Below, one piece after another: positions 1 to 64,000 of a DNA stretch of 64,000 nucleotides (position 1 is the stretch's first letter; each line of letters opens with the position of its first letter). Both the position numbers and the translations under genes were made by a program. The DNA comes from a virus, in the IMG/VR virus record IMGVR_UViG_3300050821_024084, positions 1 through 64,000 of that record; one strand, 5' to 3'. The notes under the pieces were generated by a model. It searched no databases and had not been told where the DNA came from. It was given only the letters and a program-made list of their open reading frames with translations.

Positions 1-648
1 TCATCCGTGCTCGCGCTGCCGGGCTTCCAGCGCTTCCGTGCGCCTGCGGTAGCCCGCGAGCATTCTTTTCATCTCCTCCATTTCTTCCTGAGAGTTCTCC
101 TGGTACGCGCGGGACTGCGTGGACTGATCTTTCAGCATGGAGATCTCCCGGCGGTGCCGTGCTACCTCATCGACCGTTTGCCCCATGATCTGCGTCAGGT
201 AATCGAAGCTCTCCCCGAGGGAGCGCAGCCTCCTGACTTCAGCAGGGGACAGGCCCTCCTCGCTTGTCGTGCGGATTGTCTCCGCTGCCTTGCTCAGCAT
301 TCGCTGGGAACTCTGACGCTCGGCAATGCCCTTCTGCATCTGCGCGACTCCCCGTGCGATCCGGTAGCCCTGCCCGCGTACGACTACGAGCGTGACCTGG
401 TGCTTGTCCTGAAGCTCGTGCGTGATGCGGGAGATTGTCTGGTAGTACGTCGGGCCGAGTGCCTGCGTTCCTATCGCCTCAGCGAAATCCGCATGAGAGA
501 TGACATCTCCCATGCGGACGCTGCTCAGCTCCAGCTGCACGCAGATCCACTCGAAGCCCGCGCGCCACAGCGCGCGCCCGTCGGGCCGCCGGGGGCGGAA
601 GAGCTCTATCTGCCCCCCGCCCCCGTCCTCGTGGTAGTCCTCAGACAT
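1..648 (-). CDS. hypothetical protein, winged-helix-like with C-terminal coiled coil
   Basis: 215 residues, complete, with the stop at the window edge. Residues about 20-100 form a compact globular part ending in VRGQGYRIARG, which resembles the wing of winged-helix DNA-binding domains (VRGxGYR). The second half, from about 120, is charged and heptad-rich and should form a long coiled coil. It overlaps the next gene (641..1372) by 8 bases, so both are probably translated together. No catalytic motif is visible. A DNA-binding or scaffold role is inference only; no family is recognised with certainty. Confidence 0.75.
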   Translation of the reverse strand: MSEDYHEDGGGGQIELFRPRRPDGRALWRAGFEWICVQLELSSVRMGDVISHADFAEAIGTQALGPTYYQTISRITHELQDKHQVTLVVVRGQGYRIARGVAQMQKGIAERQSSQRMLSKAAETIRTTSEEGLSPAEVRRLRSLGESFDYLTQIMGQTVDEVARHRREISMLKDQSTQSRAYQENSQEEMEEMKRMLAGYRRRTEALEARQREHG

Positions 649-1372
649 CGCCGAGGAATTCCGTCTCGACCTTGAAGCGGCCCGCGCCGTTGATGCGGTT
701 GTCGCCGAGGCCCTCGATGAGACCGCACATTTCCGTGATGTCCCGCAGGGTCTCGAAGTCTAGGAGCTGCGGGAAGAACAGCCACTCGCACTCCAGCGTC
801 CACTGCTTGAAGCGGGGGCGGCACCGGGGCACGCGACCGGACACGGTGACCATCGTGATGTCCTGGTAGGCACCGTGCATCGCGTACAGCGCGTGCGGGG
901 ATCGCTCCATGTCCTTGAACACCAGGCGGATGCCCTCACGTCCTGCCTGCGGGTCCCGGAAGTTCAGCGCGCGGTCGATGGAACGGCCTTGCCGGGTGGC
1001 CTTGGCTGCTTCCTTGAAGGCGCGCTTGATGTTCGTCTGCGGCATGACGACGACGAGATCGTCGTTGTCCTCGTTGGCCGGGCTGTCCTCCGTGCTGCTC
1101 GTGTACCCGGGCTCGAAGAACGCCCGGCTGCCGGTGTAAAGCCCGCCGAGGAATTCCAGGCGGGCCATCTCGTGCCGGTCCTCGTCGGTCTTCTTGCGCT
1201 TGGATGAGATCTTCGCGATGGCCTTGGTGTACGGGTCATCGGGGTTGGCGAGCCGGATGTTGTGCATCAGCAGCTCGGTCGTCCCGGTGAGCGTCGTCCG
1301 CGCGTACGCGAGCTTCAGCCGGCCGCCGCGCTTCTCCTGGGTTTCATTCTGCTCAAGAGCTGGGGTAGTCAC
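641..1372 (-). CDS. conserved phage protein of the LLMHN / GRF type
   Basis: 243 residues. Recognisable phage/prophage features are TELLMHNIRLANPDDPYTK (from about 31), a KRKKTD..E..RLEFLGGLY block, a central VVMPQTNIKRAFKEAAK segment and a C-terminal GLGDNRINGAGRFK glycine-rich stretch. Homologues with this layout are common beside phage replication and recombination genes, but I know no assigned activity. The glycine-rich C-terminus and alpha/beta pattern are weakly reminiscent of RAMP/Cas7-like RNA-binding folds; this is speculation. It is transcribed away from the repeat array to its right, and the start at 1372 lies just left of that array. Confidence 0.8.
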   Translation of the reverse strand: MTTPALEQNETQEKRGGRLKLAYARTTLTGTTELLMHNIRLANPDDPYTKAIAKISSKRKKTDEDRHEMARLEFLGGLYTGSRAFFEPGYTSSTEDSPANEDNDDLVVVMPQTNIKRAFKEAAKATRQGRSIDRALNFRDPQAGREGIRLVFKDMERSPHALYAMHGAYQDITMVTVSGRVPRCRPRFKQWTLECEWLFFPQLLDFETLRDITEMCGLIEGLGDNRINGAGRFKVETEFLGDV

Positions 1373-1439
1373 GCGAGTCCTTCCTGCGATGATGAGGTGT
1401 CTTCTGCTTGCCGTAGCTCCCCTAGTATACCTAACTGGG

Positions 1440-1970
1440 ATGGGCTAGGTATGCGCTATGAGGGAGCCTGTCCTTGCCGTGAGAGAGCCCATCCCCTGCG
1501 ATCCTGGCCGATTCCAGCCTAGCCGCGAGGGAGCCTCGCCTATCCCGTTTCGTCTTGTCCTGCTCCTGAGAGAGCCGGTCCTTGCCCGTCCAGTCCTAGC
1601 CAAGCCCTGAGGTAGCCTTGCCCATCCCATCCGTTCCATTCCGTGTCACGCCGTGAGGGAGCCTAGCCCTTGCGATTCCATCCGTTCCCGTCCGCTCCTA
1701 GCCGCTGCGCGCCCTGAGGGAGCCCGGCCTCTGCGATTCTTTGCTATCCGATCCGCGCCGCTTCCGGTCCTATCCCTGAGGGAGCCTAGCCTATCCGGTC
1801 CGATTCTGGACGTTCCGTGCCTAGCCATTCCGTTCCTGTCCTTGAGGTAGCCCTGCCGGTCCTGTCCATTCCGTTCCGATGCGCGTCCTTCCCCGAGGGA
1901 GCCTTGCCCATCCCGTCCATTCCAGTCTGGCCAATCCCCGAGGGAGCCACGCTACTTCTGCTCGTTCCGC
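1440..1970. repeat. 5-bp-periodic repeat array with 11 GAGGGAGCC marks
   Basis: About 530 bases between divergent genes without a credible gene. The + strand is a degenerate pentamer series (CCNNN: ccgtt, ccatt, cctgt, cctag, cccat) interrupted by eleven GAG(G/A)(G/T)AGCC marks starting at 1460, 1481, 1527, 1568, 1609, 1655, 1716, 1778, 1844, 1895 and 1940. Spacings are 21, 46, 41, 41, 46, 61, 62, 66, 51 and 45, mostly one more than a multiple of five, so the marks stay in phase with the pentamers. An origin, partition or packaging site are all possible; none can be decided from sequence. Confidence 0.85.
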
Positions 1971-2057
1971 CGCATGCCGGCGTCCCGGCGGGGTGAACGC
2001 TACCGTGCTGCGCTGGTCACCGCAACCGGGGCACGCTAGACTGTCCCTCACAGCACC

Positions 2058-2089
2058 GAGGCCCCCGGCAGCATGCTGCCGGGGGCCTC
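2058..2089. terminator. perfect 32-bp palindrome upstream of the primase gene
   Basis: GAGGCCCCCGGCAGC and its exact complement meet without a spacer, giving a very stable hairpin. There is no T-tract, only tctcgtactttcc after it. It sits 34 bases before the primase start at 2124, so it could insulate the gene from the repeat array or act as an operator. Confidence 0.7.
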
Positions 2090-2123
2090 ATCTCGTACTT
2101 TCCACCGTACGCAAGGAGTCTAC

Positions 2124-4733
2124 ATGCCCGTCACGCCGTTCCGCAACTCCGGCCCGGAACCGGTCCCGATGGACACGCCCTTCGAGATCCCCGGCTGGTT
2201 CCGGTTCACCTGGTGCCGGTGGAACCACACGACGCGGAAGGCAGGCAGGGACCGCGACGGGCAGACCCGGATCAGGTACATCAAGAAGTTCGCGCTGGAA
2301 GGGGAAGTCGAGAGCTACGCGTACGGCACGTTCTGCGCGTTCCCCCGCGAGATGGACACCCAGCCGGGTCTCATCTGCGCGCCGCATGCGCGCTTCCTGG
2401 TCGCGGAGTGCGACGACGATGATGAGTTCGATCTCTCCCTGCTCGGAGACAATCCCGTCCCGACCGTGCGGTCCTCGCGAGGGTTCCACTACTACCACGC
2501 GGTCCCGCCGGAGCTGACGCACCTGATGCCAACCGACGGCCCGCTGCCGGGCGGGGATCTCCAGACGGCGGGCTTCGTGCCCGCGCCGGGCTGCACGCAC
2601 CCGTCCGGCGCGATCTACACGCTGGTGTCGGATCATCTCCCGGTAGCGGACGAGGCGATGCTGCTGCGGCTGCGCGCTGCCCGCACCCGGCAGAACGAGC
2701 GCCAGCGGGAGGTCTACCGCGAGCGCGGCGGGACGGGGGGCTACGACGGCTCAGGGATCAACGGGCAGGACGATTACCTGGCGAAGGAGATCTGCTGGAA
2801 GCTCGTCGCGCAGGGCCTGCCGGAGGCCGGGGTCCGGGAGATCTGGGAGCGGGAGGCTGCTCAGCTGCCGCTGGCCGACCCGTCCGATCCTTTCACCGGC
2901 GATGATTTCACCCGGCATTACGCAGGCGCGATGCGGAAGTACGCCCGGATGCAGGAGCGCGAGGCAGCTCCTGTGCGAGCGCTGACGAGCTGGAAGCCTA
3001 TGATAGCGGCTGCTGAGGAGAGCGAGGAAACCGTGACTGACGAGCCGTTCCCGCCGTCGCCGTTCCGTCCGGGCGCGGGCGCGTTCCGCATCAGCGACGG
3101 CCAGGTGGTCGAGGAGGTGCTGCTCCGCAAGGGCAAGGACATCCGGCTGGTCGCGTACTGCCCGATGTATGTCTCGCGGAGGATGTTCGACGACAAGGGC
3201 GAGATCCAGTACGAGATCTCCTGGAAGGCATACGACGGCCAGCTCATGCGCAGCTGCGCGACGGCGGCGGACATCCGCAATCACACCCGGCTCCTGACGG
3301 TGTTCCCGGAGGCTGTGGTGACCTCGACCGAGGCTCCGGCGCTGAGCAGGTACCTCACGAAGTACATCCAGGTGCATGCCGACGTCCTGCATGCGAATCA
3401 GGTGCGGATCGCCACCTCGCTGGGGTGGCAGAGCGGCACCGACTTGTTCGTGTCCGGCGACGGGCGTCCGTGCCAGGTGCAGGACACCGCGAATCTGGGG
3501 CGCTGGATGAGCGGTCATCAGGCATCCGGCTCACTGGAGACCTGGCGGGCGGCTCTGGAGCGCGCGCCGTGGCGGGTGCTCGTGCTGACCGCAGGCGCAT
3601 GTGCTGCTCCGCTGCTGAACATCCTTCAGGTCAATGGCTTCATCGTCAGCAACTCAGGGGAGACCACCCGGGGCAAGACGCGGGCGGCCCGGGTGGCGGC
3701 TAGCGTCTGGGGTAATCCCGAGGAGACTGTGCTCAGCTGGAGCGCCACGCGCGTCGCCCTGGAGCGCTACGCAGCGTCAGCACGAGGCGTGCCGCTCGTG
3801 GTGGATGACTCCAAGCTGGCGCGCACCGGGAACCAGATCGCGGAGATCATCTACCAGATCGCGTCGGGCACGTCGACCAGCAAGTCGGAGCGCTCGGGAG
3901 CGCGGCTCCAGGAGACGTACATCATCCGCACGGTGATGATCACGAACGGTGAGCAGCCGCTGCTGAGCGCGAGTGAGCACAGTGATGGCGGGGCGGCGGC
4001 TCGCGTGATCGAGATCTGGGGGCCTCCGTTCGAGTCTGCGGACCAGGCGGACATGCTGGACAGCGTGGTGACCGAGCATCACGGGCTGGCGGGCGAGCAT
4101 TTCGTGACCTGGCTGCTCGGCCTGGATGCGGAAGACATCCGCGCACGGTACCGGACCTTGCGCGAGAAGACCCAGGCTTCCGCGCAGACGGACGTCGCGC
4201 GCCGGCGGGGCAGTGCGATCGCCGTGCTGCGGCTGGCGGCGGAGCTGGCACATGAAGCTGGCCTCCTGCCGGAGATCGCCGAGGAACACTGGACCGAGAT
4301 CATTGCAGAGCGACCGGGTGAGGAGGGCTCTGATGATCTGCCTCGGGAGGCGCTGGAGAAACTCTGGCGTGAGGTGATGATGAACCGGAACATCTTCTGG
4401 GAGCCCCGTGACGGAGCAGGGCTCGCCTCCCAGGCGGTCCGGGGGCTCATCCCCGCCGGAGGGTTCGCTGGCCGGCTGGAGACTGAGAAGAACTGGGTGG
4501 CCGTCCGCCCGGAGTGGCTGAAGGACTTCCTGAAGAAGCACGGGCATGAGGCGGAGGGTGTCATCCGCAGCTGGGCGGAGCGCGGGTGGGTGGCTCAGAC
4601 GAAAGAGGGGAAGCGCACTATCCCGACACGGATCGCGGGCGGGTCGCCGGTAAAGCTCATCAAGGTGACCGAGCTTCCCGAAGGCGTCAGCAATATCGGC
4701 GAGGATCTTCTGCGAGACAGCGAAGATCTCTGA
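2124..4733 (+). CDS. bifunctional primase-polymerase / DUF927-type helicase
   Basis: 869 residues from ATG 2124, chosen because AAGGAG lies just before it; an upstream in-frame ATG lies inside the palindrome. The N-terminal third is an archaeo-eukaryotic primase/PrimPol: SRGFHYYHAV, then GGDLQTAGFVPAPG and HPSGAIY. The C-terminal half is a DUF927-like superfamily 3 helicase with Walker A NSGETTRGKT, Walker B GVPLVVDDSK and the sensor-like ITNGEQPLLS. It should prime and unwind at the adjacent iteron origin (5.0-5.4 kb). It is followed after 9 bases by a 64-residue gene. Length and domain order match phage and plasmid primase-helicases. Confidence 0.92.
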   Translation: MPVTPFRNSGPEPVPMDTPFEIPGWFRFTWCRWNHTTRKAGRDRDGQTRIRYIKKFALEGEVESYAYGTFCAFPREMDTQPGLICAPHARFLVAECDDDDEFDLSLLGDNPVPTVRSSRGFHYYHAVPPELTHLMPTDGPLPGGDLQTAGFVPAPGCTHPSGAIYTLVSDHLPVADEAMLLRLRAARTRQNERQREVYRERGGTGGYDGSGINGQDDYLAKEICWKLVAQGLPEAGVREIWEREAAQLPLADPSDPFTGDDFTRHYAGAMRKYARMQEREAAPVRALTSWKPMIAAAEESEETVTDEPFPPSPFRPGAGAFRISDGQVVEEVLLRKGKDIRLVAYCPMYVSRRMFDDKGEIQYEISWKAYDGQLMRSCATAADIRNHTRLLTVFPEAVVTSTEAPALSRYLTKYIQVHADVLHANQVRIATSLGWQSGTDLFVSGDGRPCQVQDTANLGRWMSGHQASGSLETWRAALERAPWRVLVLTAGACAAPLLNILQVNGFIVSNSGETTRGKTRAARVAASVWGNPEETVLSWSATRVALERYAASARGVPLVVDDSKLARTGNQIAEIIYQIASGTSTSKSERSGARLQETYIIRTVMITNGEQPLLSASEHSDGGAAARVIEIWGPPFESADQADMLDSVVTEHHGLAGEHFVTWLLGLDAEDIRARYRTLREKTQASAQTDVARRRGSAIAVLRLAAELAHEAGLLPEIAEEHWTEIIAERPGEEGSDDLPREALEKLWREVMMNRNIFWEPRDGAGLASQAVRGLIPAGGFAGRLETEKNWVAVRPEWLKDFLKKHGHEAEGVIRSWAERGWVAQTKEGKRTIPTRIAGGSPVKLIKVTELPEGVSNIGEDLLRDSEDL

Positions 4734-4742
4734 GGAGGGAAA

Positions 4743-4937
4743 ATGTACGACTGGCAGTTCACCTTGCCTGATGGTAACAAGGGGCTCATCGATGCCGAGG
4801 AAATGGGGGACACCACCGTCTGGCATGCCATCATCACATCGGATCCGGGTGACTGGGAGGGAACGCACGGATGGGGTGGCACAGCGGCAGAGCCCCTGGT
4901 GTTCGCGCTTAACAAGCGCGAAGAGAGCATCACCTAG
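4743..4937 (+). CDS. small hypothetical protein
   Basis: 64 residues, strong GAGGAGG ribosome binding site, directly downstream of the primase-helicase and ending just before a hairpin, so it is the last gene of that unit. Acidic and aromatic, no motif recognised. A replication accessory role would be inference from position only. Confidence 0.75.
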   Translation: MYDWQFTLPDGNKGLIDAEEMGDTTVWHAIITSDPGDWEGTHGWGGTAAEPLVFALNKREESIT

Positions 4938-4949
4938 CTAACTCATAGT

Positions 4950-4993
4950 GAGCGCTCCGCTTCATTAAGTACGAGAGCAGGAGCGGAGCGCTC
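4950..4993 (+). terminator. hairpin closing the primase operon
   Basis: GAGCGCTCCGC (4950-4960) pairs perfectly with GCGGAGCGCTC (4983-4993). Only gaaaaac follows, so terminator strength is uncertain; the same hairpin separates the operon from the iterons. Confidence 0.6.
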
Positions 4994-5004
4994 GAAAAAC
5001 ATCT

Positions 5005-5425
5005 CTGACCTGCATGTACCCCCTTGTACCCCCTTGTACCCCCGCTGTACCCCCCTAAAAATGTCCCTGACCTGCATGTACCCCCTGTACCCCCTTTTCG
5101 GGGATTTTAAGACGCAGGTACGCAGCCGCGTCTTGTTTGTATTCTGTACCCCCTCGTACCCCCTCGTGTACCCCCTCAGCAGGTCCCTGACCTGCATGTA
5201 CCCCCTGTACCCCCTGTACCCCCTAAAAATATCACCCTCGCGTGTACGCGTGCGTGCGTGCGTGCGTGAGGTTGTTCTACGAACGGGGTACAGGGGGTAC
5301 AGGGGGTACATGCAGGTCAGAGGCTTAAGAAGGGGGTACAGAGAGGGGTACAAGGGGGTACAGACACAGAGAGTAAGTAAGTAAGTAACAGAGAGTATAT
5401 ATATATATATATAAGAAAAAAGAAG
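5005..5425. other. candidate replication origin: GTACCCCC iterons plus AT-rich element
   Basis: Twelve forward GTACCCC(C) units (about 5016-5223) face six inverted GGGGTAC units (5285-5361). Three forward copies of the longer word CTGACCTGCATGTACCCCC (about 5006, 5067, 5188) and one inverted copy (5303-5321) frame the array. Between the halves lies a gtgcgtgcgtgcgtg tract; to the right come gtaagtaagtaagtaa and a run of about nine TA dinucleotides followed by an A-rich stretch, a typical unwinding element. The primase-helicase immediately upstream supports a replication role. No gene is present; open frames through the array only encode repeats. Confidence 0.75.
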
Positions 5426-5490
5426 TACATCCTAAGAACTACCCCCCTTGCAGTAAGCTTGAGGGAGGCGGGAGGGCCAGGAGGGAAACC

Positions 5491-5679
5491 ATGAAGAACG
5501 AGCTGATCACGTGCCGCTGCGACCGGTACGGCGACCCGTGCCGGAACCCGGCGACGCAGGAGGACCTGCTCTGCGATGACTGCCGGGGCCGGAGCTGCTG
5601 GTGGATGGCGATTGAGCGGCAGGAGGCGACCCATTTCCTCCCCGCCTGGAACCTCCTCCCGGTCAGTACGCCCGGCTAG
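5491..5679 (+). CDS. small cysteine-rich protein, putative zinc ribbon
   Basis: 62 residues with a GGAGGG ribosome binding site. Seven cysteines lie in the first 40 residues (CRC, DPC, LLCDDC, SC), arranged CxC...C...CxxC, consistent with zinc binding. It lies between the putative origin and the leaderless zinc-finger gene at 5797. Function unknown. Confidence 0.65.
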   Translation: MKNELITCRCDRYGDPCRNPATQEDLLCDDCRGRSCWWMAIERQEATHFLPAWNLLPVSTPG

Positions 5680-5748
5680 GAGCGATTCCCGGTTTCCGGC
5701 TTCAGAATCGCTCCGCAAAATTTTGTTGAAATTTCAAACTCCCATAAG

Positions 5749-5790
5749 GCTGTTTACGCGCTCGGATCGCTTGCTCTCACCGGGTAAACT
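5749..5790 (+). promoter_or_regulatory. GCTGTTTAC operator and leaderless -10 for the 5797 gene
   Basis: GCTGTTTAC at 5749-5757 is one of six copies in the window, all in promoter regions. TAAACT at 5785-5790 lies six bases before ATG 5797, the spacing expected of leaderless actinobacterial transcripts. Confidence 0.6.
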
Positions 5791-5796
5791 GAGTTC

Positions 5797-7041
5797 ATGA
5801 GCACGACAGAGCGCACCTCGCACGGCACCTCGATCCGGGAGACCTGGGGTCCGGCGGTGACGATCGAGGACATCGAGCTGATCCTGGTCCGCGCCGGGGC
5901 GGCGTCCGGGGTGCGGATGCGGGTGCTCGACGCGGTGCGCAAGCACGTCAGCTGGGAGCTCAACAAGCGGATCCGCCCCTGGGGCGATTCTGCGGAGACC
6001 GGGCTGTCCCGGGTGCAGCGCGAGGAGCGGGACGCGCGGCGGGCGCGGATTGCGGCCAGCCTGGAGGACGTCGCCCTGGAGGTGCCCGCAGACGCCCCTC
6101 CGGTTCGCTCTGACGCGTTTTCAGCCCCGGACCCTACCGGAACTACCCCCCCGCCCTCCGAGGCGCTCAGGGACGCTCCCAGGGCCGCTGAGCCCGAGCC
6201 CCGGATCCGTATCCCGCTCCCCGTGAACCCGGAGCCGCTGCCGGATGCTGAGCCGGAGACAGCCGAGCTGGAGGAGATCGACGCGGAGCCGGAGCCTGAC
6301 GACGGCGATGCGGATGACGATGCGGATGACGAGGCGGTCGTCGAGGCGATCCGGGAGCTGCTGGGGGTCACCCCGGACCTGCGCCTGGTGCCGGACCAGG
6401 CCCCCGCCCCGGAGATGCCCTCGGAGAGCTCCCCAGCGGCCCCGGGACCGTCGGAGACCCCCGGACCCATACCGGAGGTACCCCCCGCCCTCCCGACGCC
6501 TCCAGCGCCCGCAGATGAGGCTTCCCGGCCGTCCCCCGGGAACGCGGAGCCGGAGCCCGCCGCTGCGGAGCCCACGGAAGCCACCTGCCGGGCCTGCGGG
6601 GCGGTGAAGCCGCTGGCGGGGTTCCGGCTGGATGACGGCCGCTGGCCGCGCCGGACGTGCCGGGCCTGCGAGGTGATCCAGCGCAGGGAGCGCAGGGAGC
6701 GGGAGCGGCTGCGGAAGACGACGCGGGCGTGCAGCAAGTGCGGCGTGCCCAAGCCCCTGACGGACTTCCGTCTCGACAAGTCCGGCCCGGACGGGAGGGC
6801 ACGGCAGTGCGCGGCGTGCATCCGGGAGCGGGAGCGGGCCTGGCAGGAGCAGCGGCAGAAGGCACGCCTGCTGGAGACGGGGTTCGTGGCGTGCACGAAG
6901 TGCGGGGAGCTGAAAGACCCTCAGACGGACTTCTACCCGAGGCGGCTGAAGAAGGACGGGCGGGCGACGCAGTGCAAGGAATGCGAGAAGGCGTATGCTA
7001 GGAATCACCGGAAGCCGAAGACGGCAGCAAAAGATTCTTGA
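5797..7041 (+). CDS. three tandem C4 zinc-finger protein with acidic/proline-rich linker
   Basis: 414 residues. Residues about 1-100 are globular and charged; about 100-265 are Pro/Glu/Asp-rich and probably disordered; from about 265 three related units follow: CRACG..KPLAGF..CRACE, CSKCG..KPLTDF..CAACI and CTKCG..DPQTDF..CKECE. These CxxCG..K....F..CxxC units resemble the zinc modules next to HNH nucleases and in phage DNA-binding proteins. No nuclease motif is present. The start follows a -10 element by six bases with no Shine-Dalgarno, suggesting a leaderless mRNA. A DNA-binding role near the origin is likely but inferred. Confidence 0.85.
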   Translation: MSTTERTSHGTSIRETWGPAVTIEDIELILVRAGAASGVRMRVLDAVRKHVSWELNKRIRPWGDSAETGLSRVQREERDARRARIAASLEDVALEVPADAPPVRSDAFSAPDPTGTTPPPSEALRDAPRAAEPEPRIRIPLPVNPEPLPDAEPETAELEEIDAEPEPDDGDADDDADDEAVVEAIRELLGVTPDLRLVPDQAPAPEMPSESSPAAPGPSETPGPIPEVPPALPTPPAPADEASRPSPGNAEPEPAAAEPTEATCRACGAVKPLAGFRLDDGRWPRRTCRACEVIQRRERRERERLRKTTRACSKCGVPKPLTDFRLDKSGPDGRARQCAACIRERERAWQEQRQKARLLETGFVACTKCGELKDPQTDFYPRRLKKDGRATQCKECEKAYARNHRKPKTAAKDS

Positions 7042-7061
7042 AGATTTTTGCCTGCGGGGGC

Positions 7062-7090
7062 TTGACACACGATCGTAGTCTAGATACCCT
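7062..7090 (+). promoter_or_regulatory. sigma-70-type promoter for the 7133 gene pair
   Basis: TTGACA at 7062-7067 and a weaker TACCCT at 7085-7090, spaced 17 bases. The transcript would start at about 7097, inside the palindrome at 7094-7123. Confidence 0.6.
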
Positions 7091-7093
7091 CGT

Positions 7094-7123
7094 TCACGGG
7101 AACTGAGATCTCAGTTCCCGTGA
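7094..7123. promoter_or_regulatory. perfect 30-bp palindrome in the leader
   Basis: The arm TCACGGGAACTGAGA is followed directly by its exact complement. It covers the predicted transcription start and ends just before the GAGGAGG of gene 7133, so it may be an autoregulatory operator or a 5' hairpin that hides the ribosome binding site. Confidence 0.75.
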
Positions 7124-7132
7124 GGAGGAAGC

Positions 7133-7984
7133 ATGGGGTACGACCGCGTTGTCAGCGCCGCGCTATCTGAGACGCGGAGCAAGTTCGCCCTGGCAGAGGC
7201 GCTAGCCCTGGACATCCCGCCTCGGGGGCAGGGTCGAGCGCAAAAAGACGACTCCATCCGCCAGCATCTGGAGGTGGCGCGTCGGGAGATCATCGAGGCC
7301 GGGGGAGAGCCTCGCAGTCCTGATACACTTGATGTCTATCGTCGTACTGCGCTATGGGCGACGAGGAAATTGAACGGTACCGTTCAATTTCAGTGGGTAG
7401 GGGGCGCGTCGTGGACAGCTCATCGGGAAGCCTACGAGAGTGGCATGTCCATCGAAGAGTTCCGAGGTCTTCCCGATCAGCGCGTGAATACTGCTCTTCG
7501 AGCTGCGGGCAAGGCGAACAAGTATCCTCCCGTCGGCACAATGACCACATGGCCGGGCAAGCAGCAGATAGCCGCTGTGAAGGCGCTTCCTCCTGAGCGC
7601 CAGGCGGAAATAGTCGAAGCGACACTCCGGGATGACCGGGTGCGTTCTCAAGCTTTTGCCATTATCCGTGACGCGGCGTACCAGAATGAGGCGGAGCAAC
7701 GTGCCATTCAGCAAGATGTCAGGCCGATGTCACCCGGAGTTGCAGCTTCTGCTGCTCTGTTGCGTGGGATGGCTCCTCCGCATGCCAGGGCGCTTGGCCA
7801 TCTAGAGCGGGCTTATCAGGACGTCAAGGATGCTATCCGGGAAATTCGTGCTGCCGAAATGACTTCCGAGGAGATGAAGCCTCTCACTCGGGCGCGGGAG
7901 CAGCTGACCGAATCAGTTGCAGAACTCAATTCCGTCATGTACGAAGGAGATTTTAGTGGCCAAGGCTCACCCTATACCGGCTGA
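7133..7984 (+). CDS. hypothetical DNA-binding-type protein, first of a two-gene unit
   Basis: 283 residues, GAGGAGG ribosome binding site. Mostly helical and charged; a WPGKQQIAAVKALPPERQAEIV stretch and repeated Arg/Glu-rich helices recall partition or regulator proteins, but no family is recognised. A perfect 26-bp palindrome lies inside its coding sequence and another in its leader, which suggests the protein or its partner binds these sites. Codon use is visibly less GC-rich at third positions than in neighbours, a sign of separate origin. It overlaps the next gene by 29 bases. Confidence 0.75.
   Translation: MGYDRVVSAALSETRSKFALAEALALDIPPRGQGRAQKDDSIRQHLEVARREIIEAGGEPRSPDTLDVYRRTALWATRKLNGTVQFQWVGGASWTAHREAYESGMSIEEFRGLPDQRVNTALRAAGKANKYPPVGTMTTWPGKQQIAAVKALPPERQAEIVEATLRDDRVRSQAFAIIRDAAYQNEAEQRAIQQDVRPMSPGVAASAALLRGMAPPHARALGHLERAYQDVKDAIREIRAAEMTSEEMKPLTRAREQLTESVAELNSVMYEGDFSGQGSPYTG
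7366..7391. repeat. perfect 26-bp palindrome inside a coding region
   Basis: The arm GAAATTGAACGGT is followed directly by its exact complement ACCGTTCAATTTC. Within a GC-rich gene this AT-rich symmetric site is unlikely by chance and looks like a protein-binding site (operator or centromere-like). Confidence 0.75.
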
Positions 7985-8447
7985 GGTGTCCGCTCAGCTC
8001 GTCATGAACGTCCTCGGCGACGAGCCTTACACCATGGATCAGGTAATAGAGCAGATCATCGCTAAGCATGATATCCCCGCCGCTCCTACACGTCACCAGG
8101 TGAGGACAGGGATAAAGTTCGTCAAGGAAAATCTCGAAAACCGGCCGGATTACAAGCTTATCGTAGTCGACCAGCGAGGCACTCTCTCTACGTATAGATT
8201 CGCTCGTGAAGCGGCGGACATGAACAGGTATCTTCATCAGCAGGCAAACAAGTGGATGGGGGAGATGATCAATGTCGGGGTAGCGATGGAAGCCGCCCGG
8301 GACCGGCTCACGAATGGAAGGAGCAAGGACCTGGAGAACCTTCGCCGGTCCCTGATCGGCTTGCTCTACCAGCTCGTATCTCTCTACAAAGAGGAGGAAC
8401 AGCCCGCCGCTGAACGGCGTATCGGGGACCGGCTCGGTTCACGTTAA
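7956..8447 (+). CDS. hypothetical protein, second of the palindrome-flanked pair
   Basis: 163 residues from GTG 7956, chosen for its GAAGGAGAT ribosome binding site; it overlaps gene 7133..7984. The N-terminal 80 residues have a helix-turn-helix-like arrangement (YTMDQVIEQIIAKHDIPAAPTR), followed by long charged helices. A small DNA-binding partner of the upstream protein is plausible. A hairpin terminator follows at 8469. Function not assignable. Confidence 0.75.
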   Translation: MAKAHPIPAEVSAQLVMNVLGDEPYTMDQVIEQIIAKHDIPAAPTRHQVRTGIKFVKENLENRPDYKLIVVDQRGTLSTYRFAREAADMNRYLHQQANKWMGEMINVGVAMEAARDRLTNGRSKDLENLRRSLIGLLYQLVSLYKEEEQPAAERRIGDRLGSR

Positions 8448-8468
8448 TATCCGTATCACCTTCTTGAG

Positions 8469-8506
8469 GGCCGGGGAGCAGCATCTCTCCGGCCTTCCTC
8501 CTTTTA
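8469..8506 (+). terminator. rho-independent-type terminator
   Basis: GGCCGGGGAG (8469-8478) pairs with CTCTCCGGCC (8485-8494), one mismatch, followed by ttcctcctttt. It closes the 7133-8447 unit. Confidence 0.7.
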
Positions 8507-8556
8507 CTCTAGCTCATACCAGGGCCGCAAGTCAACGGGGGGTGTACACTGAGCTC

Positions 8557-9588
8557 ATGGAAGACGAGGAAGAGAAGGACGTCTGCCCCGAGTGCGGCGG
8601 TGAGGTCCGCCTGGTGTTCGTCGGCAAGGACGGCCGGGGCCTGCTGAGCGAGAAGGAGATCGAGCGGCTGCGGGTCAAGGCGGTGGTGGTCTCGCTGGAA
8701 TCGGATCAGGCGGAGCGCTATCTGTCCGGGGATCCGGAGCTGCGGTACGACATCAGGGAGCGCATCCTGAAGTACACCGCGATCCTGCCCGAATCTGAGG
8801 GGGGATGCTGGGTGTGGCAGGCGACTCTGACAACCAGCGAGATCCCCATTATGCGCATCGGGAGAGCCGGAAGGGACATCCGCCGCTGGCTCTGGCTTGA
8901 CGCAGGAGGCCGGATCTGCGATCCGTGGACCATGCTGCGGCCCGTGACGCCGGACCCGGCTCTGCCGCGCTCGTTCAAGGGAACGGTACCCGCCTCGTGC
9001 GGGAAAGGCGGCGGCCGTCGCTGCATACGCCCCCGGCACTGGAAGGCCGAGCCCCGGCATCCGCTGCCGTCCGGCGCGGATCACAAGCCAGGTCGTCCCG
9101 GCGCCGGCCTGCGGGATCCCGACGGGAGCCCGGCGGACATCATCGCCGTGATCGAGATCCGGAATGACCGCTCGTCACATCTGGTAACCTACGACCGGTG
9201 GATACGCGGCGCGATTCACAAGCTGAATTCCGGCGTGACGGAATGCGGCGAGGATGAGTACGGGAATCACGTGTTCGAGCTGGAGCGCGGGATGGTCGTC
9301 TTCCGGAACTCAGAATGGATCAGGAGAACGGGCGAGGCGTCCCGGAAAATTCACGACGAGAAAATGCGGGAATGGAAGAAGATCTTCCCGGGCGACCGGG
9401 AGGAATGGCGGAAGGAAACAGACGGGAATCCGCTGTCGCCTTCGGTTCCTGACATGACGGATGAGCAGCGGATGCGCATGATCGAGCTGCTGATGAGCGA
9501 GATGGGAGGCCGGCCGGAGCAGTCCTGGCTTCCCCGGGAAGCGGACGAGGCGGGTGCGCCTGATATTCCTGACGCATCCCGCCCCTGA
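8557..9588 (+). CDS. HNH-nuclease-related protein with degenerate core
   Basis: 343 residues from ATG 8557. TACACT lies six bases upstream with no Shine-Dalgarno, so the mRNA is probably leaderless. An N-terminal CPECGGEVRLVF looks like half a zinc ribbon. The middle (GGCWVWQATLTT....RIG....WLWLDAGGRI....SCGKGGGRRCIRPRHW) matches the outline of phage HNH nucleases (CWxW...R..A...VxHxC....CxNPxHL), but the first catalytic His position reads as SC, so it may be inactive or only zinc-binding. The remaining 200 residues are charged and unrecognised. It converges on the leftward gene at 9594. Confidence 0.75.
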   Translation: MEDEEEKDVCPECGGEVRLVFVGKDGRGLLSEKEIERLRVKAVVVSLESDQAERYLSGDPELRYDIRERILKYTAILPESEGGCWVWQATLTTSEIPIMRIGRAGRDIRRWLWLDAGGRICDPWTMLRPVTPDPALPRSFKGTVPASCGKGGGRRCIRPRHWKAEPRHPLPSGADHKPGRPGAGLRDPDGSPADIIAVIEIRNDRSSHLVTYDRWIRGAIHKLNSGVTECGEDEYGNHVFELERGMVVFRNSEWIRRTGEASRKIHDEKMREWKKIFPGDREEWRKETDGNPLSPSVPDMTDEQRMRMIELLMSEMGGRPEQSWLPREADEAGAPDIPDASRP

Positions 9589-9593
9589 TGATG

Positions 9594-10121
9594 TCACGCG
9601 CTGATGGCCTCGGGCGGGGCGGTGGCAAGCACGTGCTTGCGGGCGTACTCCCGCCCTGCGTGGCGCGCAGCGCGCAGCGTGCGCTCGTCCACGGCACGGG
9701 CGCGGGTAGCTGCCTGGACCGGGGCCGGACGCACAGCCTCCCCGGTCCGGATCTCGCCGGCCACCCCCTGCGCGAATCCCTCGATCGCTGCGCGGGTGGC
9801 CCGCGTGATGTCGTAGGAGTTGGCCGGGGCGGAGCCGGATGCCTGCGCCTGCTTCTGCTCCTTGCGGATCTCGCTGCGACGGCGGGCGGCGAAGTCCTCG
9901 GCTGCCTTGCTGACCTGCTCCCACAGCTCCTCCAGACGGGTGAAGCCGGCATCGGCAGAGACAGTGATCTCGACGGTGACAGGCTGGCCCGAGGTGGAGC
10001 GCGTGGTGCCCTGGGTCAGGCGGGCTTCGGCTCCCAGCGCCGTAGCGAGGGTGTGGTAGGCGTAGGCTCTCGCGACGCCGTGACCTCCGGCAGCGTCGAG
10101 TTCCTTCTGGTGAACGGACAT
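9594..10121 (-). CDS. hypothetical protein, alanine-rich helical
   Basis: 175 residues with AAAGGAG upstream. Composition is Ala/Arg/Glu-rich and helical, with a TVEITVSADAGF beta stretch near residue 50. It is the first gene after the leftward promoter at 10168-10199. No family recognised. Confidence 0.75.
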   Translation of the reverse strand: MSVHQKELDAAGGHGVARAYAYHTLATALGAEARLTQGTTRSTSGQPVTVEITVSADAGFTRLEELWEQVSKAAEDFAARRRSEIRKEQKQAQASGSAPANSYDITRATRAAIEGFAQGVAGEIRTGEAVRPAPVQAATRARAVDERTLRAARHAGREYARKHVLATAPPEAISA

Positions 10122-10167
10122 CGTGAGTTACTCCTTTGGGGGTGCGGTTATGGTGCCTTGCAATTAC

Positions 10168-10199
10168 AGTATACCCTGTCCCGCACAGTGGTAAACAGC
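10168..10199 (-). promoter_or_regulatory. leftward promoter with GCTGTTTAC at -35
   Basis: Reading leftward, GTTTAC (10196-10191) and TATACT (10173-10168) are spaced 17 bases; GCTGTTTAC spans 10199-10191. It drives gene 9594..10121. The 9-mer recurs at five other promoters, so it is probably an operator as well as the -35 region. Confidence 0.75.
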
Positions 10200-10215
10200 C
10201 TGAGGAAGGAACCGC

Positions 10216-10542
10216 GTGACCCCGCTTGTCATTGCCCTGACCATTACCGGATTTCTCCTGGTAATGGGGCTCGTGTTCTTTGTCCTGTGCAGCAGGAAAG
10301 TGTGGCTCGGGGTGACGCCCTATGAGCTGAGAAAAGTGCGGTGCCGCCATTGCTCCGGCGGTATCCAGGCGCTCCTGACCCGGGAGGACGGCGAGCTGGC
10401 CTGGGGGAAGATCCCGCCGTTCCTGCTCCAGCTGGTGCGAGACGGGGGGGATGACATCCATCGCCCCCCGCTCGCTAACATCCGCAAGTGCTCGAACTGC
10501 GCGGGGATGGGCAGCACGCTCCACCCGAAGGACGGGAGCTAG
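10216..10542 (+). CDS. membrane-anchored zinc-ribbon protein
   Basis: 108 residues from GTG 10216 with GAGGAAGGA upstream. Residues about 3-25 form one hydrophobic segment; the rest carries CRHC (about 43) and CSNC (about 92), together a four-cysteine zinc ribbon on the cytoplasmic side. It is a lone rightward gene whose 3' end overlaps the opposite-strand gene at 10539 by four bases. Function unknown. Confidence 0.7.
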   Translation: MTPLVIALTITGFLLVMGLVFFVLCSRKVWLGVTPYELRKVRCRHCSGGIQALLTREDGELAWGKIPPFLLQLVRDGGDDIHRPPLANIRKCSNCAGMGSTLHPKDGS

Positions 10543-11126
10543 AGCGCCTGCGCGGCAGCCTCGATGAAGGCGACGGAACTCTCCGGGAAAAGCGCAGCCT
10601 CCGCCGTGGACTCGAATCGCGTCTCCATTCCCGCGATGCGATGCGGATCCGTGATGAAGAACGGCGGCATGGGATCCATGCCGCCCACGTCGCAGTACAC
10701 TCCGGTGGTGCCGTCCTCGCGCGTGAAAATGCAGATGGTGTCGTTTATTGCCTGGACACCTGCGCGGAACGGGAGAACGCGGATTTCCGTCTCCGGGCGC
10801 TCGGCGCAGTACGTCAGGTGCTCCAGCTGACGCCTGAGAACAGGGATACTGCCGGGACTCCGGCGCAGCACAGCCTCATCCAGGATGTAGAGCGACCGCA
10901 TCTTCGGCATCCGCGCTGCTTGCACGACCTGACGCTCCAGGCGCTTGTCTACGGCTTGCCGCATGAGAGCTTCCTCCTCAGGGAGGGTGGAAGCTGTGAC
11001 TGTCTCAGCGTACTCCCTGGTCTGGAGCAGGCCCGGCACTATTCTCTCGGCGTATACGCGTATTGCTGACAGGCTGGCTTCCATGCCCGCATAGGCGAGA
11101 TAGATCGTGTCCAGCTCTTTGCCCAT
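10539..11126 (-). CDS. standalone DUF5753 domain protein (Scr1-type regulator without HTH)
   Basis: 195 residues from ATG 11126 (AAGGAGAAGC upstream). The whole protein matches the C-terminal domain of Streptomyces XRE/DUF5753 regulators: RIVPGLLQTREYAET, RQ..L.R......YILDEAVLRR, LEHLT.....TEIRVLPF, then FTREDGTTGVYCD. Family members normally carry an N-terminal XRE helix-turn-helix, which is absent here. In hosts these proteins pair with small DUF397 proteins. A phage-borne isolated domain could act as a decoy or dominant-negative partner of host regulators; this is inference. A secreted lipoprotein gene lies just upstream. Confidence 0.85.
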   Translation of the reverse strand: MGKELDTIYLAYAGMEASLSAIRVYAERIVPGLLQTREYAETVTASTLPEEEALMRQAVDKRLERQVVQAARMPKMRSLYILDEAVLRRSPGSIPVLRRQLEHLTYCAERPETEIRVLPFRAGVQAINDTICIFTREDGTTGVYCDVGGMDPMPPFFITDPHRIAGMETRFESTAEAALFPESSVAFIEAAAQAL

Positions 11127-11140
11127 TCCGGTGCTTCTCC

Positions 11141-11731
11141 TTACTTCTTCAGCGTGAGGGTGATCGTGCCCGTCACCCACGCCCTGGCGGTGGCGACCGA
11201 CGGGTTTGCGTTCTGCGACATGTTGCAGGTCCCGTCCTTCAGCTTCGGCATCTTGCCGGAGAAGCCCACGTCAACCTGGGCGGTCCCCGTCGCCCCGGCG
11301 AACCTGCCGGTGCTCTTCGCGCCGTCGATCCTCGCGTTCACGATGGTTGTGTCCGCGATGTCACAAGCGCTCTTCGCCCCGATGTAGGTCAGCCTGCCGT
11401 TCTCCGGGACGGAGGTCACTGTCAGCTCCAGCGTGCCGTTCCTGGTCGGGAATGCGTGCATCTGACCGGGTTCCGGGCCGCTGCCGCCCGGTGTGAACGA
11501 TCCTGCCGTGTCCACGGGACCGGCGTAGCGCAGCACGAACGCGGGAGGATCGACGAGAGCGGCCTTGCCGGCGACGTCCCCCGTGAAGATCTCCGTGGAG
11601 GAGGTGGTCGCCGGGGCGGTGTGAGACGGGCGGGCAGGCGTGACCTTCGCGGGTGACGATGCGGAGCTGCATGCAGCGGTGAGAGCGGCTGCGGCGATCA
11701 CGACGGACGTGCTGATGATGATGGTTTTCAT
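11141..11731 (-). CDS. predicted secreted lipoprotein
   Basis: 196 residues. Signal peptide MKTIIISTSVVIAAAALTAAC with lipobox-like TAAC at 18-21, then a Ser/Pro/Thr-rich spacer and a beta-rich domain of about 145 residues with two cysteines (C123 and C167 region). It is expected to be anchored outside the host membrane. Phage lipoproteins often block superinfection by other phages; that role is possible but not shown. It lies in the same leftward unit as the DUF5753 protein, 14 bases upstream of it. Confidence 0.8.
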   Translation of the reverse strand: MKTIIISTSVVIAAAALTAACSSASSPAKVTPARPSHTAPATTSSTEIFTGDVAGKAALVDPPAFVLRYAGPVDTAGSFTPGGSGPEPGQMHAFPTRNGTLELTVTSVPENGRLTYIGAKSACDIADTTIVNARIDGAKSTGRFAGATGTAQVDVGFSGKMPKLKDGTCNMSQNANPSVATARAWVTGTITLTLKK

Positions 11732-11788
11732 GTGCGGGTGTGTCTCCTTGAATGATGTGAGAAATACGTGCCGGCCAGCGAGGGGAAT

Positions 11789-12205
11789 CTATTCACCGCT
11801 GGCGTCCATGAGTTCGTCCTCGTCGGCGTCCGGGTGATCTTTGAGATATTTCAGAGCCCGGATGGCACCTTCGGTGGTGTCTATCACATAAAACAGCGTG
11901 TCGGCCTGCTCGTCCGTGATCTCCAGCGCGTCGCGCGCCCAGTACGGGATGAATCCCCGGGTGCCGTCCGGGAGACGGATATTGTACCTGACGTCAATCA
12001 CAGACCCCGCTGGCAGCGAGAACAGAGCCGTCCAGCCGGCGATGCAGGCTGTCGTGCCGCACTCCGGTTCCCGGGCTATCTCGGGGATGAGCTCTCCCGC
12101 GCTGCTGAAGGAGCTGAACCCCCCGTCAATCCAGAGATCCTGATCATGCTGATCCGGCCTGAGGAGAAGAACGTCCAGGATCTTGTCCGTGAGCGTGATG
12201 TTCAT
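11789..12205 (-). CDS. DUF6197-like small acidic protein
   Basis: 138 residues, AGGAAGG ribosome binding site. The core ECGTTACIAGWTALFSLP...DGTRGF...ARDALEITDEQADTLFYV resembles the Cys-x3-Cys-x-x-G-W class of actinobacterial/phage small proteins and the paralogues at 20.9-21.7 and 42.8-44.6 kb. C-terminus is very acidic (HPDADEDELMD). Role unknown. Confidence 0.7.
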   Translation of the reverse strand: MNITLTDKILDVLLLRPDQHDQDLWIDGGFSSFSSAGELIPEIAREPECGTTACIAGWTALFSLPAGSVIDVRYNIRLPDGTRGFIPYWARDALEITDEQADTLFYVIDTTEGAIRALKYLKDHPDADEDELMDASGE

Positions 12206-12221
12206 GCTGGTTTCCTTCCTG

Positions 12222-12473
12222 TCAGCGGAAGCTTCCGGTCATTGAGTCCAGGCTGCGGAGCCGGGCGCGGCGTGCGTGCGCGGTGTGCGGCACGGGGCGG
12301 GGCTGCGGCTGGCGAGCCGCCTGCGGGTCCTGGTAGCCTCGCCGGCCGGCGTTGCGTATAACCCCGTAGGCGTACATGCGCGTTCCCAGGCGGGCGGTCC
12401 CCCCGACAGCGCGCCCGGCCATCCGGGCCTCGCCGCCGACGATGAGCTTGTCCCATCCGAGTTTCGTGAACAT
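12222..12473 (-). CDS. small basic hypothetical protein
   Basis: 83 residues, GGAGGAG ribosome binding site, start overlapping the stop of the upstream gene (TGATG). Gly/Arg-rich; the C-terminal third is highly basic. No family recognised. Confidence 0.65.
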   Translation of the reverse strand: MFTKLGWDKLIVGGEARMAGRAVGGTARLGTRMYAYGVIRNAGRRGYQDPQAARQPQPRPVPHTAHARRARLRSLDSMTGSFR

Positions 12474-12721
12474 CAGGCTCCTCCTCCGTCACGTGGCGTG
12501 ATCGCTTTTGCTTCTCGGGCGGCTGCTTCTGCGAGGCAGGCCGCGTAGCCCTCGCCATACGCTTCCAGGCGGAACCGGCTCTCCAGACGCACATTCAGCT
12601 CCATGAGGACGTTCTCCAGCGCCTCGCGCCCGTTGTCCCGGACGAGGACGGCGCTGCCCTGCCGTTCCCGGAGGACGTCCTCGATCTTGCGCATGCTCCG
12701 GCGGATCTCATACAGGTCCAT
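12473..12721 (-). CDS. small helical hypothetical protein
   Basis: 82 residues from ATG 12721, chosen for GGGAGGAAGAG just upstream; a longer frame to 13021 overlaps the DUF4262 gene antisense-free but has no start signal. Two amphipathic helices predicted. First gene after the promoter at 12756-12802. Confidence 0.7.
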   Translation of the reverse strand: MDLYEIRRSMRKIEDVLRERQGSAVLVRDNGREALENVLMELNVRLESRFRLEAYGEGYAACLAEAAAREAKAITPRDGGGA

Positions 12722-12755
12722 GTCTCTTCCTCCCTGCACGGCGCTGCGTAAACGC

Positions 12756-12802
12756 GCACCGTGCCCTAAGTATACCTTAAGGCACGGTGCTACGTAAACA
12801 GC
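12756..12802 (-). promoter_or_regulatory. leftward promoter inside a long inverted repeat
   Basis: GCACCGTGCCCTAAG (12756-12770) and CTTAAGGCACGGTGC (12776-12790) are inverted with one mismatch; the leftward -10 TATACT (12774-12769) sits in the centre. GCTGTTTAC (12802-12794) supplies the -35 region 18-19 bases away. The symmetric arms look like a repressor site over the -10. Confidence 0.75.
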
Positions 12803-12806
12803 TAGA

Positions 12807-13298
12807 CTAGGCATAGATGTCCTGAGCGGCCCGGACCGACTGGTCGCAGTCCAGCTGATGCGGCAGCCGGTTCTCCGTGTCGGGCCACAGCACCTGAAGG
12901 CGCGGGACCGGCTCCTCGTACCAGGCGTCCGAGATGCCGAACGGGATTGCTGCGTAGGCGAGGTGCACTTTCTGGAACAGCACCTCGTAGCTATCCGGGA
13001 GCAGCCCCGCCACGCGCTCACCGTCGTGGTAGTGACGACGGTAGTCGCTGATCTGCTCCACGGCCCGGGAGAGGATGTGATGCCCGCCCTCCGGCGGCAG
13101 CCCGACGATCACCAGCTCCGGATGCTTCCAGCTCTTGTGCAGCCCGATGGTGTACGCGAACTGCGGTGATCCGGTTCCCGGGTCGTCGAAGACCCCGACG
13201 CAGTGCCAGCCGTAGCGGCGGACTGATTCTGACACGCCGTGCAGGATCACCTCCTGAGACGGGTGCGTGCAGCGGTCATCATGGGCGTGCGCGGTCAT
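12807..13298 (-). CDS. DUF4262 domain protein
   Basis: 163 residues. Residues about 30-75 carry the family signature HCVGVFDDPGTGSPQFAYT followed by IGLHKSWKHPELVIVGLP; the remainder fits the usual single-domain length. No enzymatic activity is known for the family. Its ATG overlaps the stop of the radical SAM gene by four bases, so it is co-translated with the peptide-maturation enzyme and may assist it; that link is from context only. Confidence 0.88.
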   Translation of the reverse strand: MTAHAHDDRCTHPSQEVILHGVSESVRRYGWHCVGVFDDPGTGSPQFAYTIGLHKSWKHPELVIVGLPPEGGHHILSRAVEQISDYRRHYHDGERVAGLLPDSYEVLFQKVHLAYAAIPFGISDAWYEEPVPRLQVLWPDTENRLPHQLDCDQSVRAAQDIYA

Positions 13299-14422
13299 GA
13301 AAAGGTCCTTTCAGGCTGCGGGAGCGCGATTCCTGCTCCCTTCAGGCGCATGCGGATATGCCGGATCAGCACCATCAGGTCGTCACAGTAGACGGACACA
13401 TGATCATAACCGTGCCCGTCGCTTTTCCAGCGATTCGGGTAGTACCCCCCGCCGCATTCATAGAACAGCGGGCACATCCGGCATTCTGCGCAGGGGCCGG
13501 GCGGGGTGAACAGCGGGTGCGCCAGGATCTCGTCAACCGAGTGCGTGCGGATGTTCATCCCGGTGGAGAACACTTCTGTCCCGCCTATGACCCGGAGCGC
13601 GTCCAGGCCCTCGGCGGAGCCGTCCGGCTGGATCACGACAGATTTCTCGTCCGGGGGACGTCCGATGAAGCCAGCTCGGACATCGCGGCCGAGTATCCGT
13701 GACATGAGGATGTGAAACAGCCGGATGTCGGGAGCGCCTTTGTCCAGATACCACGCGTCGAACACCCGTGCGAGCCACTCCCCGGTCCCGGGCTGCGGCG
13801 GATTGTCCCAGGTCGCCAGCGGGAACAGGAAGTCCATGTGCGCGGGTTCCTCGGCACGCAGCGCCCGGTAGACGGTTTCCGGGTCGTTCGAGGGGTCGAT
13901 CACTGCAAGGAGGCCGCCGTACATGTGGCGGAACTCGGGGCGGCGCAGCAGCTCCAGGCCCCGGCGTGTCTCGGCAGCCGACTCGCGCAGGGCCGGGAAC
14001 AGGCGCTTGCGATTTGCCGCGTCGTCACCGTCAATGCTGACCCCGAAGCCCAGCGGGTAGCGGGAGAACTGCCGGAGAAGGTCTTCCGTGAGCAGCGTGG
14101 CGTTGGTCTGCATGCCGTACGTGACCGTGCATCCGGGCGGTACGGCGGAGCGGATCGCGGTCATGACCTCGGTGATCCGCTCCGCCCCCGCCAGGAGCGG
14201 CTCTCCCCCGTGCAGCAGGATGCTCATCCGGTCCAGATCGTGTGTCCGGACGTGCTCAGCTATCTCATGTGCAGCTGCCGCCAGGGTCCCGGGCTCAGTG
14301 AAGAGCGGCTGCCGTCGCCAGGCTTCCTGCTCTTCCAGCTCGTACATGTAGCAGTACGTGCATCTCAGATTACAGCGTGCGGCAAGCTTGAGTATGACCT
14401 CAGCAGCGCGGGGGGGACTCAT
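13295..14422 (-). CDS. FxsB-like radical SAM/SPASM peptide maturase
   Basis: 375 residues, GGAAGG ribosome binding site. The radical SAM 4Fe-4S motif CNLRCTYCYMYE lies at about 17-28, the GGEPLL motif at about 72, and the C-terminal SPASM-type region has CAECRMCPLFYECGGGYY and VYCDDLMVLI, closely matching FxsB-family cyclophane-forming maturases. Such enzymes crosslink aromatic side chains in ribosomal peptides (three-residue cyclophanes). A small aromatic-rich gene 40 bases upstream (14463..14696) is the likely substrate. Such maturases are familiar from actinobacterial chromosomes; in a phage early region this is unusual. Confidence 0.88.
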   Translation of the reverse strand: MSPPRAAEVILKLAARCNLRCTYCYMYELEEQEAWRRQPLFTEPGTLAAAAHEIAEHVRTHDLDRMSILLHGGEPLLAGAERITEVMTAIRSAVPPGCTVTYGMQTNATLLTEDLLRQFSRYPLGFGVSIDGDDAANRKRLFPALRESAAETRRGLELLRRPEFRHMYGGLLAVIDPSNDPETVYRALRAEEPAHMDFLFPLATWDNPPQPGTGEWLARVFDAWYLDKGAPDIRLFHILMSRILGRDVRAGFIGRPPDEKSVVIQPDGSAEGLDALRVIGGTEVFSTGMNIRTHSVDEILAHPLFTPPGPCAECRMCPLFYECGGGYYPNRWKSDGHGYDHVSVYCDDLMVLIRHIRMRLKGAGIALPQPERTFS

Positions 14423-14462
14423 GAGAGCAGATCCTTCCGGTGGCCAGAGGAGTAAGGGGAGC

Positions 14463-14696
14463 TCAGCCGGGCAGGGCGGCTGAGAACGTATACGTACCGT
14501 TCCCGCAGGTCATGGGCTCGACGTCTGCGTCGAGGATGCGCTCCAGGGGTGTCTTCCCGGAGCTGAGCGTGTTCAGCGGGTAGATATCGCTGGAGACGAA
14601 GGAGTTCGTGCTCATCTTCCCGGCACGTGCCGTGGCGCGCTCCCCGGGTGCAGCCGAGTTGAAGGTGTAGGCGGACAAGGAGGTGTTGATGCTCAT
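14463..14696 (-). CDS. candidate precursor peptide for the radical SAM maturase
   Basis: 77 residues from ATG 14696 with GGGAGGG upstream, immediately before the maturase gene on the same strand. It contains aromatic-x-x-type sites expected for cyclophane formation: SAYTFNSAAPG near the N-terminus, SFVSSDIY in the middle (an FxSxx word) and GTYTFSAALPG at the very C-terminus, the first and last being near repeats. No signal peptide or enzyme motif. Precursor status is inferred from size, position and these motifs; the crosslinked sites are unknown. Confidence 0.7.
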   Translation of the reverse strand: MSINTSLSAYTFNSAAPGERATARAGKMSTNSFVSSDIYPLNTLSSGKTPLERILDADVEPMTCGNGTYTFSAALPG

Positions 14697-14712
14697 GGTG
14701 CCCTCCCGGGGC

Positions 14713-14806
14713 TTGACAGGTGATCTGCGGACTGCTAGCATCATCCTGAGGGGTTTGGCTGCGGTGGTGAAGCGGGGCGGCGCGATGAGAGCCGCCCCGC
14801 TTCTGT
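14713..14806 (+). ncRNA. candidate small RNA with its own promoter and terminator
   Basis: TTGACA (14713-14718) and TAGCAT (14736-14741) are spaced exactly 17 bases on the + strand. A GC-rich hairpin AAGCGGGGCGGC / GCCGCCCCGCTT follows at about 14770-14803, ending in cttctgt. Only about 58 bases would be transcribed and no reading frame exists. The hairpin may also terminate leftward transcription entering the peptide operon. Confidence 0.55.
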
Positions 14807-14824
14807 CAGTGTAGCCGGTCCGGC

Positions 14825-15193
14825 TCAGACGACCAGCGCCTGGTCCTCGCGGCGGCGGGTGATGTAGTCCTGCCAGGCTTCCGTAAGAGCACGGAAGGCC
14901 AGGACCTGATTCGGGAACGAGCGCCCGATCTCGTCTTTAAAGACGAGGGAGATGTCACCACCCCAGAAGGTGGTGAAGCCCAGATCACGGGCGTCGAACC
15001 GATCCAGCCCGAGCACGGCCCGGCCCCAGTCATAGTCCTCGTACAGCTGGCCGAGCACGCAGTTGCTCGCGCTGTCGATGCTGAGCGTGCCCGGGTCCAC
15101 CTCGTCCATCCAGGCCGGACGGGTCTCGTTCAGGAGCGCGGCTCCGGCCTCGACGCGGGCGGCGTACGGGCTGGGGGGTGCGGCAGTAGTCAT
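14825..15193 (-). CDS. conserved phage protein with CVLGQLYxDY motif
   Basis: 122 residues from ATG 15193 (GGAAAGAAGG upstream, GTAAAC/TATACT promoter 120 bases upstream). The stretch DPGTLSIDSASNCVLGQLYEDYDWG is typical of a small protein family frequent in actinophages; function unknown. The same frame remains open upstream to 15587 (see the next entry), so a longer fused product is possible. Confidence 0.78.
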   Translation of the reverse strand: MTTAAPPSPYAARVEAGAALLNETRPAWMDEVDPGTLSIDSASNCVLGQLYEDYDWGRAVLGLDRFDARDLGFTTFWGGDISLVFKDEIGRSFPNQVLAFRALTEAWQDYITRRREDQALVV

Positions 15194-15587
15194 GAATCCT
15201 TCTTTCCTTCCGGTGGGACAGCGGGCTCCAGCCCGCGCGGGACGCGTGCCCGGAGAGAGGCCGCCGGTGAACGGATCCGGGCACGCGCCCGGACGGGCTG
15301 GGATCCCGTGCTGTTTACAGTATAGCAGGGACAGGCGTCGGGAGCGGGGGGTTCCGGTTTCTTCGGGGGGAAGGAGCGTGCTGACGGCAGCACGGACGAT
15401 CTCCGCCAGCTGGCCGCTGAAGTACCCGCAGTTCCCGAAGCATTCTGCGAGGGCTGTGATCAGCGCATCTTCGTTTTCGGTATAGCCGCTCATGTCCAGA
15501 CCTGAGGCGCTTTCCTCCTCGATATAGCGCTGTGCGCTCTCGAACTTCCAGTTGCGGAGCCGGCTCTCGACACGATCGCTCATAGCC
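15194..15587 (-). other. coding-like stretch that runs in frame into the 15193 gene without a stop
   Basis: An ATG at about 15587-15581 (GGAGGACGG upstream) opens MSDRVESRLRNWKF... which looks like genuine protein for about 85 residues, then passes through the promoter at 15310-15324 in Arg/Pro/Gly-rich low-quality frame and joins gene 14825..15193. Either a 250-residue fusion, or an upstream gene whose stop codon was lost by a one-base error or mutation. Confidence 0.5.
15310..15324 (-). promoter_or_regulatory. leftward -10 overlapped by GCTGTTTAC
   Basis: TATACT reads leftward at 15324-15319; GCTGTTTAC occupies 15310-15318, covering the start point. The -35 region is weak. Controls gene 14825..15193. 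Confidence 0.65.
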
Positions 15588-15659
15588 ATCGGAGCCGTCC
15601 TCCGTGAGGCCCCAGGCACCACGCGAAGAATATATCCTGGAAGTGCTGTGCGGGGCTCA

Positions 15660-16184
15660 TCACTCCGTCTCCGACATAACTATCATGGCTGCGACAGATG
15701 CTACGATTCCTATGATCCCGATGATCACAAGGGGCAGCCAGATCGCGAGACCGAGGGCGGTGCCTGCCACGGAGCCCTTGCCGGCGGGGATGGAGGCCAT
15801 GACTACCCCCGGCACGATGGCAGCGAGCAGGGAGAAGGTGATCCCCCCGAGCCCGACGGGCAGGAACACCTGCGGCTTGCTCCACGTCACGCGACGCAGC
15901 CGGGCACGTATCCGGGCCTCGGGCGGGGCGTCCGCCGGCACCCCCTCTTCCGCGAGGTCCGCGAGCTGCTTGCGGAGGTCATCCTCCACCTTAGCCACCA
16001 GGATCTTCGCGCGCCGCTGCTCGCCTTCCTCCTCCGTCAGGTAGCCGTGCGCGATGTTGTAGCCGAGCCGGTCGATCGCCTTGTTCCGGTGCTGGTGCCC
16101 GATGCGGCGCTCCGGCTCGATCGCGCGCTGACGCGGGTAGCCCCCGTCTTCGTAGCCGTAGGGGTTGTGGTAGTCCGCTTTCAT
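15660..16184 (-). CDS. DUF1707/SHOCT-like membrane protein
   Basis: 174 residues from ATG 16184 (GAGGAAGGA upstream). Residues about 35-80 (AIDRLGYNIAHGYLTEEEGEQR...DLRKQLADL) resemble the DUF1707 SHOCT-like module; two hydrophobic segments at about 115-140 and 150-172 cross the membrane. The start overlaps the stop of the 57-residue gene by four bases. Function in phage unknown; membrane-located signalling or exclusion are possibilities. Confidence 0.75.
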   Translation of the reverse strand: MKADYHNPYGYEDGGYPRQRAIEPERRIGHQHRNKAIDRLGYNIAHGYLTEEEGEQRRAKILVAKVEDDLRKQLADLAEEGVPADAPPEARIRARLRRVTWSKPQVFLPVGLGGITFSLLAAIVPGVVMASIPAGKGSVAGTALGLAIWLPLVIIGIIGIVASVAAMIVMSETE

Positions 16185-16354
16185 GAGGGTCCTTCCTCGT
16201 GGATGTGATAGTCGTCCGTGGATTCCCCGCACACGCGGCAGGGATGGCTGTGCTCATCTGTGCGATCGCAGTCCGGGCACAGCCCGAAGATCGCACGCAG
16301 GAGACGCGCCCCCGGATCCCCCGGGTCCAGAGGCGGCGTCCATCCTTCTTCCAT
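16181..16354 (-). CDS. 57-residue zinc-ribbon protein
   Basis: ATG 16354 preceded by GGAGGAG; ATGA overlap with the next gene. Sequence contains CPDC and CRVC, a compact two-knuckle zinc ribbon, in an acidic peptide ending HIHEEGPS. Too short for routine gene callers but well embedded in the operon. Confidence 0.7.
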   Translation of the reverse strand: MEEGWTPPLDPGDPGARLLRAIFGLCPDCDRTDEHSHPCRVCGESTDDYHIHEEGPS

Positions 16355-16357
16355 CTC

Positions 16358-17512
16358 TCAGTTCTCCTCCGCGCTGAACGCGCCCGTCAGCGCGTCGACC
16401 CTGCTGCTGGTGTGCGCGGCGGGGTATGCCCTGGTGAAGTACCGGCACGCCGTGAGCAGCTCGGGCAGGTGGGCGGTGGCCCCCGGTGCAGGGGACCGGG
16501 CTGCGAGGGCTGCGCACGCCAGCAGGGGCGTCCACAGCTGGCGCTGACGGCCGTCCAGTTCAGCGGGCATGATGCCCGGCACGTAGGATTCCGCCAGGTC
16601 CAGCACGATCTCCTGGGCCAGCGGATCCGAGCCGAGGAACTTCATGTGCTCCTGGAGCTGCGGGAGCTGCTCCTTGTCGTGACGGCTGACCGGGGGCGGC
16701 GGCGGGAACACCTTCTCCGTCTCCACCGTGATGCAGCGCTCCAGCAGGTCGTCCAGCTGCTCGCCGCCGGCGGCCTTGAGCAGCACGCTCCGGGCGCACA
16801 GCAGCATCGCGCCGAACACCTCCATCTTCACCTGGGTCATGGACCGCCCGATGCGGCGCACCGCGTCCCGGGTGTACCCGGCAGTGAAGATGGACTGCGC
16901 GTCCACATGCTTGGTCGCCTGCCCGTTCGCGCCGAGGAAGAAGCGGTGCGCCTCGTCGAGGATCACCGTCTTCTGCTCGTTGAGCGCGGCGGCCAGCCCG
17001 TAGATGGTGGGCGACACGTCGATGAAATCCGGGTTGCCGACGAGCGCTAGCCCGAGACGGGCGGCTGCCGACTTGCCGGTGTTCTTGTCCCCGACGAACA
17101 GCCACCGGGGCGTTGCGTCCCAGATCAGCTGACCGGGTTCCGGGGTCTCCGTCTGGCGCTCCCGGAAGTGGGTGTGCATGATCCACGCGGCGTACCCCCG
17201 GACCGCCTCGTCCGGGAGCCGGAGATAGGTGTTCATGCCGTTGCGCATAGCGACCAGGCACTTGTGCATGATCGTGGCGAGTTCCTCGTCCGAGGAGCTG
17301 GGCGACAGCTCAATCACCGGCTGGGTGCTGGCGTAGCCTCGCGGTCCGGCCGGCTCGGCGAGGGTGAGGTTGTCTGGTATAGTGGCTGGGAGCAGGTCCG
17401 CTTGCGGCAGCTTGATGCCCCCCGGGGCGGTGCAGCCGTACCCGTGGAATCGGGAGCGCGGCGGCGCACCGCATGTGCAGGTCCCCGCCGTGGCGAGGGC
17501 TGGTGTGGTCAT
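16358..17512 (-). CDS. P-loop ATPase, phage/ICE type
   Basis: 384 residues from ATG 17512 (GGAAGGAC upstream). CTCG near the start may bind metal. Walker A LFVGDKNTGKSAAA at about 155 and Walker B KTVILDEAHRF at about 200, followed by SMTQVKMEVFGAMLLCARS and the ring-type arginines GRSMTQ. It resembles ATPases attached to primase-like proteins (DUF3631-like helicases) rather than DnaB. A DNA-unwinding or loading role in replication is probable; substrate not determinable. Confidence 0.78.
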   Translation of the reverse strand: MTTPALATAGTCTCGAPPRSRFHGYGCTAPGGIKLPQADLLPATIPDNLTLAEPAGPRGYASTQPVIELSPSSSDEELATIMHKCLVAMRNGMNTYLRLPDEAVRGYAAWIMHTHFRERQTETPEPGQLIWDATPRWLFVGDKNTGKSAAARLGLALVGNPDFIDVSPTIYGLAAALNEQKTVILDEAHRFFLGANGQATKHVDAQSIFTAGYTRDAVRRIGRSMTQVKMEVFGAMLLCARSVLLKAAGGEQLDDLLERCITVETEKVFPPPPPVSRHDKEQLPQLQEHMKFLGSDPLAQEIVLDLAESYVPGIMPAELDGRQRQLWTPLLACAALAARSPAPGATAHLPELLTACRYFTRAYPAAHTSSRVDALTGAFSAEEN

Positions 17513-17588
17513 TCCTGAGTGTCCTTCCCTGGGTCTGCGCTGAACGCGCATGCCACGTCAGCGGATGTCCGCTGACGAGCAAACGGGT
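17513..17588 (-). repeat. two-hairpin intergenic element 1
   Basis: Arms CGTCAGCGGA/TCCGCTGACG (10 bp) and a GCGC-TGAAC-GCGC hairpin precede the ribosome binding site of gene 17512. Shares the word gagcaaacggg with element 2. Confidence 0.7.
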
Positions 17589-17903
17589 TCAGGCTTTGAG
17601 CGCTTTCCGGATCACGAGCACTTGCAGCATGGACGCCCCGGAGATCGCGAGCGCAGTCGTCCCGAACTCCAGAGGCGGCCAGCCCCCTACGAGCCAGGGC
17701 CGGAAGATGCCGGCTCCGATTGCAGCCAGCCACACGCTGGAGCAGAACGCGCAGCTGATCAGGTCGTACAGCCAGCGTGACCAGGGCTTTTTCCTGCTAG
17801 CGAGCCACAGCCGCAGCGGGGCGCTGATCTTCGCCTGACTGCCGATCTGCGCTACGGTGCCCACGTCGAGGGCGAGCACCGCCGCCTGGACGACGGGGTT
17901 CAC
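17589..17903 (-). CDS. DUF1360-family membrane protein
   Basis: 104 residues. WLYDLISCAFCSSVWLAAI (about 45-65) is the DUF1360 signature (C-x-x-C-x-x-x-W in a membrane segment), with a second hydrophobic segment near the C-terminus. Members occur in phages and sporulating bacteria; biochemical role unknown. ATGA overlap with 17900..18229. Confidence 0.8.
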   Translation of the reverse strand: MNPVVQAAVLALDVGTVAQIGSQAKISAPLRLWLASRKKPWSRWLYDLISCAFCSSVWLAAIGAGIFRPWLVGGWPPLEFGTTALAISGASMLQVLVIRKALKA

Positions 17904-18229
17904 TTGTCCTTCTCATAGATCTCCGGCGAGCCGCAGCACCAGCCCACCGTCAGCCCGAGATGAGCGTACTTCGCCTCCCAGACCCGGAAGATGTCCTCCG
18001 CCTCGGGGCGGCTGAGTTTCCCCGCCCAGAACCTCGCCTGGGTGACGCGGAACTCCTCCTCGGCTTTCTCGCGCTCGTCTTCCTGCTCCGCGAGCGCGCT
18101 GTCGATCTCCTCCAGGCAGCACGCCACCTCCTCGCTCAGCCCGGGGTTGCGCAGGTCAGCGGAGCTGGCAGGCTCCGTCTCTGCTGATTTCTCCGCTGGG
18201 CGCTTGACGTTTTTCTGGACGTTCTTCAT
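17900..18229 (-). CDS. acidic coiled-coil hypothetical protein
   Basis: 109 residues from ATG 18229 (GGAAGGACC upstream). Basic N-terminus (KNVQKNVKRPAEK), then an acidic coiled coil (LEEIDSALAEQEDEREKAEEEF) and a C-terminal WCCGSPEIYEKDK. No family recognised. Confidence 0.7.
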   Translation of the reverse strand: MKNVQKNVKRPAEKSAETEPASSADLRNPGLSEEVACCLEEIDSALAEQEDEREKAEEEFRVTQARFWAGKLSRPEAEDIFRVWEAKYAHLGLTVGWCCGSPEIYEKDK

Positions 18230-18306
18230 GCTCGGTCCTTCCTCCCTCGGGATTGCGCTGAGTGCGCATACCCGCGCACGGCGTGACCGCGCGCGAGCAA
18301 ACGGGC
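18230..18306 (-). repeat. two-hairpin intergenic element 2
   Basis: A CGCGC-rich stem with one mismatch and a TGCGC-TGAGT-GCGCA hairpin, followed by the ribosome binding site of gene 18229; same gagcaaacggg word as element 1. Confidence 0.65.
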
Positions 18307-18423
18307 TCAGGGCCGCAGCCACCAGTGGTTGTCTACGCCCAGACCCTGGAGCAGTGTCCGGGGGTCGGAGCCTGGTCCGGTGTCCGCGTTGGGCGCGTTG
18401 CCGTTGCTGAAGCTCTTGTCCAT
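18307..18423 (-). CDS. 38-residue peptide
   Basis: ATG 18423 with GAGGAAGGATC upstream; first gene after the promoter at 18483-18515. The peptide starts MDKSFSNGNAPNADTG and ends VDNHWWLRP; Asn/Gly-rich leader-like front and aromatic C-terminus. It might be a secreted or modified peptide but there is no evidence beyond composition. Confidence 0.6.
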   Translation of the reverse strand: MDKSFSNGNAPNADTGPGSDPRTLLQGLGVDNHWWLRP

Positions 18424-18482
18424 GTGCGATCCTTCCTCGCGGGGGACATAGCAAGGTAAATTTGCTGTTGCGTACGGTACCC

Positions 18483-18515
18483 AGTATACCCCCTAGGGGG
18501 CGTCCGGCTGTTTAC
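18483..18515 (-). promoter_or_regulatory. leftward promoter with GCTGTTTAC
   Basis: Leftward -10 TATACT (18488-18483); GCTGTTTAC at 18507-18515; between them the palindrome CCCCCTAGGGGG. Drives the 38-residue peptide gene and the genes after it. Confidence 0.65.
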
Positions 18516-18726
18516 CTGCGGCATTCGGGTGCTCCCGCACGCTGGCGAGACGCAGCTGGAAGCGCCGCGTGCGCCCGGTGTCGGGGTAGGTAACGGAGAT
18601 TTCCACCAGATTAGGCGTGAGAGGCGTTACCGTGATATCGTCACCGGTAACGCCCTCGGGGGCTCCGGGGAAGTACGGCAGGAGCGCGAGGGCGTTCCGC
18701 AGGTACTCCCGGAGCCAGTCATGCAG
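18493..18726 (-). CDS. hypothetical protein, start unclear
   Basis: The frame DPLHDWLREYLRNALALL...ITVTPLTPNLVEISVTYP...FQLRLASV is protein-like and ends at TAG 18495-18493, but no ATG/GTG/TTG is in frame. A GTG overlapping the previous stop (CAGTGACCC) would fit if one C were added to the CCC run. Start is set at CTG 18726 provisionally. Confidence 0.5.
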   Translation of the reverse strand: MHDWLREYLRNALALLPYFPGAPEGVTGDDITVTPLTPNLVEISVTYPDTGRTRRFQLRLASVREHPNAAGKQPDAP

Positions 18727-18730
18727 CGGG

Positions 18731-19045
18731 TCACTGTTCGTCGGGTACCTCCTCCGGTACGCAGGGCTCGTAGGTCCAGCGCTCCAGCGTGTCCTCGGGC
18801 GGGATGGCCTTGTGCCCGATGAGGACGTTGCCGTGCTCGCTCTCGCGTACGACGCACGCGTCGCAGATTACTACCGCGAGATACTCCAGGGAAGCCGCAC
18901 CCGGGCTCGGGTCGTAGACCGTCGAGCCGTAGTTGCCGTGCGCGATGAAGATGAGGCCCGGGTACGGGGCGGAACCGAACCACCCGGGCAGCGCGTTCTC
19001 CATGGTGCGGCGGCAGATGATGCAGAGCACATCGCTGAATTTCAA
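18731..19045 (-). CDS. zinc-ribbon-type hypothetical protein
   Basis: 104 residues from TTG 19045, which overlaps the stop of the upstream gene; an internal ATG at 19002 would cut off CIIC. CIIC and CDAC give a likely zinc site; the rest is HGNYGSTVYDPSPGA..LEYLAVVICDACV. Function unknown. Confidence 0.65.
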   Translation of the reverse strand: MKFSDVLCIICRRTMENALPGWFGSAPYPGLIFIAHGNYGSTVYDPSPGAASLEYLAVVICDACVVRESEHGNVLIGHKAIPPEDTLERWTYEPCVPEEVPDEQ

Positions 19046-19362
19046 TGGCCTGTCCCCATGGTGACGAACGCCCACGCTACGAATGCCCATGCAGCTATGC
19101 ATATGAGCAGCATGAAGGTGGCTCTTGCGTCTTCCCGCCGCTTCCGCCGCTTCCGCTTGCGCTCTGCTTCTCGCTGTGCGCGGACTCGCTCGCGTTCCTT
19201 GCGCTCCTTCTCGTCCAGCCACGCCGCCACGGCCGGAGTAACGCGCCGGGCGATCTTCTGGTGGTCCTTGCCGGTCTTGACGAAGTGCGCGACGGCCTCT
19301 TCGTAGCGCGCGATCTGCTCGTGCGGGCTAGCCGGCATCAGGCGCTTCGGGTTGAGTCTCAT
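19042..19362 (-). CDS. basic coiled-coil protein with C-terminal membrane segment
   Basis: 106 residues (a start at 19338 is also possible, overlapping the previous stop). The middle is a Lys/Arg/Glu helix (DEKERKERERVRAQREAERK), and the last 25 residues FMLLICIAAWAFVAWAFV form one tail-anchor membrane helix. Function unknown. Confidence 0.65.
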   Translation of the reverse strand: MRLNPKRLMPASPHEQIARYEEAVAHFVKTGKDHQKIARRVTPAVAAWLDEKERKERERVRAQREAERKRKRRKRREDARATFMLLICIAAWAFVAWAFVTMGTGH

Positions 19363-19741
19363 CGGACGGCCCGTACCTTTCCTGATAGCGGGTGAGCAGC
19401 CTGGCGAGAAAATCCGGGCTGAGCTGCCAGGTGGTCGTCGGCCAGGCTTCCGAGAGGAACTGACCCGAGATGATGTAATCCACGATCGTCATCCCGGCAG
19501 CGCGGGCTCCGTCGATCACGGTGTCCATCAGCGCAGCTTCCTGTGCGATGTGGTCGATCTCCTGCACGCGGAGCCGCTCGTCGCGCAGTACCATGATGAT
19601 GTACTCCGGCAGCGTGATGCTCAGCCGCTCCGCGTAGCCGTAGGCGCTCATCAGTTCGAGGGCGAGCCCGTGGTTGCGCTTCTTGTCCTCATCCCACAGC
19701 TCGTCGGCGAAGCCGGGCGCTATCTCGAACCGGTCACTCAC
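19328..19741 (-). CDS. hypothetical protein
   Basis: 137 residues, helical and acidic, no recognised motif; start overlaps the stop of gene 19738..19911 by four bases. Three consecutive leftward genes here are translationally coupled. Confidence 0.7.
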   Translation of the reverse strand: MSDRFEIAPGFADELWDEDKKRNHGLALELMSAYGYAERLSITLPEYIIMVLRDERLRVQEIDHIAQEAALMDTVIDGARAAGMTIVDYIISGQFLSEAWPTTTWQLSPDFLARLLTRYQERYGPSDETQPEAPDAG

Positions 19742-19911
19742 CGGAGCACCTCGTCGTCGGATTGTGACAGGACGATGCCCTTGAGCATCGTCACCTCGGC
19801 TTCGAGCTGCCCGATGCGGGTGTCCTGCTCGCGAGCGATCTCCGTCAGGAGACCGAGGGCCAGCTGGTGTCCCTTGAGCAGCATGTACACCCGGTGGTAG
19901 TCAGGGTCCAC
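19738..19911 (-). CDS. small coiled-coil protein
   Basis: 57 residues from GTG 19911 (AGAGGAAGG upstream). EIAREQDTRIGQLEAEVTML forms a short heptad repeat. A longer in-frame ATG at 19995 lacks a ribosome binding site and cuts through the YidD-like gene. Confidence 0.65.
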   Translation of the reverse strand: MDPDYHRVYMLLKGHQLALGLLTEIAREQDTRIGQLEAEVTMLKGIVLSQSDDEVLR

Positions 19912-19939
19912 TGTTTCCTTCCTCTGTTTTTCAGGGGCC

Positions 19940-20113
19940 CTAATCCGTTCCCGGGTAGGGCTTGCCGACGCACTTCTCCCCCACCATGGAGGCACGGTGC
20001 GCAGCCGCGAGAATGCCGTGCGTGAGCGCGTACCCCGAGCAGGACGGGGTGAGCGTGCAGATAGCCTGACGCGGCAGACGCCGGTACAGGTGTATGAGCA
20101 GTCTGCTGACCAT
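19940..20113 (-). CDS. YidD-like membrane-protein insertion factor
   Basis: 57 residues from ATG 20113 (AAGGAGATCC upstream). LLIHLYRRLP, then CTLTPSCSGYALTHGI and the later MVGEKC match the YidD/DUF37 pattern (Y..L....C...PSCSxYA...I..HG). Cellular YidD is slightly longer and helps YidC insert membrane proteins. Its presence among many small phage membrane proteins makes sense but is inference. It is too short for usual open-frame lists. Confidence 0.7.
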   Translation of the reverse strand: MVSRLLIHLYRRLPRQAICTLTPSCSGYALTHGILAAAHRASMVGEKCVGKPYPGTD

Positions 20114-20221
20114 CTCCCCGGGATCTCCTTCCTGCGTGCTCTCCTGGCACGCTCCGCCGTCCCCGGACGGGAGGTAAGAAAAATCCGGGGACGACGGGCC
20201 GCGTCAGGCGGCGGGAGAAGG
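20114..20221 (-). repeat. two-hairpin intergenic element 3
   Basis: GTCCCCGGA/TCCGGGGAC (9 bp) and GCGTGC-CAGGAGA-GCACGC, the latter carrying the common CCAG loop, just before the YidD-like gene. Confidence 0.65.
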
Positions 20222-20372
20222 TCAGAGGGCGAGAGCGAGGGAAGCGGTCACCAGGCAGCAGGTCATCACGTGCTCGGCTTCCGCCTGGATGCGGGCGGTC
20301 CAGCCTCGCCGGGCGATCAGGCGGCGGACGAAGGCGCAGTTGCCTTCCTCGGTGTAGGGCTCCCGGATCATT
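20222..20372 (-). pseudogene. small gene broken by one base at an AAA run
   Basis: ATG 20372 (AAGGAG upstream) starts MIREPYTEEG; a one-base surplus in GGCAAACTG shifts the frame, after which NCAFVRRLIARRGWTARIQAE continues in the +1 frame to TGA 20224-20222. Total 151 bases, not a multiple of three. Removing one A gives a 49-residue helical protein. Confidence 0.5.
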
Positions 20373-20400
20373 CCTAGTCTCCTTGGGTTATAGCCGGTGC

Positions 20401-20808
20401 TCAGCTGTGAACGGTGCTGCTGGTAGCCGCGCAGAGTCCAGGCTTAGCCTCGACTACGTCGCGGTATTCGGCGTTCTTGACGAGCCCCGGGAGCCAGGAC
20501 TCATACGGCCACGGGTTCCCGGTCTCCCACGCGGAAATGCGGTTCCACGAGTTGTACCGGCCGTGCGCCTGCTCCTCCCGTATCTGAGTGATGACGAGCC
20601 GGTGCGCTATCACGTGCTCCGGGCCGACGATCCGGTCTTCCAGACCGGGGTTACGCCCGCCCACTGCCGTAAGATGGATCTTGACCGGGGTGCAGTGACT
20701 CGTGCTGCCTCCGCCGCCTGTCGGGGCGGTGAGTGCACTAGCCGTGCCGGCGCTCGCTCCGACGAGGGTGACGGCTGCCGCCGCCACTGCGAGATTACGG
20801 ATCTTCAC
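20401..20808 (-). CDS. secreted hypothetical protein
   Basis: 135 residues. Sec signal peptide at 1-26 (MKIRNLAVAAAAVTLVGASA, then cleavage near TASA-LT). Mature part has two cysteines and a central HVIAHRLVITQIREEQAHGR helix; no enzymatic motif. A leftward -10 TATACT lies at 20860-20855. A surface or exclusion role is possible; unknown. Confidence 0.78.
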   Translation of the reverse strand: MKIRNLAVAAAAVTLVGASAGTASALTAPTGGGGSTSHCTPVKIHLTAVGGRNPGLEDRIVGPEHVIAHRLVITQIREEQAHGRYNSWNRISAWETGNPWPYESWLPGLVKNAEYRDVVEAKPGLCAATSSTVHS

Positions 20809-20886
20809 GTTCTAGTCTCCTTGGGGTAGGGTAATGCGGTGGTGCTACACACCCAGTATAGCACGCCGCACCGTCTTCGCACCCGG

Positions 20887-21296
20887 TCAGCGCGCGGGCG
20901 GGACGTCCTCGCCCAGCCAGTGGCGACGGATCTCACGAGCGATCTCCGCCAGGCTGTAGACATTCTCGTCGTTGAGCACGGTTGCCTCGTAGTCTCCGAT
21001 CACAGGATCGGAAGCGCCCGGTTCCAGCCCGAGGAATTCCACGACCGCATCCGGGAGAGTTCCACTCTCCCCGTCGTAGGTGATGGTGCCGTCCACATCA
21101 TCTTCCTCGACGCGGAGCTCGACGCCGTGCTTGATAGCGGTCAGGCAGGCCACTCCCAGACAGCAGAGTCCCTGCTTCTGAGAGTAGATCCCGTCCTCGG
21201 ATACCTCGGTGCGATGGAGATACCCGGTGGTCTGCGGGTATCTCCTGATTCGAGTTCCTCGACCCACCACCGGACTGCCTGCTCGTTGAACTGCAT
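20887..21296 (-). pseudogene. DUF6197-like paralogue with one-base frameshift
   Basis: ATG 21296 begins MQFNEQAVRWWVEELESG, matching its neighbour's MANQEAMRWWAEDLESG, but the following YPQTTGYLHRTEV...GLCCLGVACLTAIKHGVELRV lies in the next frame. The region is 410 bases long; adding one G to the GG of tcaggagatac restores ESGRYPQT. Sequencing error and real decay are both possible. Confidence 0.75.
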
Positions 21297-21721
21297 CAGT
21301 GTCCTTCCTTCTCAGGGGCTTCCCCGAGGTACGTCTCCCGGATCGCGCGCGCGATGCGTTCCAGCGACCACAGGTCGACGGCACTGTCGTTAGCGTAGGC
21401 CGCCCGGGTACGGAGCCTGCCCTGATCGTAAGCAAGCTCCGGGTTGCGCATCTCATCTTCCGTCACTCCCAGGAACTCCGCGACCTTCTCCGGCAGCAGC
21501 TGAGTCGAGCCGTCGTAGCTGACAGTCCCGTCGTCGTGGAACTCGACTCTCAGCTCGACGCCGTGCTTCATTGCCGTCTCGCAGGCGACCCCGAGACAGC
21601 AGTACCCGGCCGGGACCCCGTTCGGGGCAGCCTCGGTGCGTCGCAGGCACCCCTTCGTCTGCGGGTACTCGCCGGACTCCAGGTCCTCTGCCCACCAGCG
21701 CATAGCTTCCTGATTTGCCAT
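21296..21721 (-). CDS. DUF6197-like paralogue
   Basis: 141 residues from ATG 21721 (AAGAGGAAGG upstream). Core motifs YPQTKGCLRRTE, GYCCLGVACETAMKHGVELRV, LPEKVAEFLG and SLERIARAIRE. It is followed immediately (TGATG overlap) by a frameshifted copy, so this is a tandem duplication. Function unknown. Confidence 0.8.
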   Translation of the reverse strand: MANQEAMRWWAEDLESGEYPQTKGCLRRTEAAPNGVPAGYCCLGVACETAMKHGVELRVEFHDDGTVSYDGSTQLLPEKVAEFLGVTEDEMRNPELAYDQGRLRTRAAYANDSAVDLWSLERIARAIRETYLGEAPEKEGH

Positions 21722-21793
21722 GATATCCTTCCTCTTGAGGGTTTTCCTCCGTGCGGAGGGAACAGTCAGTGAGCGACTGCTCACTGACCATCC
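21722..21793 (-). repeat. two-hairpin intergenic element 4
   Basis: GTCAGTGAGC-GACT-GCTCACTGAC (10 bp) and CCTCCG-TG-CGGAGG, then the ribosome binding site of 21721. Confidence 0.75.
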
Positions 21794-22159
21794 TCAGCGC
21801 GCGGCGGGCTTCCAGTCCCCGTCGCTCTCGGCGGCGTGCGCCTCGCAGAAGTGGACGTCGTCCCGGGTGTAGGAACCCGGCTCGGGGCAGTACGGGACGT
21901 CGCACTCCGTGTCCCGGACCTCCACCTCGTCCGCTTCCCATTCGAAAGTGATGTGGAACGTCTTGCCCGACTGCGGAACTGCCACTACGACCGTTCCCGT
22001 GACGGGATTGCGCCGTCGCATGTGCTGACGGGGCCAGCCCACGACGATCAGGCTGGTGCGCACCGTGCCGGAGGTGAAGACGATCTCGTCGCGCTCCTGC
22101 ACGTTGCGCAGCGGCGTGGTGAGCGTCTTCGGGGTCACGATTTCTTCCCAGTTAGTCAT
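21794..22159 (-). CDS. hypothetical protein with C-terminal zinc-like motif
   Basis: 121 residues. Beta-rich first part (SGTVRTSLIVVGW, TVVVAVPQSGKTFHI), then CDVPYC...VHFCEAHAAE, a CxxxxC..C..H metal-binding pattern. Overlaps the next gene by eight bases. Unknown function. Confidence 0.7.
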   Translation of the reverse strand: MTNWEEIVTPKTLTTPLRNVQERDEIVFTSGTVRTSLIVVGWPRQHMRRRNPVTGTVVVAVPQSGKTFHITFEWEADEVEVRDTECDVPYCPEPGSYTRDDVHFCEAHAAESDGDWKPAAR

Positions 22160-22334
22160 CCTCCGTGACCTCCCAGCTGCCGATCGGGGTGCCCATCACA
22201 TCCCTGAGCTTGCCCCTGTACCCGGGCGCGAGGCTGCCTGCCAGGTCCTGGTCCATAAGGCCGAGCGCGAAGCGAGCCTCCTCCTCCGGGAATTCTGCTG
22301 CGTCCGGGATGTGAAAGCGGATGCGTACTTCCAT
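22152..22334 (-). CDS. small hypothetical protein
   Basis: 60 residues from ATG 22334 (AAGGAC upstream), overlapping the stop of the 37-residue membrane gene. Begins MEVRIRFHIPDAAEFPEEEA; acidic. Unknown. Confidence 0.65.
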   Translation of the reverse strand: MEVRIRFHIPDAAEFPEEEARFALGLMDQDLAGSLAPGYRGKLRDVMGTPIGSWEVTEDD

Positions 22335-22447
22335 CAGTCCTTGTCCTTCCATGATTCGATGAGGAGCCTGACTGCGCGCACCACGATGGAGATGGCAATC
22401 GCCATCTCCACCAGCAATGCTGCGATGAGCAGGTCTTTCAGGATCAT
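22334..22447 (-). CDS. 37-residue membrane peptide
   Basis: ATG 22447; one hydrophobic helix (LLIAALLVEMAIAISIVV) and a basic/acidic tail ending WKDKD. TGATG overlap with the next gene supports translation. Function unknown. Confidence 0.65.
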   Translation of the reverse strand: MILKDLLIAALLVEMAIAISIVVRAVRLLIESWKDKD

Positions 22448-22448
22448 T

Positions 22449-22736
22449 TCAGCTGAAGTCTGCACCCCAGGTGCCCGCCTGCACGAATACGAGGTAGCCG
22501 CTCTGCTGCACGATGCGGATGATGTTCCGGGCTGTGTCCTCGCTCTCGGTGCGGAACATCACGGCGTCGTGATCACCGTCAGACATGATTGACCACGTGA
22601 AGTGAGAGGCCACGGGGAGCGCGTCCCGGAGCTGCATGACGCGCCCGTTGATGAGCTCATACCGGCTGAGGTCCCCTAGCGTAGAGGTGAACTCCGGGTT
22701 TCCGCCGGATCCTGCCATGACTATAACGGTGTACAT
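22449..22736 (-). CDS. hypothetical protein
   Basis: 95 residues, alpha/beta, starts MYTVIVMAGSGGNPEF; no motif beyond an initial glycine-rich loop too irregular for nucleotide binding. Preceded by element 5. Confidence 0.7.
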   Translation of the reverse strand: MYTVIVMAGSGGNPEFTSTLGDLSRYELINGRVMQLRDALPVASHFTWSIMSDGDHDAVMFRTESEDTARNIIRIVQQSGYLVFVQAGTWGADFS

Positions 22737-22803
22737 GCTTACCCTTCCTTGTCATTCCTCCGTGCGGAGGAGACGCAGCCCGCGTCGTGCGCGGGCGGCA
22801 TCT
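22737..22803 (-). repeat. two-hairpin intergenic element 5
   Basis: GCCCGCG-TCGTG-CGCGGGC and CCTCCG-TG-CGGAGG; the second hairpin matches that of element 4. Confidence 0.75.
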
Positions 22804-23271
22804 TCACTGCGCGTCGGGGTCGAGGGGGTCCGGGCGGAACTGTGACGGGTCGGGTGCGCCTCCGCCCGGAAGCATCGGCTGGCCGGGGTAGCGGTTGTCA
22901 CTGTCGTGGGCGCGTGCGATGATCGCGTAGGCGTTGGCGATGATCAGGTGCTCCTCCGGGCGGAAGCTGTCACCCATGGAGTCCCAGAACCGCCCGAGCA
23001 GCTCCTCCAGCTGTCCTAGCTCATCCTGGTGCGCTCGCACGGTGCTGCGCGGGCGTCCGATCCGGGAGCCGTTCGCCTTCGCAGCGATTGCTGCGAGGGC
23101 GTGCACGCTTCCCGTGAAGCGGATGGTGGGCCACTGATCGCCGTGGATGCGGCCGAGGATCTCATACGATGCGGTGCCTTTCGGCCCCATCAGCTCCTTA
23201 GCGATGTCATGCAGGGACTCACCGTCCTCGACGATGACCTGCTGGTCGAGATGCGTGATGTCCGTCTTCAT
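22804..23271 (-). CDS. hypothetical protein with N-terminal LysM-like outline
   Basis: 155 residues. QQVIVEDGESLHDIAKELMG vaguely recalls a LysM start but the rest does not fit. The middle is helical (DELGQLEELLGRFWDSMGD), the C-terminus Pro/Asp-rich. No confident family. Confidence 0.65.
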   Translation of the reverse strand: MKTDITHLDQQVIVEDGESLHDIAKELMGPKGTASYEILGRIHGDQWPTIRFTGSVHALAAIAAKANGSRIGRPRSTVRAHQDELGQLEELLGRFWDSMGDSFRPEEHLIIANAYAIIARAHDSDNRYPGQPMLPGGGAPDPSQFRPDPLDPDAQ

Positions 23272-23275
23272 TCCT

Positions 23276-23701
23276 TTACCTCCCTGGATTTTCCTCTGTA
23301 ACCGATCCGTCCGGGCTGATAATCAGGATGGGCCGCCCGAGCTTCCGCGCATACCGGACCGTGTGCCAGACCCCGGATCTGACTTCCTCATAGGCATGCA
23401 GCGGCGCGGCGATAAGCTCAGCCGTCTCATCCACGATGTGCGTGTTGCGCACCAGGTACGGGAACTGCTCGCGGCGCTCGTCCACGTCACAGTCCGCCCG
23501 GTCGTGCTGCTTGACCGGAGGGTGACCGACGATATGCAGGCCCAGCCTGCGCGCGATGACCCCTGCCTCGTAGTCTGCGCCCACGCACTCTCCGTGATGC
23601 AGGATGACTCTCCTTTCTAGGAGAATCTCTGCCTGCGCAGCCTGGAGCGCGGTCATTCCCTGACCTGTCCCCGTGAAGCCGGTTGCGTGCGAGGGTGTCA
23701 T
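23276..23701 (-). CDS. SLOG-fold (YspA/DprA-like) nucleotide-binding protein
   Basis: 141 residues. GFTGTGQGMT at 8-17 is the glycine-rich loop; ILHHGECVGADYEAGVIARRLG, HIVGHPP, RNTHIVDETAELIAAP and SGVWHTVRYARKLGRPILII complete a small SLOG domain. Family members bind nucleotides, NAD or ADP-ribose-type ligands; a phage copy could sense or bind a defence signal. First gene after the promoter at 23736-23747. Confidence 0.83.
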   Translation of the reverse strand: MTPSHATGFTGTGQGMTALQAAQAEILLERRVILHHGECVGADYEAGVIARRLGLHIVGHPPVKQHDRADCDVDERREQFPYLVRNTHIVDETAELIAAPLHAYEEVRSGVWHTVRYARKLGRPILIISPDGSVTEENPGR

Positions 23702-23735
23702 CGGCGCTTACCTCCCTGGTGCGTGCATGGTGTAT

Positions 23736-23747
23736 GTAAACAGCATA
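23736..23747 (-). promoter_or_regulatory. leftward -10 overlapped by GCTGTTTAC
   Basis: TATGCT reads leftward at 23747-23742 and runs directly into GCTGTTTAC (23744-23736). To its right, GCGCCATGG...CCATGGCGC forms an additional inverted repeat. Confidence 0.6.
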
Positions 23748-23808
23748 CCAGGGCAGCGCGCGCCATGGTACCCGGTCTGAGCCGTATGCCATGGCGCACG
23801 CAACCGCG

Positions 23809-24117
23809 CTAGCTGCCCGAGGGCTGCTGGTACTCGCATGCGAGCTCTGAGTCACCCCGGAGCTTCGCGACGATCCGGTCGCCCTCTGTGATATCGCGCA
23901 TCGCCGGGACGACGTGCTCGTCGCAGACCCGCGTGCTCTGCGTGTAGCCCCGGTCGTAGACGATCCAGGTCGCGCGACGCGGCTCCTGGTCCGCGAACAG
24001 TGCCGCGTACTGCCGGGCGGCGTCGGCCGTGCTCGTCGCGTCCAGTGTGCAGCGATCCATCAGGGTCATGGGAGACTGAGCCTCCCGCTGCATGAGGACC
24101 GTGATTTCTGTCTTCAT
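23809..24117 (-). CDS. hypothetical protein
   Basis: 102 residues starting MKTEITVLMQREAQSP; alpha/beta with one Cys-Asp-Glu-His cluster (STRVCDEHVVPAM). Located between two promoters or elements. Unknown. Confidence 0.68.
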   Translation of the reverse strand: MKTEITVLMQREAQSPMTLMDRCTLDATSTADAARQYAALFADQEPRRATWIVYDRGYTQSTRVCDEHVVPAMRDITEGDRIVAKLRGDSELACEYQQPSGS

Positions 24118-24143
24118 TCCTTACCTCCTAAAGTTCGAAAAAA

Positions 24144-24506
24144 CTATCGAACGTCGGCGAGTGTCAGCTCCGGGACGTAGTCCGCGAACCCGGAACCGAT
24201 GCACGTCAGCGTGTGATGACAGCTGCACTCGTAGGCAGCTCCGTATCCGGGCGCTCCGTAGATGCCCCGGAACATCAGCGGCGTCATGTCGACCGGGCAG
24301 AACGGGCCGCCCGGAGCCTGATAGCAGTGCTTCGTGATGAAGTCCAGGTGCCGGGCTTCCTCCGCGAGCTGGCTGCTCCACTCCCGGGTGCATGCTTCGC
24401 ATTCTTCGTGCGTCAGCTCCCAGCACGTGTCGTGCCTGCACTCCGGGTACGAGGGTGAGTCCCAGTACCCGCAGACAGGTCCCTTGTGGCAGGTGTGCTC
24501 GTTCAT
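24144..24506 (-). CDS. cysteine/histidine-rich protein, probable zinc-binding
   Basis: 120 residues with 11 cysteines and several histidines: CHKGPVCGYW, CRHDTCWELTHEECEACTREW, FCPVD, YECSCHHTLTCIG. Repeated CxxC and HxC pairs indicate structural zinc. Function unknown. Confidence 0.72.
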   Translation of the reverse strand: MNEHTCHKGPVCGYWDSPSYPECRHDTCWELTHEECEACTREWSSQLAEEARHLDFITKHCYQAPGGPFCPVDMTPLMFRGIYGAPGYGAAYECSCHHTLTCIGSGFADYVPELTLADVR

Positions 24507-24579
24507 GCTTACCTCCTTCAGCCCGTCATCTGGCGGACTAGACCGCGCAGGTCCCGGAGGACCTGCGCGACCTGGACCG
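24507..24579 (-). repeat. two-hairpin intergenic element 6
   Basis: GCGCAGGTCC-CGGA-GGACCTGCGC (10 bp), flanked by CTAGACCG on one side and CCAGGTCG-type sequence on the other, as in elements 11 and 17. Confidence 0.8.
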
Positions 24580-25242
24580 TCAGGTGTACAGCGGGATCTC
24601 GACGTCCTCCCTTCGCACCGGCTGCGACTGGTAGTCGTAGTCGCGGTGGAGAGAACCCCGGCTGACCGTGCCGAACTGCACGGTGTCCGATCCGTAGATC
24701 TCCCGGAGCTTCGCCTTCATGTCAGCAGACGAGCCGAAGATACCGGCTGCCCCGGTGATCGCGTCTGCCGTGGAGAAGCGGAGCGTGACCGCCAGCGTGT
24801 ACCCGTTCGGGAGCTGCGGGTCCGGCGTGTAGCCGGGCAGTCCCATCCGCCGGAACGCCTCGTTCGCCTCGTCGAGCGCCAGGTTCCCGTTGTTCACCCA
24901 GTACAGCAGGCGAGCACGGATCTGCTTCAGCTCGGCCTGGTAGCGCTCTCCGAGACGCTTCGCCTGCCCGGCGAGGCCCGTCTCGTTGAGCCACTCCGCC
25001 GGGACTGACTCCGCGTCCGTGAGTGCCGGGACGGTCACGGTGTCCTGGTCCTCAGGGAAGCGCTCGCTGATGCCGCGCGCGTAGTTCACCCACGCGCTGC
25101 ACCAGCTCTTCCGGTCCGCGAGCGTGGTCCTCGCGTAGTCCCACAGTGCCTGAAGAGCCGCGTGGAACTGCTCACCCGTGACCGGGGCGTCCAGGTCGAT
25201 CGCCGGGACAGCCGTGGTCTCGGGCGTGCTGTCGTTCTGCAT
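24580..25242 (-). CDS. hypothetical protein
   Basis: 220 residues, helical N-terminal two-thirds (GEQFHAALQALWDYARTTLADRKSW), beta-rich C-terminal third (YTLAVTLRFSTADAITGA). No recognised motif. Preceded by AAGGAGGACAAGGT. Confidence 0.7.
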   Translation of the reverse strand: MQNDSTPETTAVPAIDLDAPVTGEQFHAALQALWDYARTTLADRKSWCSAWVNYARGISERFPEDQDTVTVPALTDAESVPAEWLNETGLAGQAKRLGERYQAELKQIRARLLYWVNNGNLALDEANEAFRRMGLPGYTPDPQLPNGYTLAVTLRFSTADAITGAAGIFGSSADMKAKLREIYGSDTVQFGTVSRGSLHRDYDYQSQPVRREDVEIPLYT

Positions 25243-25325
25243 ACCTTGTCCTCCTTGGTCCGTGCACTAGCCTCTCTAGCGCACGGCGCACGTCACGAAC
25301 ATGAGCTCGTGACGCACGCGGCGCG
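25243..25325 (-). repeat. two-hairpin intergenic element 7
   Basis: CGTCACGA...TCGTGACG (8 bp) and CCGTGC...GCACGG enclosing CTAG...CTAG. Confidence 0.75.
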
Positions 25326-25583
25326 TTAGGTGACGGTCAGTTTCCCGTTCTTGCGCGTGACGGTGGCGTAATATCTGCGATTCGCGTACGGGTCCGGCCC
25401 GACGACATCGAGAATCACATCCTCGGTGATATCCTCAGCCCGCCAGTTCCCGGCTCCGGGACTGATGCCGCTTGTCGCGTCGAACCAGACGTTCTCCGGC
25501 TCGCTGGCGAGGGCGCGCCGGAGCGCGGCCTTGGACGCGGGCCGGGTGTGACTGATGAACGCTCCGGTGTTGTGTCGTGGCAT
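25326..25583 (-). CDS. hypothetical protein
   Basis: 85 residues with AAGGGGG upstream. Ends in a beta hairpin (RRYYATVTRKNGKLTVT). Its start overlaps the membrane gene 25415..25726 in another frame. Confidence 0.68.
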   Translation of the reverse strand: MPRHNTGAFISHTRPASKAALRRALASEPENVWFDATSGISPGAGNWRAEDITEDVILDVVGPDPYANRRYYATVTRKNGKLTVT

Positions 25584-25726
25584 TGCGTTACCCCCTTAGG
25601 TATATGGGTAGTATGCACTACCGGGCAGGCATGATGCACATGCGCGACCGGGAGCAGCGCGACCACCGCTCCGACCCCGAATCCGATGAGAACCGGGGTC
25701 AGCAGCTCACGCGTCCTGCGGAACAT
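25415..25726 (-). CDS. small membrane protein with questionable C-terminus
   Basis: ATG 25726 lies four bases after the stop of gene 25731. LLTPVLIGFGVGAVVALLPV is a clear membrane helix followed by HVHHACPVVHTTHIPKG. Beyond about residue 45 the frame runs antisense-free through gene 25326 and looks non-coding; a one-base change near the tatacctaaggggg run would end it early. Confidence 0.45.
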   Translation of the reverse strand: MFRRTRELLTPVLIGFGVGAVVALLPVAHVHHACPVVHTTHIPKGVTQCHDTTPERSSVTPGPRPRPRSGAPSPASRRTSGSTRQAASVPEPGTGGLRISPRM

Positions 25727-25730
25727 GACG

Positions 25731-25961
25731 TCAGCAGCCCGCCAGCGACGGGTCAGCCTGGCAGACCGACGACGAGATCGCGTCACCGGACGGATTCGCG
25801 ATCGATGACACCTCGTGGATCACCACGATGCCGCCGATGATGCTCAGCAGGACGCCCAGCCCGACGATGATCGCGATGAAGACCGTCGCGTTGCGGGTCT
25901 GCCGGGCGTAGCGCTCGGTCTCAGGCTCCCGGGTGATGACCGGGGTGACTGGTACTGGCAT
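25731..25961 (-). CDS. small membrane protein
   Basis: 76 residues, one membrane helix (VFIAIIVGLGVLLSIIGGIVV), short acidic N-terminus, C-terminal tail with two cysteines. GGGAGGTAAG ribosome binding site shared by most genes of this block. Unknown. Confidence 0.72.
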   Translation of the reverse strand: MPVPVTPVITREPETERYARQTRNATVFIAIIVGLGVLLSIIGGIVVIHEVSSIANPSGDAISSSVCQADPSLAGC

Positions 25962-26041
25962 TGTCTTACCTCCCTAGGTTCGCGTACCTGTCTGGCACAC
26001 GGCACGATGCGTGACCGGTAAGTCACGCATCATGCGGCGCG
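25962..26041 (-). repeat. two-hairpin intergenic element 8
   Basis: GATGCGTGAC-CGGTAA-GTCACGCATC (10 bp) and a weaker second hairpin containing GTGCCAG. Confidence 0.75.
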
Positions 26042-26344
26042 TCAGCTCTTGAGCTTGGCGATCGCGTTCCTCCGCAGGTCCTCGGCGGAGCGCTGCTTGC
26101 GGACGTTGAGCTGCCCGTAGCTGAGGGTGATATCGCCGTGCAGCGCTTCCGCGAGAGCGGTGAACGCCTTGAGGACTGGCGGCGGAACGGCGTCGGGCAC
26201 GTTCGCCCAGGCGACGTTCTCGTAACGCTCGTAGTCGTTCAGGCCGGCGATCGCCGTCGCGATATCGGCCTCGGTGAAGACGCCTTCCTGCACGAGCTGG
26301 TCGGCGTACTGCCCGTTGCTGTCGTATGTGCTGGTAGTGGCCAT
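26042..26344 (-). CDS. hypothetical protein
   Basis: 100 residues from ATG 26344 (GGGAGGTAAG upstream). Acidic, helical; YADQLVQEGVFTEADIATAI hints at an EF-hand-like or helical bundle but no ligand loop is seen. Confidence 0.7.
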   Translation of the reverse strand: MATTSTYDSNGQYADQLVQEGVFTEADIATAIAGLNDYERYENVAWANVPDAVPPPVLKAFTALAEALHGDITLSYGQLNVRKQRSAEDLRRNAIAKLKS

Positions 26345-26426
26345 TGTCTTACCTCCCTGGGATGCGTGCCTGAGTCCTGGCACACAGCGCGACGCACGTG
26401 CAGATGCACGCACGCCACGCACTGCG
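26345..26426 (-). repeat. two-hairpin intergenic element 9
   Basis: A GTGC-AGAT-GCAC hairpin extended by CGCACG and a GTGCC...GGCAC hairpin with CCAG. Confidence 0.65.
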
Positions 26427-26669
26427 TCAGTCCCGGACGTTCTTGCGGACCTCCTCCAGCTCCGCCAGCTCCTGCGTGCCGGTGATCGCCTCCAGCCGGA
26501 TCGTGTACCAGCGCGCGGTCTCCTCCTCATCGGGCATGCCGGAGTAGTCGATGCGCTCGTCGAAGAAGCTGACGCTCGTCCCGTCACGCGGGACGCATAG
26601 CCAGCCGCTTTCTTCGAGTGAATCCCGGACGCGGGAGGTCACTCTCTCGATGTCCTCAGGCTCCGTCAT
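26427..26669 (-). CDS. hypothetical protein
   Basis: 80 residues, acidic alpha/beta (SGWLCVPRDGTSVSFFDERIDY); no motif. AAGGAGGTAAGC upstream. Confidence 0.7.
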   Translation of the reverse strand: MTEPEDIERVTSRVRDSLEESGWLCVPRDGTSVSFFDERIDYSGMPDEEETARWYTIRLEAITGTQELAELEEVRKNVRD

Positions 26670-26748
26670 TGCTTACCTCCTTCAGTGTGCACGCCTCCTG
26701 GCATGCAGCGCGGGACGCATCCGGTCGGGATGCGTCCCGCGCAGCGCG
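26670..26748 (-). repeat. two-hairpin intergenic element 10
   Basis: GCGCGGGACGCATCC and GGATGCGTCCCGCGC form a perfect 15-bp stem with a GGTCG loop; second hairpin around GCCtcctGGC. Confidence 0.85.
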
Positions 26749-26883
26749 TCAGGCGCTGGTCTCGTCGTCAGCCGGGGTGGTGGCTGCGACGGGAGAACCG
26801 GGGTACGGCTGCATGTAGTAGTCGGAATCGCGCGTCGCGAGGCTCCGCAGCGCGCGCTGGAGCAGCCGGGTGACGGTGCGCAT
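26749..26883 (-). CDS. 44-residue peptide
   Basis: ATG 26883; N-terminal basic amphipathic helix (MRTVTRLLQRALRSLATR) and an acidic tail. Stop of the upstream gene lies only a few bases away. Possibly membrane-active; unproven. Confidence 0.6.
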   Translation of the reverse strand: MRTVTRLLQRALRSLATRDSDYYMQPYPGSPVAATTPADDETSA

Positions 26884-26886
26884 GGC

Positions 26887-27135
26887 TCACACCGCCTTGA
26901 TGTAGTCGAGATACTCCTGGATCCCGCTGTAGACCCAGGTGGACAGCACCACCGCGTCCTCCCCGACCCCCACGCTGAGGAACAGGATGATCGTGATCGT
27001 GCTGGTGAACAGGACGCACATGTGGATGTGATACCGCACGCGGATCTTGCGAGCCTCCTCCGGGTCCGGCGGGAGCACCGGATGCAGCAGGCCCTTCGTC
27101 CCCTGCGGGAGACGGACCGGGACCGGGGTGATCAC
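26887..27135 (-). CDS. membrane protein, two hydrophobic segments
   Basis: 82 residues from GTG 27135 (GTGA overlap). IHMCVLFTSTITIILFLSVG is a clear membrane helix; the C-terminal stretch TWVYSGIQEYLDYIKAV is amphipathic. Unknown. Confidence 0.7.
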   Translation of the reverse strand: MITPVPVRLPQGTKGLLHPVLPPDPEEARKIRVRYHIHMCVLFTSTITIILFLSVGVGEDAVVLSTWVYSGIQEYLDYIKAV

Positions 27136-27500
27136 GCGCTCAGCCAGGTCAGCTCGGACGTGCAGACCTCGTAGGTGGCCACGATGTTCGCCGCCCGGGA
27201 CTGGTTCATGTACTCGAACACGTTGTGCAGCGACGCCCCGCCCGCGAACATGTCGTCCACGTACAGGAGCCGGCTGTACGCCGTGCAGTCACCGATCATC
27301 ACGATGTGCGACTGCACGCAGTCGTGCCCGCCCCGGCAGATGAGCATCAGCGGCTTGTTGAGATCCGACGCGAGAGCCGCGCCGAGCGCCACGCCGTGCA
27401 TGTCGCCTGCGGTGACGATCGCATCGAACTTGTCCTGACAGTGCGCCAGGAACACCGAAGCCTTGATCCTGGCATCGGTCAGGGGCTGCCATTCTCCCAT
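27132..27500 (-). CDS. type I phosphoribosyltransferase-like protein
   Basis: 122 residues from ATG 27500. RLLYVDDMFAGGASLHNV (about 85-102) is the PRPP-binding loop (four hydrophobics, DD, then GGxS); TAGDMHGVALGAALAS (about 30-45) matches the upstream nucleotide-side loop. Short for the family (usually 170-210), lacking the hood region, so the base specificity cannot be told. It could salvage nucleobases or act in signalling. Co-transcribed with small membrane genes. Confidence 0.8.
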   Translation of the reverse strand: MGEWQPLTDARIKASVFLAHCQDKFDAIVTAGDMHGVALGAALASDLNKPLMLICRGGHDCVQSHIVMIGDCTAYSRLLYVDDMFAGGASLHNVFEYMNQSRAANIVATYEVCTSELTWLSA

Positions 27501-27615
27501 GATTGCTACCTTCCTTCCTTGTCGGGCAGTACGCCGGAGGTCCAGCGCACTAGACCGCGCGCATCCGGGGAGGATGCGCGCGATCTGGCACGTTAGAACC
27601 AGCTTCGCCGGTGAG
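27501..27615 (-). repeat. two-hairpin intergenic element 11
   Basis: GCGCGCATCC-GGGGA-GGATGCGCGC (10 bp) inside CTAGACCG...CGATCTGG, the same outer pairing as element 17. Confidence 0.8.
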
Positions 27616-29007
27616 TCAGCTGATAGCCGCCTGGATGTGCGGGCTGATGCGGAGGGCATTGGCGATGACCGTCAGTGCCGGATTGACTGCTGATGAGGTC
27701 ACGAACACGGAGGCATCTGCGACGAACAGGTTCGGTATGTCGTGCAGGCTGCCTTCCGGGCTCACGACGGACGTGCGCGACGAGTGCCCCATCCGCAGCG
27801 TGCCGCACTGATGCGCGACTGCTGCCAGCGGCATCTCGCTGCTGAGCGTGACGTACCCTGCGTGATGCAGGATGCGCCGGATGCGGGACCGGAACGTCCG
27901 CGCGCGAGCCGCGTCCTGCGGATCCCGGGTGACCGAGAGCCGGATGCGACCGGAACTCGTGAGCGTCACGGCGTTGCCCGGACGGGGGCTGTCTTCCGTC
28001 ATGAGCCACAGCCCGAGCGCACGCGAGGCGAGCGCGTCAGTCGCAGCTGACGGGAGATGTGCTGCCAGGCGGGACTCGCCGCGCAGCATGCCTCCGGCCG
28101 GACGTCCGGTCATCTGGAGACTGGAGCGCAGCTCCGGCACGTCGTCCAGCATGACAAGGGTCTTGTGGAACCCCTCGTCCGCCGGGCTCAGGCCGTGCCG
28201 GAGTCCCGCAGGCGGGAAGGCGAGCATCGCGGTGCTGATGTGCGCCATGTAGTTCCGTCCCGCCTGACCGGAGTCCCCGCCCAGACCGGAGCGCAGCAGC
28301 AGCGCCGCTGAGTTCACGGCCCCGGCTGCGAGGACGATAGCTCCGGCGGTGAGCGCGGTGCCGTCCTCCAGGATCACCCGGCGAGCCTGACCGCGCTCCG
28401 CCTCGATCCGCTGCACGCACGCCCCGGTACGGAGCGTGACGCCCGGATGACGCAGAGCCCGGCGCAGGGCTACTGTCTCCGCGTCTGCCTTGCCGAGCAC
28501 CGGGCACGGGAAGCCGTCGCAGCGCGCGCAGCGCGAGCATGCTCCGGCGGTTCCGTCGAGCACGCCCGAAGGCGCGGGCGACGGATGCAGGCCCTTGCTC
28601 GTCAGGACATCCGCGAAGGCAGCGACCGCCGGCACGTGCGGAAGCGCGTGCACGTTGTACCAGCGCTCGGCCTCACGGTAGGCTGGCTCCATGTCCGCGC
28701 AGGTCACCGGCCAGGTCGTGAAGTCGTCCGGAGCGAAGCGGAACAGCGCCGCCCCGTAGAACTTCGTCGCCCCGCCGACGTTGTAGTGCACCTGCGGGGT
28801 GAACGGACGGCCGGCCGCGTCGAGCCAGGGATCTGCGCTCACGTAGCGTGAGCGGCAGAACACCTCCTGCGCGTCCCAGTTCTGCGGCTCGCGGGGAACG
28901 TGCGTTCCCCGTTCGAGGATCAGGATGCGCGCGCCCGTCCGCGCCAGCGCGCGGGCGACCGCTGAGCCGCCTGCCCCGGAGCCGATGATGATGAGATCAG
29001 CGTCCAT
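27616..29007 (-). CDS. GMC-family FAD-dependent oxidoreductase
   Basis: 463 residues. N-terminal FAD-binding LIIIGSGAGGSAVARALA, the NVGGATKFYGAAL region, C-terminal HQCGTLRMG and SAVNPALTVIANALR are diagnostic of glucose-methanol-choline oxidoreductases. A CSRCARCDGFPC cluster at about 160 is an extra feature seen in a GMC subgroup. It would oxidise an alcohol or sugar-like substrate with FAD. This is a large metabolic gene amid mini-genes in a phage; whether it modifies a phage molecule or host metabolism is unknown. Confidence 0.9.
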   Translation of the reverse strand: MDADLIIIGSGAGGSAVARALARTGARILILERGTHVPREPQNWDAQEVFCRSRYVSADPWLDAAGRPFTPQVHYNVGGATKFYGAALFRFAPDDFTTWPVTCADMEPAYREAERWYNVHALPHVPAVAAFADVLTSKGLHPSPAPSGVLDGTAGACSRCARCDGFPCPVLGKADAETVALRRALRHPGVTLRTGACVQRIEAERGQARRVILEDGTALTAGAIVLAAGAVNSAALLLRSGLGGDSGQAGRNYMAHISTAMLAFPPAGLRHGLSPADEGFHKTLVMLDDVPELRSSLQMTGRPAGGMLRGESRLAAHLPSAATDALASRALGLWLMTEDSPRPGNAVTLTSSGRIRLSVTRDPQDAARARTFRSRIRRILHHAGYVTLSSEMPLAAVAHQCGTLRMGHSSRTSVVSPEGSLHDIPNLFVADASVFVTSSAVNPALTVIANALRISPHIQAAIS

Positions 29008-29089
29008 GGTGTCTTACCTCCCTAGGGTCGTGCGCCGTCTGGCACACGGCACGCGACACGAGCTGGATGCTCGCATCACATGCTCTGTG
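29008..29089 (-). repeat. two-hairpin intergenic element 12
   Basis: CGAGC-TGGAT-GCTCG and GCCGT-CTGGCAC-ACGGC, the second with CCAG in the loop, before the GGGAGGTAAG of the GMC gene. Confidence 0.75.
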
Positions 29090-29182
29090 TCAGCTGAGAA
29101 TCGTGCCGATGAGAATACCGAGCAGGACTCCGGCGGTCACTGCCTCGGCGGTGATCAGGAGCCTGATGAGCGCGGCTCTCAT
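29090..29182 (-). CDS. 30-residue membrane peptide
   Basis: ATG 29182 lies three bases after the previous stop. The peptide is almost entirely one hydrophobic helix (LLITAEAVTAGVLLGILIG) with a basic front. Holin-like or toxin-like peptides look like this, but there is no evidence for either. Confidence 0.6.
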   Translation of the reverse strand: MRAALIRLLITAEAVTAGVLLGILIGTILS

Positions 29183-29184
29183 CG

Positions 29185-29394
29185 TCACAGGCCGCCGTCG
29201 TCGTCAGCTGCGTCACCGTCGGAGCCGTCCGGGTCCTCGTCGTTCCCGGCGAATCGCATGTCGGGCTGCGGCATGGGCTGACCCGGACGCCACGTGCCGG
29301 CGTTCGTCCTGATATCGTGCATGAAATACCAGGCCACGACGATCATGACGCCGAGGATGACGGCGACCACGCAGAAGTACTGAAGTGCGGTCAT
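29185..29394 (-). CDS. small membrane protein with acidic tail
   Basis: 69 residues from ATG 29394. One membrane helix (YFCVVAVILGVMIVVAWYF) and a very acidic C-terminus (DEDPDGSDGDAADDDGG). Unknown. Confidence 0.7.
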   Translation of the reverse strand: MTALQYFCVVAVILGVMIVVAWYFMHDIRTNAGTWRPGQPMPQPDMRFAGNDEDPDGSDGDAADDDGGL

Positions 29395-29475
29395 GTTGCT
29401 TACCTCCCTTGAGATGTGCACCTCCTGGCGCACAACGCGATCCGCGAGCGGCAGGCTCGCGGGTCACGCACTGCG
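29395..29475 (-). repeat. two-hairpin intergenic element 13
   Basis: CCGCGAGC-GGCAG-GCTCGCGG (8 bp) and a hairpin around GTGCACCTCCTGGCGCAC. Confidence 0.8.
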
Positions 29476-29812
29476 TCAGGGCCTGTCCAGCTCAGCTGCG
29501 AGCAGCGGATGAGCCGGGGCGACGATGACCTCATACCAGGTGCCGTCTGCCGGATCCTGGAAGTAGAAGTAGGAACGCGGATCGAGATCGCCGTACAGGC
29601 TCAGCTCGCCCTCCTGATCGAACTCGATGGTGGTGAACGGGACGTGATTCCTTTACTATCTCCGCCATCTCATGCCGTCGCTCGATGCGGATAGCATGAG
29701 ATGCGGCGGACGAAAGGTCCAGCAGCGTCTGCGACGCCGCCAGCGTCTCCTCGCTCTGGAGTTCTTCCGGGATCGCCTGTACCAGCGTCCGGAGTGCCTC
29801 GCGTAGATCCAT
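29476..29812 (-). pseudogene. small gene with one-base frameshift
   Basis: ATG 29812 starts MDLREALRTLVQAIPEELQS and stays coding-like to MAEIVK; the continuation VPFTTIEFDQEGELSLYGD...WYEVIVAPAHPLL lies in the next frame and ends at 29476. Length is 337 bases. Dropping one base in GTAAAGGAATC joins them (MAEIVKNHVPF). Error or decay. Confidence 0.7.
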
Positions 29813-29892
29813 CGCTTACCTCCCTTGAGATGCGTGCCGTCTGGCACGCAGCGCACGCCACGTGACAACTGTCACATGACGCACGCAGCGCG
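29813..29892 (-). repeat. two-hairpin intergenic element 14
   Basis: GTGACA-AC-TGTCAC and GCGTGCC-GTCT-GGCACGC, the clearest example of the conserved second hairpin. Confidence 0.85.
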
Positions 29893-30306
29893 TCAGCTGC
29901 GACGATGCTCGTGCTGAGCCGGGCACTGCGCGAGCGGCCACACCTTGTCGGCGTAGCCCGTCCGGAGATGACGGGCGACGTAATCGGCGTTGCCGATATT
30001 GTGGACGATGGTGCCGGCGGCCAGCATCCCGATTCCGGTCTCGCGACTGCAGAATCGCAGCCCGGCAGCCAGCTCGGCCTCGTAGATCCGGGCGCTCCAG
30101 CGCTTGTGATCGGTGAGATAGTCCGCCAGTCCCGCCTCGGCCTGCCCGGCGGTGATGCCGTCCAGATCCCGGAAGGCGTTGCGCCTGAGGATCGTCTCGT
30201 TGACGTGCTGGACGGCCCATGCCCATTCCCGGTCGCCCGTCCAGGTGCCGTTGTCAGCGGCGATCGCCGCAGCGAGCGCGGTCAGCGCGGTATCGCGTCG
30301 GTTCAT
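29893..30306 (-). CDS. hypothetical protein
   Basis: 137 residues, helical, with TWTGDREWAWAVQHVNET and a His/Cys-containing tail (AQCPAQHEHRRS). No family recognised. Confidence 0.7.
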   Translation of the reverse strand: MNRRDTALTALAAAIAADNGTWTGDREWAWAVQHVNETILRRNAFRDLDGITAGQAEAGLADYLTDHKRWSARIYEAELAAGLRFCSRETGIGMLAAGTIVHNIGNADYVARHLRTGYADKVWPLAQCPAQHEHRRS

Positions 30307-30390
30307 GCTTACCTCCCTTGAGATGCTCGTGCGAGCGCACGGGCAGCACCCCTCGCGAGGTCGCCCCTCGTGAAGGATGCTGCGCGTCTC
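30307..30390 (-). repeat. two-hairpin intergenic element 15
   Basis: CGTGC-GAGC-GCACG and a CCTCGCGAGG palindrome before GGGAGGTAAGC. Confidence 0.65.
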
Positions 30391-30612
30391 TCACGCAATC
30401 TGGCTGACCGGCCCGCCTCGCGCGCGGACGCGCTGCACGAGCCCGGTGAGATCCTTCCTGGTCTCCCGGCTGACGACCGGCTGGCCGTCCAGGTCCAGGC
30501 AGGTCATCTCTCCGTTGCGATCGGTGATGACCAGGTAGTACCCGTCGTCGATCTCGTAGGTCGTGGTCCCGTAGCGCGTCGTGCGCGCCCAGGTGACCCG
30601 GAATCTGCTCAT
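30391..30612 (-). CDS. hypothetical beta-rich protein
   Basis: 73 residues; MSRFRVTWARTTRYGTTTYEI then DDGYYLVITDRNGEMTCLDLDG suggests a small beta barrel. Unknown. Confidence 0.7.
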   Translation of the reverse strand: MSRFRVTWARTTRYGTTTYEIDDGYYLVITDRNGEMTCLDLDGQPVVSRETRKDLTGLVQRVRARGGPVSQIA

Positions 30613-30690
30613 TCCTGCTTACCTCCTCTGGCTGCGCGGGTATCGCGCAGCACCGCCCGCGACGGATGTCGCGGGCGATGCAACGGTTAC
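30613..30690 (-). repeat. two-hairpin intergenic element 16
   Basis: CGCCCGCGAC-GGAT-GTCGCGGGCG (10 bp) and GCTGCGCG-GGTAT-CGCGCAGC (8 bp). Confidence 0.85.
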
Positions 30691-30778
30691 CCGCCGGTAA
30701 CTCGCTGTCGCTGATCTCGCCCATGTCGATGAGCATCGCGCGGGCCTCGCCGGCGCGTGTCCTGCGCGACGCTGCGAG

Positions 30779-30904
30779 CTAGAACTCGTCGTCGTCGTCG
30801 TCGTCGTCGCTGCTGAGTCCCGGGTTGCCTGTGTCGAACTGGCGTTCGATTTCGGCCGGGGTGAATCCGGCTCCCTGAAGAGCGTCCCAGCTGGCCGGGC
30901 TCAT
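30779..30904 (-). CDS. 41-residue peptide with poly-aspartate tail
   Basis: ATG 30904 overlaps the preceding stop (ATGA). The peptide begins MSPASWDALQGAGFTP (a UBA-like start) and ends in seven aspartates plus EF. After its stop the same frame continues with protein-like sequence to about 30690 but without a start or correct stop. Confidence 0.6.
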   Translation of the reverse strand: MSPASWDALQGAGFTPAEIERQFDTGNPGLSSDDDDDDDEF

Positions 30905-31041
30905 GACTGAGCCTCCGGCCGGGCGTGCCGTCCGGTGGCGGGAAGCTGAGCCGCCGCGCGGGCGAGCAGCTCCTGCTCCAGCTGGCTGATCCGCTCCAGC
31001 AGCCTCTGACGGCTGACGCCGGCGGTCGTGGTCGTGGTCAT
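30901..31041 (-). CDS. 46-residue helical peptide
   Basis: ATG 31041, ribosome binding site AAGGAGGTAAGG. Thr-rich start, then SRQRLLERISQLEQELLAR, a short coiled coil. Unknown. Confidence 0.6.
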   Translation of the reverse strand: MTTTTTAGVSRQRLLERISQLEQELLARAAAQLPATGRHARPEAQS

Positions 31042-31124
31042 TGCCCCTTACCTCCTTACTCTGCGTGATCGGTTGATCACACTAGACCGCTCCGGGGCGG
31101 CTGCCCCGGAACGATCTGGCGTGG
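31042..31124 (-). repeat. two-hairpin intergenic element 17
   Basis: CCGGGGC-GGCT-GCCCCGG inside a longer imperfect stem (CACACTAGACCG with CGATCTGGCGTG), followed by GTGATC-GGTT-GATCAC. Confidence 0.85.
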
Positions 31125-31994
31125 TCAGGCCGTGACGGCCGAGGGCTCGCGGGCGGACGTGTCCGTGTCCGTGACCTCTTCCGAACTGGTGTTCGATTCC
31201 GGCGCGGGGGCCGGAGCCGGAGCCGGAGCCTCGGCGGGGACCGGGAACCCGAAACCGGGATCGTGGGCGCCCTGGTAGAGGGCCAGCAGCGAGACCGGCG
31301 CGGCGTTGATCTTGAACTTGCGGGTCAGGCCGCCGCGTCGCACCGGGTAGTGCGATCCGAGCCACGCCCCGGAGGCGTCCTCGGCCGCCTGGATGACGGC
31401 GCGACGATCCGCACTGGTGTTCGTATCCGCGACCCGCGAGTCGTGGATCATTTGCGCTAGGCGCACGCCGGTGCGCAGGATGGAACCGCGCATCATGCGC
31501 AATTCGTCGTACGATTTGTACGACGAATTAGTTTTCGAATTCGAACGGTAGTTCGAACCGGCGAGCTTGCCGGCGTCGTCCAGCACTGCACTGACCTGCG
31601 AGAATAGCGCAGCCAGTGGTTTATGAGCACCCTCCGTGACTGCTATACGGAGCGTAACCGGCGACCGATTCGTGCTGTCGTGCGTTGACCCGTCGTAACC
31701 GCCTGCTGCACCGAACGTAGCCGCCGCGATGGCTAGGTGCGCCACGGCACGAGCCGGACCGTTGCCGCTTGCGCCCGGGATCTCCCAGGTGAACTCGGAG
31801 ATTTCGCCCGTGTGTTCGACGGTTGCGGCTAGTAGCGCAGCGTGCATGAGTGCTGACATCTTGTCATCCTCATTGTCACTCTGCGTAACCATGTGGAGAA
31901 GCGATTCAAAAGTCGCGTTCTCGTCCGTAACCGTGTCGTTCTGTGCGGTTGCCGGTGTGGTTGCCGGTGTGGTTGTGCGCTTACGTGATGGCAT
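31125..31994 (-). CDS. hypothetical protein of unusual codon use
   Basis: 289 residues from ATG 31994 (GGAGGTAAGC upstream). Thr-rich N-terminus, central helical domain (MHAALLAATVEHTGEIS to IRTGVRLAQM-like region) and a Pro/Ala-rich C-terminus (PAEAPAPAPAPAPE). The part around 31500-31560 is AT-rich with an exact inverted repeat. Third-position GC is lower than in neighbours, as in the next genes to the right, indicating recent acquisition. Function unknown. Confidence 0.72.
   Translation of the reverse strand: MPSRKRTTTPATTPATAQNDTVTDENATFESLLHMVTQSDNEDDKMSALMHAALLAATVEHTGEISEFTWEIPGASGNGPARAVAHLAIAAATFGAAGGYDGSTHDSTNRSPVTLRIAVTEGAHKPLAALFSQVSAVLDDAGKLAGSNYRSNSKTNSSYKSYDELRMMRGSILRTGVRLAQMIHDSRVADTNTSADRRAVIQAAEDASGAWLGSHYPVRRGGLTRKFKINAAPVSLLALYQGAHDPGFGFPVPAEAPAPAPAPAPESNTSSEEVTDTDTSAREPSAVTA
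31501..31529. repeat. 12-bp inverted repeat within a gene
   Basis: AATTCGTCGTAC (31501-31512) and GTACGACGAATT (31518-31529) with a 5-base spacer; TTCGAA-containing symmetric words follow to 31557. Confidence 0.75.
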
Positions 31995-32120
31995 TTGCTT
32001 ACCTCCGTTGGGTTGTGTTTCATTGCCCGAGCGGGCAACACCGAATACGTATTCCAATCATGATGATTGAAGATTGAAGATTGAACACGTGTTCGATGCA
32101 ATTCGCTGGGAAATGGCGCG
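31995..32120 (-). repeat. two-hairpin intergenic element 18 (long form)
   Basis: TTGCCC-GAGC-GGGCAA and a GAACACGTGTTC palindrome, separated by AT-rich tandem gattgaa repeats. Shares GAATTGCAT and GTTGCCC words with elements 19 and 20. Confidence 0.7.
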
Positions 32121-32378
32121 CTAAGAACGCGCGATAACGCGCGAGTCGACAGAATCGGATATGACATCGGTAATGGCGCTGATTGCGTCTGGATCACCGT
32201 GAAATCGGACGATATAACTGTCCGCAACTTCCCATGAAACCGCGCAATCGAAGATATCGATACCCGCTTCGCGCAAGACCAGCGCAGAAAGCAGATTCGA
32301 TATCTCGTCAGAACTGAAACCGGGAAACAGGTCATTCGGGTCATCGTAAATCACGGTGACACTCGCCATGTCTGGCAT
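32121..32378 (-). CDS. hypothetical protein
   Basis: 85 residues (start could be 32369). Acidic alpha/beta, AT-richer codons, no motif. Between elements 18 and 19. Confidence 0.68.
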   Translation of the reverse strand: MPDMASVTVIYDDPNDLFPGFSSDEISNLLSALVLREAGIDIFDCAVSWEVADSYIVRFHGDPDAISAITDVISDSVDSRVIARS

Positions 32379-32447
32379 GCCGCTTACCTCCTTGGAATTG
32401 CCCTAGCGGGCAACACGGTGCACACATCGTGCGCACCATGCAATTCG
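32379..32447 (-). repeat. two-hairpin intergenic element 19
   Basis: GGTGCACAC-ATC-GTGCGCACC and TTGCCC-TAGC-GGGCAA. Confidence 0.8.
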
Positions 32448-32846
32448 CTAGGAACACATGCACGCGCCATTCCTGGCACGCAGCGTACGGCATATCCCGC
32501 ACACGTTCCGGGGGTCACGCATAAACCGCTTGTGATTCCCGGACAGCACCGCTACCGGCTTTCCGGATTCGTTGTAGCTGTTCGGGCGCGTGATTCCGGC
32601 GACTTCTAGTTCCGCTTGCCGTTCCGCAACTTGCGCAATAAAAAGTGCGTACGCCTGCGGCCCCATTTCCTCAAGCAAAGGATGCGGAGGGCGATCGGCA
32701 ATCATGTGCGTCTTTCCAGCGCTACGGCGCTGGAGATTCACCATGCCATTCTCACGCCTGTTGAGCGCAATCTGACCGGCACGCCGCGATGCTTTCCACG
32801 GTTGCGTGATCTTGCTGGCCTTAGGTGCTTTACCTGGCTTTGCCAT
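32448..32846 (-). CDS. basic protein with C-terminal zinc site
   Basis: 132 residues. Very basic first 50 residues (MAKPGKAPKASKITQPWKAS), helical centre, C-terminal CGICRTLRARNGACMCS with a CxxC...CxC metal motif. DNA/RNA binding is plausible. AT-richer codons. Confidence 0.7.
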   Translation of the reverse strand: MAKPGKAPKASKITQPWKASRRAGQIALNRRENGMVNLQRRSAGKTHMIADRPPHPLLEEMGPQAYALFIAQVAERQAELEVAGITRPNSYNESGKPVAVLSGNHKRFMRDPRNVCGICRTLRARNGACMCS

Positions 32847-32911
32847 TACTTACCTCCTTGGCGCCCTAAACGAGCAACACAGCGCACACATCGTGCGCGC
32901 CATGCAATTCG
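32847..32911 (-). repeat. two-hairpin intergenic element 20
   Basis: GCGCACAC-ATC-GTGCGCGC and a weaker hairpin around GTTGCTCG; same flanking words as elements 18 and 19. Confidence 0.7.
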
Positions 32912-33041
32912 TCAGGACTTGCCGGTAAACGGGTGATGATCCGGATAGGCGATATGCCCATCTCTACCACCCCCACCCGCATGCAAGAATGGCAACCGCG
33001 AGGATTGCCGCTATCGCGTAGGCGTGAATGACGTATTTCAT
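32912..33041 (-). pseudogene. small membrane peptide with frameshift at a G5 run
   Basis: ATG 33041 (GGAGGTAAGG upstream) opens a membrane helix MKYVIHAYAIAAILAVAILA that stops early at 32964 as written. Removing one G from GGTGGGGGTGG extends it with GRDGHIAYPDHHPFTGKS to a stop at 32912 placed like the others before element 20. First gene of the leftward block, facing the operator array. Confidence 0.6.
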
Positions 33042-33490
33042 TTCCCTTACCTCCGTTCGCGGGGGATTATCCGCGCGGAAAGCCAGATGGGCAAGATAAC
33101 TGCAACGCTTGCGCGCTTTTTACGCAATTGCCCGGACTCACTTCGTCCGAATTACGGCAACAACCGAGTCCACCTGACTAACCGTGCGAATACGGGCCAC
33201 ATACGGCAAGCCGCATTAGTGAACCGCACCGCGTTCGCGGGGGATTATCCGCGCGGAAGGCCACGCCAGAATTCAGCGTGGCCAACCGTGCGAATACGGG
33301 CCACATACGGCAAGCCGCATCGGTGAACCGCACCGCATACCCAAAGGTAGGTAAGGTAAGCAATATGCGTCACTGCCAATGCCATTACGGGGGGTTCATG
33401 TTCCGCGCTGTAAAAGCCGCGCCCGTGCAATTCCACGGGACCTATCTACGGTATCCCTTTCGGGTGTTACCTCACCGTTGGCACTGGTGA

Positions 33491-33510
33491 CCGCCTGGTA
33501 AACCAGGCGG
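33491..33510. terminator. small perfect hairpin
   Basis: CCGCCTGG-TAAA-CCAGGCGG, followed by attaacg on the + strand. No T-tract; function uncertain. Confidence 0.5.
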
Positions 33511-34160
33511 ATTAACGCTATTGATTGGCGGAATCGGCCACGGGCCCATGCAGCTTGCGAAACTACCGCGTACCGCATTTCGTGCGCCCACTACGTACCT
33601 TGCATTCTGCCCGCTTATGGCGTGGCCCAACTGCTTGCGCAGCCTGGTTGGACCATAAACGAGGTTTGGCCGACCCCTATGGTGTTATGCATTTCCCCAA
33701 CACGCGGCCTAGGCGAAATGCCCTAGGCGGGGGGCGCGCCCCGTGGGGGCGGCGCGCCGTGCTTTGAATTTGTATTGCACTACACACACTGGTGTAAGGG
33801 CACCGAATTTGTCAACAGCCTGTTGCCATTCTGTTCCCCTTTCGTTATCGTTCTGTTACCTGCGCCCGTTGCGCGCCCCTGTAAGCCACCATAAGCCACG
33901 CGCCGGCGCGCCCTAGTACCTGCCACGGGGGTGTGCCCTACAGGCCCGCAGCGTGGCGCGCAGCGCCGTGCACGGGCACCTAGCGCACGGGCGCACCCGC
34001 CCCTGTGCGTGGCCAGGGTGCGCTGTGCTGGCCTGCCACGGGCAGGCCCATACCGGCGTACGGGTAGCGCCATGCAGGCTGGTACAGGCACCCAGCTGGC
34101 GCGCCTGGTAATAGTTGCTTAGGTTAAGCAACGTTCTGACCAGGCATTATGTGCATGTTA

Positions 34161-34351
34161 GTTAGGTGTGCTAACCATTGTGTGACCACTAGTTAGCACA
34201 ACTAATGGTATTCATTAGCATTGCTAACATGTGTGCGCATGCGCCGGCACGCATATTAGTTAGCAATACTAACGAGCTGGCGCACTGGTTAGCGCGCCTA
34301 ATGATATTTCATTTGCATTGCTAACGATATACGTTAGTTAGTGATGCTAAC
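34161..34351. promoter_or_regulatory. array of seven RTTAG-N5-CTAAY operators
   Basis: 15-bp inverted repeats with a constant 5-base spacer at 34161, 34192, 34214, 34259, 34288, 34311 (one mismatch) and 34337. Spacers differ in sequence (GTGTG, CACAA, CATTG, CAATA, CGCGC, CATTG, TGATG), so only the arms are conserved, as for repressor half-sites. Controls either the leftward block starting at 33041 or the rightward NUDIX gene, or both. Confidence 0.85.
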
Positions 34352-34374
34352 GATCCGTCCGCACGCGTGTTCGA

Positions 34375-34412
34375 ACTATTGTGTACTGATCAGTACACAA
34401 TAGTGGCTTTTT
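34375..34412 (+). terminator. intrinsic terminator, 30-bp palindrome plus T6
   Basis: The arm ACTATTGTGTACTGA is followed by its exact complement and ggctttttt. Strong rho-independent terminator for rightward transcription out of the operator region. Confidence 0.85.
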
Positions 34413-34472
34413 TCGAATTTGTACCCCGGCAATCTACCCCCCGCACCAGCCCCCTCCCCACACCCCCTAAAG

Positions 34473-34547
34473 CTCGAAAACATTTTCGAATTTTCCACCT
34501 CACCAGCCCCCCCGCCCCATCCTCCAAAGTTCGAAAACATTTTCGAA
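34473..34547. promoter_or_regulatory. two TTCGAAAACATTTTCGAA sites upstream of the NUDIX gene
   Basis: An 18-bp inverted repeat at 34530-34547 (TTCGAAAACATTTTCGAA) and a one-mismatch copy at 34473-34490, 57 bases apart, just before the -10 TATGCT at 34571. Probable operator pair. Confidence 0.7.
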
Positions 34548-34582
34548 TCCGCCGCACCGGCCCGCCATGCTATGCTGGCCTT

Positions 34583-35077
34583 ATGCACATACGCCTGGCC
34601 GCTGTCACCATCCTCACCGACGCTTCCGCTCGCGTCCTGCTCGGCATCCGAGGACCCGGCACCGGTGCCGGACTCTGGGGTCTGCCGGGGGGTCACTGCG
34701 ACCCTGGCGAGTCTCCGCGCGCCTGCGCCGCGCGTGAGCTGACCGAGGAGACGTCTCTCCGCGCGCACCCGGACGCTCTGACGTTCGCCCTGGTGTCCGG
34801 CCGACCGGCGTTCACCGTCCCGGACACCACCTACATCGAATTCATTTTCGAATGCTCGCGCGTCGCCGGCACGCCCCGGGACACCCCCGAGATGCACAGC
34901 TGGACCTGGTTCTCCCCGGCTGCGCTCCCGCCTGCCGCTGCGATGTTCCCGCCTGCCCGGGGGGTCATCACCGCCTGGCTCCAGGGGGAGCGCTGCGCCT
35001 GGCGGACCGCCTCCGACCCCGCCCTCAATCCCGAACACCAGTTCTACACCGTCCCCGGGCATCAGTCCGGGACATGA
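34583..35077 (+). CDS. NUDIX hydrolase
   Basis: 164 residues from ATG 34583, six bases after TATGCT and without Shine-Dalgarno, so probably leaderless. The Nudix box is GGHCDPGESPRACAARELTE followed by ETSL, with all conserved Gly, Glu and Arg positions. Upstream is LWGLPGG. It hydrolyses a nucleoside diphosphate linked to another group; substrate (oxidised dNTP, NAD derivative or other) cannot be read. Isolated rightward gene in front of leftward ones. Confidence 0.9.
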   Translation: MHIRLAAVTILTDASARVLLGIRGPGTGAGLWGLPGGHCDPGESPRACAARELTEETSLRAHPDALTFALVSGRPAFTVPDTTYIEFIFECSRVAGTPRDTPEMHSWTWFSPAALPPAAAMFPPARGVITAWLQGERCAWRTASDPALNPEHQFYTVPGHQSGT

Positions 35078-35147
35078 CACACCTGGTTCTGTGACCGGGG
35101 GGTCCAGGGGGGATGCTCCGGCTCTCGTCAGCTCCAGCGCAGACGAC

Positions 35148-35876
35148 TCACGGGTACCTGGTATCCGGCGCACCTGGCCCTGCGTCTGCCGATCGCCGGG
35201 CCAGACCGTAGATCCACTCTCCGGGGTATGCCGGATGCCCGTAGCCGACGCGACCGGCGAGCTCGGTTTTCCTCACATCCGTCCGCCACGGACGAACCGT
35301 CAGCGTGATGACCTCGCAGTCGGCCGCGTCCAGGATAGTCCAGAGCTCAGCTGGCTGATGATACCGGAAGTAGCGCGGGGCTCCGAGCCGGGCGGTCTCG
35401 TACTCGTCGCCGTCGCCGCGACGCGTGCAGAACGCGAAGACCCCGCCGGGCCGGAGGACCGACCGGATCCACCCGAGCGCGATGCGCAGCTCCCGGATGG
35501 TGAAGTGATGCAGGACCGCCGCCGCCAGAACTCCGTCGAATCGATGGTCGACGGGCGGGTCCGTCAGGACATTGATGCTCCAGACGTCCTGTCCCTGAGC
35601 GCGAAGATAGTCCGCGAATGCCGGGGTGACGTCGCTGCGCTGCACGTCCGCGCCGAGCTGTTCCAGCACGCGAGCATCGCGTCCGTGAGCGGAGCCGATC
35701 TCCAGCACGCGCGGACGTCCGGCATCGGGTCCGCCCGACGTGAGCTCCTGACAGAAGTCCGTCAGCCACAAATCATACCAGGGAGGATATGTGACTGAGA
35801 CACTCCGCGCGATGTACGCGGCGGCATGTGCCTGATAGGTCTGAAGAGTGACGACGGACGGATCGGGACTGTTCAT
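35148..35876 (-). CDS. class I SAM-dependent methyltransferase
   Basis: 242 residues from ATG 35876 (AAAGGC upstream). Motif I VLEIGSAHGRDARVLE at about 55, acidic loop ADVQRSDVTPAF, motif IV-like FDGVLAAAVLHHF and RPGGVFAFCTRRGD. Typical small-molecule or tRNA methyltransferase outline, not a DNA methylase (no NPPY/PCQ). Preceded by the GAAC-TGAT-GTTC box at 35896. Confidence 0.85.
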   Translation of the reverse strand: MNSPDPSVVTLQTYQAHAAAYIARSVSVTYPPWYDLWLTDFCQELTSGGPDAGRPRVLEIGSAHGRDARVLEQLGADVQRSDVTPAFADYLRAQGQDVWSINVLTDPPVDHRFDGVLAAAVLHHFTIRELRIALGWIRSVLRPGGVFAFCTRRGDGDEYETARLGAPRYFRYHQPAELWTILDAADCEVITLTVRPWRTDVRKTELAGRVGYGHPAYPGEWIYGLARRSADAGPGAPDTRYP

Positions 35877-35894
35877 GAGAAGCCTTTCGTCTGT

Positions 35895-35908
35895 AGAACT
35901 GATGTTCG
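35895..35908. promoter_or_regulatory. GAAC-N4-GTTC box 1
   Basis: GAACTGATGTTC at 35896-35907, 19 bases before the methyltransferase start. Matches the shape of the actinobacterial LexA/SOS box. Confidence 0.55.
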
Positions 35909-35943
35909 ATAACTGCCAGGCGAGCGACCCGGACTGACAGCAG

Positions 35944-36279
35944 GTGGTGCAGGCCCCCGGGACACTGGTCATCGACACCGCCGGCGACATCCTGGCGTTC
36001 AACACACCGTACGGCAACACGACGATGGCCATCGTGCAGTCCGAGTACTTCATGATCTATCAGGACAGCGGTGCGTCGCAGGGCGTGCCGATCTTCACGT
36101 TCAGCAACGGCGTGTATACCGATCCGTTCAGCAACACCATCGGCGGCGGTTTGTTCCTCGGTCAGGTCGGGACGCCGACCACGTCGCCGACTGCGGGCAT
36201 CCAGCTGTACGTGGATGCGTCCGGGAACCTGAAGGCGCTCACGCAGGACGGGAACACGCGGACCATTGCTGCGGTGTGA
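35944..36279 (+). CDS. orphan C-terminal fragment of a phage structural (tail-type) protein
   Basis: 111 residues from GTG 35944 with only a weak GCAGG upstream. Sequence NTPYGNTTMAIVQSEYFMIY...GGGLFLGQVGTPTTSPTAGI, then QLYVDASGNLKALTQDGNTR, typical of the end of tail or receptor-binding proteins. It is the only rightward gene in 34-42 kb besides NUDIX, far from the morphogenesis genes at the right. It may be a displaced fragment, a spare tip domain or a moron-like gene. Confidence 0.65.
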   Translation: MVQAPGTLVIDTAGDILAFNTPYGNTTMAIVQSEYFMIYQDSGASQGVPIFTFSNGVYTDPFSNTIGGGLFLGQVGTPTTSPTAGIQLYVDASGNLKALTQDGNTRTIAAV

Positions 36280-36448
36280 GCGTCAGCGCTTTGTTTCGTG
36301 GACGGATAAGACGTCGTCCTGAGATCTCCTCAGACACCATGCGCACTGACACGTTCAGTCTAGCCTAGCCTGTCCTGTCCCATCCTTGTCTTTCCAAGCC
36401 ACTCCCTGAGTTACGCTGTGTAACTATCGCCTACCTGGCTAGGCGATG
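36280..36448. repeat. non-coding gap with a second pentamer-type repeat
   Basis: 36357-36412 reads tagcc tagcc tgtcc tgtcc catcc ttgtc tttcc aagcc actcc ctgag, the same CCNNN pentamer style as 1440-1970. The rest holds a small hairpin (TCGCCTA...TAGGCGA) near 36428. No gene. Confidence 0.7.
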
Positions 36449-36670
36449 CTACCAGTGCGTCCGCTCGTGACGTCCGCGCAGCTGCTCGTCCGTCGGGACG
36501 ACGGGGAGCTTGTCGCTGAGATGCCACAGGACGCACATGCTGGCGAGATCCACTGCGGCGTACAGGAACTGGAACGGGAGCTGTCGCAGGACGAACTCCA
36601 TCAGATCGCCCAGACCGATGAGTCCCTGGATGCCTGCCAGGACACGAAGCAGGAGGATGCGTGCATTCAT
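36449..36670 (-). CDS. small membrane protein
   Basis: 73 residues from ATG 36670, overlapping the previous stop. Two hydrophobic segments (ILLLRVLAGIQGLIGLGDLM and FLYAAVDLASMCVLWHL), basic C-terminus. Unknown. Confidence 0.7.
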   Translation of the reverse strand: MNARILLLRVLAGIQGLIGLGDLMEFVLRQLPFQFLYAAVDLASMCVLWHLSDKLPVVPTDEQLRGRHERTHW

Positions 36671-36921
36671 GATAGCGGAGTGACCTTCCTGGGGGTGGAG
36701 CGCGGTCGGATGGGGATCTGCATCGCTACGATGTCGCGATGCACCTGCGTGTAGCTGACGCCGGTCGCAGCGGCGATGGCACGCATGCTGTAACCGAGCG
36801 CGTACATGCGCTGGACGGTGAGCTGTCGACTCACCTCCCGGAGCCGGACGGTCCAGTACGCGAACGCGGTCGCGTTGCCGTCCGGATAGCCGCGCATCGG
36901 TCCGGCGAGATAGATCTCCAT
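36667..36921 (-). CDS. DUF4406-like start fused to helix-turn-helix
   Basis: 84 residues. MEIYLAGPMRGYPDGNATAF is the start of DUF4406/nucleoside deoxyribosyltransferase-like proteins; residues about 30-72 (RQLTVQRMYALGYSMRAIAAATGVSYTQVHRDI) form a clear resolvase-type helix-turn-helix. The enzymatic rest is missing, so this is a domain fusion or truncated remnant. Preceded by GAAC-TGAT-GTTC box 2. Confidence 0.75.
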   Translation of the reverse strand: MEIYLAGPMRGYPDGNATAFAYWTVRLREVSRQLTVQRMYALGYSMRAIAAATGVSYTQVHRDIVAMQIPIRPRSTPRKVTPLS

Positions 36922-36938
36922 GCAGCTCCTTCATCGAT

Positions 36939-36952
36939 CGAACTGATGTTCG
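36939..36952. promoter_or_regulatory. GAAC-N4-GTTC box 2
   Basis: CGAACTGATGTTCG, between the racemase stop and the ribosome binding site of gene 36921. Confidence 0.55.
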
Positions 36953-36954
36953 TA

Positions 36955-37644
36955 TCAGTCGAGCATCCAGGTGAGCGTCGCATCCGCGTGCGCGACGGTT
37001 GTGTCGAGTACCGGCAGAGACGCTACTTCAGCCGACAGCAGCAGCCCGAGCTCGGTGCAGCCGAGGATCACGCCGTCGCATCCGGCGGCGGCCAGACGTC
37101 CGGTGACGTCGCGCAGCTTGTCCCGGCTCTCCTCGGAGATAACGCCCCGGCAGAGCTCATCATAGATGATCCGGTCCACCATCTGACGATCCGGCTCGTC
37201 AGGAATCGTGATCGTGAGATCACGTTCTGCGAGCGCATCTCGGTAGAACTGGTGTTCCATCGTGTAGCGGGTTCCCAGCAGTCCCGGACGAGTCATATCG
37301 CGTGTGCGAGCGGCAGCAGTCACAGCATCGGCGATATGCAGCACCGGTATCGCGACTGCCGTCGCGATCTGAGAGTAGACGCGATGCATCGTGTTCGTGC
37401 AGATGATGAGTCCCTCTGCGCCGGCATGCTCCAGATTGCGTGCGCACGTGGCCAGATAATCCCCGGCGAGTTCCCACTGCCCGGACGTCTGGAGATATTC
37501 CACGTTCGCGAAGTCGACCGACAGCACGATGCAGCTCGCGGAATGCAGCTCGCCGAGCCGGGTCCGGACACCCTCGTTGAGCAGACGATAATAGACGGCG
37601 GTGCTTTCCCAGCTCATGCCGCCCAGCAGACCGATCGTTTTCAT
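36955..37644 (-). CDS. aspartate/glutamate (broad-specificity) amino acid racemase
   Basis: 229 residues from ATG 37644. IGLLGGMSWESTAVYYRLLN at the start, the catalytic cysteine in IICTNTMH (about 82) and the second in VILGCTELGLL (about 187) are those of the Asp/Glu racemase superfamily (YgeA-like). It would make D-amino acids without cofactor. In a phage this could affect peptidoglycan or supply a D-amino acid, for instance to a peptide or DNA modification; the latter is speculation. Confidence 0.9.
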   Translation of the reverse strand: MKTIGLLGGMSWESTAVYYRLLNEGVRTRLGELHSASCIVLSVDFANVEYLQTSGQWELAGDYLATCARNLEHAGAEGLIICTNTMHRVYSQIATAVAIPVLHIADAVTAAARTRDMTRPGLLGTRYTMEHQFYRDALAERDLTITIPDEPDRQMVDRIIYDELCRGVISEESRDKLRDVTGRLAAAGCDGVILGCTELGLLLSAEVASLPVLDTTVAHADATLTWMLD

Positions 37645-37868
37645 GAATCCGTCCTTCCGTTGTCGAACTGATGTTCGGGAAGCAGGGTCGCTGCGCGACC
37701 CTGCACCCCGCCTGGTAACGCTCGCCGCCGGACCGGCAGCGACATCCCGCGTCCCGGTCTGCGCGAGCAGCCGAGCTTGTGCGCGTGACGCATCTGGCAT
37801 TCCGGGCAGCGTCCGCGCACCCGGAACCAGACCGCCCGGACGCGCTCACTCCAGCTGAGCCCGGTCAT
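37641..37868 (-). CDS. small zinc-finger-like basic protein
   Basis: 75 residues, CAGGAGG ribosome binding site, ATGA overlap with the racemase. CPECQMRHAHKLGC suggests metal binding; the C-terminus ends LPEHQFDNGRTDS, encoded by the GAAC box 3. A perfect GCAGGGTCGC hairpin (37682-37704) lies inside the gene. Confidence 0.6.
   Translation of the reverse strand: MTGLSWSERVRAVWFRVRGRCPECQMRHAHKLGCSRRPGRGMSLPVRRRALPGGVQGRAATLLPEHQFDNGRTDS
37664..37677. promoter_or_regulatory. GAAC-N4-GTTC box 3
   Basis: CGAACTGATGTTCG, 20 bases before the racemase start and inside the end of the preceding gene. Confidence 0.55.
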
Positions 37869-38289
37869 CCCGGCCTCCTGTCGAACTGATGTTCGTATCC
37901 GGGCCGGGATCGGCCAGGTCGCGATCGCTCCACAGCGTCACCCGGGTCTCGCGCTGCTCCAGCAGCGACGGCAGCCGGTACCAGGCCACCCGGATGGTGT
38001 ACCGGCCCGTTCCCTCCGTCAGGACGGTCCAGCCCCGCACCGTCCGGGGGACGCTCACCTGCGTGAGCGGCATATCCGGGCGCGCGCCCGGTCCCGGGGT
38101 CCGGTCGGAGCGTCCGATGTGAATCCATTCTCCCGAGTACCCGTAGATGTCCGGGTACTTCTCCCGGGTCTGAATCTCCAGGATCCACACATCGTCGCGC
38201 TCGAAAATCAGATCGACGCCCTCGACGTGAATCTCGCCCTGCTCGACCTGGATTTCCCGGTCGGGGGCGCGGGGGATGCCGTCAGTCAT
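37846..38289 (-). CDS. hypothetical beta-rich protein
   Basis: 147 residues from ATG 38289. Antiparallel-beta pattern (GVDLIFERDDVWILEIQT, RYTIRVAWYRL, TRVTLWSDRD). No motif. Overlaps the next gene by 23 bases, where box 4 lies. Confidence 0.7.
   Translation of the reverse strand: MTDGIPRAPDREIQVEQGEIHVEGVDLIFERDDVWILEIQTREKYPDIYGYSGEWIHIGRSDRTPGPGARPDMPLTQVSVPRTVRGWTVLTEGTGRYTIRVAWYRLPSLLEQRETRVTLWSDRDLADPGPDTNISSTGGRDDRAQLE
37882..37895. promoter_or_regulatory. GAAC-N4-GTTC box 4
   Basis: CGAACTGATGTTCG, 14 bases before the start of gene 37868, identical to boxes 2 and 3. Confidence 0.55.
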
Positions 38290-38306
38290 GTCCTCGTTCC
38301 TTCCTC

Positions 38307-38531
38307 TCAGACGTGATTCCGGGGAATGCCGAGCAAGTCCAGCGCCTGCTCCAGCAGATCCTCCGGGTGCATCTCGAAAACAGTTTCGTAGTCGTCGCCG
38401 GCTGTCCGGTGCACGACTGTCTGATCGTTGTCGATCCACAGCACGCAGTCCCGGTCCAGCTTTCCCGTCTCGTACGCGGCATGCAGCTCCGCCAGCGTCG
38501 CATAGCGCATCATGCGTTCCTCCTCCATCAC
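38307..38531 (-). CDS. hypothetical acidic protein
   Basis: 74 residues (start may be the second Met, or Met 7/8). ATLAELHAAYETGKLDRDCV and VFEMHPEDLLEQALDLL; acidic helical. ATG/TGA coupling to 38532. Unknown. Confidence 0.7.
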   Translation of the reverse strand: MMEEERMMRYATLAELHAAYETGKLDRDCVLWIDNDQTVVHRTAGDDYETVFEMHPEDLLEQALDLLGIPRNHV

Positions 38532-38732
38532 TCAGGGGAGGCCCCGGGCCGGGGCCTCCCCGCCACCTGGCTCCTCCTCACCGGTCACGCCCGTCCCGCA
38601 CCACGGGGACCAGGCGGCCCACGTCGTGCGACCATCCGGCAGCGAGACCGACTGCTCCATCCACAGATGCCCGCGCGTCCAGCAGTCCAGACCCGGAACA
38701 TCCGCCCACAGACCCGCAGGCGCGTCCATCAC
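38532..38732 (-). CDS. small tryptophan-rich hypothetical protein
   Basis: 66 residues, six tryptophans (GLWADVPGLDCWTRGHLWMEQ, TTWAAWSPWCG). Overlaps the HNH gene by four bases. Unknown. Confidence 0.65.
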   Translation of the reverse strand: MMDAPAGLWADVPGLDCWTRGHLWMEQSVSLPDGRTTWAAWSPWCGTGVTGEEEPGGGEAPARGLP

Positions 38733-39085
38733 ACCCGCTCCTGACGCTGCGACCAGCGACGCAAACGCTCCAGATCCCGCTCATCCGCCAGCTCGCGCGT
38801 TGCGGCATGCAGCAGCTCCGACCAGCGTCCGCGCTCCTCATTGCAATCCGGACAGCTCAGCGCATAGGCACGCTCCCCGGGCAGATGCAGCAGCGGACGA
38901 CCATCCGGATACCGGGACCGGTCATTCAGATGATCAATCGTCGCGAAATCCGCCGGAGTATCACGCGTGCGACCCGCCATCCGCCGCTCCATGTGCAGCG
39001 CCAGCGGCATCCCGCACCACCAGCACGACGGATCCTCCTCGAACAGCCGGAGCAGTCTGCGACGCATCCGGGAAGTATCCGTCAT
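38729..39085 (-). CDS. HNH endonuclease
   Basis: 118 residues. CWWCG (about 21), the catalytic block ATIDHLNDRSR (about 47-57) and ALSCPDCNEERG (about 76-87) form a standard HNH fold with four zinc cysteines. Length matches free-standing phage HNH enzymes, which often assist terminase or act as homing nucleases. Embedded in an overlapping operon. Confidence 0.87.
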   Translation of the reverse strand: MTDTSRMRRRLLRLFEEDPSCWWCGMPLALHMERRMAGRTRDTPADFATIDHLNDRSRYPDGRPLLHLPGERAYALSCPDCNEERGRWSELLHAATRELADERDLERLRRWSQRQERV

Positions 39086-39216
39086 CGATCCTCCGCATCC
39101 TCATGCGATTCCGTCGTCCAGACCCAGCGGAGGATCTGCACATGCCAGCCCAGCGGACTGCGTCCGGCTCCCAGCGCGACATACCCGGGTGCGGTCGTAT
39201 AGCGACGCCAGCTCAT
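39082..39216 (-). CDS. 44-residue hypothetical peptide
   Basis: ATG 39216; begins MSWRRYTTAPGYVALG and continues HVQILRWVWTTE; TGATG overlap with the HNH gene. Missed by length thresholds. Unknown. Confidence 0.65.
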   Translation of the reverse strand: MSWRRYTTAPGYVALGAGRSPLGWHVQILRWVWTTESHEDAEDR

Positions 39217-39626
39217 GCCGGCTCACTGTGCCAGATGACATGCAGCGGCGGCCAGTCCGTCCAGCGGGGCCGTCCGCGCACCCAGTCACCCAGTATCATG
39301 CGACCGTCCCGGCTCGTCTCCCGGAACGTCCACCAGGTCAGACCGCTGACATGCAGCTCCAGACGTCCGCACTGGAATTCGAGACGATTCGGCTCGCTGA
39401 ACGGAGCATTCAGCCCGGCATGCAGCCACAGACGCGCAGCCCGGGGACGCATGACCGGCGGCACATTCATCATCACGCATGCGCCCCACGGGAACGCAGG
39501 ATTCACGTCGGCATGCAGCTCCAGCCAGCGCGTCCGCACACGGATGCACGGCACCCCCGCGTACGCATCGACGGAGAACACACCTGGTGGTGCAGCGGGG
39601 GTCCGGGGGCGGGGAATATCCGTCAT
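39213..39626 (-). CDS. hypothetical protein with repeated WLELHA units
   Basis: 137 residues. Similar beta units recur: TRWLELHADVNPAFPWG, ARLWLHAGLNAPFSEP and CGRLELHVSG, suggesting an internally repeated beta sandwich. Unknown. Confidence 0.7.
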   Translation of the reverse strand: MTDIPRPRTPAAPPGVFSVDAYAGVPCIRVRTRWLELHADVNPAFPWGACVMMNVPPVMRPRAARLWLHAGLNAPFSEPNRLEFQCGRLELHVSGLTWWTFRETSRDGRMILGDWVRGRPRWTDWPPLHVIWHSEPA

Positions 39627-39871
39627 TCGCTCGCTTTCTTCTGTTTCAGGTACCAGGCTTCCAGCAGCTCTTCCGCTCGCTCCAGCTCCTCCAGCGCCTG
39701 CGCGCCGTGCAGCGCGCAGATGACGGCATCCGCCTCGGCCCGGGTCAGCGCCTGCGCATCAGTCCACGTGCAGCCGCTGGAGCTGTGCGGAGGCGGATGA
39801 CCCGGCTCCTGCGTGCAGATCGCGCCGTGCTGACAGAACGACTGACAGCACAGCTCATCAATCAGTCGCAC
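39623..39871 (-). CDS. hypothetical cysteine-containing helical protein
   Basis: 82 residues from GTG 39871, which overlaps the stop of the preceding gene. CCQSFCQHGAICTQEPGH is a possible metal site, followed by an acidic helix (LEELERAEELLEAWYL). A longer ATG start at 39952 would overlap that gene by 90 bases. Confidence 0.65.
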   Translation of the reverse strand: MRLIDELCCQSFCQHGAICTQEPGHPPPHSSSGCTWTDAQALTRAEADAVICALHGAQALEELERAEELLEAWYLKQKKASE

Positions 39872-40053
39872 TCCGGATTCTCTTCCCGCTTTCCCGCCGC
39901 GCGTCGCGCACGCGACAACGGACCCGGCTGATTCGGATTCGGCTGATGCCATCGTCGCGACCGCGACCCGTCATCCCGGTGCAGCTGCCGCAGATACGGC
40001 TCTATCTGCCGGTACGCGCTCGCGCGCCAGCGACCCGGATTGCGACGACTCAT
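39862..40053 (-). CDS. small arginine-rich protein
   Basis: 63 residues, strongly basic (MSRRNPGRWRASAYRQIEPY); ATGA overlap with the upstream gene. Nucleic-acid binding is possible. Confidence 0.62.
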   Translation of the reverse strand: MSRRNPGRWRASAYRQIEPYLRQLHRDDGSRSRRWHQPNPNQPGPLSRARRAAGKREENPECD

Positions 40054-40319
40054 TCCTCCTCCTCATAGAACGGCAGCGGCGCGAGCCAGTAGTACACCGT
40101 GATCCCGCTGCGCTCCCGGCTACGCGACTCCCCCGCCTGCGACCCGTCCGGATACGACGCTCGCCAGACAATCTCATCCTGACCCGTCAGCCTGCGGATC
40201 TCATTCGCACGCCGACGAGCTGCCCCGGGCGATCCGCAGACACACAACGTCACCGGATCGCCATACGCGCCGATCTGCTCCGACAGCGTCCACACCGTCC
40301 GGTCAGACATCAGCATCAC
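40050..40319 (-). CDS. hypothetical protein
   Basis: 89 residues (start at 40319 or Met 4). Alpha/beta with TLCVCGSPGAARRRANEIRR; acidic end PFYEEEE. Unknown. Confidence 0.68.
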   Translation of the reverse strand: MMLMSDRTVWTLSEQIGAYGDPVTLCVCGSPGAARRRANEIRRLTGQDEIVWRASYPDGSQAGESRSRERSGITVYYWLAPLPFYEEEE

Positions 40320-40617
40320 CTGGTCCCGGCCGGGGGTCCGGGGGAAGCAGCATCTCTGTCTGCATGCGACGCAGCTGCGACGCCGACCGGGGACGCACGG
40401 GGATGACCGTCCCCAGCAGCCGGAACTCCGCCGGATACGCGCGCGCAGCCGCCTGCGCCAGGATCATCCGCTGCACCACGTGAATCGCCGCACGCGCCTC
40501 CGCCAGATCCCCCTCGCGATTCGGACCCTGAGGGACCAGCAGCTCCAGCCTGGTGTAGCAGCCGCCCAGCTCCTGCACCAGCGCACGCTCAGCCGGGGTG
40601 AGCACGTCATCCGTCAT
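40303..40617 (-). CDS. hypothetical helical protein
   Basis: 104 residues; ALVQELGGCYTRLELLVPQG and a long helix AEARAAIHVVQRMILAQAAAR. Coupled by overlaps on both sides. Unknown. Confidence 0.68.
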   Translation of the reverse strand: MTDDVLTPAERALVQELGGCYTRLELLVPQGPNREGDLAEARAAIHVVQRMILAQAAARAYPAEFRLLGTVIPVRPRSASQLRRMQTEMLLPPDPRPGPGDADV

Positions 40618-40820
40618 GACTCCTCCTCAGAGATCAGCCAGTCACGCAAGCGCCGGATCTCCCGGACCAGCGCCTCACTGTCCACGTACGGCTCGTGCAC
40701 GTGCGAGCACTGCGGGCGCTCCGGCTCCGGCAGCAGGTCACCTGCATGATGCATGTGATGAGCCGCCGTCCAGCGCTCCAGCCGGGCTAGCACCTTCGCG
40801 GCGAGATCCTTCTCATTCAT
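40614..40820 (-). CDS. small helical protein with His cluster
   Basis: 68 residues; WTAAHHMHHAGDLLPEPERP, QCSHVHEPYVDSE. Common in actinophages as unknown; histidines may bind metal. Confidence 0.65.
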   Translation of the reverse strand: MNEKDLAAKVLARLERWTAAHHMHHAGDLLPEPERPQCSHVHEPYVDSEALVREIRRLRDWLISEEES

Positions 40821-41368
40821 CCGGCTGGCCCGTCGAGATAATCCCAGACCTGCTGATCCGGATCCGGCCCGACCTGCCGGTCCTGACCCCAGTCAGGTTC
40901 CGCCTCGGCGGCGAGCCGGGGAGCCGGATTCGGACGATGCGCATCGTCGCTGACCGACATGTCCTCGCCAGGATCATCGGCAAACGGCCAGCCCGCATCC
41001 GGGAAATGCTCCTGCATCCACTCCGGCGTGACCGGGATGTGCCCGACGGACTCGTCCAGCTTCCACGTCCCGAATCCCGAGGCCATCCACTGACCCAGCC
41101 GGTGCAGCTGATGTCCCAGCGACCGGTCCGCGATGCCGTGCTCATCACGCGGACCCCAGCGCACATGCCACAGCCAGTCCGGCGGACCGAGCAGCAGCGA
41201 GCACACCGGACCGGAACGCTCCGGCGTGCAGCGCCACTCCAGGATGCCCGCCCCGATCTCCTCCAGCAGCAGCGCGTGCAGCGGCTGATAGTACAGCTCG
41301 ATGGTCGTGCCGCGATCCTGCTGATGCGTCAGCCGGGCACGCAGGATGCCGCCGTTGTTATTGCTCAC
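40817..41368 (-). CDS. hypothetical protein
   Basis: 183 residues; beta-rich front (GTTIELYYQPLHALLL, ILEWRCTPERSGPVCSLLLG), Pro/Asp-rich C-terminal third probably disordered. Unknown. Confidence 0.7.
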   Translation of the reverse strand: MSNNNGGILRARLTHQQDRGTTIELYYQPLHALLLEEIGAGILEWRCTPERSGPVCSLLLGPPDWLWHVRWGPRDEHGIADRSLGHQLHRLGQWMASGFGTWKLDESVGHIPVTPEWMQEHFPDAGWPFADDPGEDMSVSDDAHRPNPAPRLAAEAEPDWGQDRQVGPDPDQQVWDYLDGPAG

Positions 41369-41718
41369 CTGTCACAGCTCCCCGGGATGTCGTCGTCATG
41401 CAGCTCCGCGAGAATCTCCGCGAGCCTGGTCGTCCCCTCCGGGGTCCGGGGATCCGCCCGGACGGTCCGCCAGGTCACCTTCCCCAGACCCCGGGGCAGC
41501 TCCTGACCCGGCCGGAGCACCGTCACGACGGGCTTCTCCAGCATGATCGCCAGACCCAGCTCCACGCAGAACCTCACATCCGGGGTGGTCTCCGGCACCA
41601 TCAGCACCACGTACCGGGACGTGGTCATGGCAGGCAGCGTCTTCACCTGCACGTGGGAGACAATAGCCTCCCACTCCGCCCGCTCCTGCGGGGGCAGCTC
41701 GTCTATCCAGCTGGCCAC
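41365..41718 (-). CDS. TIR / nucleoside-deoxyribosyltransferase-like fold protein
   Basis: 117 residues from GTG 41718 (AAGGAGTCC upstream); first gene of the operon running to 38307. SRYVVLMVPETTPDVRFCVE, then LGLAIMLEKPVVTVLRPG, gives the Rossmann-like order with the glutamate (VELGLAIMLEKPVV) used catalytically in deoxyribosyltransferase and TIR families. Might bind or cleave nucleotides such as NAD; unproven. Confidence 0.65.
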   Translation of the reverse strand: MASWIDELPPQERAEWEAIVSHVQVKTLPAMTTSRYVVLMVPETTPDVRFCVELGLAIMLEKPVVTVLRPGQELPRGLGKVTWRTVRADPRTPEGTTRLAEILAELHDDDIPGSCDR

Positions 41719-41804
41719 CGGACTCCTTCCTGTTCCTGCGCGCCGGGCGCGCGCTTACCGCCAGCTTACCACCCGGGGCCGCATGCGGGGCGGTAAAAAT
41801 AAGG

Positions 41805-41834
41805 TTGCGCGGCAGGGGGCGCGGGGGGTATAGT
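41805..41834 (+). promoter_or_regulatory. promoter of the ncRNA/tRNA cluster
   Basis: TTGCGC (41805-41810) and TATAGT (41829-41834), 18-base spacer, followed by a 700-base stretch without genes but rich in stems. Confidence 0.65.
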
Positions 41835-41841
41835 CAGACCT

Positions 41842-41909
41842 GTGACCGCAGGGAAGTGCAGTTTCCTTCCGTGTGTCCCAACCGAAGAGAAGCGGCTCCC
41901 GGCGGTCAC
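41842..41909 (+). ncRNA. structured RNA element of unknown class
   Basis: GTGACCGC (41842-41849) pairs with GCGGTCAC (41902-41909); an inner GGAA...TTCC hairpin has a 7-base loop. It begins right at the predicted transcription start. It lacks the ATGCGCAG word of the Y-RNA-like molecules. Confidence 0.5.
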
Positions 41910-41946
41910 GTGAAACTTGAGAACTCAACTGACGCATCACATAAGC

Positions 41947-42098
41947 TCTCCTCCGATGCGCAGGCAGGCGGGTACTTCGGCAACGCACATGTCTCAGGAA
42001 CATGCAATTCCTGGTTCAAGCCCAGGTCGGCGCTCCGGCGTCGATAGCGTAATTTCCCCGCAAGGGGAGTCCCGCAGCCGCTCAGTTCACGGAGGAGA
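41947..42098 (+). ncRNA. Y RNA with permuted tRNA-like domain, copy A
   Basis: Terminal stem TCTCCTCCG/CGGAGGAGA (41947-41955 with 42090-42098), then ATGCGCAG, inner stem GCGGG/CCCGC. Inside: a CATGT hairpin with 7-base loop CTCAGGA, a T-arm CCTGG-TTCAAGC-CCAGG (42010-42026), and an acceptor-like stem TCGGCGC/GCGTCGA closed by the tetraloop TCCG, followed by TA and a TCCCC-GCAA-GGGGA hairpin in D-arm position. The tRNA halves are thus in reversed order, as in bacterial YrlA RNAs that bind Ro60 and mimic tRNA. A split Ro60 gene lies 3.2 kb downstream. Confidence 0.8.
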
Positions 42099-42099
42099 C

Positions 42100-42130
42100 C
42101 CCCGGATCCTCGCAAGGGGGTCCGGGGGAC
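42100..42130 (+). terminator. hairpin between Y RNAs
   Basis: CCCCCGGA and TCCGGGGG arms, no T-tract; likely a processing or spacer hairpin. Confidence 0.5.
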
Positions 42131-42133
42131 GAG

Positions 42134-42266
42134 CCTCTCCGATGCGCAGTCAGCGAGATACTTCACTGGTAATGAAAAGGTTACAGGTTCGAGTCCTGCC
42201 ATTCCTCTCGGGGAATGTAGCTCAAATGGAAGAGCATTTCTCGCAGACGATCAGTTCACGGAGAGG
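42134..42266 (+). ncRNA. Y RNA with permuted tRNA-like domain, copy B
   Basis: Terminal stem CCTCTCCG/CGGAGAGG, ATGCGCAG at 42142, inner stem GCGAGA/TCTCGC. Inside: hairpin TTCA-CTGGTAA-TGAA (anticodon-like, GGT), T-arm CAGG-TTCGAGT-CCTG (42184-42198), acceptor-like CATTCCT/GGGAATG closed by CTCG, then TA and a regular D-arm GCTC-AAATGGAA-GAGC. Every arm of a tRNA is present but the 3' half precedes the 5' half. Confidence 0.82.
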
Positions 42267-42275
42267 ACCTTACTG

Positions 42276-42328
42276 CGCGATCCCGTCCCGTCCATCACAA
42301 TGCGGGCACCTGTTTCAGCGGGATCGCG
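42276..42328 (+). ncRNA. stem-loop RNA between Y RNA B and C
   Basis: CGCGATCCCG (42276-42285) pairs perfectly with CGGGATCGCG (42319-42328). Large loop without coding potential. Class unknown. Confidence 0.55.
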
Positions 42329-42335
42329 TTTAACG

Positions 42336-42392
42336 TCCGGCGCGCAGCAGACGGGGTTTTTCTGAGGGGTTAGACCTCGCCTGCGCGCCGGA
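42336..42392 (+). ncRNA. stem-loop RNA, second of the pair
   Basis: TCCGGCGCGCAG (42336-42347) pairs perfectly over 12 bp with CTGCGCGCCGGA (42381-42392); the loop holds ggggtttttctgaggggtt. Could be a terminator-like spacer or an independent RNA. Confidence 0.55.
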
Positions 42393-42398
42393 TCACAC

Positions 42399-42483
42399 GT
42401 CAGCCAGATGCGCAGCATGCGGGTACTTCGAGTTGCGGAAAGCTCACCATCTGTCCCGCGTGCGACCCGGTACACTGGCTGAC
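42399..42483 (+). ncRNA. simple Y-RNA-like hairpin, copy C
   Basis: Terminal stem GTCAGCCAG/CTGGCTGAC, then ATGCGCAG exactly as in copies A and B, inner stem CATGCGGG/CCCGCGTG and the TACTTC word. The tRNA-like domain is absent. It ends four bases before the tRNA. Confidence 0.75.
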
Positions 42484-42487
42484 CCGG

Positions 42488-42563
42488 CGCGGGGTAGAGG
42501 AGTTCGGTCGTCCTCGTGGCGCTCATAACGCCGAGATCGCAGGTTCAAATCCTGCCCCCGCTA
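42488..42563 (+). tRNA. tRNA-Met (CAT), initiator-like
   Basis: Acceptor CGCGGGG/CCCCGCT with an unpaired first position (C1 and T72), the initiator hallmark; D-arm GAGG...CCTC; anticodon loop CTCATAA in a G/C-rich stem (TGGCG/CGCCG); T-arm GCAGG-TTCAAAT-CCTGC; discriminator A then CGA, so CCA is not encoded. The strict GGG/CCC of initiators is GCG/CGC here. Confidence 0.9.
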
Positions 42564-42566
42564 CGA

Positions 42567-42604
42567 GATCCTCCGCGTCTTCCCTCCGGGGGACGCGGGG
42601 GATC
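42567..42604 (+). terminator. hairpin after the tRNA
   Basis: GATCCTCCGCGTC pairs with GACGCGGGGGATC, followed by ttcc; closes or attenuates the RNA cluster before gene 42625. Confidence 0.6.
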
Positions 42605-42624
42605 TTCCACCCAGGAAGGATGTC

Positions 42625-42843
42625 ATGCCACCCAAGCGAAGCAAGAACACTGTCGCCAAGGCGACCCGTGCTGCCAGCTGGGCACGCGGCAAGGAGCGCA
42701 GCCAGCGGCGGATCTCGGAGCAGACTGCGGCCGCGCGACGCAATCGCGAGACCCGCGCAGCGGGCCTCGCCACCCCCTGGCAGCAGGCACGCGCCGTGCG
42801 TCGCGCGCGCCGGGCCGAGGAAAGGAACGCAGCGAATGACTAA
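42625..42843 (+). CDS. small highly basic protein
   Basis: 72 residues, CAGGAAGGA upstream. Lys/Arg/Ala-rich (MPPKRSKNTVAKATRAAS, ARRNRETRAAG); likely binds nucleic acid. Directly follows the RNA cluster, so an RNA-binding partner is conceivable. Overlaps the next gene by eight bases. Confidence 0.72.
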   Translation: MPPKRSKNTVAKATRAASWARGKERSQRRISEQTAAARRNRETRAAGLATPWQQARAVRRARRAEERNAAND

Positions 42844-43180
42844 GACGGATGCAGCGGCAGCAGCCCGGGAGATGCTCCGGATGCTGGACGACGGCCGGGG
42901 CTGGTGCAAGCAGACCTACTTCCGGCGCATCAAGGACCCGGATACCGGGCAGCTCGTGGGTCAGTACTGCCTGCAAGGGGCGCTGCATAGTCTGCTGGGC
43001 GTGCAGACCTGGGCAGCCGTGGACACGAGGAACGCGATTGTCAGTATCCTCGCGGAGCAGTACCCGGAGCGTCTCGACCCGCGATGGCTCACGATCCCCA
43101 GCTTCAACGATCACGAGGCCACCACCTGGGACGACGTGCGCGTCGTCCTGGAGAAGCTCGTCGCACGGGAGGACGCGTGA
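42836..43180 (+). CDS. DUF6197-like tandem paralogue 1
   Basis: 114 residues. Shares with the next four genes a layout: AREMLRMLDDGRGWCKQTY, a YCLQGAL block, ILAEQYPERL, PSFNDHEATTWDD and VRVVLEKLV. The W-C...C-L-x-G-A and FNDH positions match actinobacterial DUF6197-like proteins of unknown function. Confidence 0.78.
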   Translation: MTKTDAAAAAREMLRMLDDGRGWCKQTYFRRIKDPDTGQLVGQYCLQGALHSLLGVQTWAAVDTRNAIVSILAEQYPERLDPRWLTIPSFNDHEATTWDDVRVVLEKLVAREDA

Positions 43181-43527
43181 AGCGGAACCCGCACGTCGCG
43201 GAGGACATGCTCGCGTACCTGGGCGACCCCGGGCACTGGATCCAGGGCAGGTACGAGATGAGGGAGCAGCGCTGTCTGCTCGGAGAACACGGCGCAGCCG
43301 CCTACAGCAACGCGAATCACTGGGCCGGACGCACGCGGCGACCCGGGAATTCCCGGCTGCTCAGGCAGCTGGCGAGCATCATCCAGGAGCAGTACCCGGA
43401 ACGTCTTGAGTGCCTGCGCGGCATCGGTGAGGTCATCGCGGGGTTTAACGATCACCCGGAGACCCGGCATGCCGAGGTTGTTGCCGTGCTGGAGAAGCTC
43501 GTCGTCCGGGAACAGGAGGACGCGTGA
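43177..43527 (+). CDS. DUF6197-like tandem paralogue 2
   Basis: 116 residues from GTG 43177 (GTGA overlap). AEDMLAYLGDPGHWIQGRYE, RCLLGEHG, IIQEQYPERL, AGFNDHPETRHAEVVAVLEK. Family role unknown. Confidence 0.78.
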   Translation: MKRNPHVAEDMLAYLGDPGHWIQGRYEMREQRCLLGEHGAAAYSNANHWAGRTRRPGNSRLLRQLASIIQEQYPERLECLRGIGEVIAGFNDHPETRHAEVVAVLEKLVVREQEDA

Positions 43528-43889
43528 CTGAAACGAGGACGGAGCACGCTCAGATCGCCCGGGAGATGCTCGATCTGCTAGATGAGGGACGCAGCTGGCT
43601 CAAGGGCAGCGTATCCGATGCGAGCCGGCAGCGTCGCTGCGTGCTCGGCGCGTATCAGCGAGTGATCGAGCTGCGACGGGGGGTCTGGGGGGGTGACTGG
43701 TGGACACCGTTCGTGGCGGCGCTGGAGCAGACGGTACATGAGCAGTACCCGGAGCGCACGCGACGTGCCGCCTCCTTGTTCTGGGCGAACATGATTGATC
43801 CGGCAGCGATCAGCTGGTTCAATGACCATGAAGACACCACCTGGGATGATATCCGGGTGGTGCTGGAGAAAATGGCGGTGCAGGAATGA
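43524..43889 (+). CDS. DUF6197-like tandem paralogue 3
   Basis: 121 residues from GTG 43524. AREMLDLLDEGRSWLKGS, RCVLGAYQ, TVHEQYPER, SWFNDHEDTTWDDIRVVLEK. Carries a longer mid insertion (RRGVWGGDWWTPFVA). Confidence 0.78.
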   Translation: MTETRTEHAQIAREMLDLLDEGRSWLKGSVSDASRQRRCVLGAYQRVIELRRGVWGGDWWTPFVAALEQTVHEQYPERTRRAASLFWANMIDPAAISWFNDHEDTTWDDIRVVLEKMAVQE

Positions 43890-44257
43890 ACGAGACGGAA
43901 ACCGAGATCGCGGTGCTCCGGGAGATGCTCCGGTGGCTGCGCGATCCGGAGCACTGGGTCAAGAAATCGTACATGAGCCTGGGGCGCATGTGCCTGACGG
44001 CTGCTCACGGGTCGATCTGCTATCAGAATCCGTTCTACTGGATGACCTGGCGTGACGGGGAAGGACCCTCACTGTCGCTCCGGACGCTGGCGGACGTCAT
44101 CCGGGAGCAGTACCCGGAGCGGGCACCCGTGCGGCAGGGTCCGGGACTGCGGCCGGCAGGGGAGATCGTCCTGTTCAACGATCATCCGGACACCGTGCAC
44201 GCCGATATCATCAGCGTGCTGGAGAAGTCCATCGCGCGCCTGGAGGAAGCCGCATGA
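43886..44257 (+). CDS. DUF6197-like tandem paralogue 4
   Basis: 123 residues. LREMLRWLRDPEHWVKKSY, MCLTAAHG, VIREQYPERAP, VLFNDHPDTVHADIISVLEK. ATGA overlaps on both sides. Confidence 0.78.
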   Translation: MNETETEIAVLREMLRWLRDPEHWVKKSYMSLGRMCLTAAHGSICYQNPFYWMTWRDGEGPSLSLRTLADVIREQYPERAPVRQGPGLRPAGEIVLFNDHPDTVHADIISVLEKSIARLEEAA

Positions 44258-44610
44258 CCATCAAGGACGAGGCGGAGCAGATGCTCCGGGTACTGCCCGG
44301 TCCGGGACAGTGGATGCGCTGCGGATTCTCCTCCGGTTCGCGTCGGTGCCTGATAGGGGCGTATGCTCAGGCAACCGGGGACATTGCTATGGATCTGGTG
44401 TGGGGTCGCACTCCCTCGCGATGCGAGGAGATCCCGTATCTCCAGCTCCTGGCGGGCATCATCCGGGAGCAGTACGCCGAGCGCGTGGCGCTCTGCGAGG
44501 ACGTGACCAATACGATCATGGGGTTCAACGACAGCGCGTGCACCCGGTACGCGGATGTGCGCGTCGTGCTGGAAAAAGCGCTCGTGCGAGCGCAGGAACA
44601 GGAAGAGTGA
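44254..44610 (+). CDS. DUF6197-like tandem paralogue 5
   Basis: 118 residues. EQMLRVLPGPGQWMRCGF, RCLIGAYAQ, IIREQYAERV, MGFNDSACTRYADVRVVLEK; FNDH has become FNDS. Last of the array; overlaps the vWA gene by one base (TGATG). Confidence 0.78.
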   Translation: MTIKDEAEQMLRVLPGPGQWMRCGFSSGSRRCLIGAYAQATGDIAMDLVWGRTPSRCEEIPYLQLLAGIIREQYAERVALCEDVTNTIMGFNDSACTRYADVRVVLEKALVRAQEQEE

Positions 44611-45239
44611 TGACAGAACCAGGCTATGCGCACTACATCGGGCTGTTCGACCGGTCCGGATCCATGGACGGCATCCGGGAAGAAACCGAGAACGGCATCC
44701 GGGCGTTCTTCGATCAGCAGCGCGATCTTCCCGGCAAGGCGACGGTATCCGAATACCAGTTCGATTACGAGCCGGAGCTGATATGCAGCTTCGAGGACCT
44801 TCTCAATCTGCGACCCTACAAGCTCGCGCCGCGCGGCAGCACAGCGCTCCTGGACGCCATCGGCTACGTCCTGGATCATGAGGGACGCAAGCTGGAACTC
44901 CTGCCGGAAGAGATGCGACCCGAGCAGGTGTTCTTCCTCATCGCTACCGACGGGAAGAACAATTCCTCGCGCAACTTCGGGCTCACGGACATCCGGGCCA
45001 GGCTCCAGCATCAGCAGGACGTGTACAAGTGGGAAATCGTGTACATGGGCGCGAACGTGGACGCCTTCGAGGAGGGGAATGCCATGAGCATCCCGAGCAC
45101 CAGCACGCTCCAGTACGCGAACACCACGACAACGGAGGCATACAAGATGTCCGGCGGGGCGGTGCGACGCAGCCGGATCAGCGGACAGTCCGTCAGCTAC
45201 ACTCCGGAAGAACGCGAGCAGGCGAAGGGCGAGTCCTGA
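44610..45239 (+). CDS. von Willebrand factor A domain protein
   Basis: 209 residues from ATG 44610. MIDAS residues are seen as DRSGSM (about 12-17), a threonine in the LAPRGSTAL loop (about 70) and ATDGKNNSS (about 112). Metal-dependent protein binding is expected. It lies between the DUF6197-like array and Ro60, whose own C-terminal half also has a vWA domain, so they may interact. Confidence 0.85.
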   Translation: MTEPGYAHYIGLFDRSGSMDGIREETENGIRAFFDQQRDLPGKATVSEYQFDYEPELICSFEDLLNLRPYKLAPRGSTALLDAIGYVLDHEGRKLELLPEEMRPEQVFFLIATDGKNNSSRNFGLTDIRARLQHQQDVYKWEIVYMGANVDAFEEGNAMSIPSTSTLQYANTTTTEAYKMSGGAVRRSRISGQSVSYTPEEREQAKGES

Positions 45240-45346
45240 TCCGCCCCTACGTCGAATGGCCACGCGCAGTAATCGACGGACGACGGATCCGCCGGGTGGA
45301 AGATGTCGATCTTGCACCCGGCGGTCCGCTTGCAGAAGGGACTACG

Positions 45347-46228
45347 ATGAAACTGAATCAGCCAGGGACCCGCGCGGGACGCGGACCTCTGGCAACGGAA
45401 ACCGTCAGCTCAGTCAAGACGCACGAAGACGGCACCGGCTATCAGCGCGATGAGCGCTCGCAGCTGTTCCTGCTCGCCACCACGACGTTCGCAGGCGAGG
45501 GCAGCTTCTACGAGAGCGCTGCCGTCAGCGACGAGCGACTCAAGACCCTGACGCGCACGCTCGCGATCACGACGGACGGCTGGACGTGGCTCTGCGGATT
45601 CCTGCCGTGGCTGCGGAGCGACGGCAGCATCCGGACTGCATCGCTGATCTGCGCCGCCGAGGCGGTAGCGGCCCGGATCGCGGAACGGAAGCGTCTGCTT
45701 CGTGGGGAACCTGCGACCGGAAGCTACGAGATTCTCGACACGCAGGGTCCGCCCCTGACGCACCGGCAGCTGATCGCAGTCGTCTGCCAGCGCGCCGACG
45801 AGCCCTGCGAGATGCTGGCTTATGCGCTGGGGGTCTGGGGGCGCGCGCTGCCGCTGCCGGTCAAGCGAGGCATCGCTGATGCAGCGGTGCGGCTGTGGAA
45901 CGAGGCTGCCGCGCTGCGCTGGGACAAGCCGGGGAACGCGGTGCGCTTTGCCGACGTACTGGAGCTCTGTCACCCCCGGACCGGAGCAGACTGGCAGAAT
46001 GTCATGTTCCGGGATCTGATCACGGAACGCAAGGGCCGGGACGACTACGAGCCGGACCGGCTGCTCCGCAAGGTGCGAGCACGCTGGCTGCTCAACCAGC
46101 AGCAGCCCGCCGGACGACACGCCATCGCGCGGCACGCGCTGGACGGCGACATGCAGGACCGGAAGCTCATCGACGACGCGGCAGTCGGTCAATGGGAATG
46201 GACACGAAGCTGGCTGGGTGAAAGGTGA
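45347..46228 (+). CDS. Ro60 (TROVE) protein, N-terminal half
   Basis: 293 residues from ATG 45347 (AGAAGGGA upstream). ERSQLFLLATTTFAGEGSFY, DGWTWLCGFLPWLRSDGSIR and KVRARWLLNQQQPAGRHAIA are HEAT-like repeats of the TROVE ring that binds Y RNA and misfolded RNA. It ends at SWLGER. The frame is also open upstream to 45236 with protein-like residues (RPYVEWPRAVIDGRRIRRVED) but no standard start. The ring continues in the next gene, so both must act together, or one base is surplus. Confidence 0.85.
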   Translation: MKLNQPGTRAGRGPLATETVSSVKTHEDGTGYQRDERSQLFLLATTTFAGEGSFYESAAVSDERLKTLTRTLAITTDGWTWLCGFLPWLRSDGSIRTASLICAAEAVAARIAERKRLLRGEPATGSYEILDTQGPPLTHRQLIAVVCQRADEPCEMLAYALGVWGRALPLPVKRGIADAAVRLWNEAAALRWDKPGNAVRFADVLELCHPRTGADWQNVMFRDLITERKGRDDYEPDRLLRKVRARWLLNQQQPAGRHAIARHALDGDMQDRKLIDDAAVGQWEWTRSWLGER

Positions 46229-46229
46229 C

Positions 46230-47204
46230 ATGGAACCAGATCGCCCCCCGGAGCTGATTGAAGGGCCGGGGGTGCAGGGGGAGCCGAAGGAGCTGCGCTC
46301 TGCCCTGCGCCTGACTCCTGCCGAGCAATGGCAGCTCATGATCCCGCAGATGGGCTACATGGCGCTACTGAGACAGCTGCGCGCGTTCGACAAGGCCGGA
46401 ATCCCGGAATCCGTCGCGAACAAGGTCGCGCAGCGGATTGCCGATCCCGCGCAGGTCGCACGCTCGCGACAGCTGCCGTTCCGGTTCTACTCGGCGTACA
46501 TCAACGCGCCGTCGCTCCGCTGGGGGCAGGCACTGGAGCAGGCTCTCCAGGCGTGTCTCCCGAATGTCCCCGAGCTGCCCGGCCGGACGCTGATCCTGAT
46601 CGACACCTCCGGCTCGATGGAGAGCTTCCTCTCCGAGCGACCCGACTCCCGGCCCCGACGGGGGAAGGGCCGCCGGGGCGGCAGCCCGGACGAGCCGCCG
46701 CCCGTCCGGCCGATGCGCGTCCAGGCAGCCGCTCTGCTCGGGCTGGCGCTCGCGCTGAAGAACCCGGAAGCTGTAGATGTCTGGGGTTTCGCTGACGGGC
46801 AGTTCCGGGTCACGGGCATCGGGCCGGGTCAGTCCCTGCTCAAGGCGGTGGAGGCGTTCAGCCGGTGCACCGGCAACGTCGGGCATGGTACGCAGATCGC
46901 GCTGGCGGCCCGGATGTGCTACGGCGCGCACGACCGGGTGTGCATCTTCACGGACATGCAGACCTTCGGGCCGGGCGGAGGATTCGGCTTCTACAGCTCC
47001 TACGGCGTCGGGGATGTCAGCGCGGCGGTGCCTGCGCGGGTGCCGGTCTACGCCTTCAACCTGGCGGGCTACGAGGCGTCGGCTATGCCCGTCGGCGGGG
47101 GCAACCGTCACGAGCTGGGCGGTCTCTCGGACGCGACGTTCACAATGATCCCGGTTATCGAGGCCGGGCGCTCGGCGCGCTGGCCGTGGGAACAAGCAGC
47201 ATGA
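46230..47204 (+). CDS. Ro60 C-terminal half: end of TROVE ring plus vWA domain
   Basis: 324 residues from ATG 46230 (AAAGGTG upstream, one base after the previous stop). GYMALLRQLRAFDKAGIPES and RQLPFRFYSAYINAPSLRWG finish the TROVE ring; LILIDTSGSM begins the vWA domain with a second loop at VGHGTQIALAA and IFTDMQTF. In cellular Ro60 these parts form one chain. Deleting one A of GAAAGG would fuse them, so natural splitting and an error are both possible. Confidence 0.85.
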   Translation: MEPDRPPELIEGPGVQGEPKELRSALRLTPAEQWQLMIPQMGYMALLRQLRAFDKAGIPESVANKVAQRIADPAQVARSRQLPFRFYSAYINAPSLRWGQALEQALQACLPNVPELPGRTLILIDTSGSMESFLSERPDSRPRRGKGRRGGSPDEPPPVRPMRVQAAALLGLALALKNPEAVDVWGFADGQFRVTGIGPGQSLLKAVEAFSRCTGNVGHGTQIALAARMCYGAHDRVCIFTDMQTFGPGGGFGFYSSYGVGDVSAAVPARVPVYAFNLAGYEASAMPVGGGNRHELGGLSDATFTMIPVIEAGRSARWPWEQAA

Positions 47205-47207
47205 CGC

Positions 47208-47246
47208 GCGGGGACCGCTATACTGTAAGCAGCATGCGGTCCCCGC
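47208..47246 (+). promoter_or_regulatory. -10 element inside an 11-bp inverted repeat
   Basis: GCGGGGACCGC (47208-47218) and GCGGTCCCCGC (47236-47246) flank TATACT (47219-47224). Promoter of gene 47265 and likely operator or 5' hairpin. Confidence 0.7.
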
Positions 47247-47264
47247 ATTATGAGGAGGAAAGCA

Positions 47265-47528
47265 GTGATCCAGGACATCGAGACCACCCCGCTGCGCGGC
47301 AGGCGCGTGATCTGGACCGGCAGCAATCAGGATGAGATGCGCGAGGTGGCGGGCTACCGGTTCCAGGGCGTGTGGGAGTCCATGGCACTTGTTGCCAGCA
47401 TGGCAGGCGATACTACGCATCTGCCCGTCGGCTGGGCGGTGCAGGTCTTCGAGAACGGCAACTGGGTCTCCGGGCCGGAAGTCACGCTGAGCGCTTACAC
47501 GCAGCTGCGCGTCCCGCAGGACGCATGA
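47265..47528 (+). CDS. hypothetical protein
   Basis: 87 residues from GTG 47265, chosen for GAGGAGGAAA upstream. Beta-rich (GRRVIWTGSNQDEMREVAGY, GWAVQVFENGNWVSG). Unknown. Confidence 0.72.
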   Translation: MIQDIETTPLRGRRVIWTGSNQDEMREVAGYRFQGVWESMALVASMAGDTTHLPVGWAVQVFENGNWVSGPEVTLSAYTQLRVPQDA

Positions 47529-47550
47529 CCGGCACTCAGGAAGGAACCGA

Positions 47551-48042
47551 ATGAAAGACGCTAACACGGCGGTGGTGCTCGATCTGGATAGCACGCTTGC
47601 CGACGTCCGGCACCGACGTGGTCTGCTGCCGCTCGTGAATCCGGCGAGCACCTGGGAGGAGTACTCGCTCGCCTGCGACGGCGACAGCCCGATCCCGGAA
47701 ACATTCGCCCTGATGAACGCGCTGTGGCCGCTGCATCAGATCCACATCATCAGCGGGCGGCACGAGATCGCGATGGACAAGACGGTGCGCTGGCTGGCGC
47801 ACTGCCGGGGCCGGTACGACTTCCTCCAGCTGCGCACCGACGGTGGTCAGGGGGGATGGACCGCCAACGGCCGGTTCAAGGTCGACTACATCTCGCAGCT
47901 GGAAGATTCCGGCGTGCGTGTCCTGCTGTACGTGGAGGACTACCCGGATGTTGTCCAGCAGGTCCGGGTCGAATGCGAGATCCCGGTCCTGCATGTCCGC
48001 ACGGCCAGTGCGGAGGACAACATCCCAGATCCGGGCCGGTGA
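47551..48042 (+). CDS. HAD-superfamily phosphatase (polynucleotide 3'-phosphatase-like)
   Basis: 163 residues. Motif I VVLDLDSTLADVRHR (about 8-22), motif II HIISGRHE (about 64), motif IV area LLYVEDYPDVV. Size and motifs match the phosphatase part of phage polynucleotide kinase/phosphatase or 5'-nucleotidase-like enzymes. No kinase domain is attached. Substrate undetermined; end repair is a reasonable guess. Confidence 0.82.
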   Translation: MKDANTAVVLDLDSTLADVRHRRGLLPLVNPASTWEEYSLACDGDSPIPETFALMNALWPLHQIHIISGRHEIAMDKTVRWLAHCRGRYDFLQLRTDGGQGGWTANGRFKVDYISQLEDSGVRVLLYVEDYPDVVQQVRVECEIPVLHVRTASAEDNIPDPGR

Positions 48043-48045
48043 CGC

Positions 48046-48408
48046 GTGATCTGGTGCTTTCTCTCGGTGCTCCAGGTGGGTGTCTACGGCTGGTTTGCGC
48101 GCTGCCAGATGCAGGATCCGGGAAGCTATCGAGCGTGGGTGGCTGACGGGGCAGCGTCGATTGTGACGCTGGGAACCGGGGTTGCTCTCAGTACCACCGG
48201 TTACCCCCTGCTGCGTGTCTACGGCGCAGGGATGGCCTTGTTCGCGATATTCCTGCTCAGGCGCTGGTGGAAAAAGCGCCCGCCGCGTCAGCGCACGGGC
48301 GCTGGCGCTCTGCTCGGCGCGAAGTCTCGCGCGATGCGCGAGGCCGTGCTTCGCAAGATGCGTGAGGCCGGGGACGGTCTGCGACGGCCCCTGCCGGTGC
48401 CCGCGTGA
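48046..48408 (+). CDS. membrane protein
   Basis: 120 residues from GTG 48046. Three hydrophobic segments (FLSVLQVGVYGWF, AASIVTLGTGVALS, GMALFAIFLL) and a basic C-terminus. Common between lysis-related genes but no holin signature can be claimed. Confidence 0.7.
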   Translation: MIWCFLSVLQVGVYGWFARCQMQDPGSYRAWVADGAASIVTLGTGVALSTTGYPLLRVYGAGMALFAIFLLRRWWKKRPPRQRTGAGALLGAKSRAMREAVLRKMREAGDGLRRPLPVPA

Positions 48409-48737
48409 GCGCGGCGGCTACCGGTCTGCTCGCGCTCATTGCATGCCTGACGCTTCGCTACGGCCTGAACCTGATCCTGTCTCGCAGGGAGCTGCGCAGA
48501 CGCGTGCTGGATCTGTGCGATGCGGTGGTGCGGGGCCTGAATGACAGGGAGAATCCAGACGGGGCGCCCGTGCAGGGCGTGACGCATGTGGTCAAGACCA
48601 GGACCCGGCCTGCCTACTGGATAGCCGTCCGCGCGGCACGCGGACGTCCCGTGCATGTCTGGGGCGGCTGGACCTGGCATGCAGATGTAACACGCATCAC
48701 GCCGGACGTCGTGCAGAAGAGAAAGCGAGTGCTATAG
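48405..48737 (+). CDS. membrane-anchored hypothetical protein
   Basis: 110 residues from GTG 48405. One N-terminal membrane helix (TGLLALIACLTLRYGLNLIL), soluble basic remainder. Unknown. Confidence 0.68.
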   Translation: MSAAATGLLALIACLTLRYGLNLILSRRELRRRVLDLCDAVVRGLNDRENPDGAPVQGVTHVVKTRTRPAYWIAVRAARGRPVHVWGGWTWHADVTRITPDVVQKRKRVL

Positions 48738-48744
48738 TAACCAC

Positions 48745-49359
48745 GTGACGGATGATCTGCACGCGCAGCTCGCGGACTGCATTACGCAGATCATTCCTGT
48801 CGTCCGGCAGCTTCAGATGGCTATGCTGCGTACCTCCGTCCCCGCCGGGACGGGGGTGCGCGTGCATGCGGGGACTGGCAGCCGACCCCCCTGGAATGGC
48901 GCGGCGGCTCTGACCGTGCTCGAATTGCATGCGCTGGTCCGCGCCCTGGAAAAGGAGCTGCGCGACGCACGCGGACTGTCCGCGCGTCTGCGCGGCAGCA
49001 GCGACGCGAATACCGAGGCGGCCCTGAACGCCATTCCTGATCTGCTGACCGCGCTGCCCGTCCCGGAGGGAGCGCGCGTGCTGCGCGTGCTGACACGCTG
49101 GCTGCGCGGCGCACGGACCGTCCTGGGGGATCTGGAGCTGCCGCGCCGGCTGCCGCGTGTCAAGGGCGCAGGTGAGCCGCGCTGTCCGTTCTGCACATTC
49201 CAGACTCTGCGGATGTGGGCGCTGGAAGGCATTGTCCGATGCTTGAATCCGGTGTGCACGGATGCAGAAGGGCGGCATCCCGTGGCGAGAATGGAATTCA
49301 GCTCCTTTACCGGGGAGCTGGAGCTTATCTGGCAAGATGGAGGGGTAGGACTGTCATGA
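48745..49359 (+). CDS. hypothetical protein with C-terminal zinc ribbon
   Basis: 204 residues from GTG 48745, six bases after TATAGT, no Shine-Dalgarno, hence probably leaderless. Helical N-terminal 130 residues; CPFCTFQTLRMW and CLNPVCTDAEGRH form a treble-clef-like zinc site. Actinophage proteins of this kind are frequent; function unknown. Confidence 0.78.
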   Translation: MTDDLHAQLADCITQIIPVVRQLQMAMLRTSVPAGTGVRVHAGTGSRPPWNGAAALTVLELHALVRALEKELRDARGLSARLRGSSDANTEAALNAIPDLLTALPVPEGARVLRVLTRWLRGARTVLGDLELPRRLPRVKGAGEPRCPFCTFQTLRMWALEGIVRCLNPVCTDAEGRHPVARMEFSSFTGELELIWQDGGVGLS

Positions 49360-49592
49360 GAACCTTCCGGGGCTACCGGCCCGCCCCGCCGGAGGAGTAC
49401 ACGGCGAAAGGCATCACCAATAATGGCGAGATGCCCGACTACGAAGGCATCATGTTCAGCGACGGGACGCTGTGCGTGCGCTGGCTGACGCAGTACCGGT
49501 CGCATTCAGTGTGGGAGAGCTGGGAAGCGTTCTACCATGTGCACGGGCATCCCGAGTACGGGACCCGGATCGAGTGGGACCGTGAGCGCTGA
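49356..49592 (+). CDS. hypothetical protein
   Basis: 78 residues from ATG 49356 (TCATGA overlap). RPAPPEEYTAKGITNNGEMP, FYHVHGHPEYGTRIEW; small beta protein often seen in actinophages. Unknown. Confidence 0.72.
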   Translation: MRTFRGYRPAPPEEYTAKGITNNGEMPDYEGIMFSDGTLCVRWLTQYRSHSVWESWEAFYHVHGHPEYGTRIEWDRER

Positions 49593-49594
49593 TC

Positions 49595-49846
49595 GTGAGC
49601 TGGTCCGGATGCGAGCTGCCGCTGATTGACGGCGACTGGCAGGGACTCTGGACCACAGCCGAGGCGGCGGCGCTGCTGGGGCCGCCCGTGCTGACCGAGC
49701 GTCAGGTCCGGGAGATGGTCCGTCAGCAGGGGGTGCGTCCCGCCGGACGCCGGAAAGACAGCGGAGCGTCCCGGCGCTACCTGCGCGTCTACCGGGTACC
49801 GGAGCTTATCCGCGCCTACGACGCGTTGGCGACGCCCGCCGCGTAG
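49595..49846 (+). CDS. MerR/excisionase-like helix-turn-helix protein
   Basis: 83 residues from GTG 49595. GLWTTAEAAALLGPPVLTER and QVREMVRQQGVRPAGRRKDS, then RRYLRVYRVPELIRAYDALA, give the HTH-wing order of MerR/Xis-type proteins. Probably a regulator of neighbouring transcription; no integrase is visible, so excisionase is unlikely. Confidence 0.72.
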   Translation: MSWSGCELPLIDGDWQGLWTTAEAAALLGPPVLTERQVREMVRQQGVRPAGRRKDSGASRRYLRVYRVPELIRAYDALATPAA

Positions 49847-49855
49847 CCAACCGGT

Positions 49856-49896
49856 CAGCCTCGCAAGAAGCGAGGCTGCTACCTGCGGAAACAATA
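49856..49896 (+). terminator. rho-independent terminator
   Basis: CAGCCTCGC-AAGAA-GCGAGGCTG, followed within 25 bases by ataatttttt. Confidence 0.7.
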
Positions 49897-49949
49897 ATTT
49901 TTTGCGTTTTGCTGCGGCGCGGTTGCTACCGCTGTAAAGTACGTGGCAT

Positions 49950-50088
49950 ACTAATGCCAACGGGCGAGCTGTCTTTGCTGCCGGGTTGGCGTTAGTGCCA
50001 GGCCCCGGCCGCAGCGCATCTGCCCTGACCCTGCCGACAGCAGCGGAACTCCCGGGACGCAGAAGTTCCCGCGCAGCGCGCGGGAACT
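49950..50088 (+). promoter_or_regulatory. structured 5' leader of the LysM/transglycosylase gene
   Basis: A long stem ACTAATGCCAAC/GTTGGCGTTAGT (49950-49961 with 49985-49996, one mismatch) and a perfect hairpin AGTTCCCGCGC-AGC-like loop-GCGCGGGAACT (50064-50088) next to CAGGAG. Possible mRNA-based control of translation. No reading frame. Confidence 0.6.
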
Positions 50089-50106
50089 GACCAGGAGCAT
50101 CCACGG

Positions 50107-50823
50107 ATGTCGGTACTGCGTGTTTCCAGCGTGACGGCCGGCCTCGCCAGCATCCTCATGATGGCGATGGCATTCGCAAGTTCTCCGGCTCACGCAAGCG
50201 TCCGGCCACAGACTGCGGTGCACACCACGACCCTGGACGTCCAGGGGGTGCAGCGCGACCGGACGAGCTTGTCAGCAGGTCCGCATGTGAAAATCGTCGT
50301 CAGCGGTAACACGCTGAGCGGCATCGCTGAGCAGAAGTACGGCAATCCGGCCTGCTGGCCGGGTGTCTACGATGCGAACAAGAAGACGATCGGGTCCGAC
50401 CCGGACGTCATCACCGTCGGGGAGCGGCTGACCCTGCCCGCTGCCTGCGACACCACCCCGCCCGTTGAGGTGACCGCCGTCGTGAAGAAGACGGTCCCGG
50501 TGCACAGCGGCGCGACGGAGACTGTATCTGCGGCCAGGAGCGGCAGCTTCTACGCAGACGTCCTGACCAGAAGCCAGGTCGAGGCGCTGTGGGAGGACGA
50601 GGGCGGTCCGGCCGGTGATGCGGTCGAGGCGGCGGATATCGCCTACTGCGAGTCCGGCTGGAACCGGTTCGCTTACAATCCCTCGGGAGCGACGGGCATC
50701 TGGCAGATCCTGGGCGCTGTCGCACCCGGGAACCTGACCGACCCGTACGTCAACGCCCGGAATGCAGTCGTGAAATTCGACAATGCCGGGCATTCCTTCG
50801 CGCCATGGGTGTGCAAGGCGTAA
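50107..50823 (+). CDS. secreted LysM / lytic-transglycosylase-like cell wall hydrolase
   Basis: 238 residues. Sec signal peptide 1-31 (ILMMAMAFASSPAHA). LysM domain at about 62-110 (IVVSGNTLSGIAEQKYGN..., GERLTLP). C-terminal lysozyme-like domain from about 155: ADIAYCESGWNRFAYNPSGA, TGIWQI, with the catalytic-type Glu in YCESGW. Composition resembles actinobacterial Rpf/SLT proteins. It may aid lysis or wall remodelling from outside the membrane. Confidence 0.85.
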   Translation: MSVLRVSSVTAGLASILMMAMAFASSPAHASVRPQTAVHTTTLDVQGVQRDRTSLSAGPHVKIVVSGNTLSGIAEQKYGNPACWPGVYDANKKTIGSDPDVITVGERLTLPAACDTTPPVEVTAVVKKTVPVHSGATETVSAARSGSFYADVLTRSQVEALWEDEGGPAGDAVEAADIAYCESGWNRFAYNPSGATGIWQILGAVAPGNLTDPYVNARNAVVKFDNAGHSFAPWVCKA

Positions 50824-50927
50824 CAGGGTTACGCTCGCAGGGCGAGCGCACCTGGTACAACTGAATACGCCGCACACCCTCGCAGGACCCGGTACTCTGT
50901 GCCGGGTCCTGTGCTATGCTCAGGAAC

Positions 50928-51617
50928 GTGGATAAGATCGAGCGCGTGAAAATCACCCGGCTGAAGCCATTCCCGGGTAATCCCCGCCGGGGGAACACGG
51001 AGGCGATCGCCGCCTCCTTGCAAGAGCACGGCCTGTACAAGCCGCTCATCGCGCAGCGCAGCACCGGGCACGTGATGGTCGGGAACAACACGCTGGACGC
51101 CGCGCAGCAGCTCGGCTGGACCGAGATCGACGTCATCTACAAGGACGTCGACGATGACCGGGCGCAGCGCATCATGCTGGTGGACAACAAGACCAGCGAC
51201 GAGGCCGACTACGACATGGTGCTGCTGTCAGTCCTCATAGACGCGCTGGAAAATGACTACACCGGCACCGGGTACGACCCGGAAGAAGCCGAGCAGCTCA
51301 TCGCCCTGCGGCATGCGCTGGCAGCCGACGGGGAAGCCGCCGATGAGCTGATCGAGCTGACCGAGGTTCCCGCGACTGGCGCGGCCTACGCCGAGACCCC
51401 GTATCAGGAAGCCGCCCGTGCCGAGCGGCAGGCCCAGCAGACCCCCCGGCAGATCGCCGGGATGCGCGAGATCTTCCTGGTGTACCCGGAAGATGAGCAC
51501 CGGGAGGTCACGGAGCTGCTAGCTCAGCTCCGGGAGGCGTGGGGGGAGGACATCCGCGCGCCGCAGATGGTGCTCCGGCTGCTGCGAGAAGCTGTCGCAG
51601 CCCTGGCTGTGCGGTAA
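50928..51617 (+). CDS. ParB/Srx-like nuclease-fold protein
   Basis: 229 residues from GTG 50928, seven bases after TATGCT without Shine-Dalgarno, hence leaderless. NPRRGNTEAIAASLQEHGLY, KPLIAQ, GHVMVGNNTLDAAQQLGW and DRAQRIMLVDNKTSDEADYD form a ParB/sulfiredoxin-type domain in the first 105 residues; the rest is helical. Such proteins recur in phage DNA-modification operons as well as in partition. Here it heads the hypermodification cassette. Confidence 0.85.
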   Translation: MDKIERVKITRLKPFPGNPRRGNTEAIAASLQEHGLYKPLIAQRSTGHVMVGNNTLDAAQQLGWTEIDVIYKDVDDDRAQRIMLVDNKTSDEADYDMVLLSVLIDALENDYTGTGYDPEEAEQLIALRHALAADGEAADELIELTEVPATGAAYAETPYQEAARAERQAQQTPRQIAGMREIFLVYPEDEHREVTELLAQLREAWGEDIRAPQMVLRLLREAVAALAVR

Positions 51618-51627
51618 GCTGGGGACC

Positions 51628-52536
51628 ATGCAACTAGGAATGCAGGTCAGCGAGCTGTGGGACGACTACGTCCGGTTTCACCGGCTCGCTCTGGAAACTC
51701 GTGACGTGGATCCCGTCTACCCGGTGCTCCGCCGGATATGTGACACCCAGGACTGGAGCACCGAGAAACGCGTTCAGGCGGTGCTCGCGCATGTCACGTA
51801 CTACGATCTCGGCTCCGCGCTGCTGGCGCTGGAGACCGGCGACTGGCGCAAGCGCCCGATGGGCACGGAGCGTCGCAATCTGTTCCCGGACGAGCAGCTG
51901 GGCAAGCACCTGATCTCGACAGAGAAGGAAGTCGTTTTCTACGGCGGATACGTGCGCTGGCTCGGGGACGATCTGTCCGGCACGGACCGTCAGGGCAACT
52001 GGCGCATCGTCACCGAGCGGCTGCTGCGCGTGCACGGCAACGGTCGATGGGCCGCGTACAAGACATGCGAGATGCTCGCGGAGATCGCGGATTTCCCGCT
52101 CGACGCCCCGGACATGGGGCATGCCTACTCCACCGGTCCCCGGCAGGGCCTGAATCTGCTGTATCCCGCTGCGCGTCTGGTACGCGGCATGCGCCCGGAC
52201 GCCATCAGCGCGCTGGACGCCTACAGTACCCGGCTGTGCGCCCGGCTGGAAGATGCGGGACTCCCGGCGCGCATCGCCCAGACCGAGACCACGCTCTGCG
52301 ACTTCCACGGTCTGGTAACAGGCCGGTACTACGTCGGGCATGACATTGATCTCATGCAGAAACAGCTCCTGAAGGCGGGGGAGGCCGGGGGGGATCTGGT
52401 GGAAGCAGCCTGGCGCGCACGGCTGGCGGTACTGCCGGCGAGCTACCTGGGGGAGGTAGGCCGTCGCTGGGAGGGACCGGACCGGCTGCGCAAGCTGGCG
52501 TACCGGCGCACGGGGGAGATCCTCACGCGTGACTGA
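51628..52536 (+). CDS. glycosylase-like helical protein, candidate amino-acid:DNA transferase (aGPT-PPlase type)
   Basis: 302 residues, leaderless start seven bases after TAAGCT. All-helical; RRICDTQDWSTEKRVQAVLA, HVTYYDLGSALLALETG, RLLRVHGNGRWAAYKTCEML resemble the HhH-glycosylase-derived thymine pyrophosphorylase/amino-acid transferase proteins predicted for phage base hypermodification. Neighbouring TET/JBP, DNA kinase and FAD oxidase genes fit that assignment. I am not certain of the subfamily. Confidence 0.6.
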   Translation: MQLGMQVSELWDDYVRFHRLALETRDVDPVYPVLRRICDTQDWSTEKRVQAVLAHVTYYDLGSALLALETGDWRKRPMGTERRNLFPDEQLGKHLISTEKEVVFYGGYVRWLGDDLSGTDRQGNWRIVTERLLRVHGNGRWAAYKTCEMLAEIADFPLDAPDMGHAYSTGPRQGLNLLYPAARLVRGMRPDAISALDAYSTRLCARLEDAGLPARIAQTETTLCDFHGLVTGRYYVGHDIDLMQKQLLKAGEAGGDLVEAAWRARLAVLPASYLGEVGRRWEGPDRLRKLAYRRTGEILTRD

Positions 52537-53404
52537 CGGCTGGACATACGGCGTCGAGCTGGAGTGGCCGGATGTTGACGTCCGGACGGAGCTGCCGGAC
52601 GAATGGGCGTGGTCAGCCACGGACTACACCGTGGTCAGTTCCGACGGCATAGCGAACGATCCTAAACGCGAGCTGATCCTGCACGGCGGGGAGCTGAACT
52701 CCCCGGTGTGCCGGTCGCCGGAAGAACTGAGCGAGCGCAGCCTGGAGCTGGCCGAGCTGCTCCGGCCGGGCCGGAACTACCGCTCCAATCTGCATATCCA
52801 CCTTGCGATGCCGGAGCTGGAGAACCTGGAGCTGCTCAAGCAAGCAGCGGATTTCACCTGGCGTGAGCTGCCGCGCACGCTGGAGGTCATGGATCCGCTG
52901 CGGATGCTGCTCAACGGCCTGACTGATACTGATGAGATTGCCGGAGCGGAGAAGCGGATGGCGCATTCTGCGCGGTCCCGGCACTACTTCACCAGCCGGA
53001 CGCGTCACCTGATGCGGATGCAGGCCCGGTCGCGAGAGGAATTCCTCCGGGCGGAAGTGCCGCTGCGCAAGCGCGACGGTGCGCCGCAGTGGCAGCTCGC
53101 CCCGCGCGAGGCGGTGAACTTCCGGTCGCTGCGCAAGCACGGGACCGTGGAGTTCCGGTTCTTTGCCGGGGATGACCGGGGCCACGGCGTGCGGGCAGCG
53201 GCGAGCTTCGCGCGGGACTGGATGCGCTGCGCCTGCGAGGACAATAAGGGCTTCGAGGTGCCGTACTGGGATGAGCTGCCGGTGCAGCTCCCGTTCGAGC
53301 TGCGGCTTGAGCGGGGCTGGGCCTGGACCAATCTCCAGCACAATTCGCGTGACACGGTTCGACAGCGCCTGGCTGATATGGGTAAGCTGGATGCATGTAC
53401 GTGA
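52529..53404 (+). CDS. amidoligase (COOH-NH2 ligase, ATP-grasp-like/GCS fold)
   Basis: 291 residues from GTG 52529. YGVELEWPDV at the start, ELILHGGELNSPVC, SNLHIHLAMPELE and AVNFRSLRKHGTVEFRFFAG are the core motifs of the amidoligase family, which forms amide bonds with amino acids. In the cassette it could join an amino acid or amine to a modified base; substrate is inferred from context. Confidence 0.83.
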   Translation: MTDGWTYGVELEWPDVDVRTELPDEWAWSATDYTVVSSDGIANDPKRELILHGGELNSPVCRSPEELSERSLELAELLRPGRNYRSNLHIHLAMPELENLELLKQAADFTWRELPRTLEVMDPLRMLLNGLTDTDEIAGAEKRMAHSARSRHYFTSRTRHLMRMQARSREEFLRAEVPLRKRDGAPQWQLAPREAVNFRSLRKHGTVEFRFFAGDDRGHGVRAAASFARDWMRCACEDNKGFEVPYWDELPVQLPFELRLERGWAWTNLQHNSRDTVRQRLADMGKLDACT

Positions 53405-53805
53405 TGGTCGTCTGCGCCGGGAATGTCGCTCGCAGTCCTGCGCTGGCCTGCCTGCTCCAGGCGTCCCGGGCGGATCTGCGAGTGGAATCAGCTGGCGTCG
53501 GCCGCAAGGCTGTTGCCGGCCTGCGGATGAAGAAGCCGATGCGCGGGCTGCTCACGCAGGCGGGCTACGCGGAATTCGCGCAGGCGCATCGCAGTCGGCT
53601 GATAGCCGATCTGCCAGAGCGCCCGGATCTGTGTATCGCGGTCGGTGTCCCGCAGATGCGACGCCTGGAAGAGCTGCTGCCGGACGTGCCCCGGCAGGCG
53701 TGCGATCCGCTGATTCCTGACCCGGCCTACGGAGATCAGGTCTCCTACGACCGGGCCTGGACGTGTATCCTGGAGAACGCCGCCCGGCTGGCGGTGGCCC
53801 TGTGA
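53395..53805 (+). CDS. low-molecular-weight protein-tyrosine-phosphatase-like enzyme
   Basis: 136 residues, leaderless start six bases after TAAGCT. Active-site loop VVCAGNVARSPAL (C-x5-R-S) at about 5-17 and the acid loop IPDPAYGDQ at about 106. Usual length of LMW-PTP/arsenate-reductase folds. In this cassette it might hydrolyse a phosphorylated base intermediate; not known. Confidence 0.85.
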   Translation: MYVMVVCAGNVARSPALACLLQASRADLRVESAGVGRKAVAGLRMKKPMRGLLTQAGYAEFAQAHRSRLIADLPERPDLCIAVGVPQMRRLEELLPDVPRQACDPLIPDPAYGDQVSYDRAWTCILENAARLAVAL

Positions 53806-54638
53806 AGCTTATCGTGGTGGGGGCAGGCATCGCCGGGTCGGCCCTGTGCCAGCTCGCTGAAGAGCGCGGGCACGACGTGACGCTGGTGTCGGACGGCGTG
53901 CCGGACAGCCTGGCGGCGACGGCGGTGCTGCGGCGCGGTTACCATGCGGGCAAGCCGGACCAGCTGGCGGCCCTGGACTACGCCCTGGACTGCTACCAGC
54001 GGTGGGGGGTGCCGGTGCGCCGGGGCGGGCTAGGGCAGAGCTACCGGCGGCTCGGGGATGAGCCGGTGGCAGATGAGGACTGGCTCCTGCTGGACCCCGC
54101 CGCTCCGCTGGCGGAACCCGACGTGCGCGCTGAGATCCTGACGGTGAAGAACGGGACGGCGTGGCTCGGGGCGGGCCGGTCGCTGGAAGGCGATGCTGTT
54201 GTTGTCGCAACCGGTGCCCGGGAGGGCAATCTCCAGGCGACAGGGAGCGTCACCTGGGGCGTCACCCTGGTGCACAGCCATCCGGAGGCGCTGCGCGACG
54301 AGCAGATCCGCATCTACCAGTGGGCCCCGTACCGGACGATCGTCGCCGGGGTAGTGAACGGGGAAGCCCGGGTGGGCTCGTCATCGGCCCGGAGCCCGGA
54401 TGCGGCCCGGAACCAGATGACCAAGATGCTGGAGAAAGCCTGGGGTCTGGGCTGGCTGACCACGCGAAAAAGCTGGGGCGAGGTGCTGGGCGCGCGACTG
54501 AAGACCGAGCAGCTGTCCTGGCGGGATCCTGAGGACGGGGCCTGGCGGCTGGCCGGGTTCCACCGGACCGGCTATGCGCTAGCTCCGGCTGCGGCACGTG
54601 ATCTGCTGAGCGAGATCGAGTTGACGGTCAGCGGGTAA
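53802..54638 (+). CDS. FAD-dependent oxidoreductase (DAO-type, DNA-modification associated)
   Basis: 278 residues from GTG 53802 (GTGA overlap). MKLIVVGAGIAGSALCQLAE is the Rossmann dinucleotide fold; DAVVVATGA at about 130; C-terminal RLAGFHRTGYALAPAAA closes the fold. Short members of this family accompany TET/JBP and kinase genes in phages and are thought to oxidise base-attached amino acids. Role here by context. Confidence 0.83.
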   Translation: MKLIVVGAGIAGSALCQLAEERGHDVTLVSDGVPDSLAATAVLRRGYHAGKPDQLAALDYALDCYQRWGVPVRRGGLGQSYRRLGDEPVADEDWLLLDPAAPLAEPDVRAEILTVKNGTAWLGAGRSLEGDAVVVATGAREGNLQATGSVTWGVTLVHSHPEALRDEQIRIYQWAPYRTIVAGVVNGEARVGSSSARSPDAARNQMTKMLEKAWGLGWLTTRKSWGEVLGARLKTEQLSWRDPEDGAWRLAGFHRTGYALAPAAARDLLSEIELTVSG

Positions 54639-54649
54639 TCTGCTAGTCT
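54621..54649 (+). promoter_or_regulatory. promoter with 17-base spacer, leaderless
   Basis: TTGACG (54621-54626) and TAGTCT (54644-54649); GTG 54657 follows seven bases later. The clearest leaderless promoter in the window. Confidence 0.8.
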
Positions 54650-54656
54650 CGGGTAT

Positions 54657-55244
54657 GTGTACCTGGTATACCTGACGGGAGCGCCTGCGACCGGGAAATC
54701 CTCGCTGATGGCCCGGCTGACGAACGGTCTCACGCGCGTGCCGCAGCTGGCAGACGGCGTGGTTCCGTACGAGGAGCTGCTGGCTCCTGACGGGCGGATG
54801 ACCGGTGTGGAGCTCGGCAAGCGCCGGGAGCGATTCTCCGGCACGGACGCGATGGCGTACAGCATCATGCCGAAGGTCTGCGCCTGGGTGGAGCGCTCCA
54901 TGCGCGAGCTGATGCTGGGCGAGGGCGATCGCCTGTCCAGCATGAAGTTCCTGACTGCTGCTGAGAAGGCGGGCTACGAGATACATCTCGTGCATCTGAG
55001 TGCCCGGCAGTCCGTGCTGGACGAGCGCTGCGAGGCACGAGGAAGCCGCCAGTCCCGGCACTGGCGCATCGGGCGCGTCACGATGGCTGTCCGCCTGGCG
55101 GCTCACGCAGAAGCTGCCGGGCACACGGTGCACACGCTGGATGCCGAGCGCCCGCTTGATGAGCTGGTGCGTGAGATGCGGGAGCAGATGCCGTTCCTGC
55201 TGGAACTGGGGAACGCCGATGATCCGGTTGCGACTCGCCACTAG
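54657..55244 (+). CDS. P-loop kinase, hydroxymethyl-pyrimidine DNA kinase type
   Basis: 195 residues from GTG 54657. Walker A YLTGAPATGKSSLMARL at 5-21, DGVVPYEEL, acidic RMTGVELGKRRE and a C-terminal HWRIGRVTMAVRLAAHAEAAG. Matches phage 5-hydroxymethyl-uracil DNA kinases that phosphorylate the oxidised base in DNA to allow substitution. Directly upstream of the TET/JBP gene, overlapping by 26 bases. Confidence 0.8.
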   Translation: MYLVYLTGAPATGKSSLMARLTNGLTRVPQLADGVVPYEELLAPDGRMTGVELGKRRERFSGTDAMAYSIMPKVCAWVERSMRELMLGEGDRLSSMKFLTAAEKAGYEIHLVHLSARQSVLDERCEARGSRQSRHWRIGRVTMAVRLAAHAEAAGHTVHTLDAERPLDELVREMREQMPFLLELGNADDPVATRH

Positions 55245-56529
55245 AGTAGCAGATCGCGTTATCAAGGAAAAGCTCGAAGGCTATACCCTAGGTGAGCAGG
55301 ACTATGACGTCCTGGTGCGCGGGAAGGCGCTCGTGCGGATGCCGGACGGACGTCCGCTGCTGTGCTATCTGCCGGGCGTCCTGAAAGAGACCCAGGAGCG
55401 CGAGGGCGTCTACGATATTCTGCATCCGCTGTACACGCACATGACCAACAACCGGGGCGCGGCCAGCGGGACGCGGAGGATCGTCCGGGGGTCCGGCGAG
55501 AAGACCGGCAAGCGCAGCGATGCGATGTCGGTGGCCTCGCCGTTCATCGGGGCGGCAGATCCCGGCGGGATCTACCGGTACTGCCGTCTGACAGAATGGA
55601 CTGGCAGTCATCTCCCGCAGTGGGAGGCACTGCATCCGTATCTCCGGGAGATCGCGCATCACTTCGAGCAGCAGATCCCGGATCGGCATGCCGTCCAGAT
55701 GGAGTACGTGCAGCGCACCGACCACGCCTGGGTCGTGCCGGGAACGCCGTTCACCACTATCACCGTCAACAACTCGTTCGCGACGGGCGTGCACAAGGAC
55801 GCCGGGGATCTGGAGACGGGGTTCTCCGCGCTGTCCTGCCTGCGTCAGGGCGACTACGAGGGCGGCGTCCTGGTGTTTCCCGCGTATCGCATCGGGGTAG
55901 ACATGCAGGACGGGGATCTGCTGCTGATGGACGCGCATCAGTGGCACGGCAACACCCGCATGATGTGCGGCTGCGGGGAGCCTATCCAGCGGCGGTTCTG
56001 CGAGACGTGCGGGGCTGAGCGGATCAGCGTGGTGTGCTATTACCGGACTAAGATAGCCGACTGCGGCACCCCGGAAGAGGAACTGGAACGCGCCGTGACG
56101 GACACGGAGCGCCGGTCAGGACTAGGAGACGAGCTTGATGAGCGGGACACGAACTCAGACCCTGCAAGTGGACTCCCGGGCGCTCCAGCGGTACGTGCAG
56201 GGGATGACCTACCAGCAGATAGCGGACGCGGAGCAGTGCTCCGAGCAGACAGCTCACATCCGGGTCCGCCGGGCGATCCGGAACCAGTACCGGCTGGAAG
56301 CCGACGAGCTCCGCGTCGTCGCGGACGAGCAGCTCAGCTTCCTGACCCGGCAGCTGACCGCGCTGATCCACAAGAAGTCCTACAAGATAGCGCCCAACGG
56401 GAAGATCGCCGTTCACCCGGAGACCGGGGAGCCGCTGGAGGACTACAGCGAGCAGCGGATGACCGCGCTGGCGCTGCTCAAGGTGGGCGAGTCCCGGCGC
56501 AAGCTGCTCGGACTCGACCAGCCAGTTAA
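55219..56529 (+). CDS. TET/JBP-family 2-oxoglutarate/Fe(II) dioxygenase (base hydroxylase)
   Basis: 436 residues from ATG 55219. TITVNNSFATGVHKDAGDLE carries the H-x-D iron motif; GGVLVFPAYRIGVDMQDGDL and LMDAHQWHGNTRM the distal His and 2-oxoglutarate region; a CGCGEP...CETCG zinc knuckle follows. It should hydroxylate thymine or 5-methylcytosine in DNA. The real end is probably near 56125: beyond that the frame only shadows the terminase gene and looks non-coding, suggesting a one-base shift just before 56130. Confidence 0.88.
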   Translation: MIRLRLATRVADRVIKEKLEGYTLGEQDYDVLVRGKALVRMPDGRPLLCYLPGVLKETQEREGVYDILHPLYTHMTNNRGAASGTRRIVRGSGEKTGKRSDAMSVASPFIGAADPGGIYRYCRLTEWTGSHLPQWEALHPYLREIAHHFEQQIPDRHAVQMEYVQRTDHAWVVPGTPFTTITVNNSFATGVHKDAGDLETGFSALSCLRQGDYEGGVLVFPAYRIGVDMQDGDLLLMDAHQWHGNTRMMCGCGEPIQRRFCETCGAERISVVCYYRTKIADCGTPEEELERAVTDTERRSGLGDELDERDTNSDPASGLPGAPAVRAGDDLPADSGRGAVLRADSSHPGPPGDPEPVPAGSRRAPRRRGRAAQLPDPAADRADPQEVLQDSAQREDRRSPGDRGAAGGLQRAADDRAGAAQGGRVPAQAARTRPAS

Positions 56530-56662
56530 GCACCGGGTGGAGATCACCGACAAGATGGACTCCGAGATCGAGCGCCTGGCGCAGGATCTCGCTGCGAACG
56601 GCGCAGGCGAGCCGGTGCTGCCGGAGCTACCTGCCGGGGTGACGTCCGGTGACGGAGACTGA
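56138..56662 (+). CDS. terminase small subunit
   Basis: 174 residues from ATG 56138. RALQRYVQGMTYQQIADAEQ, CSEQTAHIRVRRAIRN is the DNA-recognising helix-turn-helix; the middle is a helical oligomerisation region (DEQLSFLTRQLTALIHKKS); C-terminus Gly/Pro-rich. Immediately precedes and overlaps the large subunit. Confidence 0.83.
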   Translation: MSGTRTQTLQVDSRALQRYVQGMTYQQIADAEQCSEQTAHIRVRRAIRNQYRLEADELRVVADEQLSFLTRQLTALIHKKSYKIAPNGKIAVHPETGEPLEDYSEQRMTALALLKVGESRRKLLGLDQPVKHRVEITDKMDSEIERLAQDLAANGAGEPVLPELPAGVTSGDGD

Positions 56663-59390
56663 CGAGCCTCCGGAGCTCCCCCCTAACTGGCGGGATCTCG
56701 GTCCTGATGCCAAGCGCGTGCTGCTGCACAAGCTGCGCGGCATGGCGGTCAGCAAAGGACTGGGCGGACCTCGTGAGTGGCGGTCGAAAGCGCGGCCCAA
56801 GCAGCTGCCCCCGAGTGACCCAGCACATCATCTGCCGGACGGTAACGGGTTCAGATGCGGATGTTCCGGTCCTGATGAGAACTGGAATATCTGGATGTTC
56901 ATGGCCGGCCGGGGGTGTGTTGCCGGGCATACGCGCATCTGGCTACCGCTGGAGAACCGGTTCGAGCGGATCGATACGCTAGTCCGTCAGGGAGAGGCCG
57001 TCATTGTCCTCTCCCTGACGGAGAATGGCGCAGAACCACGTCAGACTGACGGGGCTCCTTTCATCGGGGGCGTGGCAGAGCTGTATGATGTGCTGACTTC
57101 GGACGGCAACCGCATCACGGTGACTGACCGGCATCGTTTCCTGACTCCGCAAGGATGGCTGCCACTCGCTCGCGTGCACGTCGGACAGCTTCTTGCCGGA
57201 GGCGCTCCCGCTCCTCCGCAGGAAGCTTCTTCACACCGGTCAGGGTGGCGTGAAGATGCTCGGAATTGGCGGGGAACACGCGAAGATTCTCCGGACGATT
57301 ATCCGAGGTATCCCCGTTCACATGATCAACTACCTCGTCAGGGGACAGGCAGCGTCCTAGCACCTGCTCCATCACGAGTCGATGCTGCCGGACATACCCG
57401 AGATTATTCATGTGAGGATGATTTCTCATCTTCACGAGAATGTAACCGTCCTCGTCGACTGCATAGCCTCCCTTCCAGAAGTAGTTATGCTCGGGACGCG
57501 CTTTCGCCTCTAGACACGGAAGTCCGAGTTCTATCAGGCGTGAGCGAACTGTCTCTGCGTTACAGCCGAGGATGGCTGCCATTTCCGTGCATGTCATCTG
57601 CTGGGCATGCAAGTCGCGGAGCTTATCAGTGTCTACAGGCATGCGACTGCCCTGAGACATGCGCTTGCGCGACAGGTCAGAAGCCCTATGCCCTCGCAGC
57701 TGCACCCCGGCACGTTGCAGAGCGCGTCCTACGGTCTGATAACTTGTTCCGGTTGTCTGAGCAAGGTCTTTCAGCGGCTCTCCTTCCTGATAGCGCCGGA
57801 TCAGGTCCGGAAGAAGATCTGACGGTATCTTGGAGTACTCTCGGCTCGGCATGTGAGCATGGTATCACGTGGACGAGAGTACGGTCGGTCCGGTCTGCGG
57901 GAACAGGATGGTTTTATGACCTGACTGTCCCTGGTGCAGAGAATTATGCGGCGGAAGGTCTCTGGCATCACAATTGCGGAAAAACCTGGTCGGGCGCTAA
58001 CTGGATAATTGAACAGGCGCTCCGGAACCCGGGAACGATGTGGGCGGTCGTTGCCCCGACATTCCGGGATGTCCGGGTCACGTGCTTCGAAGGCCCCTCC
58101 GGGATTCGACGTCTTCTTCAGCCTGGTGAGGAAGATCAATGGCGCAGGAATGAGCTGCGCCTGGATCTGGTGAATGGCTCCGTTATTTACGGGTATTCGG
58201 CTGACCAGCCGGAACGATTGCGCGGATCTAACCTTTCCGGGGCGTGGGTAGATGAAATGGGGAGTTTTGCGTATGAGGAAACCTGGTATGAGGGACTAGT
58301 CCCTGCGCTACGTATCGGGGAACATCCCCGTGTCATGGTCACCACGACTCCGCGCCCGACGAAGCTCATCCGGGATCTGTACTCGCGTCGCGACGGCACC
58401 GTTCACACCACCACGGCCTCCACCTGGGAGAATGCGGCCAACCTGTCGGCTGCCGCCCTCGATGAGCTCAAGCGCCGGTACGAAGGCACCCGGCTGGGCC
58501 GTCAGGAGCTTGAAGGCGTCCTCCTGGAGGATCTGGAAGGCGCGCTGTGGCGGCGCAGCGATATCGACGCTGCGCGAGTCAGGCCGGAGGACGTGCCAGA
58601 TCTGGCCCGCGTGGTGGTGGCGATCGACCCGGCGATGAGCGCCGACGAGGATGCTGACGAGACGGGCATCATCGTGTCCGGGGAAGACGGGCGCGGCCAC
58701 GGGTACGTCCTGGCGGACTGGTCGATGCAGGGCACGCCCGAGGCATGCATGCGGCGGGCTGTCCAGGCGTACAAGCACTACAACGCGGACTGCGTCGTGG
58801 CTGAGGTCAACAACGGCGGTGACTTTATCGGCACGGTGCTGCGCACCGTCGATCCGAATCTGCCCTACCATCAGGTGCGGGCCTCGCGCGGGAAGGCGAT
58901 CCGGGCAGAGCCTGTGTCGTCACTGGCGGAGCAGCACCGGCTGCATCACGTGGGGAACTTCCCGGAGCTGGAAGATCAGCTCTGCTCATTCGTCCCGGGA
59001 ATCGCCGGGCCGTCCCCGGACCGGCTTGACGCGCTGGTCTGGTCAGTATTCGAGCTGAAGAGCTTGTCGCAGTCCAGCTGGCTCTCCGCGTACGGAGCCA
59101 TCCGCTGCACGCAATGCGAGATGGCGTTCCGGGGCTCGGCGACGTGCCCGCGCTGCGGAGCAGATGCACCTGCATCGCCTGACGGGGGAAGCTTCTCCCC
59201 GGAGGGGGCGGGGGAGGATCGCAGCATGGGCGGCTGGGCCTCGGTGTACCGGCTGGCCAGGTGCAGCAAGGGACACGTGTACTCTGAGCGGTCCGGTGGC
59301 TGCCCGCAGTGCCGGTCCGGCGGCCTGGACTGGCTGCGCGCGCACGGCAAGCCCGGTGGACAGGCAGGTTCCGGGGCGGTAAGCTCGTAG
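56649..59390 (+). CDS. terminase large subunit interrupted by an intein
   Basis: 913 residues as encoded from GTG 56649; 560 after removal of the 353-residue intein. Exteins join as MFMAGRG + CGKTWSGAN, i.e. exactly inside Walker A. Walker B SNLSGAWVDEMGS and motif III VMVTTTPRPTK follow; nuclease acids appear in VVVAIDPAMSADEDADETGI, DCVVAEVNNGGDF and PDRLDALVWSVF. The C-terminus has two zinc ribbons (CTQCEMAF...CPRCGAD; CSKGH...CPQCRSG). It cuts and pumps DNA into the capsid. Confidence 0.95.
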   Translation: MTETDEPPELPPNWRDLGPDAKRVLLHKLRGMAVSKGLGGPREWRSKARPKQLPPSDPAHHLPDGNGFRCGCSGPDENWNIWMFMAGRGCVAGHTRIWLPLENRFERIDTLVRQGEAVIVLSLTENGAEPRQTDGAPFIGGVAELYDVLTSDGNRITVTDRHRFLTPQGWLPLARVHVGQLLAGGAPAPPQEASSHRSGWREDARNWRGTREDSPDDYPRYPRSHDQLPRQGTGSVLAPAPSRVDAAGHTRDYSCEDDFSSSRECNRPRRLHSLPSRSSYARDALSPLDTEVRVLSGVSELSLRYSRGWLPFPCMSSAGHASRGAYQCLQACDCPETCACATGQKPYALAAAPRHVAERVLRSDNLFRLSEQGLSAALLPDSAGSGPEEDLTVSWSTLGSACEHGITWTRVRSVRSAGTGWFYDLTVPGAENYAAEGLWHHNCGKTWSGANWIIEQALRNPGTMWAVVAPTFRDVRVTCFEGPSGIRRLLQPGEEDQWRRNELRLDLVNGSVIYGYSADQPERLRGSNLSGAWVDEMGSFAYEETWYEGLVPALRIGEHPRVMVTTTPRPTKLIRDLYSRRDGTVHTTTASTWENAANLSAAALDELKRRYEGTRLGRQELEGVLLEDLEGALWRRSDIDAARVRPEDVPDLARVVVAIDPAMSADEDADETGIIVSGEDGRGHGYVLADWSMQGTPEACMRRAVQAYKHYNADCVVAEVNNGGDFIGTVLRTVDPNLPYHQVRASRGKAIRAEPVSSLAEQHRLHHVGNFPELEDQLCSFVPGIAGPSPDRLDALVWSVFELKSLSQSSWLSAYGAIRCTQCEMAFRGSATCPRCGADAPASPDGGSFSPEGAGEDRSMGGWASVYRLARCSKGHVYSERSGGCPQCRSGGLDWLRAHGKPGGQAGSGAVSS
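56916..57974 (+). mobile_element. TerL intein with antisense endonuclease gene
   Basis: 353 codons. Block A begins with Cys1 (CVAGHTRIWLPLENRF); block B is GNRITVTDRHRFLTPQGW; block F is TGWFYDLTVPGAENYAAEG; block G ends WHHN followed by Cys+1. Between roughly codons 105 and 300 the sense frame has no known motif and low-complexity composition; on the other strand the same bases encode an HNH endonuclease (57115..57852). Confidence 0.92.
57115..57852 (-). CDS. HNH homing endonuclease encoded antisense within the intein
   Basis: 245 residues from ATG 57852, six bases after the leftward -10-like TACCAT. Two DNA-binding helix-turn-helix units (EGEPLKDLAQTTGTSYQTVG and CTEMAAILGCNAETVRSRL) precede a classic HNH_3 nuclease: HRLVMEQVLGRCLSPDEVVD, HVNGDTSDNRPENLRVF, NSEHLHATL. 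Complete and apparently intact. It would cut intein-less terminase genes. Encoding on the strand opposite to the host intein is highly unusual. Confidence 0.92.
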   Translation of the reverse strand: MPSREYSKIPSDLLPDLIRRYQEGEPLKDLAQTTGTSYQTVGRALQRAGVQLRGHRASDLSRKRMSQGSRMPVDTDKLRDLHAQQMTCTEMAAILGCNAETVRSRLIELGLPCLEAKARPEHNYFWKGGYAVDEDGYILVKMRNHPHMNNLGYVRQHRLVMEQVLGRCLSPDEVVDHVNGDTSDNRPENLRVFPANSEHLHATLTGVKKLPAEERERLRQEAVRRARERVAAILAESGNDAGQSP

Positions 59391-59391
59391 C

Positions 59392-59634
59392 ATGCCGCTT
59401 CACTTCACTCCGCAGGACCGGGCCGATGCCCTGGATCTGTTCATGAAAGGCAAGGCATGCGAGCACTGCGGCGGCGTGCATCAGCGTGCCTGCCCGCGCG
59501 TCCGTGAGCTGGAATGGAACGACAAAGGCCAGATCCGGCGCGTGGTGTACTGGGCCGACGCGGAGTGGCAAGGGGCGCGGGAGTTCATCACCTGGCCGGA
59601 AGACTGCTACGAGGAGGACGAAGACGATGAGTGA
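59392..59634 (+). CDS. small acidic zinc-binding protein
   Basis: 80 residues, leaderless start six bases after TAAGCT. CEHCGGVHQRACPR is a zinc knuckle; C-terminus EDCYEEDEDDE. Sits between terminase and portal; unknown role. Confidence 0.75.
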   Translation: MPLHFTPQDRADALDLFMKGKACEHCGGVHQRACPRVRELEWNDKGQIRRVVYWADAEWQGAREFITWPEDCYEEDEDDE

Positions 59635-59794
59635 CGACGCGCCCGTGTTCCCCCCGATGATGCAGGCTGCCGTCGCGATCCATGAAGCGTTCCTGGCGTA
59701 CGTGGAGGCCGGGTTCACGCGTGATGAGGCGCTGAGGATTGTCGTCACGCAGATGAGCTGGTTCAGGCCGCCGCTCCAGCCGGAGCCAGAATGA
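59627..59794 (+). CDS. small helical protein
   Basis: 55 residues from ATG 59627 (GATGAGTGA overlap). PPMMQAAVAIHEAFLAYVEA, GFTRDEALRIVVTQM; common in actinophages next to portal. Unknown. Confidence 0.72.
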   Translation: MSDDAPVFPPMMQAAVAIHEAFLAYVEAGFTRDEALRIVVTQMSWFRPPLQPEPE

Positions 59795-60123
59795 CCAGCG
59801 CGGGAGGCGCGGTCACGATGTCCCGGCTGTCGCTCCAGTACGTGTCCGTCCCGGTGCAGGCGTACAAGGGGGGCACGGTCTACAATCCCACGAATGACGT
59901 GGTGGAATTCGCCTTCGTACAGAATTACGGGACGGTGCCGTCCAGCTGGGCGGCGGGCAGCTGGGTATCGCAGCTGAATTACACGTATCCGTATGCGGCT
60001 CAGTGCCTGGTGGGGCCAGGCGGGGCGACGGCACCGACCACGGGGGTTTACAACATCTGGGTGCAGATCCAGGACGATCCGGAAGTCCCGGTGTTCATCG
60101 CCGGTCAATTGCAGATCATATGA
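59791..60123 (+). CDS. probable minor structural protein
   Basis: 110 residues from ATG 59791. Beta-sandwich pattern YVSVPVQAYKGGTVYNPTND, VVEFAFVQNYGTVPSSW; such proteins lie between terminase and portal in many actinophages. Decoration or stabilising role is guesswork. Confidence 0.7.
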   Translation: MTSAGGAVTMSRLSLQYVSVPVQAYKGGTVYNPTNDVVEFAFVQNYGTVPSSWAAGSWVSQLNYTYPYAAQCLVGPGGATAPTTGVYNIWVQIQDDPEVPVFIAGQLQII

Positions 60124-60139
60124 CGGGAAGGGGGCGGGA

Positions 60140-63100
60140 ATGGCGCGTCGCTCCACGCTGATGGCCGCGAAGTACATGCCGGGCGCGGCGTCCCCGACCT
60201 CCGCCCCGCAGAATGCGGGGGCTCCGTACTACGGGCTCGTGTCACCGCTGGCACAGCAGCTCGCGAATGAGCGGGGCTATTCTAATTCCTACGGGCCGTT
60301 CCTGCCGAGGCCCGCGCAGACATTTACTGAGGGCGCATTCGGGCCGTTCAGCCCGATTCTCCCGGTCCCGGTAGATGCGCCTCCCGTCGAAGACGGGCTG
60401 CCGGATCCCCGGCTGTTCGAGTACCAGGTCGGGTGGAACCTGCCGGTCGGGCAGCCGGGGACCGAGGGTCTCAAGCTAGTGGATTTCGCTACGCTGCGCA
60501 CGCTGGGGGATCTGTACTCGGTCGCGCGGGCGTGCATCGAGAAACGCAAGAACGAGATCACCGGCCTGGACTGGGATATCGTGCCGACGCACGAGGCGTC
60601 CAAGGCGTACCAGGGCGACCGGAAGGCCAACCGGGATCTGGGCGAGCGCATCGCCAAGGCGAAGAAGTTCTTCCGGCAGCCGGACCCGGACTACTTCTCG
60701 TTCGGGGAATTCCTCACTGCCGTGCTGGAGATGGTGTTCGTCTACGACGCGCTGTCTATCGTGCTGCGGCCTAAGCGCGGTAAGGGGATGGGCAAAGGGC
60801 TGCTCGGGTCGGATCTGGACTGCCTGGAGCTAGTTGACGGAGCCACTATTCGCCCGCTTTTGGGAATGCACGGAGAAATTCCGAGGCCGCCCTGCTATAG
60901 CGAGGACACGGAAATTCTCACCCGGGGCGGCTGGAAGCTGTTCAGCGATCTCAAGGGAACAGAAGAAGTTGCTACCCGCTCGAAAGACGGTGTGTTTGAG
61001 TGGCAGCGGCCCACGCATTACGTGAATGAGGCGTACACCGGTCCGATGGTGCAATTCTCCGGTCGCACTATTGACTGCCTGGTAACCCCTGATCACCGGA
61101 TGCTCACGACTGTAGGTCCTGACGGCTGGTCCGAGGCTAGCCGGGTGCGAGACAGTAAAGGACGGATCTGCGGTCATGCAGACGGTAAGGACGGGACTCA
61201 GCGGGAATGGATCACATCGGCGCAGCGTCTCCTGGAAAGAAAGCAGGCAGGCGCAAAAAAGGATGACCGGCTGGTAGCTGTCAGCTCGTGGCACGGGCGC
61301 GAGCTGCGGAGTGCCACGTTTACCGTCACGGGCCAGGTGTTTCGGTGGGACGATGGTGATGTGCATCGTGCAGAGGGACCGGAAATCCCTGCGGATGTGC
61401 GGGATCACTCAGTAGAGATGACGGGTGATCAGTACGCGGCCTTCATGGGCATGTACCTGTCTGAAGGCGGTCTCATCCACGACAGAGAAAAGCACGGCTA
61501 CCGGATTACCATCAGCCAGACCGCGAACGGAAAGGGAATCGCGGAGTACGGACAGCTTATCCAGGAGCTATTCGGTGATCTTCGGCGAGGCTCTGGCGGG
61601 TGGAATATCTGGAGGAAGGCGCTGTGGCGGTACTGCCATCAGTTCGGATACGCACCGGATAAGTTCGCGCCACCCGAAGTGCTTGATATGTCGCGGCGTC
61701 AGCTCAAGATATTCTGGAGGTACTACTGGCTAGGCGACGGGCATACGGAGCACACACAGGAGCAGGAAGTCGTGGCGACCTCCAGCTGTCTGATGGCGGG
61801 CGCGTTCCAGGAAATCATCCAGAAACTCGGGTACTCATCATCTGCTCGCCCTAGTGGTGATGGCTATTATCGCTTGCGTACACGGAAGACTGCCTATCCC
61901 GGGTATAACGCTAAGCAGGCTGATTACTCGGGGCGTGTTTACTGCGTGACGGTGCCGAATGGTATTGTTTATGTCCGGAGGAATGGCCGGGCGGTGTGGT
62001 CAGGAAATTCGCCCGCCTACCAGCAGTACCTTTACGGCGTGCCGCGCAGCGACTACATGACAATGATCACGCAGCGGGACATTGATGAAGGCGGCCTGGC
62101 CGGATCCGAGATCCAGTCGTTCACGTCGGATCAGCTGCTGTACCTGCGCACTACTCCCCGGCGCTGGACGCCGTATGGCTTCGCTAACCTGGAGCAGTCG
62201 CTCATCCCGGTGCTGACGGGGCTGCAAAAGCAGGCGTATCAGCTTGATTATTTTCGTGAGGGATGCTATTCTCCGGACACTGAGATTCTCACGAAAGATG
62301 GCTGGAAGCTCTTCCCGGACCTGACCTACGACGATGAGCTTGCTACTCGAAGCGAGCAGGGAGACTTCCGCTGGCATCGACCGGAAGCCATTCTTTCGTA
62401 CGACTTCGACGGGGAGCTGCTCGCTTTTCAGAGCAAGGCAGTAGATCAGCTTGTGACACCTGGTCACAGGATGATCGTGCAGCACCTGCCATCCTACGTG
62501 CGTGATCACCCGGCTACTCCGGAACATGGCTGGCACGTGCGGCTCGCGAAATATTTCGCCGAGCATCCAAGCGCCCAGTTCCAGATGCCGGCGACGTCTC
62601 GCTGGACAGGACCCGAGCCGGAGTACCAGGAAATCGACACCTGGCGCAAGGTCAAGCGGCAGTATGGTACGGAGAAGGCCATCACGTGGCTCCGCGAGCA
62701 CCTGGTGCCGGGTGAGTGGGCTCCGTCTGCGCAGGTGCTCAAGTCTGCTCAGGCAGCAGGCGTCGGGAGAAACTCTCTTGAGCGTGCGAAAGACGTGCTC
62801 GGGATACAATCACGACGCGTCGGCAGCACGCGCTCCGGAAGGGGAGTTTCTTTCTGGGAGATGCGTCTTCCTGCTGAAGACCTGGCTGTGCTGGAGCGCG
62901 CAGAGGAAATCCGTACGGGAAGCCGCCGGATCCCGATGAAGGAGTTCTGCGGGCTCCTTGGCCTGTATATCTCAGAGGGCTGGGTGCGATCAGATCGTAA
63001 TGATGTACTCATTGCCCAGCATGCGGATAATCCGCGTATCGAGCGTATTCGCGAGATACTGGACAGTACCGGGCTGCACTGGAGCTATCAGGAATCGAAC

Positions 63101-64000
63101 CAGAGATTCGCGGTGTGCAGCAAGGACCTCGCGCGCTGGCTTCGGGATAACTGCCCGGGACGGGCATGGGAGAAGCGCATTCCGGTTCGGTTCAAGAACC
63201 TCGGCCCGGAATGCCTCGCCGCTCTGATGGAGGGTCTGACACTCGGAGATGCGCATCTCGGCCCAGCTGGTCAGCGTTACTACACAACGACAAGCCCTGG
63301 TCTTGCAGACGATGTGCAGGAGATTTTCCAGAAGCTCGGGTGTGATGCCTGGATTCGCCAGACGAAGATGGAGAAGTATTTTTCTGGTGAATACGGTGAG
63401 ACTCCGTATGGCGGTCACGCGCGACGGCAGATGTATGTCGTCCGGGAACGGATGCAGGATGCTCATATGGTTCCTGCGCCTGTGCCTGTTTCGTACACCG
63501 GAAAAGTCTGGTGCGTGACTGTCCCCGGTGGGGTGGTCTATGTCCGGCGGAATGGTCGCGCTATCTGGTGCGGGAATACTATCCCCGGCATCTATATCAG
63601 CCCCGGGGACCCCAACATGACCCCGAATCAGATCCGGGAACTGCAAGACGCCCTGAACGCGATTGCCGGGGACCCCGCCTGGCATCACAAGGTCATCGTG
63701 CTGCCGCCCGGCTCCAAGACCGAGCCGCAGCGCCCGGTGGATCTCGCTGACCAGTTCGACGAGATCCTGATGACTGAAGTCTGCATGAACTTCGACATCA
63801 ACCCGATGGACCTGGGCATCGTCCCCAAGGTCAGCACTGCCGTCTCGCCGTTCGCGGCGCGTGAGATGGCGCAGGCATCCAAGACGGTGCACGAGCGGAC
63901 CGCGACCAAGCCGCTGCTGAAGTTCCTCTGCAACATCTTCGACTCCATCCTGCATCGCGTCTGCGGTCAGGATGATATGAAGTTCACGTTCGAGGGCCTG
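60140..64000 (+). CDS. portal protein with two inteins (runs off the window)
   Basis: Open from ATG 60140 (GGGGGCGGGA upstream) to the window end, 1287 codons. Extein blocks: LRTLGDLYSVARACIEKRKN, EITGLDWDIV, then RPP + SPAYQQYLYGVPRSDYM, DQLLYLRTTPRRWTPYGFAN, YFREG + TIPGIYISPGDPNM, TEVCMNFDINPMDLGIVPK. This is the standard HK97-like portal order. Both inteins sit in highly conserved extein motifs. The C-terminus lies beyond 64000. Confidence 0.93.
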   Translation, partial: MARRSTLMAAKYMPGAASPTSAPQNAGAPYYGLVSPLAQQLANERGYSNSYGPFLPRPAQTFTEGAFGPFSPILPVPVDAPPVEDGLPDPRLFEYQVGWNLPVGQPGTEGLKLVDFATLRTLGDLYSVARACIEKRKNEITGLDWDIVPTHEASKAYQGDRKANRDLGERIAKAKKFFRQPDPDYFSFGEFLTAVLEMVFVYDALSIVLRPKRGKGMGKGLLGSDLDCLELVDGATIRPLLGMHGEIPRPPCYSEDTEILTRGGWKLFSDLKGTEEVATRSKDGVFEWQRPTHYVNEAYTGPMVQFSGRTIDCLVTPDHRMLTTVGPDGWSEASRVRDSKGRICGHADGKDGTQREWITSAQRLLERKQAGAKKDDRLVAVSSWHGRELRSATFTVTGQVFRWDDGDVHRAEGPEIPADVRDHSVEMTGDQYAAFMGMYLSEGGLIHDREKHGYRITISQTANGKGIAEYGQLIQELFGDLRRGSGGWNIWRKALWRYCHQFGYAPDKFAPPEVLDMSRRQLKIFWRYYWLGDGHTEHTQEQEVVATSSCLMAGAFQEIIQKLGYSSSARPSGDGYYRLRTRKTAYPGYNAKQADYSGRVYCVTVPNGIVYVRRNGRAVWSGNSPAYQQYLYGVPRSDYMTMITQRDIDEGGLAGSEIQSFTSDQLLYLRTTPRRWTPYGFANLEQSLIPVLTGLQKQAYQLDYFREGCYSPDTEILTKDGWKLFPDLTYDDELATRSEQGDFRWHRPEAILSYDFDGELLAFQSKAVDQLVTPGHRMIVQHLPSYVRDHPATPEHGWHVRLAKYFAEHPSAQFQMPATSRWTGPEPEYQEIDTWRKVKRQYGTEKAITWLREHLVPGEWAPSAQVLKSAQAAGVGRNSLERAKDVLGIQSRRVGSTRSGRGVSFWEMRLPAEDLAVLERAEEIRTGSRRIPMKEFCGLLGLYISEGWVRSDRNDVLIAQHADNPRIERIREILDSTGLHWSYQESNQRFAVCSKDLARWLRDNCPGRAWEKRIPVRFKNLGPECLAALMEGLTLGDAHLGPAGQRYYTTTSPGLADDVQEIFQKLGCDAWIRQTKMEKYFSGEYGETPYGGHARRQMYVVRERMQDAHMVPAPVPVSYTGKVWCVTVPGGVVYVRRNGRAIWCGNTIPGIYISPGDPNMTPNQIRELQDALNAIAGDPAWHHKVIVLPPGSKTEPQRPVDLADQFDEILMTEVCMNFDINPMDLGIVPKVSTAVSPFAAREMAQASKTVHERTATKPLLKFLCNIFDSILHRVCGQDDMKFTFEGL
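60893..62008 (+). mobile_element. portal intein 1 with LAGLIDADG endonuclease
   Basis: 372 codons. Starts CYSEDTEILTRGGWKLFSDL; block B CLVTPDHRML; LAGLIDADG motifs FMGMYLSEGGLI and RYYWLGDGHTEH; block F/G YCVTVPNGIVYVRRNG ending SGN, +1 residue Ser. The last-but-one His is replaced by Gly. Confidence 0.9.
62264..63577 (+). mobile_element. portal intein 2 with LAGLIDADG endonuclease
   Basis: 438 codons. Starts CYSPDTEILTKDGWKLFPDL, close to intein 1; block B QLVTPGHRMI; LAGLIDADG motifs LLGLYISEGWVR and ALMEGLTLGDAHLG; end WCVTVPGGVVYVRRNG...WCGN, +1 Thr. An extra helical DNA-binding-like insert (WLREHLVPGEWAPSAQVLKS) distinguishes it. Confidence 0.9.

What the first reader, a model, noticed from the sequence alone, without database searches (positions are those of the whole stretch)
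56916..57974. Intein whose homing endonuclease is encoded on the opposite strand
The terminase intein has normal splicing blocks at both ends, but the usual in-frame endonuclease is missing. Instead, the middle carries a complete HTH+HNH endonuclease read leftward (57852 to 57115), with its own -10-like element. The sense frame must stay open across about 740 antisense-coding bases for splicing to work, so two proteins constrain the same DNA. It suggests a free-standing HNH gene invaded a mini-intein in reverse.
Basis: partly seen in the sequence, partly recalled or inferred. Interest (0 to 1): 0.93.

Follow-up and report, generated by a model that had tools for sequence, protein, structure and literature searches.

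The report
Inteins with a backwards-encoded homing endonuclease
A self-splicing protein element inside a phage DNA-packaging gene carries the enzyme thought to spread it on the opposite DNA strand, and about seventy relatives in other viruses, including cultured phages, do the same, so this looks like a widespread and apparently undescribed way of packing a mobile element into a gene.

Summary
The window's terL ORF (913 aa) holds a 353-aa class-1-type intein (56916-57974) in the Walker A motif (GRG|C...HN|CGKT). A complete HTH-HNH_3 endonuclease is encoded leftward inside it (57852-57115). Of the 80 best relatives of that endonuclease in public viral contigs, at least 71 lie antisense inside inteins, all in the same relative reading phase. 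Hosts include several terminase types, helicases, a DarB-like protein and AAA ATPases, plus one Polaromonas chromosome and nine sequenced phages (PHS3, Ymer and kin).

In 70 distinct loci the sense frame has 0 stops; synonymous reshuffling predicts about 438, and the other two antisense frames hold 545 and 792. The endonuclease is the conserved protein; the sense middle need only stay open and is predicted disordered. Antisense start signals are conserved: Shine-Dalgarno sites (27/63 vs 8/314 controls), or, near the window, TANNNT exactly 6 nt before the start (8/8). Close intein-less terL alleles exist, and the intein moves between divergent exteins. Splicing, cleavage and homing are inferred. 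Precedents are antisense endonucleases in group I introns and a same-strand out-of-frame HNH in a non-intein; I found no report in an intein.

The parts
56649..59390 (+). terL: large terminase gene interrupted by the intein (N-extein 56649-56915, C-extein 57975-59390)
   Evidence: Pfam Terminase_6N/6C, PHROG terminase large subunit; open for 913 aa
56916..57974 (+). Intein, 353 aa, class-1-type: Cys1, block B TDRH, C-terminal HHN, +1 Cys, in Walker A GRG|CGKT
   Evidence: Pfam Intein_splicing 6e-11; homologous inteins align over all blocks; HINT fold predicted, DnaB/RecA mini-inteins found by Foldseek
57105..57158 (+). Splicing block B (GNRITVTDRHRFLTPQGW); its 57115-57158 is also the antisense end of the HNH gene (dual-coded)
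   Evidence: Alignment; loss of HNH third-position bias in this tail
57912..57974 (+). Splicing blocks F and G (FYDLTVPGAENYAAEGLWHHN)
   Evidence: Alignment; 58 of 59 family inteins end in HN
57115..57852 (-). Antisense endonuclease gene, 245 aa: two HTH regions, HNH_3 domain, helical tail
   Evidence: Pfam HNH_3 3.5e-12 and HTH families; PHROG HNH 5e-24; AlphaFold mean pLDDT 79; catalytic residues invariant or nearly so in 70 relatives
57265..57387 (-). HNH_3 domain (aa 156-196) of the antisense gene
   Evidence: coordinates by arithmetic from the ORF start
57859..57864 (-). Conserved -10-like hexamer TACCAT, 6 nt before the HNH ATG; probable leaderless promoter
   Evidence: TANNNT-N6-start in 8 of 8 loci of the clade, with varying sense residues; pattern occurs about 0.3-0.7 times per kb in these ORFs
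57162..57863 (+). Sense middle of the intein: open but with no domain, predicted disordered
   Evidence: No Pfam or PHROG match; pLDDT about 29
56983..57022 (-). 15-bp-stem hairpin 95 nt downstream of the HNH stop; possible terminator of the leftward transcript, not conserved in the family
   Evidence: z = -4.7 against shuffles; comparable stems in only 8 of 65 relatives
56135..56662 (+). Probable small terminase gene just upstream of terL (HTH protein, 175 aa)
   Evidence: HTH matches and position; assignment inferred

Best explanation
It is a mobile class-1-type intein in a phage large-terminase gene whose homing endonuclease is an independent antisense gene instead of an in-frame domain. 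The sense strand encodes TerL interrupted by a HINT splicing domain. Between blocks B and F lies a stretch of about 200 residues that is predicted disordered and only has to stay free of stop codons; the precursor splices itself and restores the Walker A motif. The opposite strand of that stretch encodes an HTH-HNH endonuclease with its own start signals: a probable leaderless TANNNT promoter in this clade, Shine-Dalgarno sites in many others. The enzyme is expected to cut intein-less terL genes at the Walker A codons, and repair then copies the whole element. The arrangement probably arose once, is old, and has spread with the intein into several ATPase genes. Shown here: anatomy, recurrence, one shared phase, codon-level constraint on both frames, antisense start signals, empty alleles, extein-intein discordance. 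Inferred: splicing, antisense expression, cleavage and homing.
For: Splicing domain and HNH in one locus. At least 71 of the 80 best viral HNH relatives are antisense in inteins, all in the same phase. 0 sense stops in 70 loci versus 438 expected under synonymous permutation and 545/792 in the other frames, at all GC levels. 73 stops in 2,729 codons of the same frame in relatives without a detected intein. Substitutions favour HNH position 3, 7599 vs 3328 at position 2. Shine-Dalgarno at 27/63 HNH starts vs 8/314 controls, p=4e-17; TANNNT-N6-start in 8/8 near relatives. All 59 analysed inteins have Cys1 and 58 end in HN with S/T/C next. Empty alleles L016/L017, C-extein 83-84% identical; L005 vs L007 HNH 84% but C-extein 51%. 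Structure predictions.
Against: No experiment: splicing, antisense transcription and DNA cutting are not shown. The exact homing site of the HNH is unknown. HNH distances also follow C-extein distances (r=0.79), so much of the family is vertically inherited. One relative (L075) has a stop in the sense frame. The Foldseek match of the HNH model to known homing endonucleases is weak (I-HmuI, E=0.33).
Confidence: 0.85

Rival explanations
1. The antisense HNH is a real gene but serves the phage as a terminase accessory nuclease, or its transcript regulates terL; it is not a homing endonuclease.
For: Most hosts of the family are TerL genes. HNH proteins that assist terminases in packaging are known (mentioned in PMC11855218).
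Against: The same antisense HNH lies in inteins of helicases, a DarB-like protein and AAA ATPases. It is absent from closely related TerLs (L016, L017) and travels with the intein between divergent exteins.
Confidence: 0.08
2. Convergence: HNH genes entered inteins in reverse several times, and the shared phase reflects which phase is easiest to keep open.
For: In this phase HNH third positions lie opposite sense second positions, so only a few codon pairs create sense stops. Several host genes and insertion sites are used, and free-standing HNH relatives exist.
Against: All 86 intein-associated loci share one of three possible phases, and HNH and splicing-domain distances correlate, r=0.73 against a permutation maximum of 0.13.
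Confidence: 0.15
3. The element is dead: the intein still splices but the antisense HNH is a relic, kept open by chance.
For: No activity data. The window copy has no Shine-Dalgarno site.
Against: HNH catalytic positions are invariant or nearly so in 70 loci, substitutions show purifying selection on the HNH, and start signals are conserved.
Confidence: 0.05
4. The sense frame is open by chance because of GC-rich antisense codons, and TerL here is not spliced.
For: Long spurious antisense ORFs are common in GC-rich DNA.
Against: 0 stops in 70 loci at all GC levels including 13 loci under 45% GC; 438 expected; intact splicing residues.
Confidence: 0.01

Closest known systems
Class 1 inteins with an in-frame homing endonuclease domain (usually LAGLIDADG, some HNH)
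   Same: HINT splicing domain, Cys1, block B TxxH, HN+C/S/T end, insertion in a conserved ATPase motif, endonuclease placed between blocks B and F
   Different: The endonuclease is a separate gene on the opposite strand; the sense middle encodes no domain. Ordinary in-frame forms with related splicing blocks were also met (L020, L022, L023).
ShiLan and Pacc40 'hidden HNH' insertions in phage methylases (PMC11855218)
   Same: An HNH read out of frame inside a host gene that stays open; probable mobile element; leaderless expression proposed
   Different: There the HNH is on the same strand and the insertion has no intein splicing domain. Here it is antisense, inside a recognisable intein, in about 70 loci and several host genes.
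Group I introns with antisense homing endonuclease genes (Didymium S956-2; PMC13182076, citing Johansen 2006)
   Same: A splicing element whose homing endonuclease gene runs antisense to the host gene
   Different: Introns splice as RNA and need not stay open in the host frame; in an intein the antisense gene must leave a continuous protein frame.
Fractured genes / split inteins with a separate endonuclease gene between the halves (known from memory; the original paper was not held)
   Same: Endonuclease gene separate from the intein polypeptide; L057 resembles this state
   Different: The window and nearly all relatives are unsplit inteins that keep one continuous frame.
Long antisense overlapping genes of bacteria, e.g. 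pop antisense to ompA (PMC7103648)
   Same: A protein gene of several hundred bases fully embedded antisense to another gene
   Different: Those are single reported cases; here the antisense protein is a recognisable enzyme conserved over about 70 loci.

Membership tests
Class 1 intein | Cys or Ser at position 1 and Asn at the end, with C/S/T next | tested here: met
   C1, HHN, +1 Cys in the window; 59/59 C1 and 58/59 HN in the family
Class 1 intein | Conserved splicing blocks A, B, F, G and a HINT fold | tested here: met
   Pfam Intein_splicing 6e-11; confident HINT halves and PDB intein matches
Class 1 intein | Continuous open frame through the host gene | tested here: met
   913-aa ORF; 0 stops in 70 loci
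Class 1 intein | Self-splicing activity | not testable with these tools
   Needs expression
Intein with in-frame endonuclease domain | Endonuclease domain in the intein polypeptide | tested here: not met
   No Pfam or PHROG match in the sense middle, predicted disordered
HNH homing endonuclease | HNH motif with catalytic residues plus a DNA-binding module | tested here: met
   HNH_3 and HTH matches; H157, H177, N185, N189, H199 invariant or nearly so in 70 loci
HNH homing endonuclease | Residence in a splicing element with sporadic distribution and empty alleles | tested here: met
   L016, L017, L019 lack the intein; intein-extein discordance L005/L007
HNH homing endonuclease | Cuts the intein-less allele | not testable with these tools
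   Needs purified enzyme
ShiLan-type hidden HNH insertion | HNH on the same strand, out of frame, no splicing domain | tested here: not met
   Opposite strand and a clear splicing domain; definition from PMC11855218
Group I intron with antisense endonuclease gene | RNA self-splicing intron core | not tested
   No Rfam search was run; the insert is an open frame with intein blocks, so an intron is not expected
Split intein | Two separate intein halves on separate polypeptides | tested here: not met
   Window frame is continuous; only L057 looks split

The most novel reading that the evidence does not exclude
Inteins with an antisense endonuclease are an ancient, widespread phage lineage (TerL and other P-loop ATPases). 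Reverse coding is their standing state: it frees endonuclease expression from host-gene expression and splicing, and it offers a natural route to split inteins once the sense-frame constraint is released, as in L057.
Probability: 0.6. Interest if true: 0.92.

Novelty: new variant of a known kind. Interest (0 to 1): 0.86.

Why it matters
In inteins the endonuclease is usually thought of as a domain of the intein protein. Here a whole family separates the two on opposite strands while keeping both readable, which changes how such inteins can be regulated, lost or split. It also supplies about 70 long antisense overlapping gene pairs in which selection can be measured, in a field where only a few long overlapping genes are fully established (stated in PMC9927249). 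Cultured phages (PHS3, Ymer) make splicing, antisense expression and homing directly testable. Gene callers also mis-annotate such loci, as with the truncated terL of PHS3.

Tried and rejected
Chance openness of the antisense frame: rejected by synonymous reshuffling, the other two frames, GC classes and relatives without an intein. A hidden in-frame endonuclease in the sense middle: no match in Pfam or PHROGs and a disordered model. Assembly artefact: rejected by recurrence in independent contigs and cultured phages. Conserved terminator for the leftward transcript: strong in the window, not conserved. A generic sigma-70 promoter scan found nothing, although a TANNNT element is conserved. Foldseek of the HNH model gave only weak matches (best 1.3e-3; I-HmuI at 0.33), so its fold adds little. 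A Shine-Dalgarno sequence that I first guessed for the C-half of L057 was wrong as written; the actual upstream sequence holds GAGGT 7 nt before the ATG. Other HNH relatives in phages (Streptomyces, Mycobacterium, Stenotrophomonas, Vibrio and others) that I opened are ordinary same-strand genes. Literature searches for an antisense endonuclease in an intein found none, but only open-licence papers are held.

Full report
WHAT IS IN THE WINDOW. The window is the first 64 kb of a 101-kb virus record. The terL ORF 56649-59390 (+) is open for 913 aa. It carries Terminase_6N (443-639), Terminase_6C (658-801) and the Pfam Intein_splicing model (102-442). The intein is exactly 56916-57974: 353 residues, Cys1, block B TDRH, C-terminal HHN and +1 Cys, inserted in Walker A (MAGRG|CGKT). 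On the opposite strand, 57852-57115, lies a 245-aa protein with HTH domains and a full HNH_3 domain (3.5e-12, above the gathering score), and PHROG HNH families down to 5e-24. The sense middle has no match in either library. No second HNH of this kind is in the 101-kb record.

IT IS A FAMILY. A first scan found one more TerL intein with the same reverse endonuclease (L003, 50% HNH identity). Profile searches then found many. I built HMMs for the splicing blocks and for the HNH and classified every locus. Of the 80 best viral HNH relatives, 71 lie antisense inside an intein, L040 makes a 72nd by inspection, and every one has the same relative phase. Hosts include Terminase_6 and Terminase_3 type TerL genes at more than one position of Walker A, SNF2- and DEAD-type helicases, an AAA_24 ATPase, an AAA ATPase and a giant protein that by eye resembles DarB-like methylase/helicases. 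The DarB-like form is also in the Polaromonas sp. CG9_12 chromosome (L105). Sequenced phages with the arrangement are Pseudoalteromonas phage PHS3, Pectobacterium phages Ymer, Abuela, Sabo, Taid, Pappous, Koroua and Amona, and Dickeya phage Setonix. I read the DNA of PHS3 and Ymer; the rest match the PHS3 HNH at 48-49% identity over its length, as Ymer does. In PHS3 the HNH is annotated and terL is annotated in truncated form; the true terL+intein frame is 708 aa and open.

BOTH FRAMES ARE UNDER CONSTRAINT, BUT DIFFERENTLY. Seventy distinct HNH loci hold 0 stops in the sense frame. Permuting synonymous codons within each HNH predicts 437.7 in total, 2.6-11.7 per locus. The other two antisense frames hold 545 and 792 stops; in the 13 loci under 45% GC the three counts are 165, 172 and 0. 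Among 26 relatives with no intein found by the HMM (one of which, L040, does have one), the same frame has 73 stops in 2,729 codons. The two exceptions were set aside before the count of 70. L057 has a broken sense frame (6 stops), but its C-terminal intein half begins with its own ATG preceded by GAGGT, next to an AAA ATPase extein, so it looks like a natural split intein in which the constraint has been lifted. L075 has a single TAA.

In the shared phase, HNH codon position 3 lies opposite sense position 2. Over 73 HNH pairs above 55% identity, substitutions at HNH positions 1/2/3 number 3975/3328/7599. The conserved protein in the overlap is therefore the HNH, and the sense frame mainly avoids stops. 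In the last 25 HNH residues, opposite block B, this bias disappears (0.048/0.228/0.220 per site): there the splicing block constrains the DNA. AlphaFold agrees: the HNH model is fairly confident (mean pLDDT 79), and the sense intein has two confident HINT halves around an unstructured 113-321 (pLDDT about 29). Foldseek finds DnaB and RecA mini-inteins for the sense model.

THE ANTISENSE GENE HAS ITS OWN START SIGNALS. A Shine-Dalgarno match of at least 5 nt precedes 27 of 63 HNH first ATGs but only 8 of 314 control ATGs on the same strand and phase in the same ORFs (Fisher p=4e-17). The window's clade lacks such sites. Instead all 8 loci have TANNNT exactly 6 nt before the start codon (window: TACCAT-GCTCAC-ATG), while the sense residues opposite vary. 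That pattern is what a leaderless transcript of an actinobacterial host would show (my own knowledge; the host is not proven). The pattern occurs only about 0.3-0.7 times per kb in these ORFs. I noticed the pattern after looking at the sequences, so it is a post hoc observation.

MOBILITY. Intein-less terL alleles with intact sites exist: L016 and L017 are 83-84% identical to the window over the C-extein and already have the +1 Cys. L005 and L007 share 84% HNH and 78% splicing-block identity but only 51% C-extein identity, and L005 is 89% identical in its C-extein to the intein-less L016. Over the whole family, HNH and splicing-domain distances correlate (r=0.73, permutation maximum 0.13), but so do HNH and C-extein distances (r=0.79), so there is much vertical descent as well. 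The HNH tree keeps insertion sites clustered (8 changes; 14.7 in shuffles).

MECHANISM. Inferred from established intein biology: the TerL precursor splices; the HNH, made from its own leftward transcript, cuts intein-less terL near the Walker A codons; repair copies the element. Compared with an in-frame endonuclease, expression of the nuclease is uncoupled from terL expression and from splicing. None of splicing, transcription, cutting or homing is shown here.

COMPARISON AND NOVELTY. The nearest published cases are the ShiLan and Pacc40 insertions (same-strand, out-of-frame HNH, no splicing domain; PMC11855218) and antisense endonuclease genes in group I introns of Didymium (PMC13182076). 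Searches for an antisense endonuclease in an intein returned nothing. The held library covers only open-licence papers, so an earlier description elsewhere is possible. I rate it a new variant of a known kind, because the parts are known and their arrangement is new.

LIMITS. The collection scans start from patterns of this HNH lineage, so they say nothing about other endonuclease families that might be arranged alike. The nine viral loci without an HMM-detected intein were examined only briefly. Near-identical loci were reduced only by exact protein identity, so a few of the 70 are close relatives and pair counts are not independent. The first ATG was taken as the HNH start in the Shine-Dalgarno test, which may be wrong for some loci.

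Noticed in passing
window 56983-57022: A 15-bp-stem hairpin (z = -4.7) inside the intein, 95 nt after the HNH stop on its strand; a possible terminator, but comparable stems occur in only 8 of 65 relatives.
   Followed up: partly
L057 4108-6114 (-) and 4938-5645 (+): Apparent natural split intein in an AAA ATPase gene, with the HNH gene antisense between the halves and six TGA stops in the former sense frame.
   Followed up: partly
L010 3722-7315 (+): This TerL appears to have a second intein-like insert near its C-terminus (CLAAGTLITVP...VLVHN|CMMTP), so the gene would carry two inteins.
   Followed up: no
L148 1655-3778 (-): terL of Pseudoalteromonas phage PHS3 is annotated truncated because the antisense HNH was called instead; in Ymer the whole terL+intein is 'hypothetical protein'.
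   Followed up: yes
L012 4230-5096 (-): The HNH has an additional N-terminal stretch that looks like a repeat of its HTH region.
   Followed up: no
L105 and L106 (Polaromonas sp. CG9_12 chromosome): A full copy of the antisense-HNH intein in a giant DarB-like gene and, at the other end of the same contig, a degraded remnant.
   Followed up: partly
L075 3661-5832 (-): A single TAA interrupts an otherwise intact TerL-intein frame across the HNH; sequencing error or a dying copy.
   Followed up: no
window 53763-56529: Ahead of the probable terS lie an FAD-oxidoreductase-like ORF and a kinase-like ORF, unusual neighbours for packaging genes; identified by eye only.
   Followed up: no
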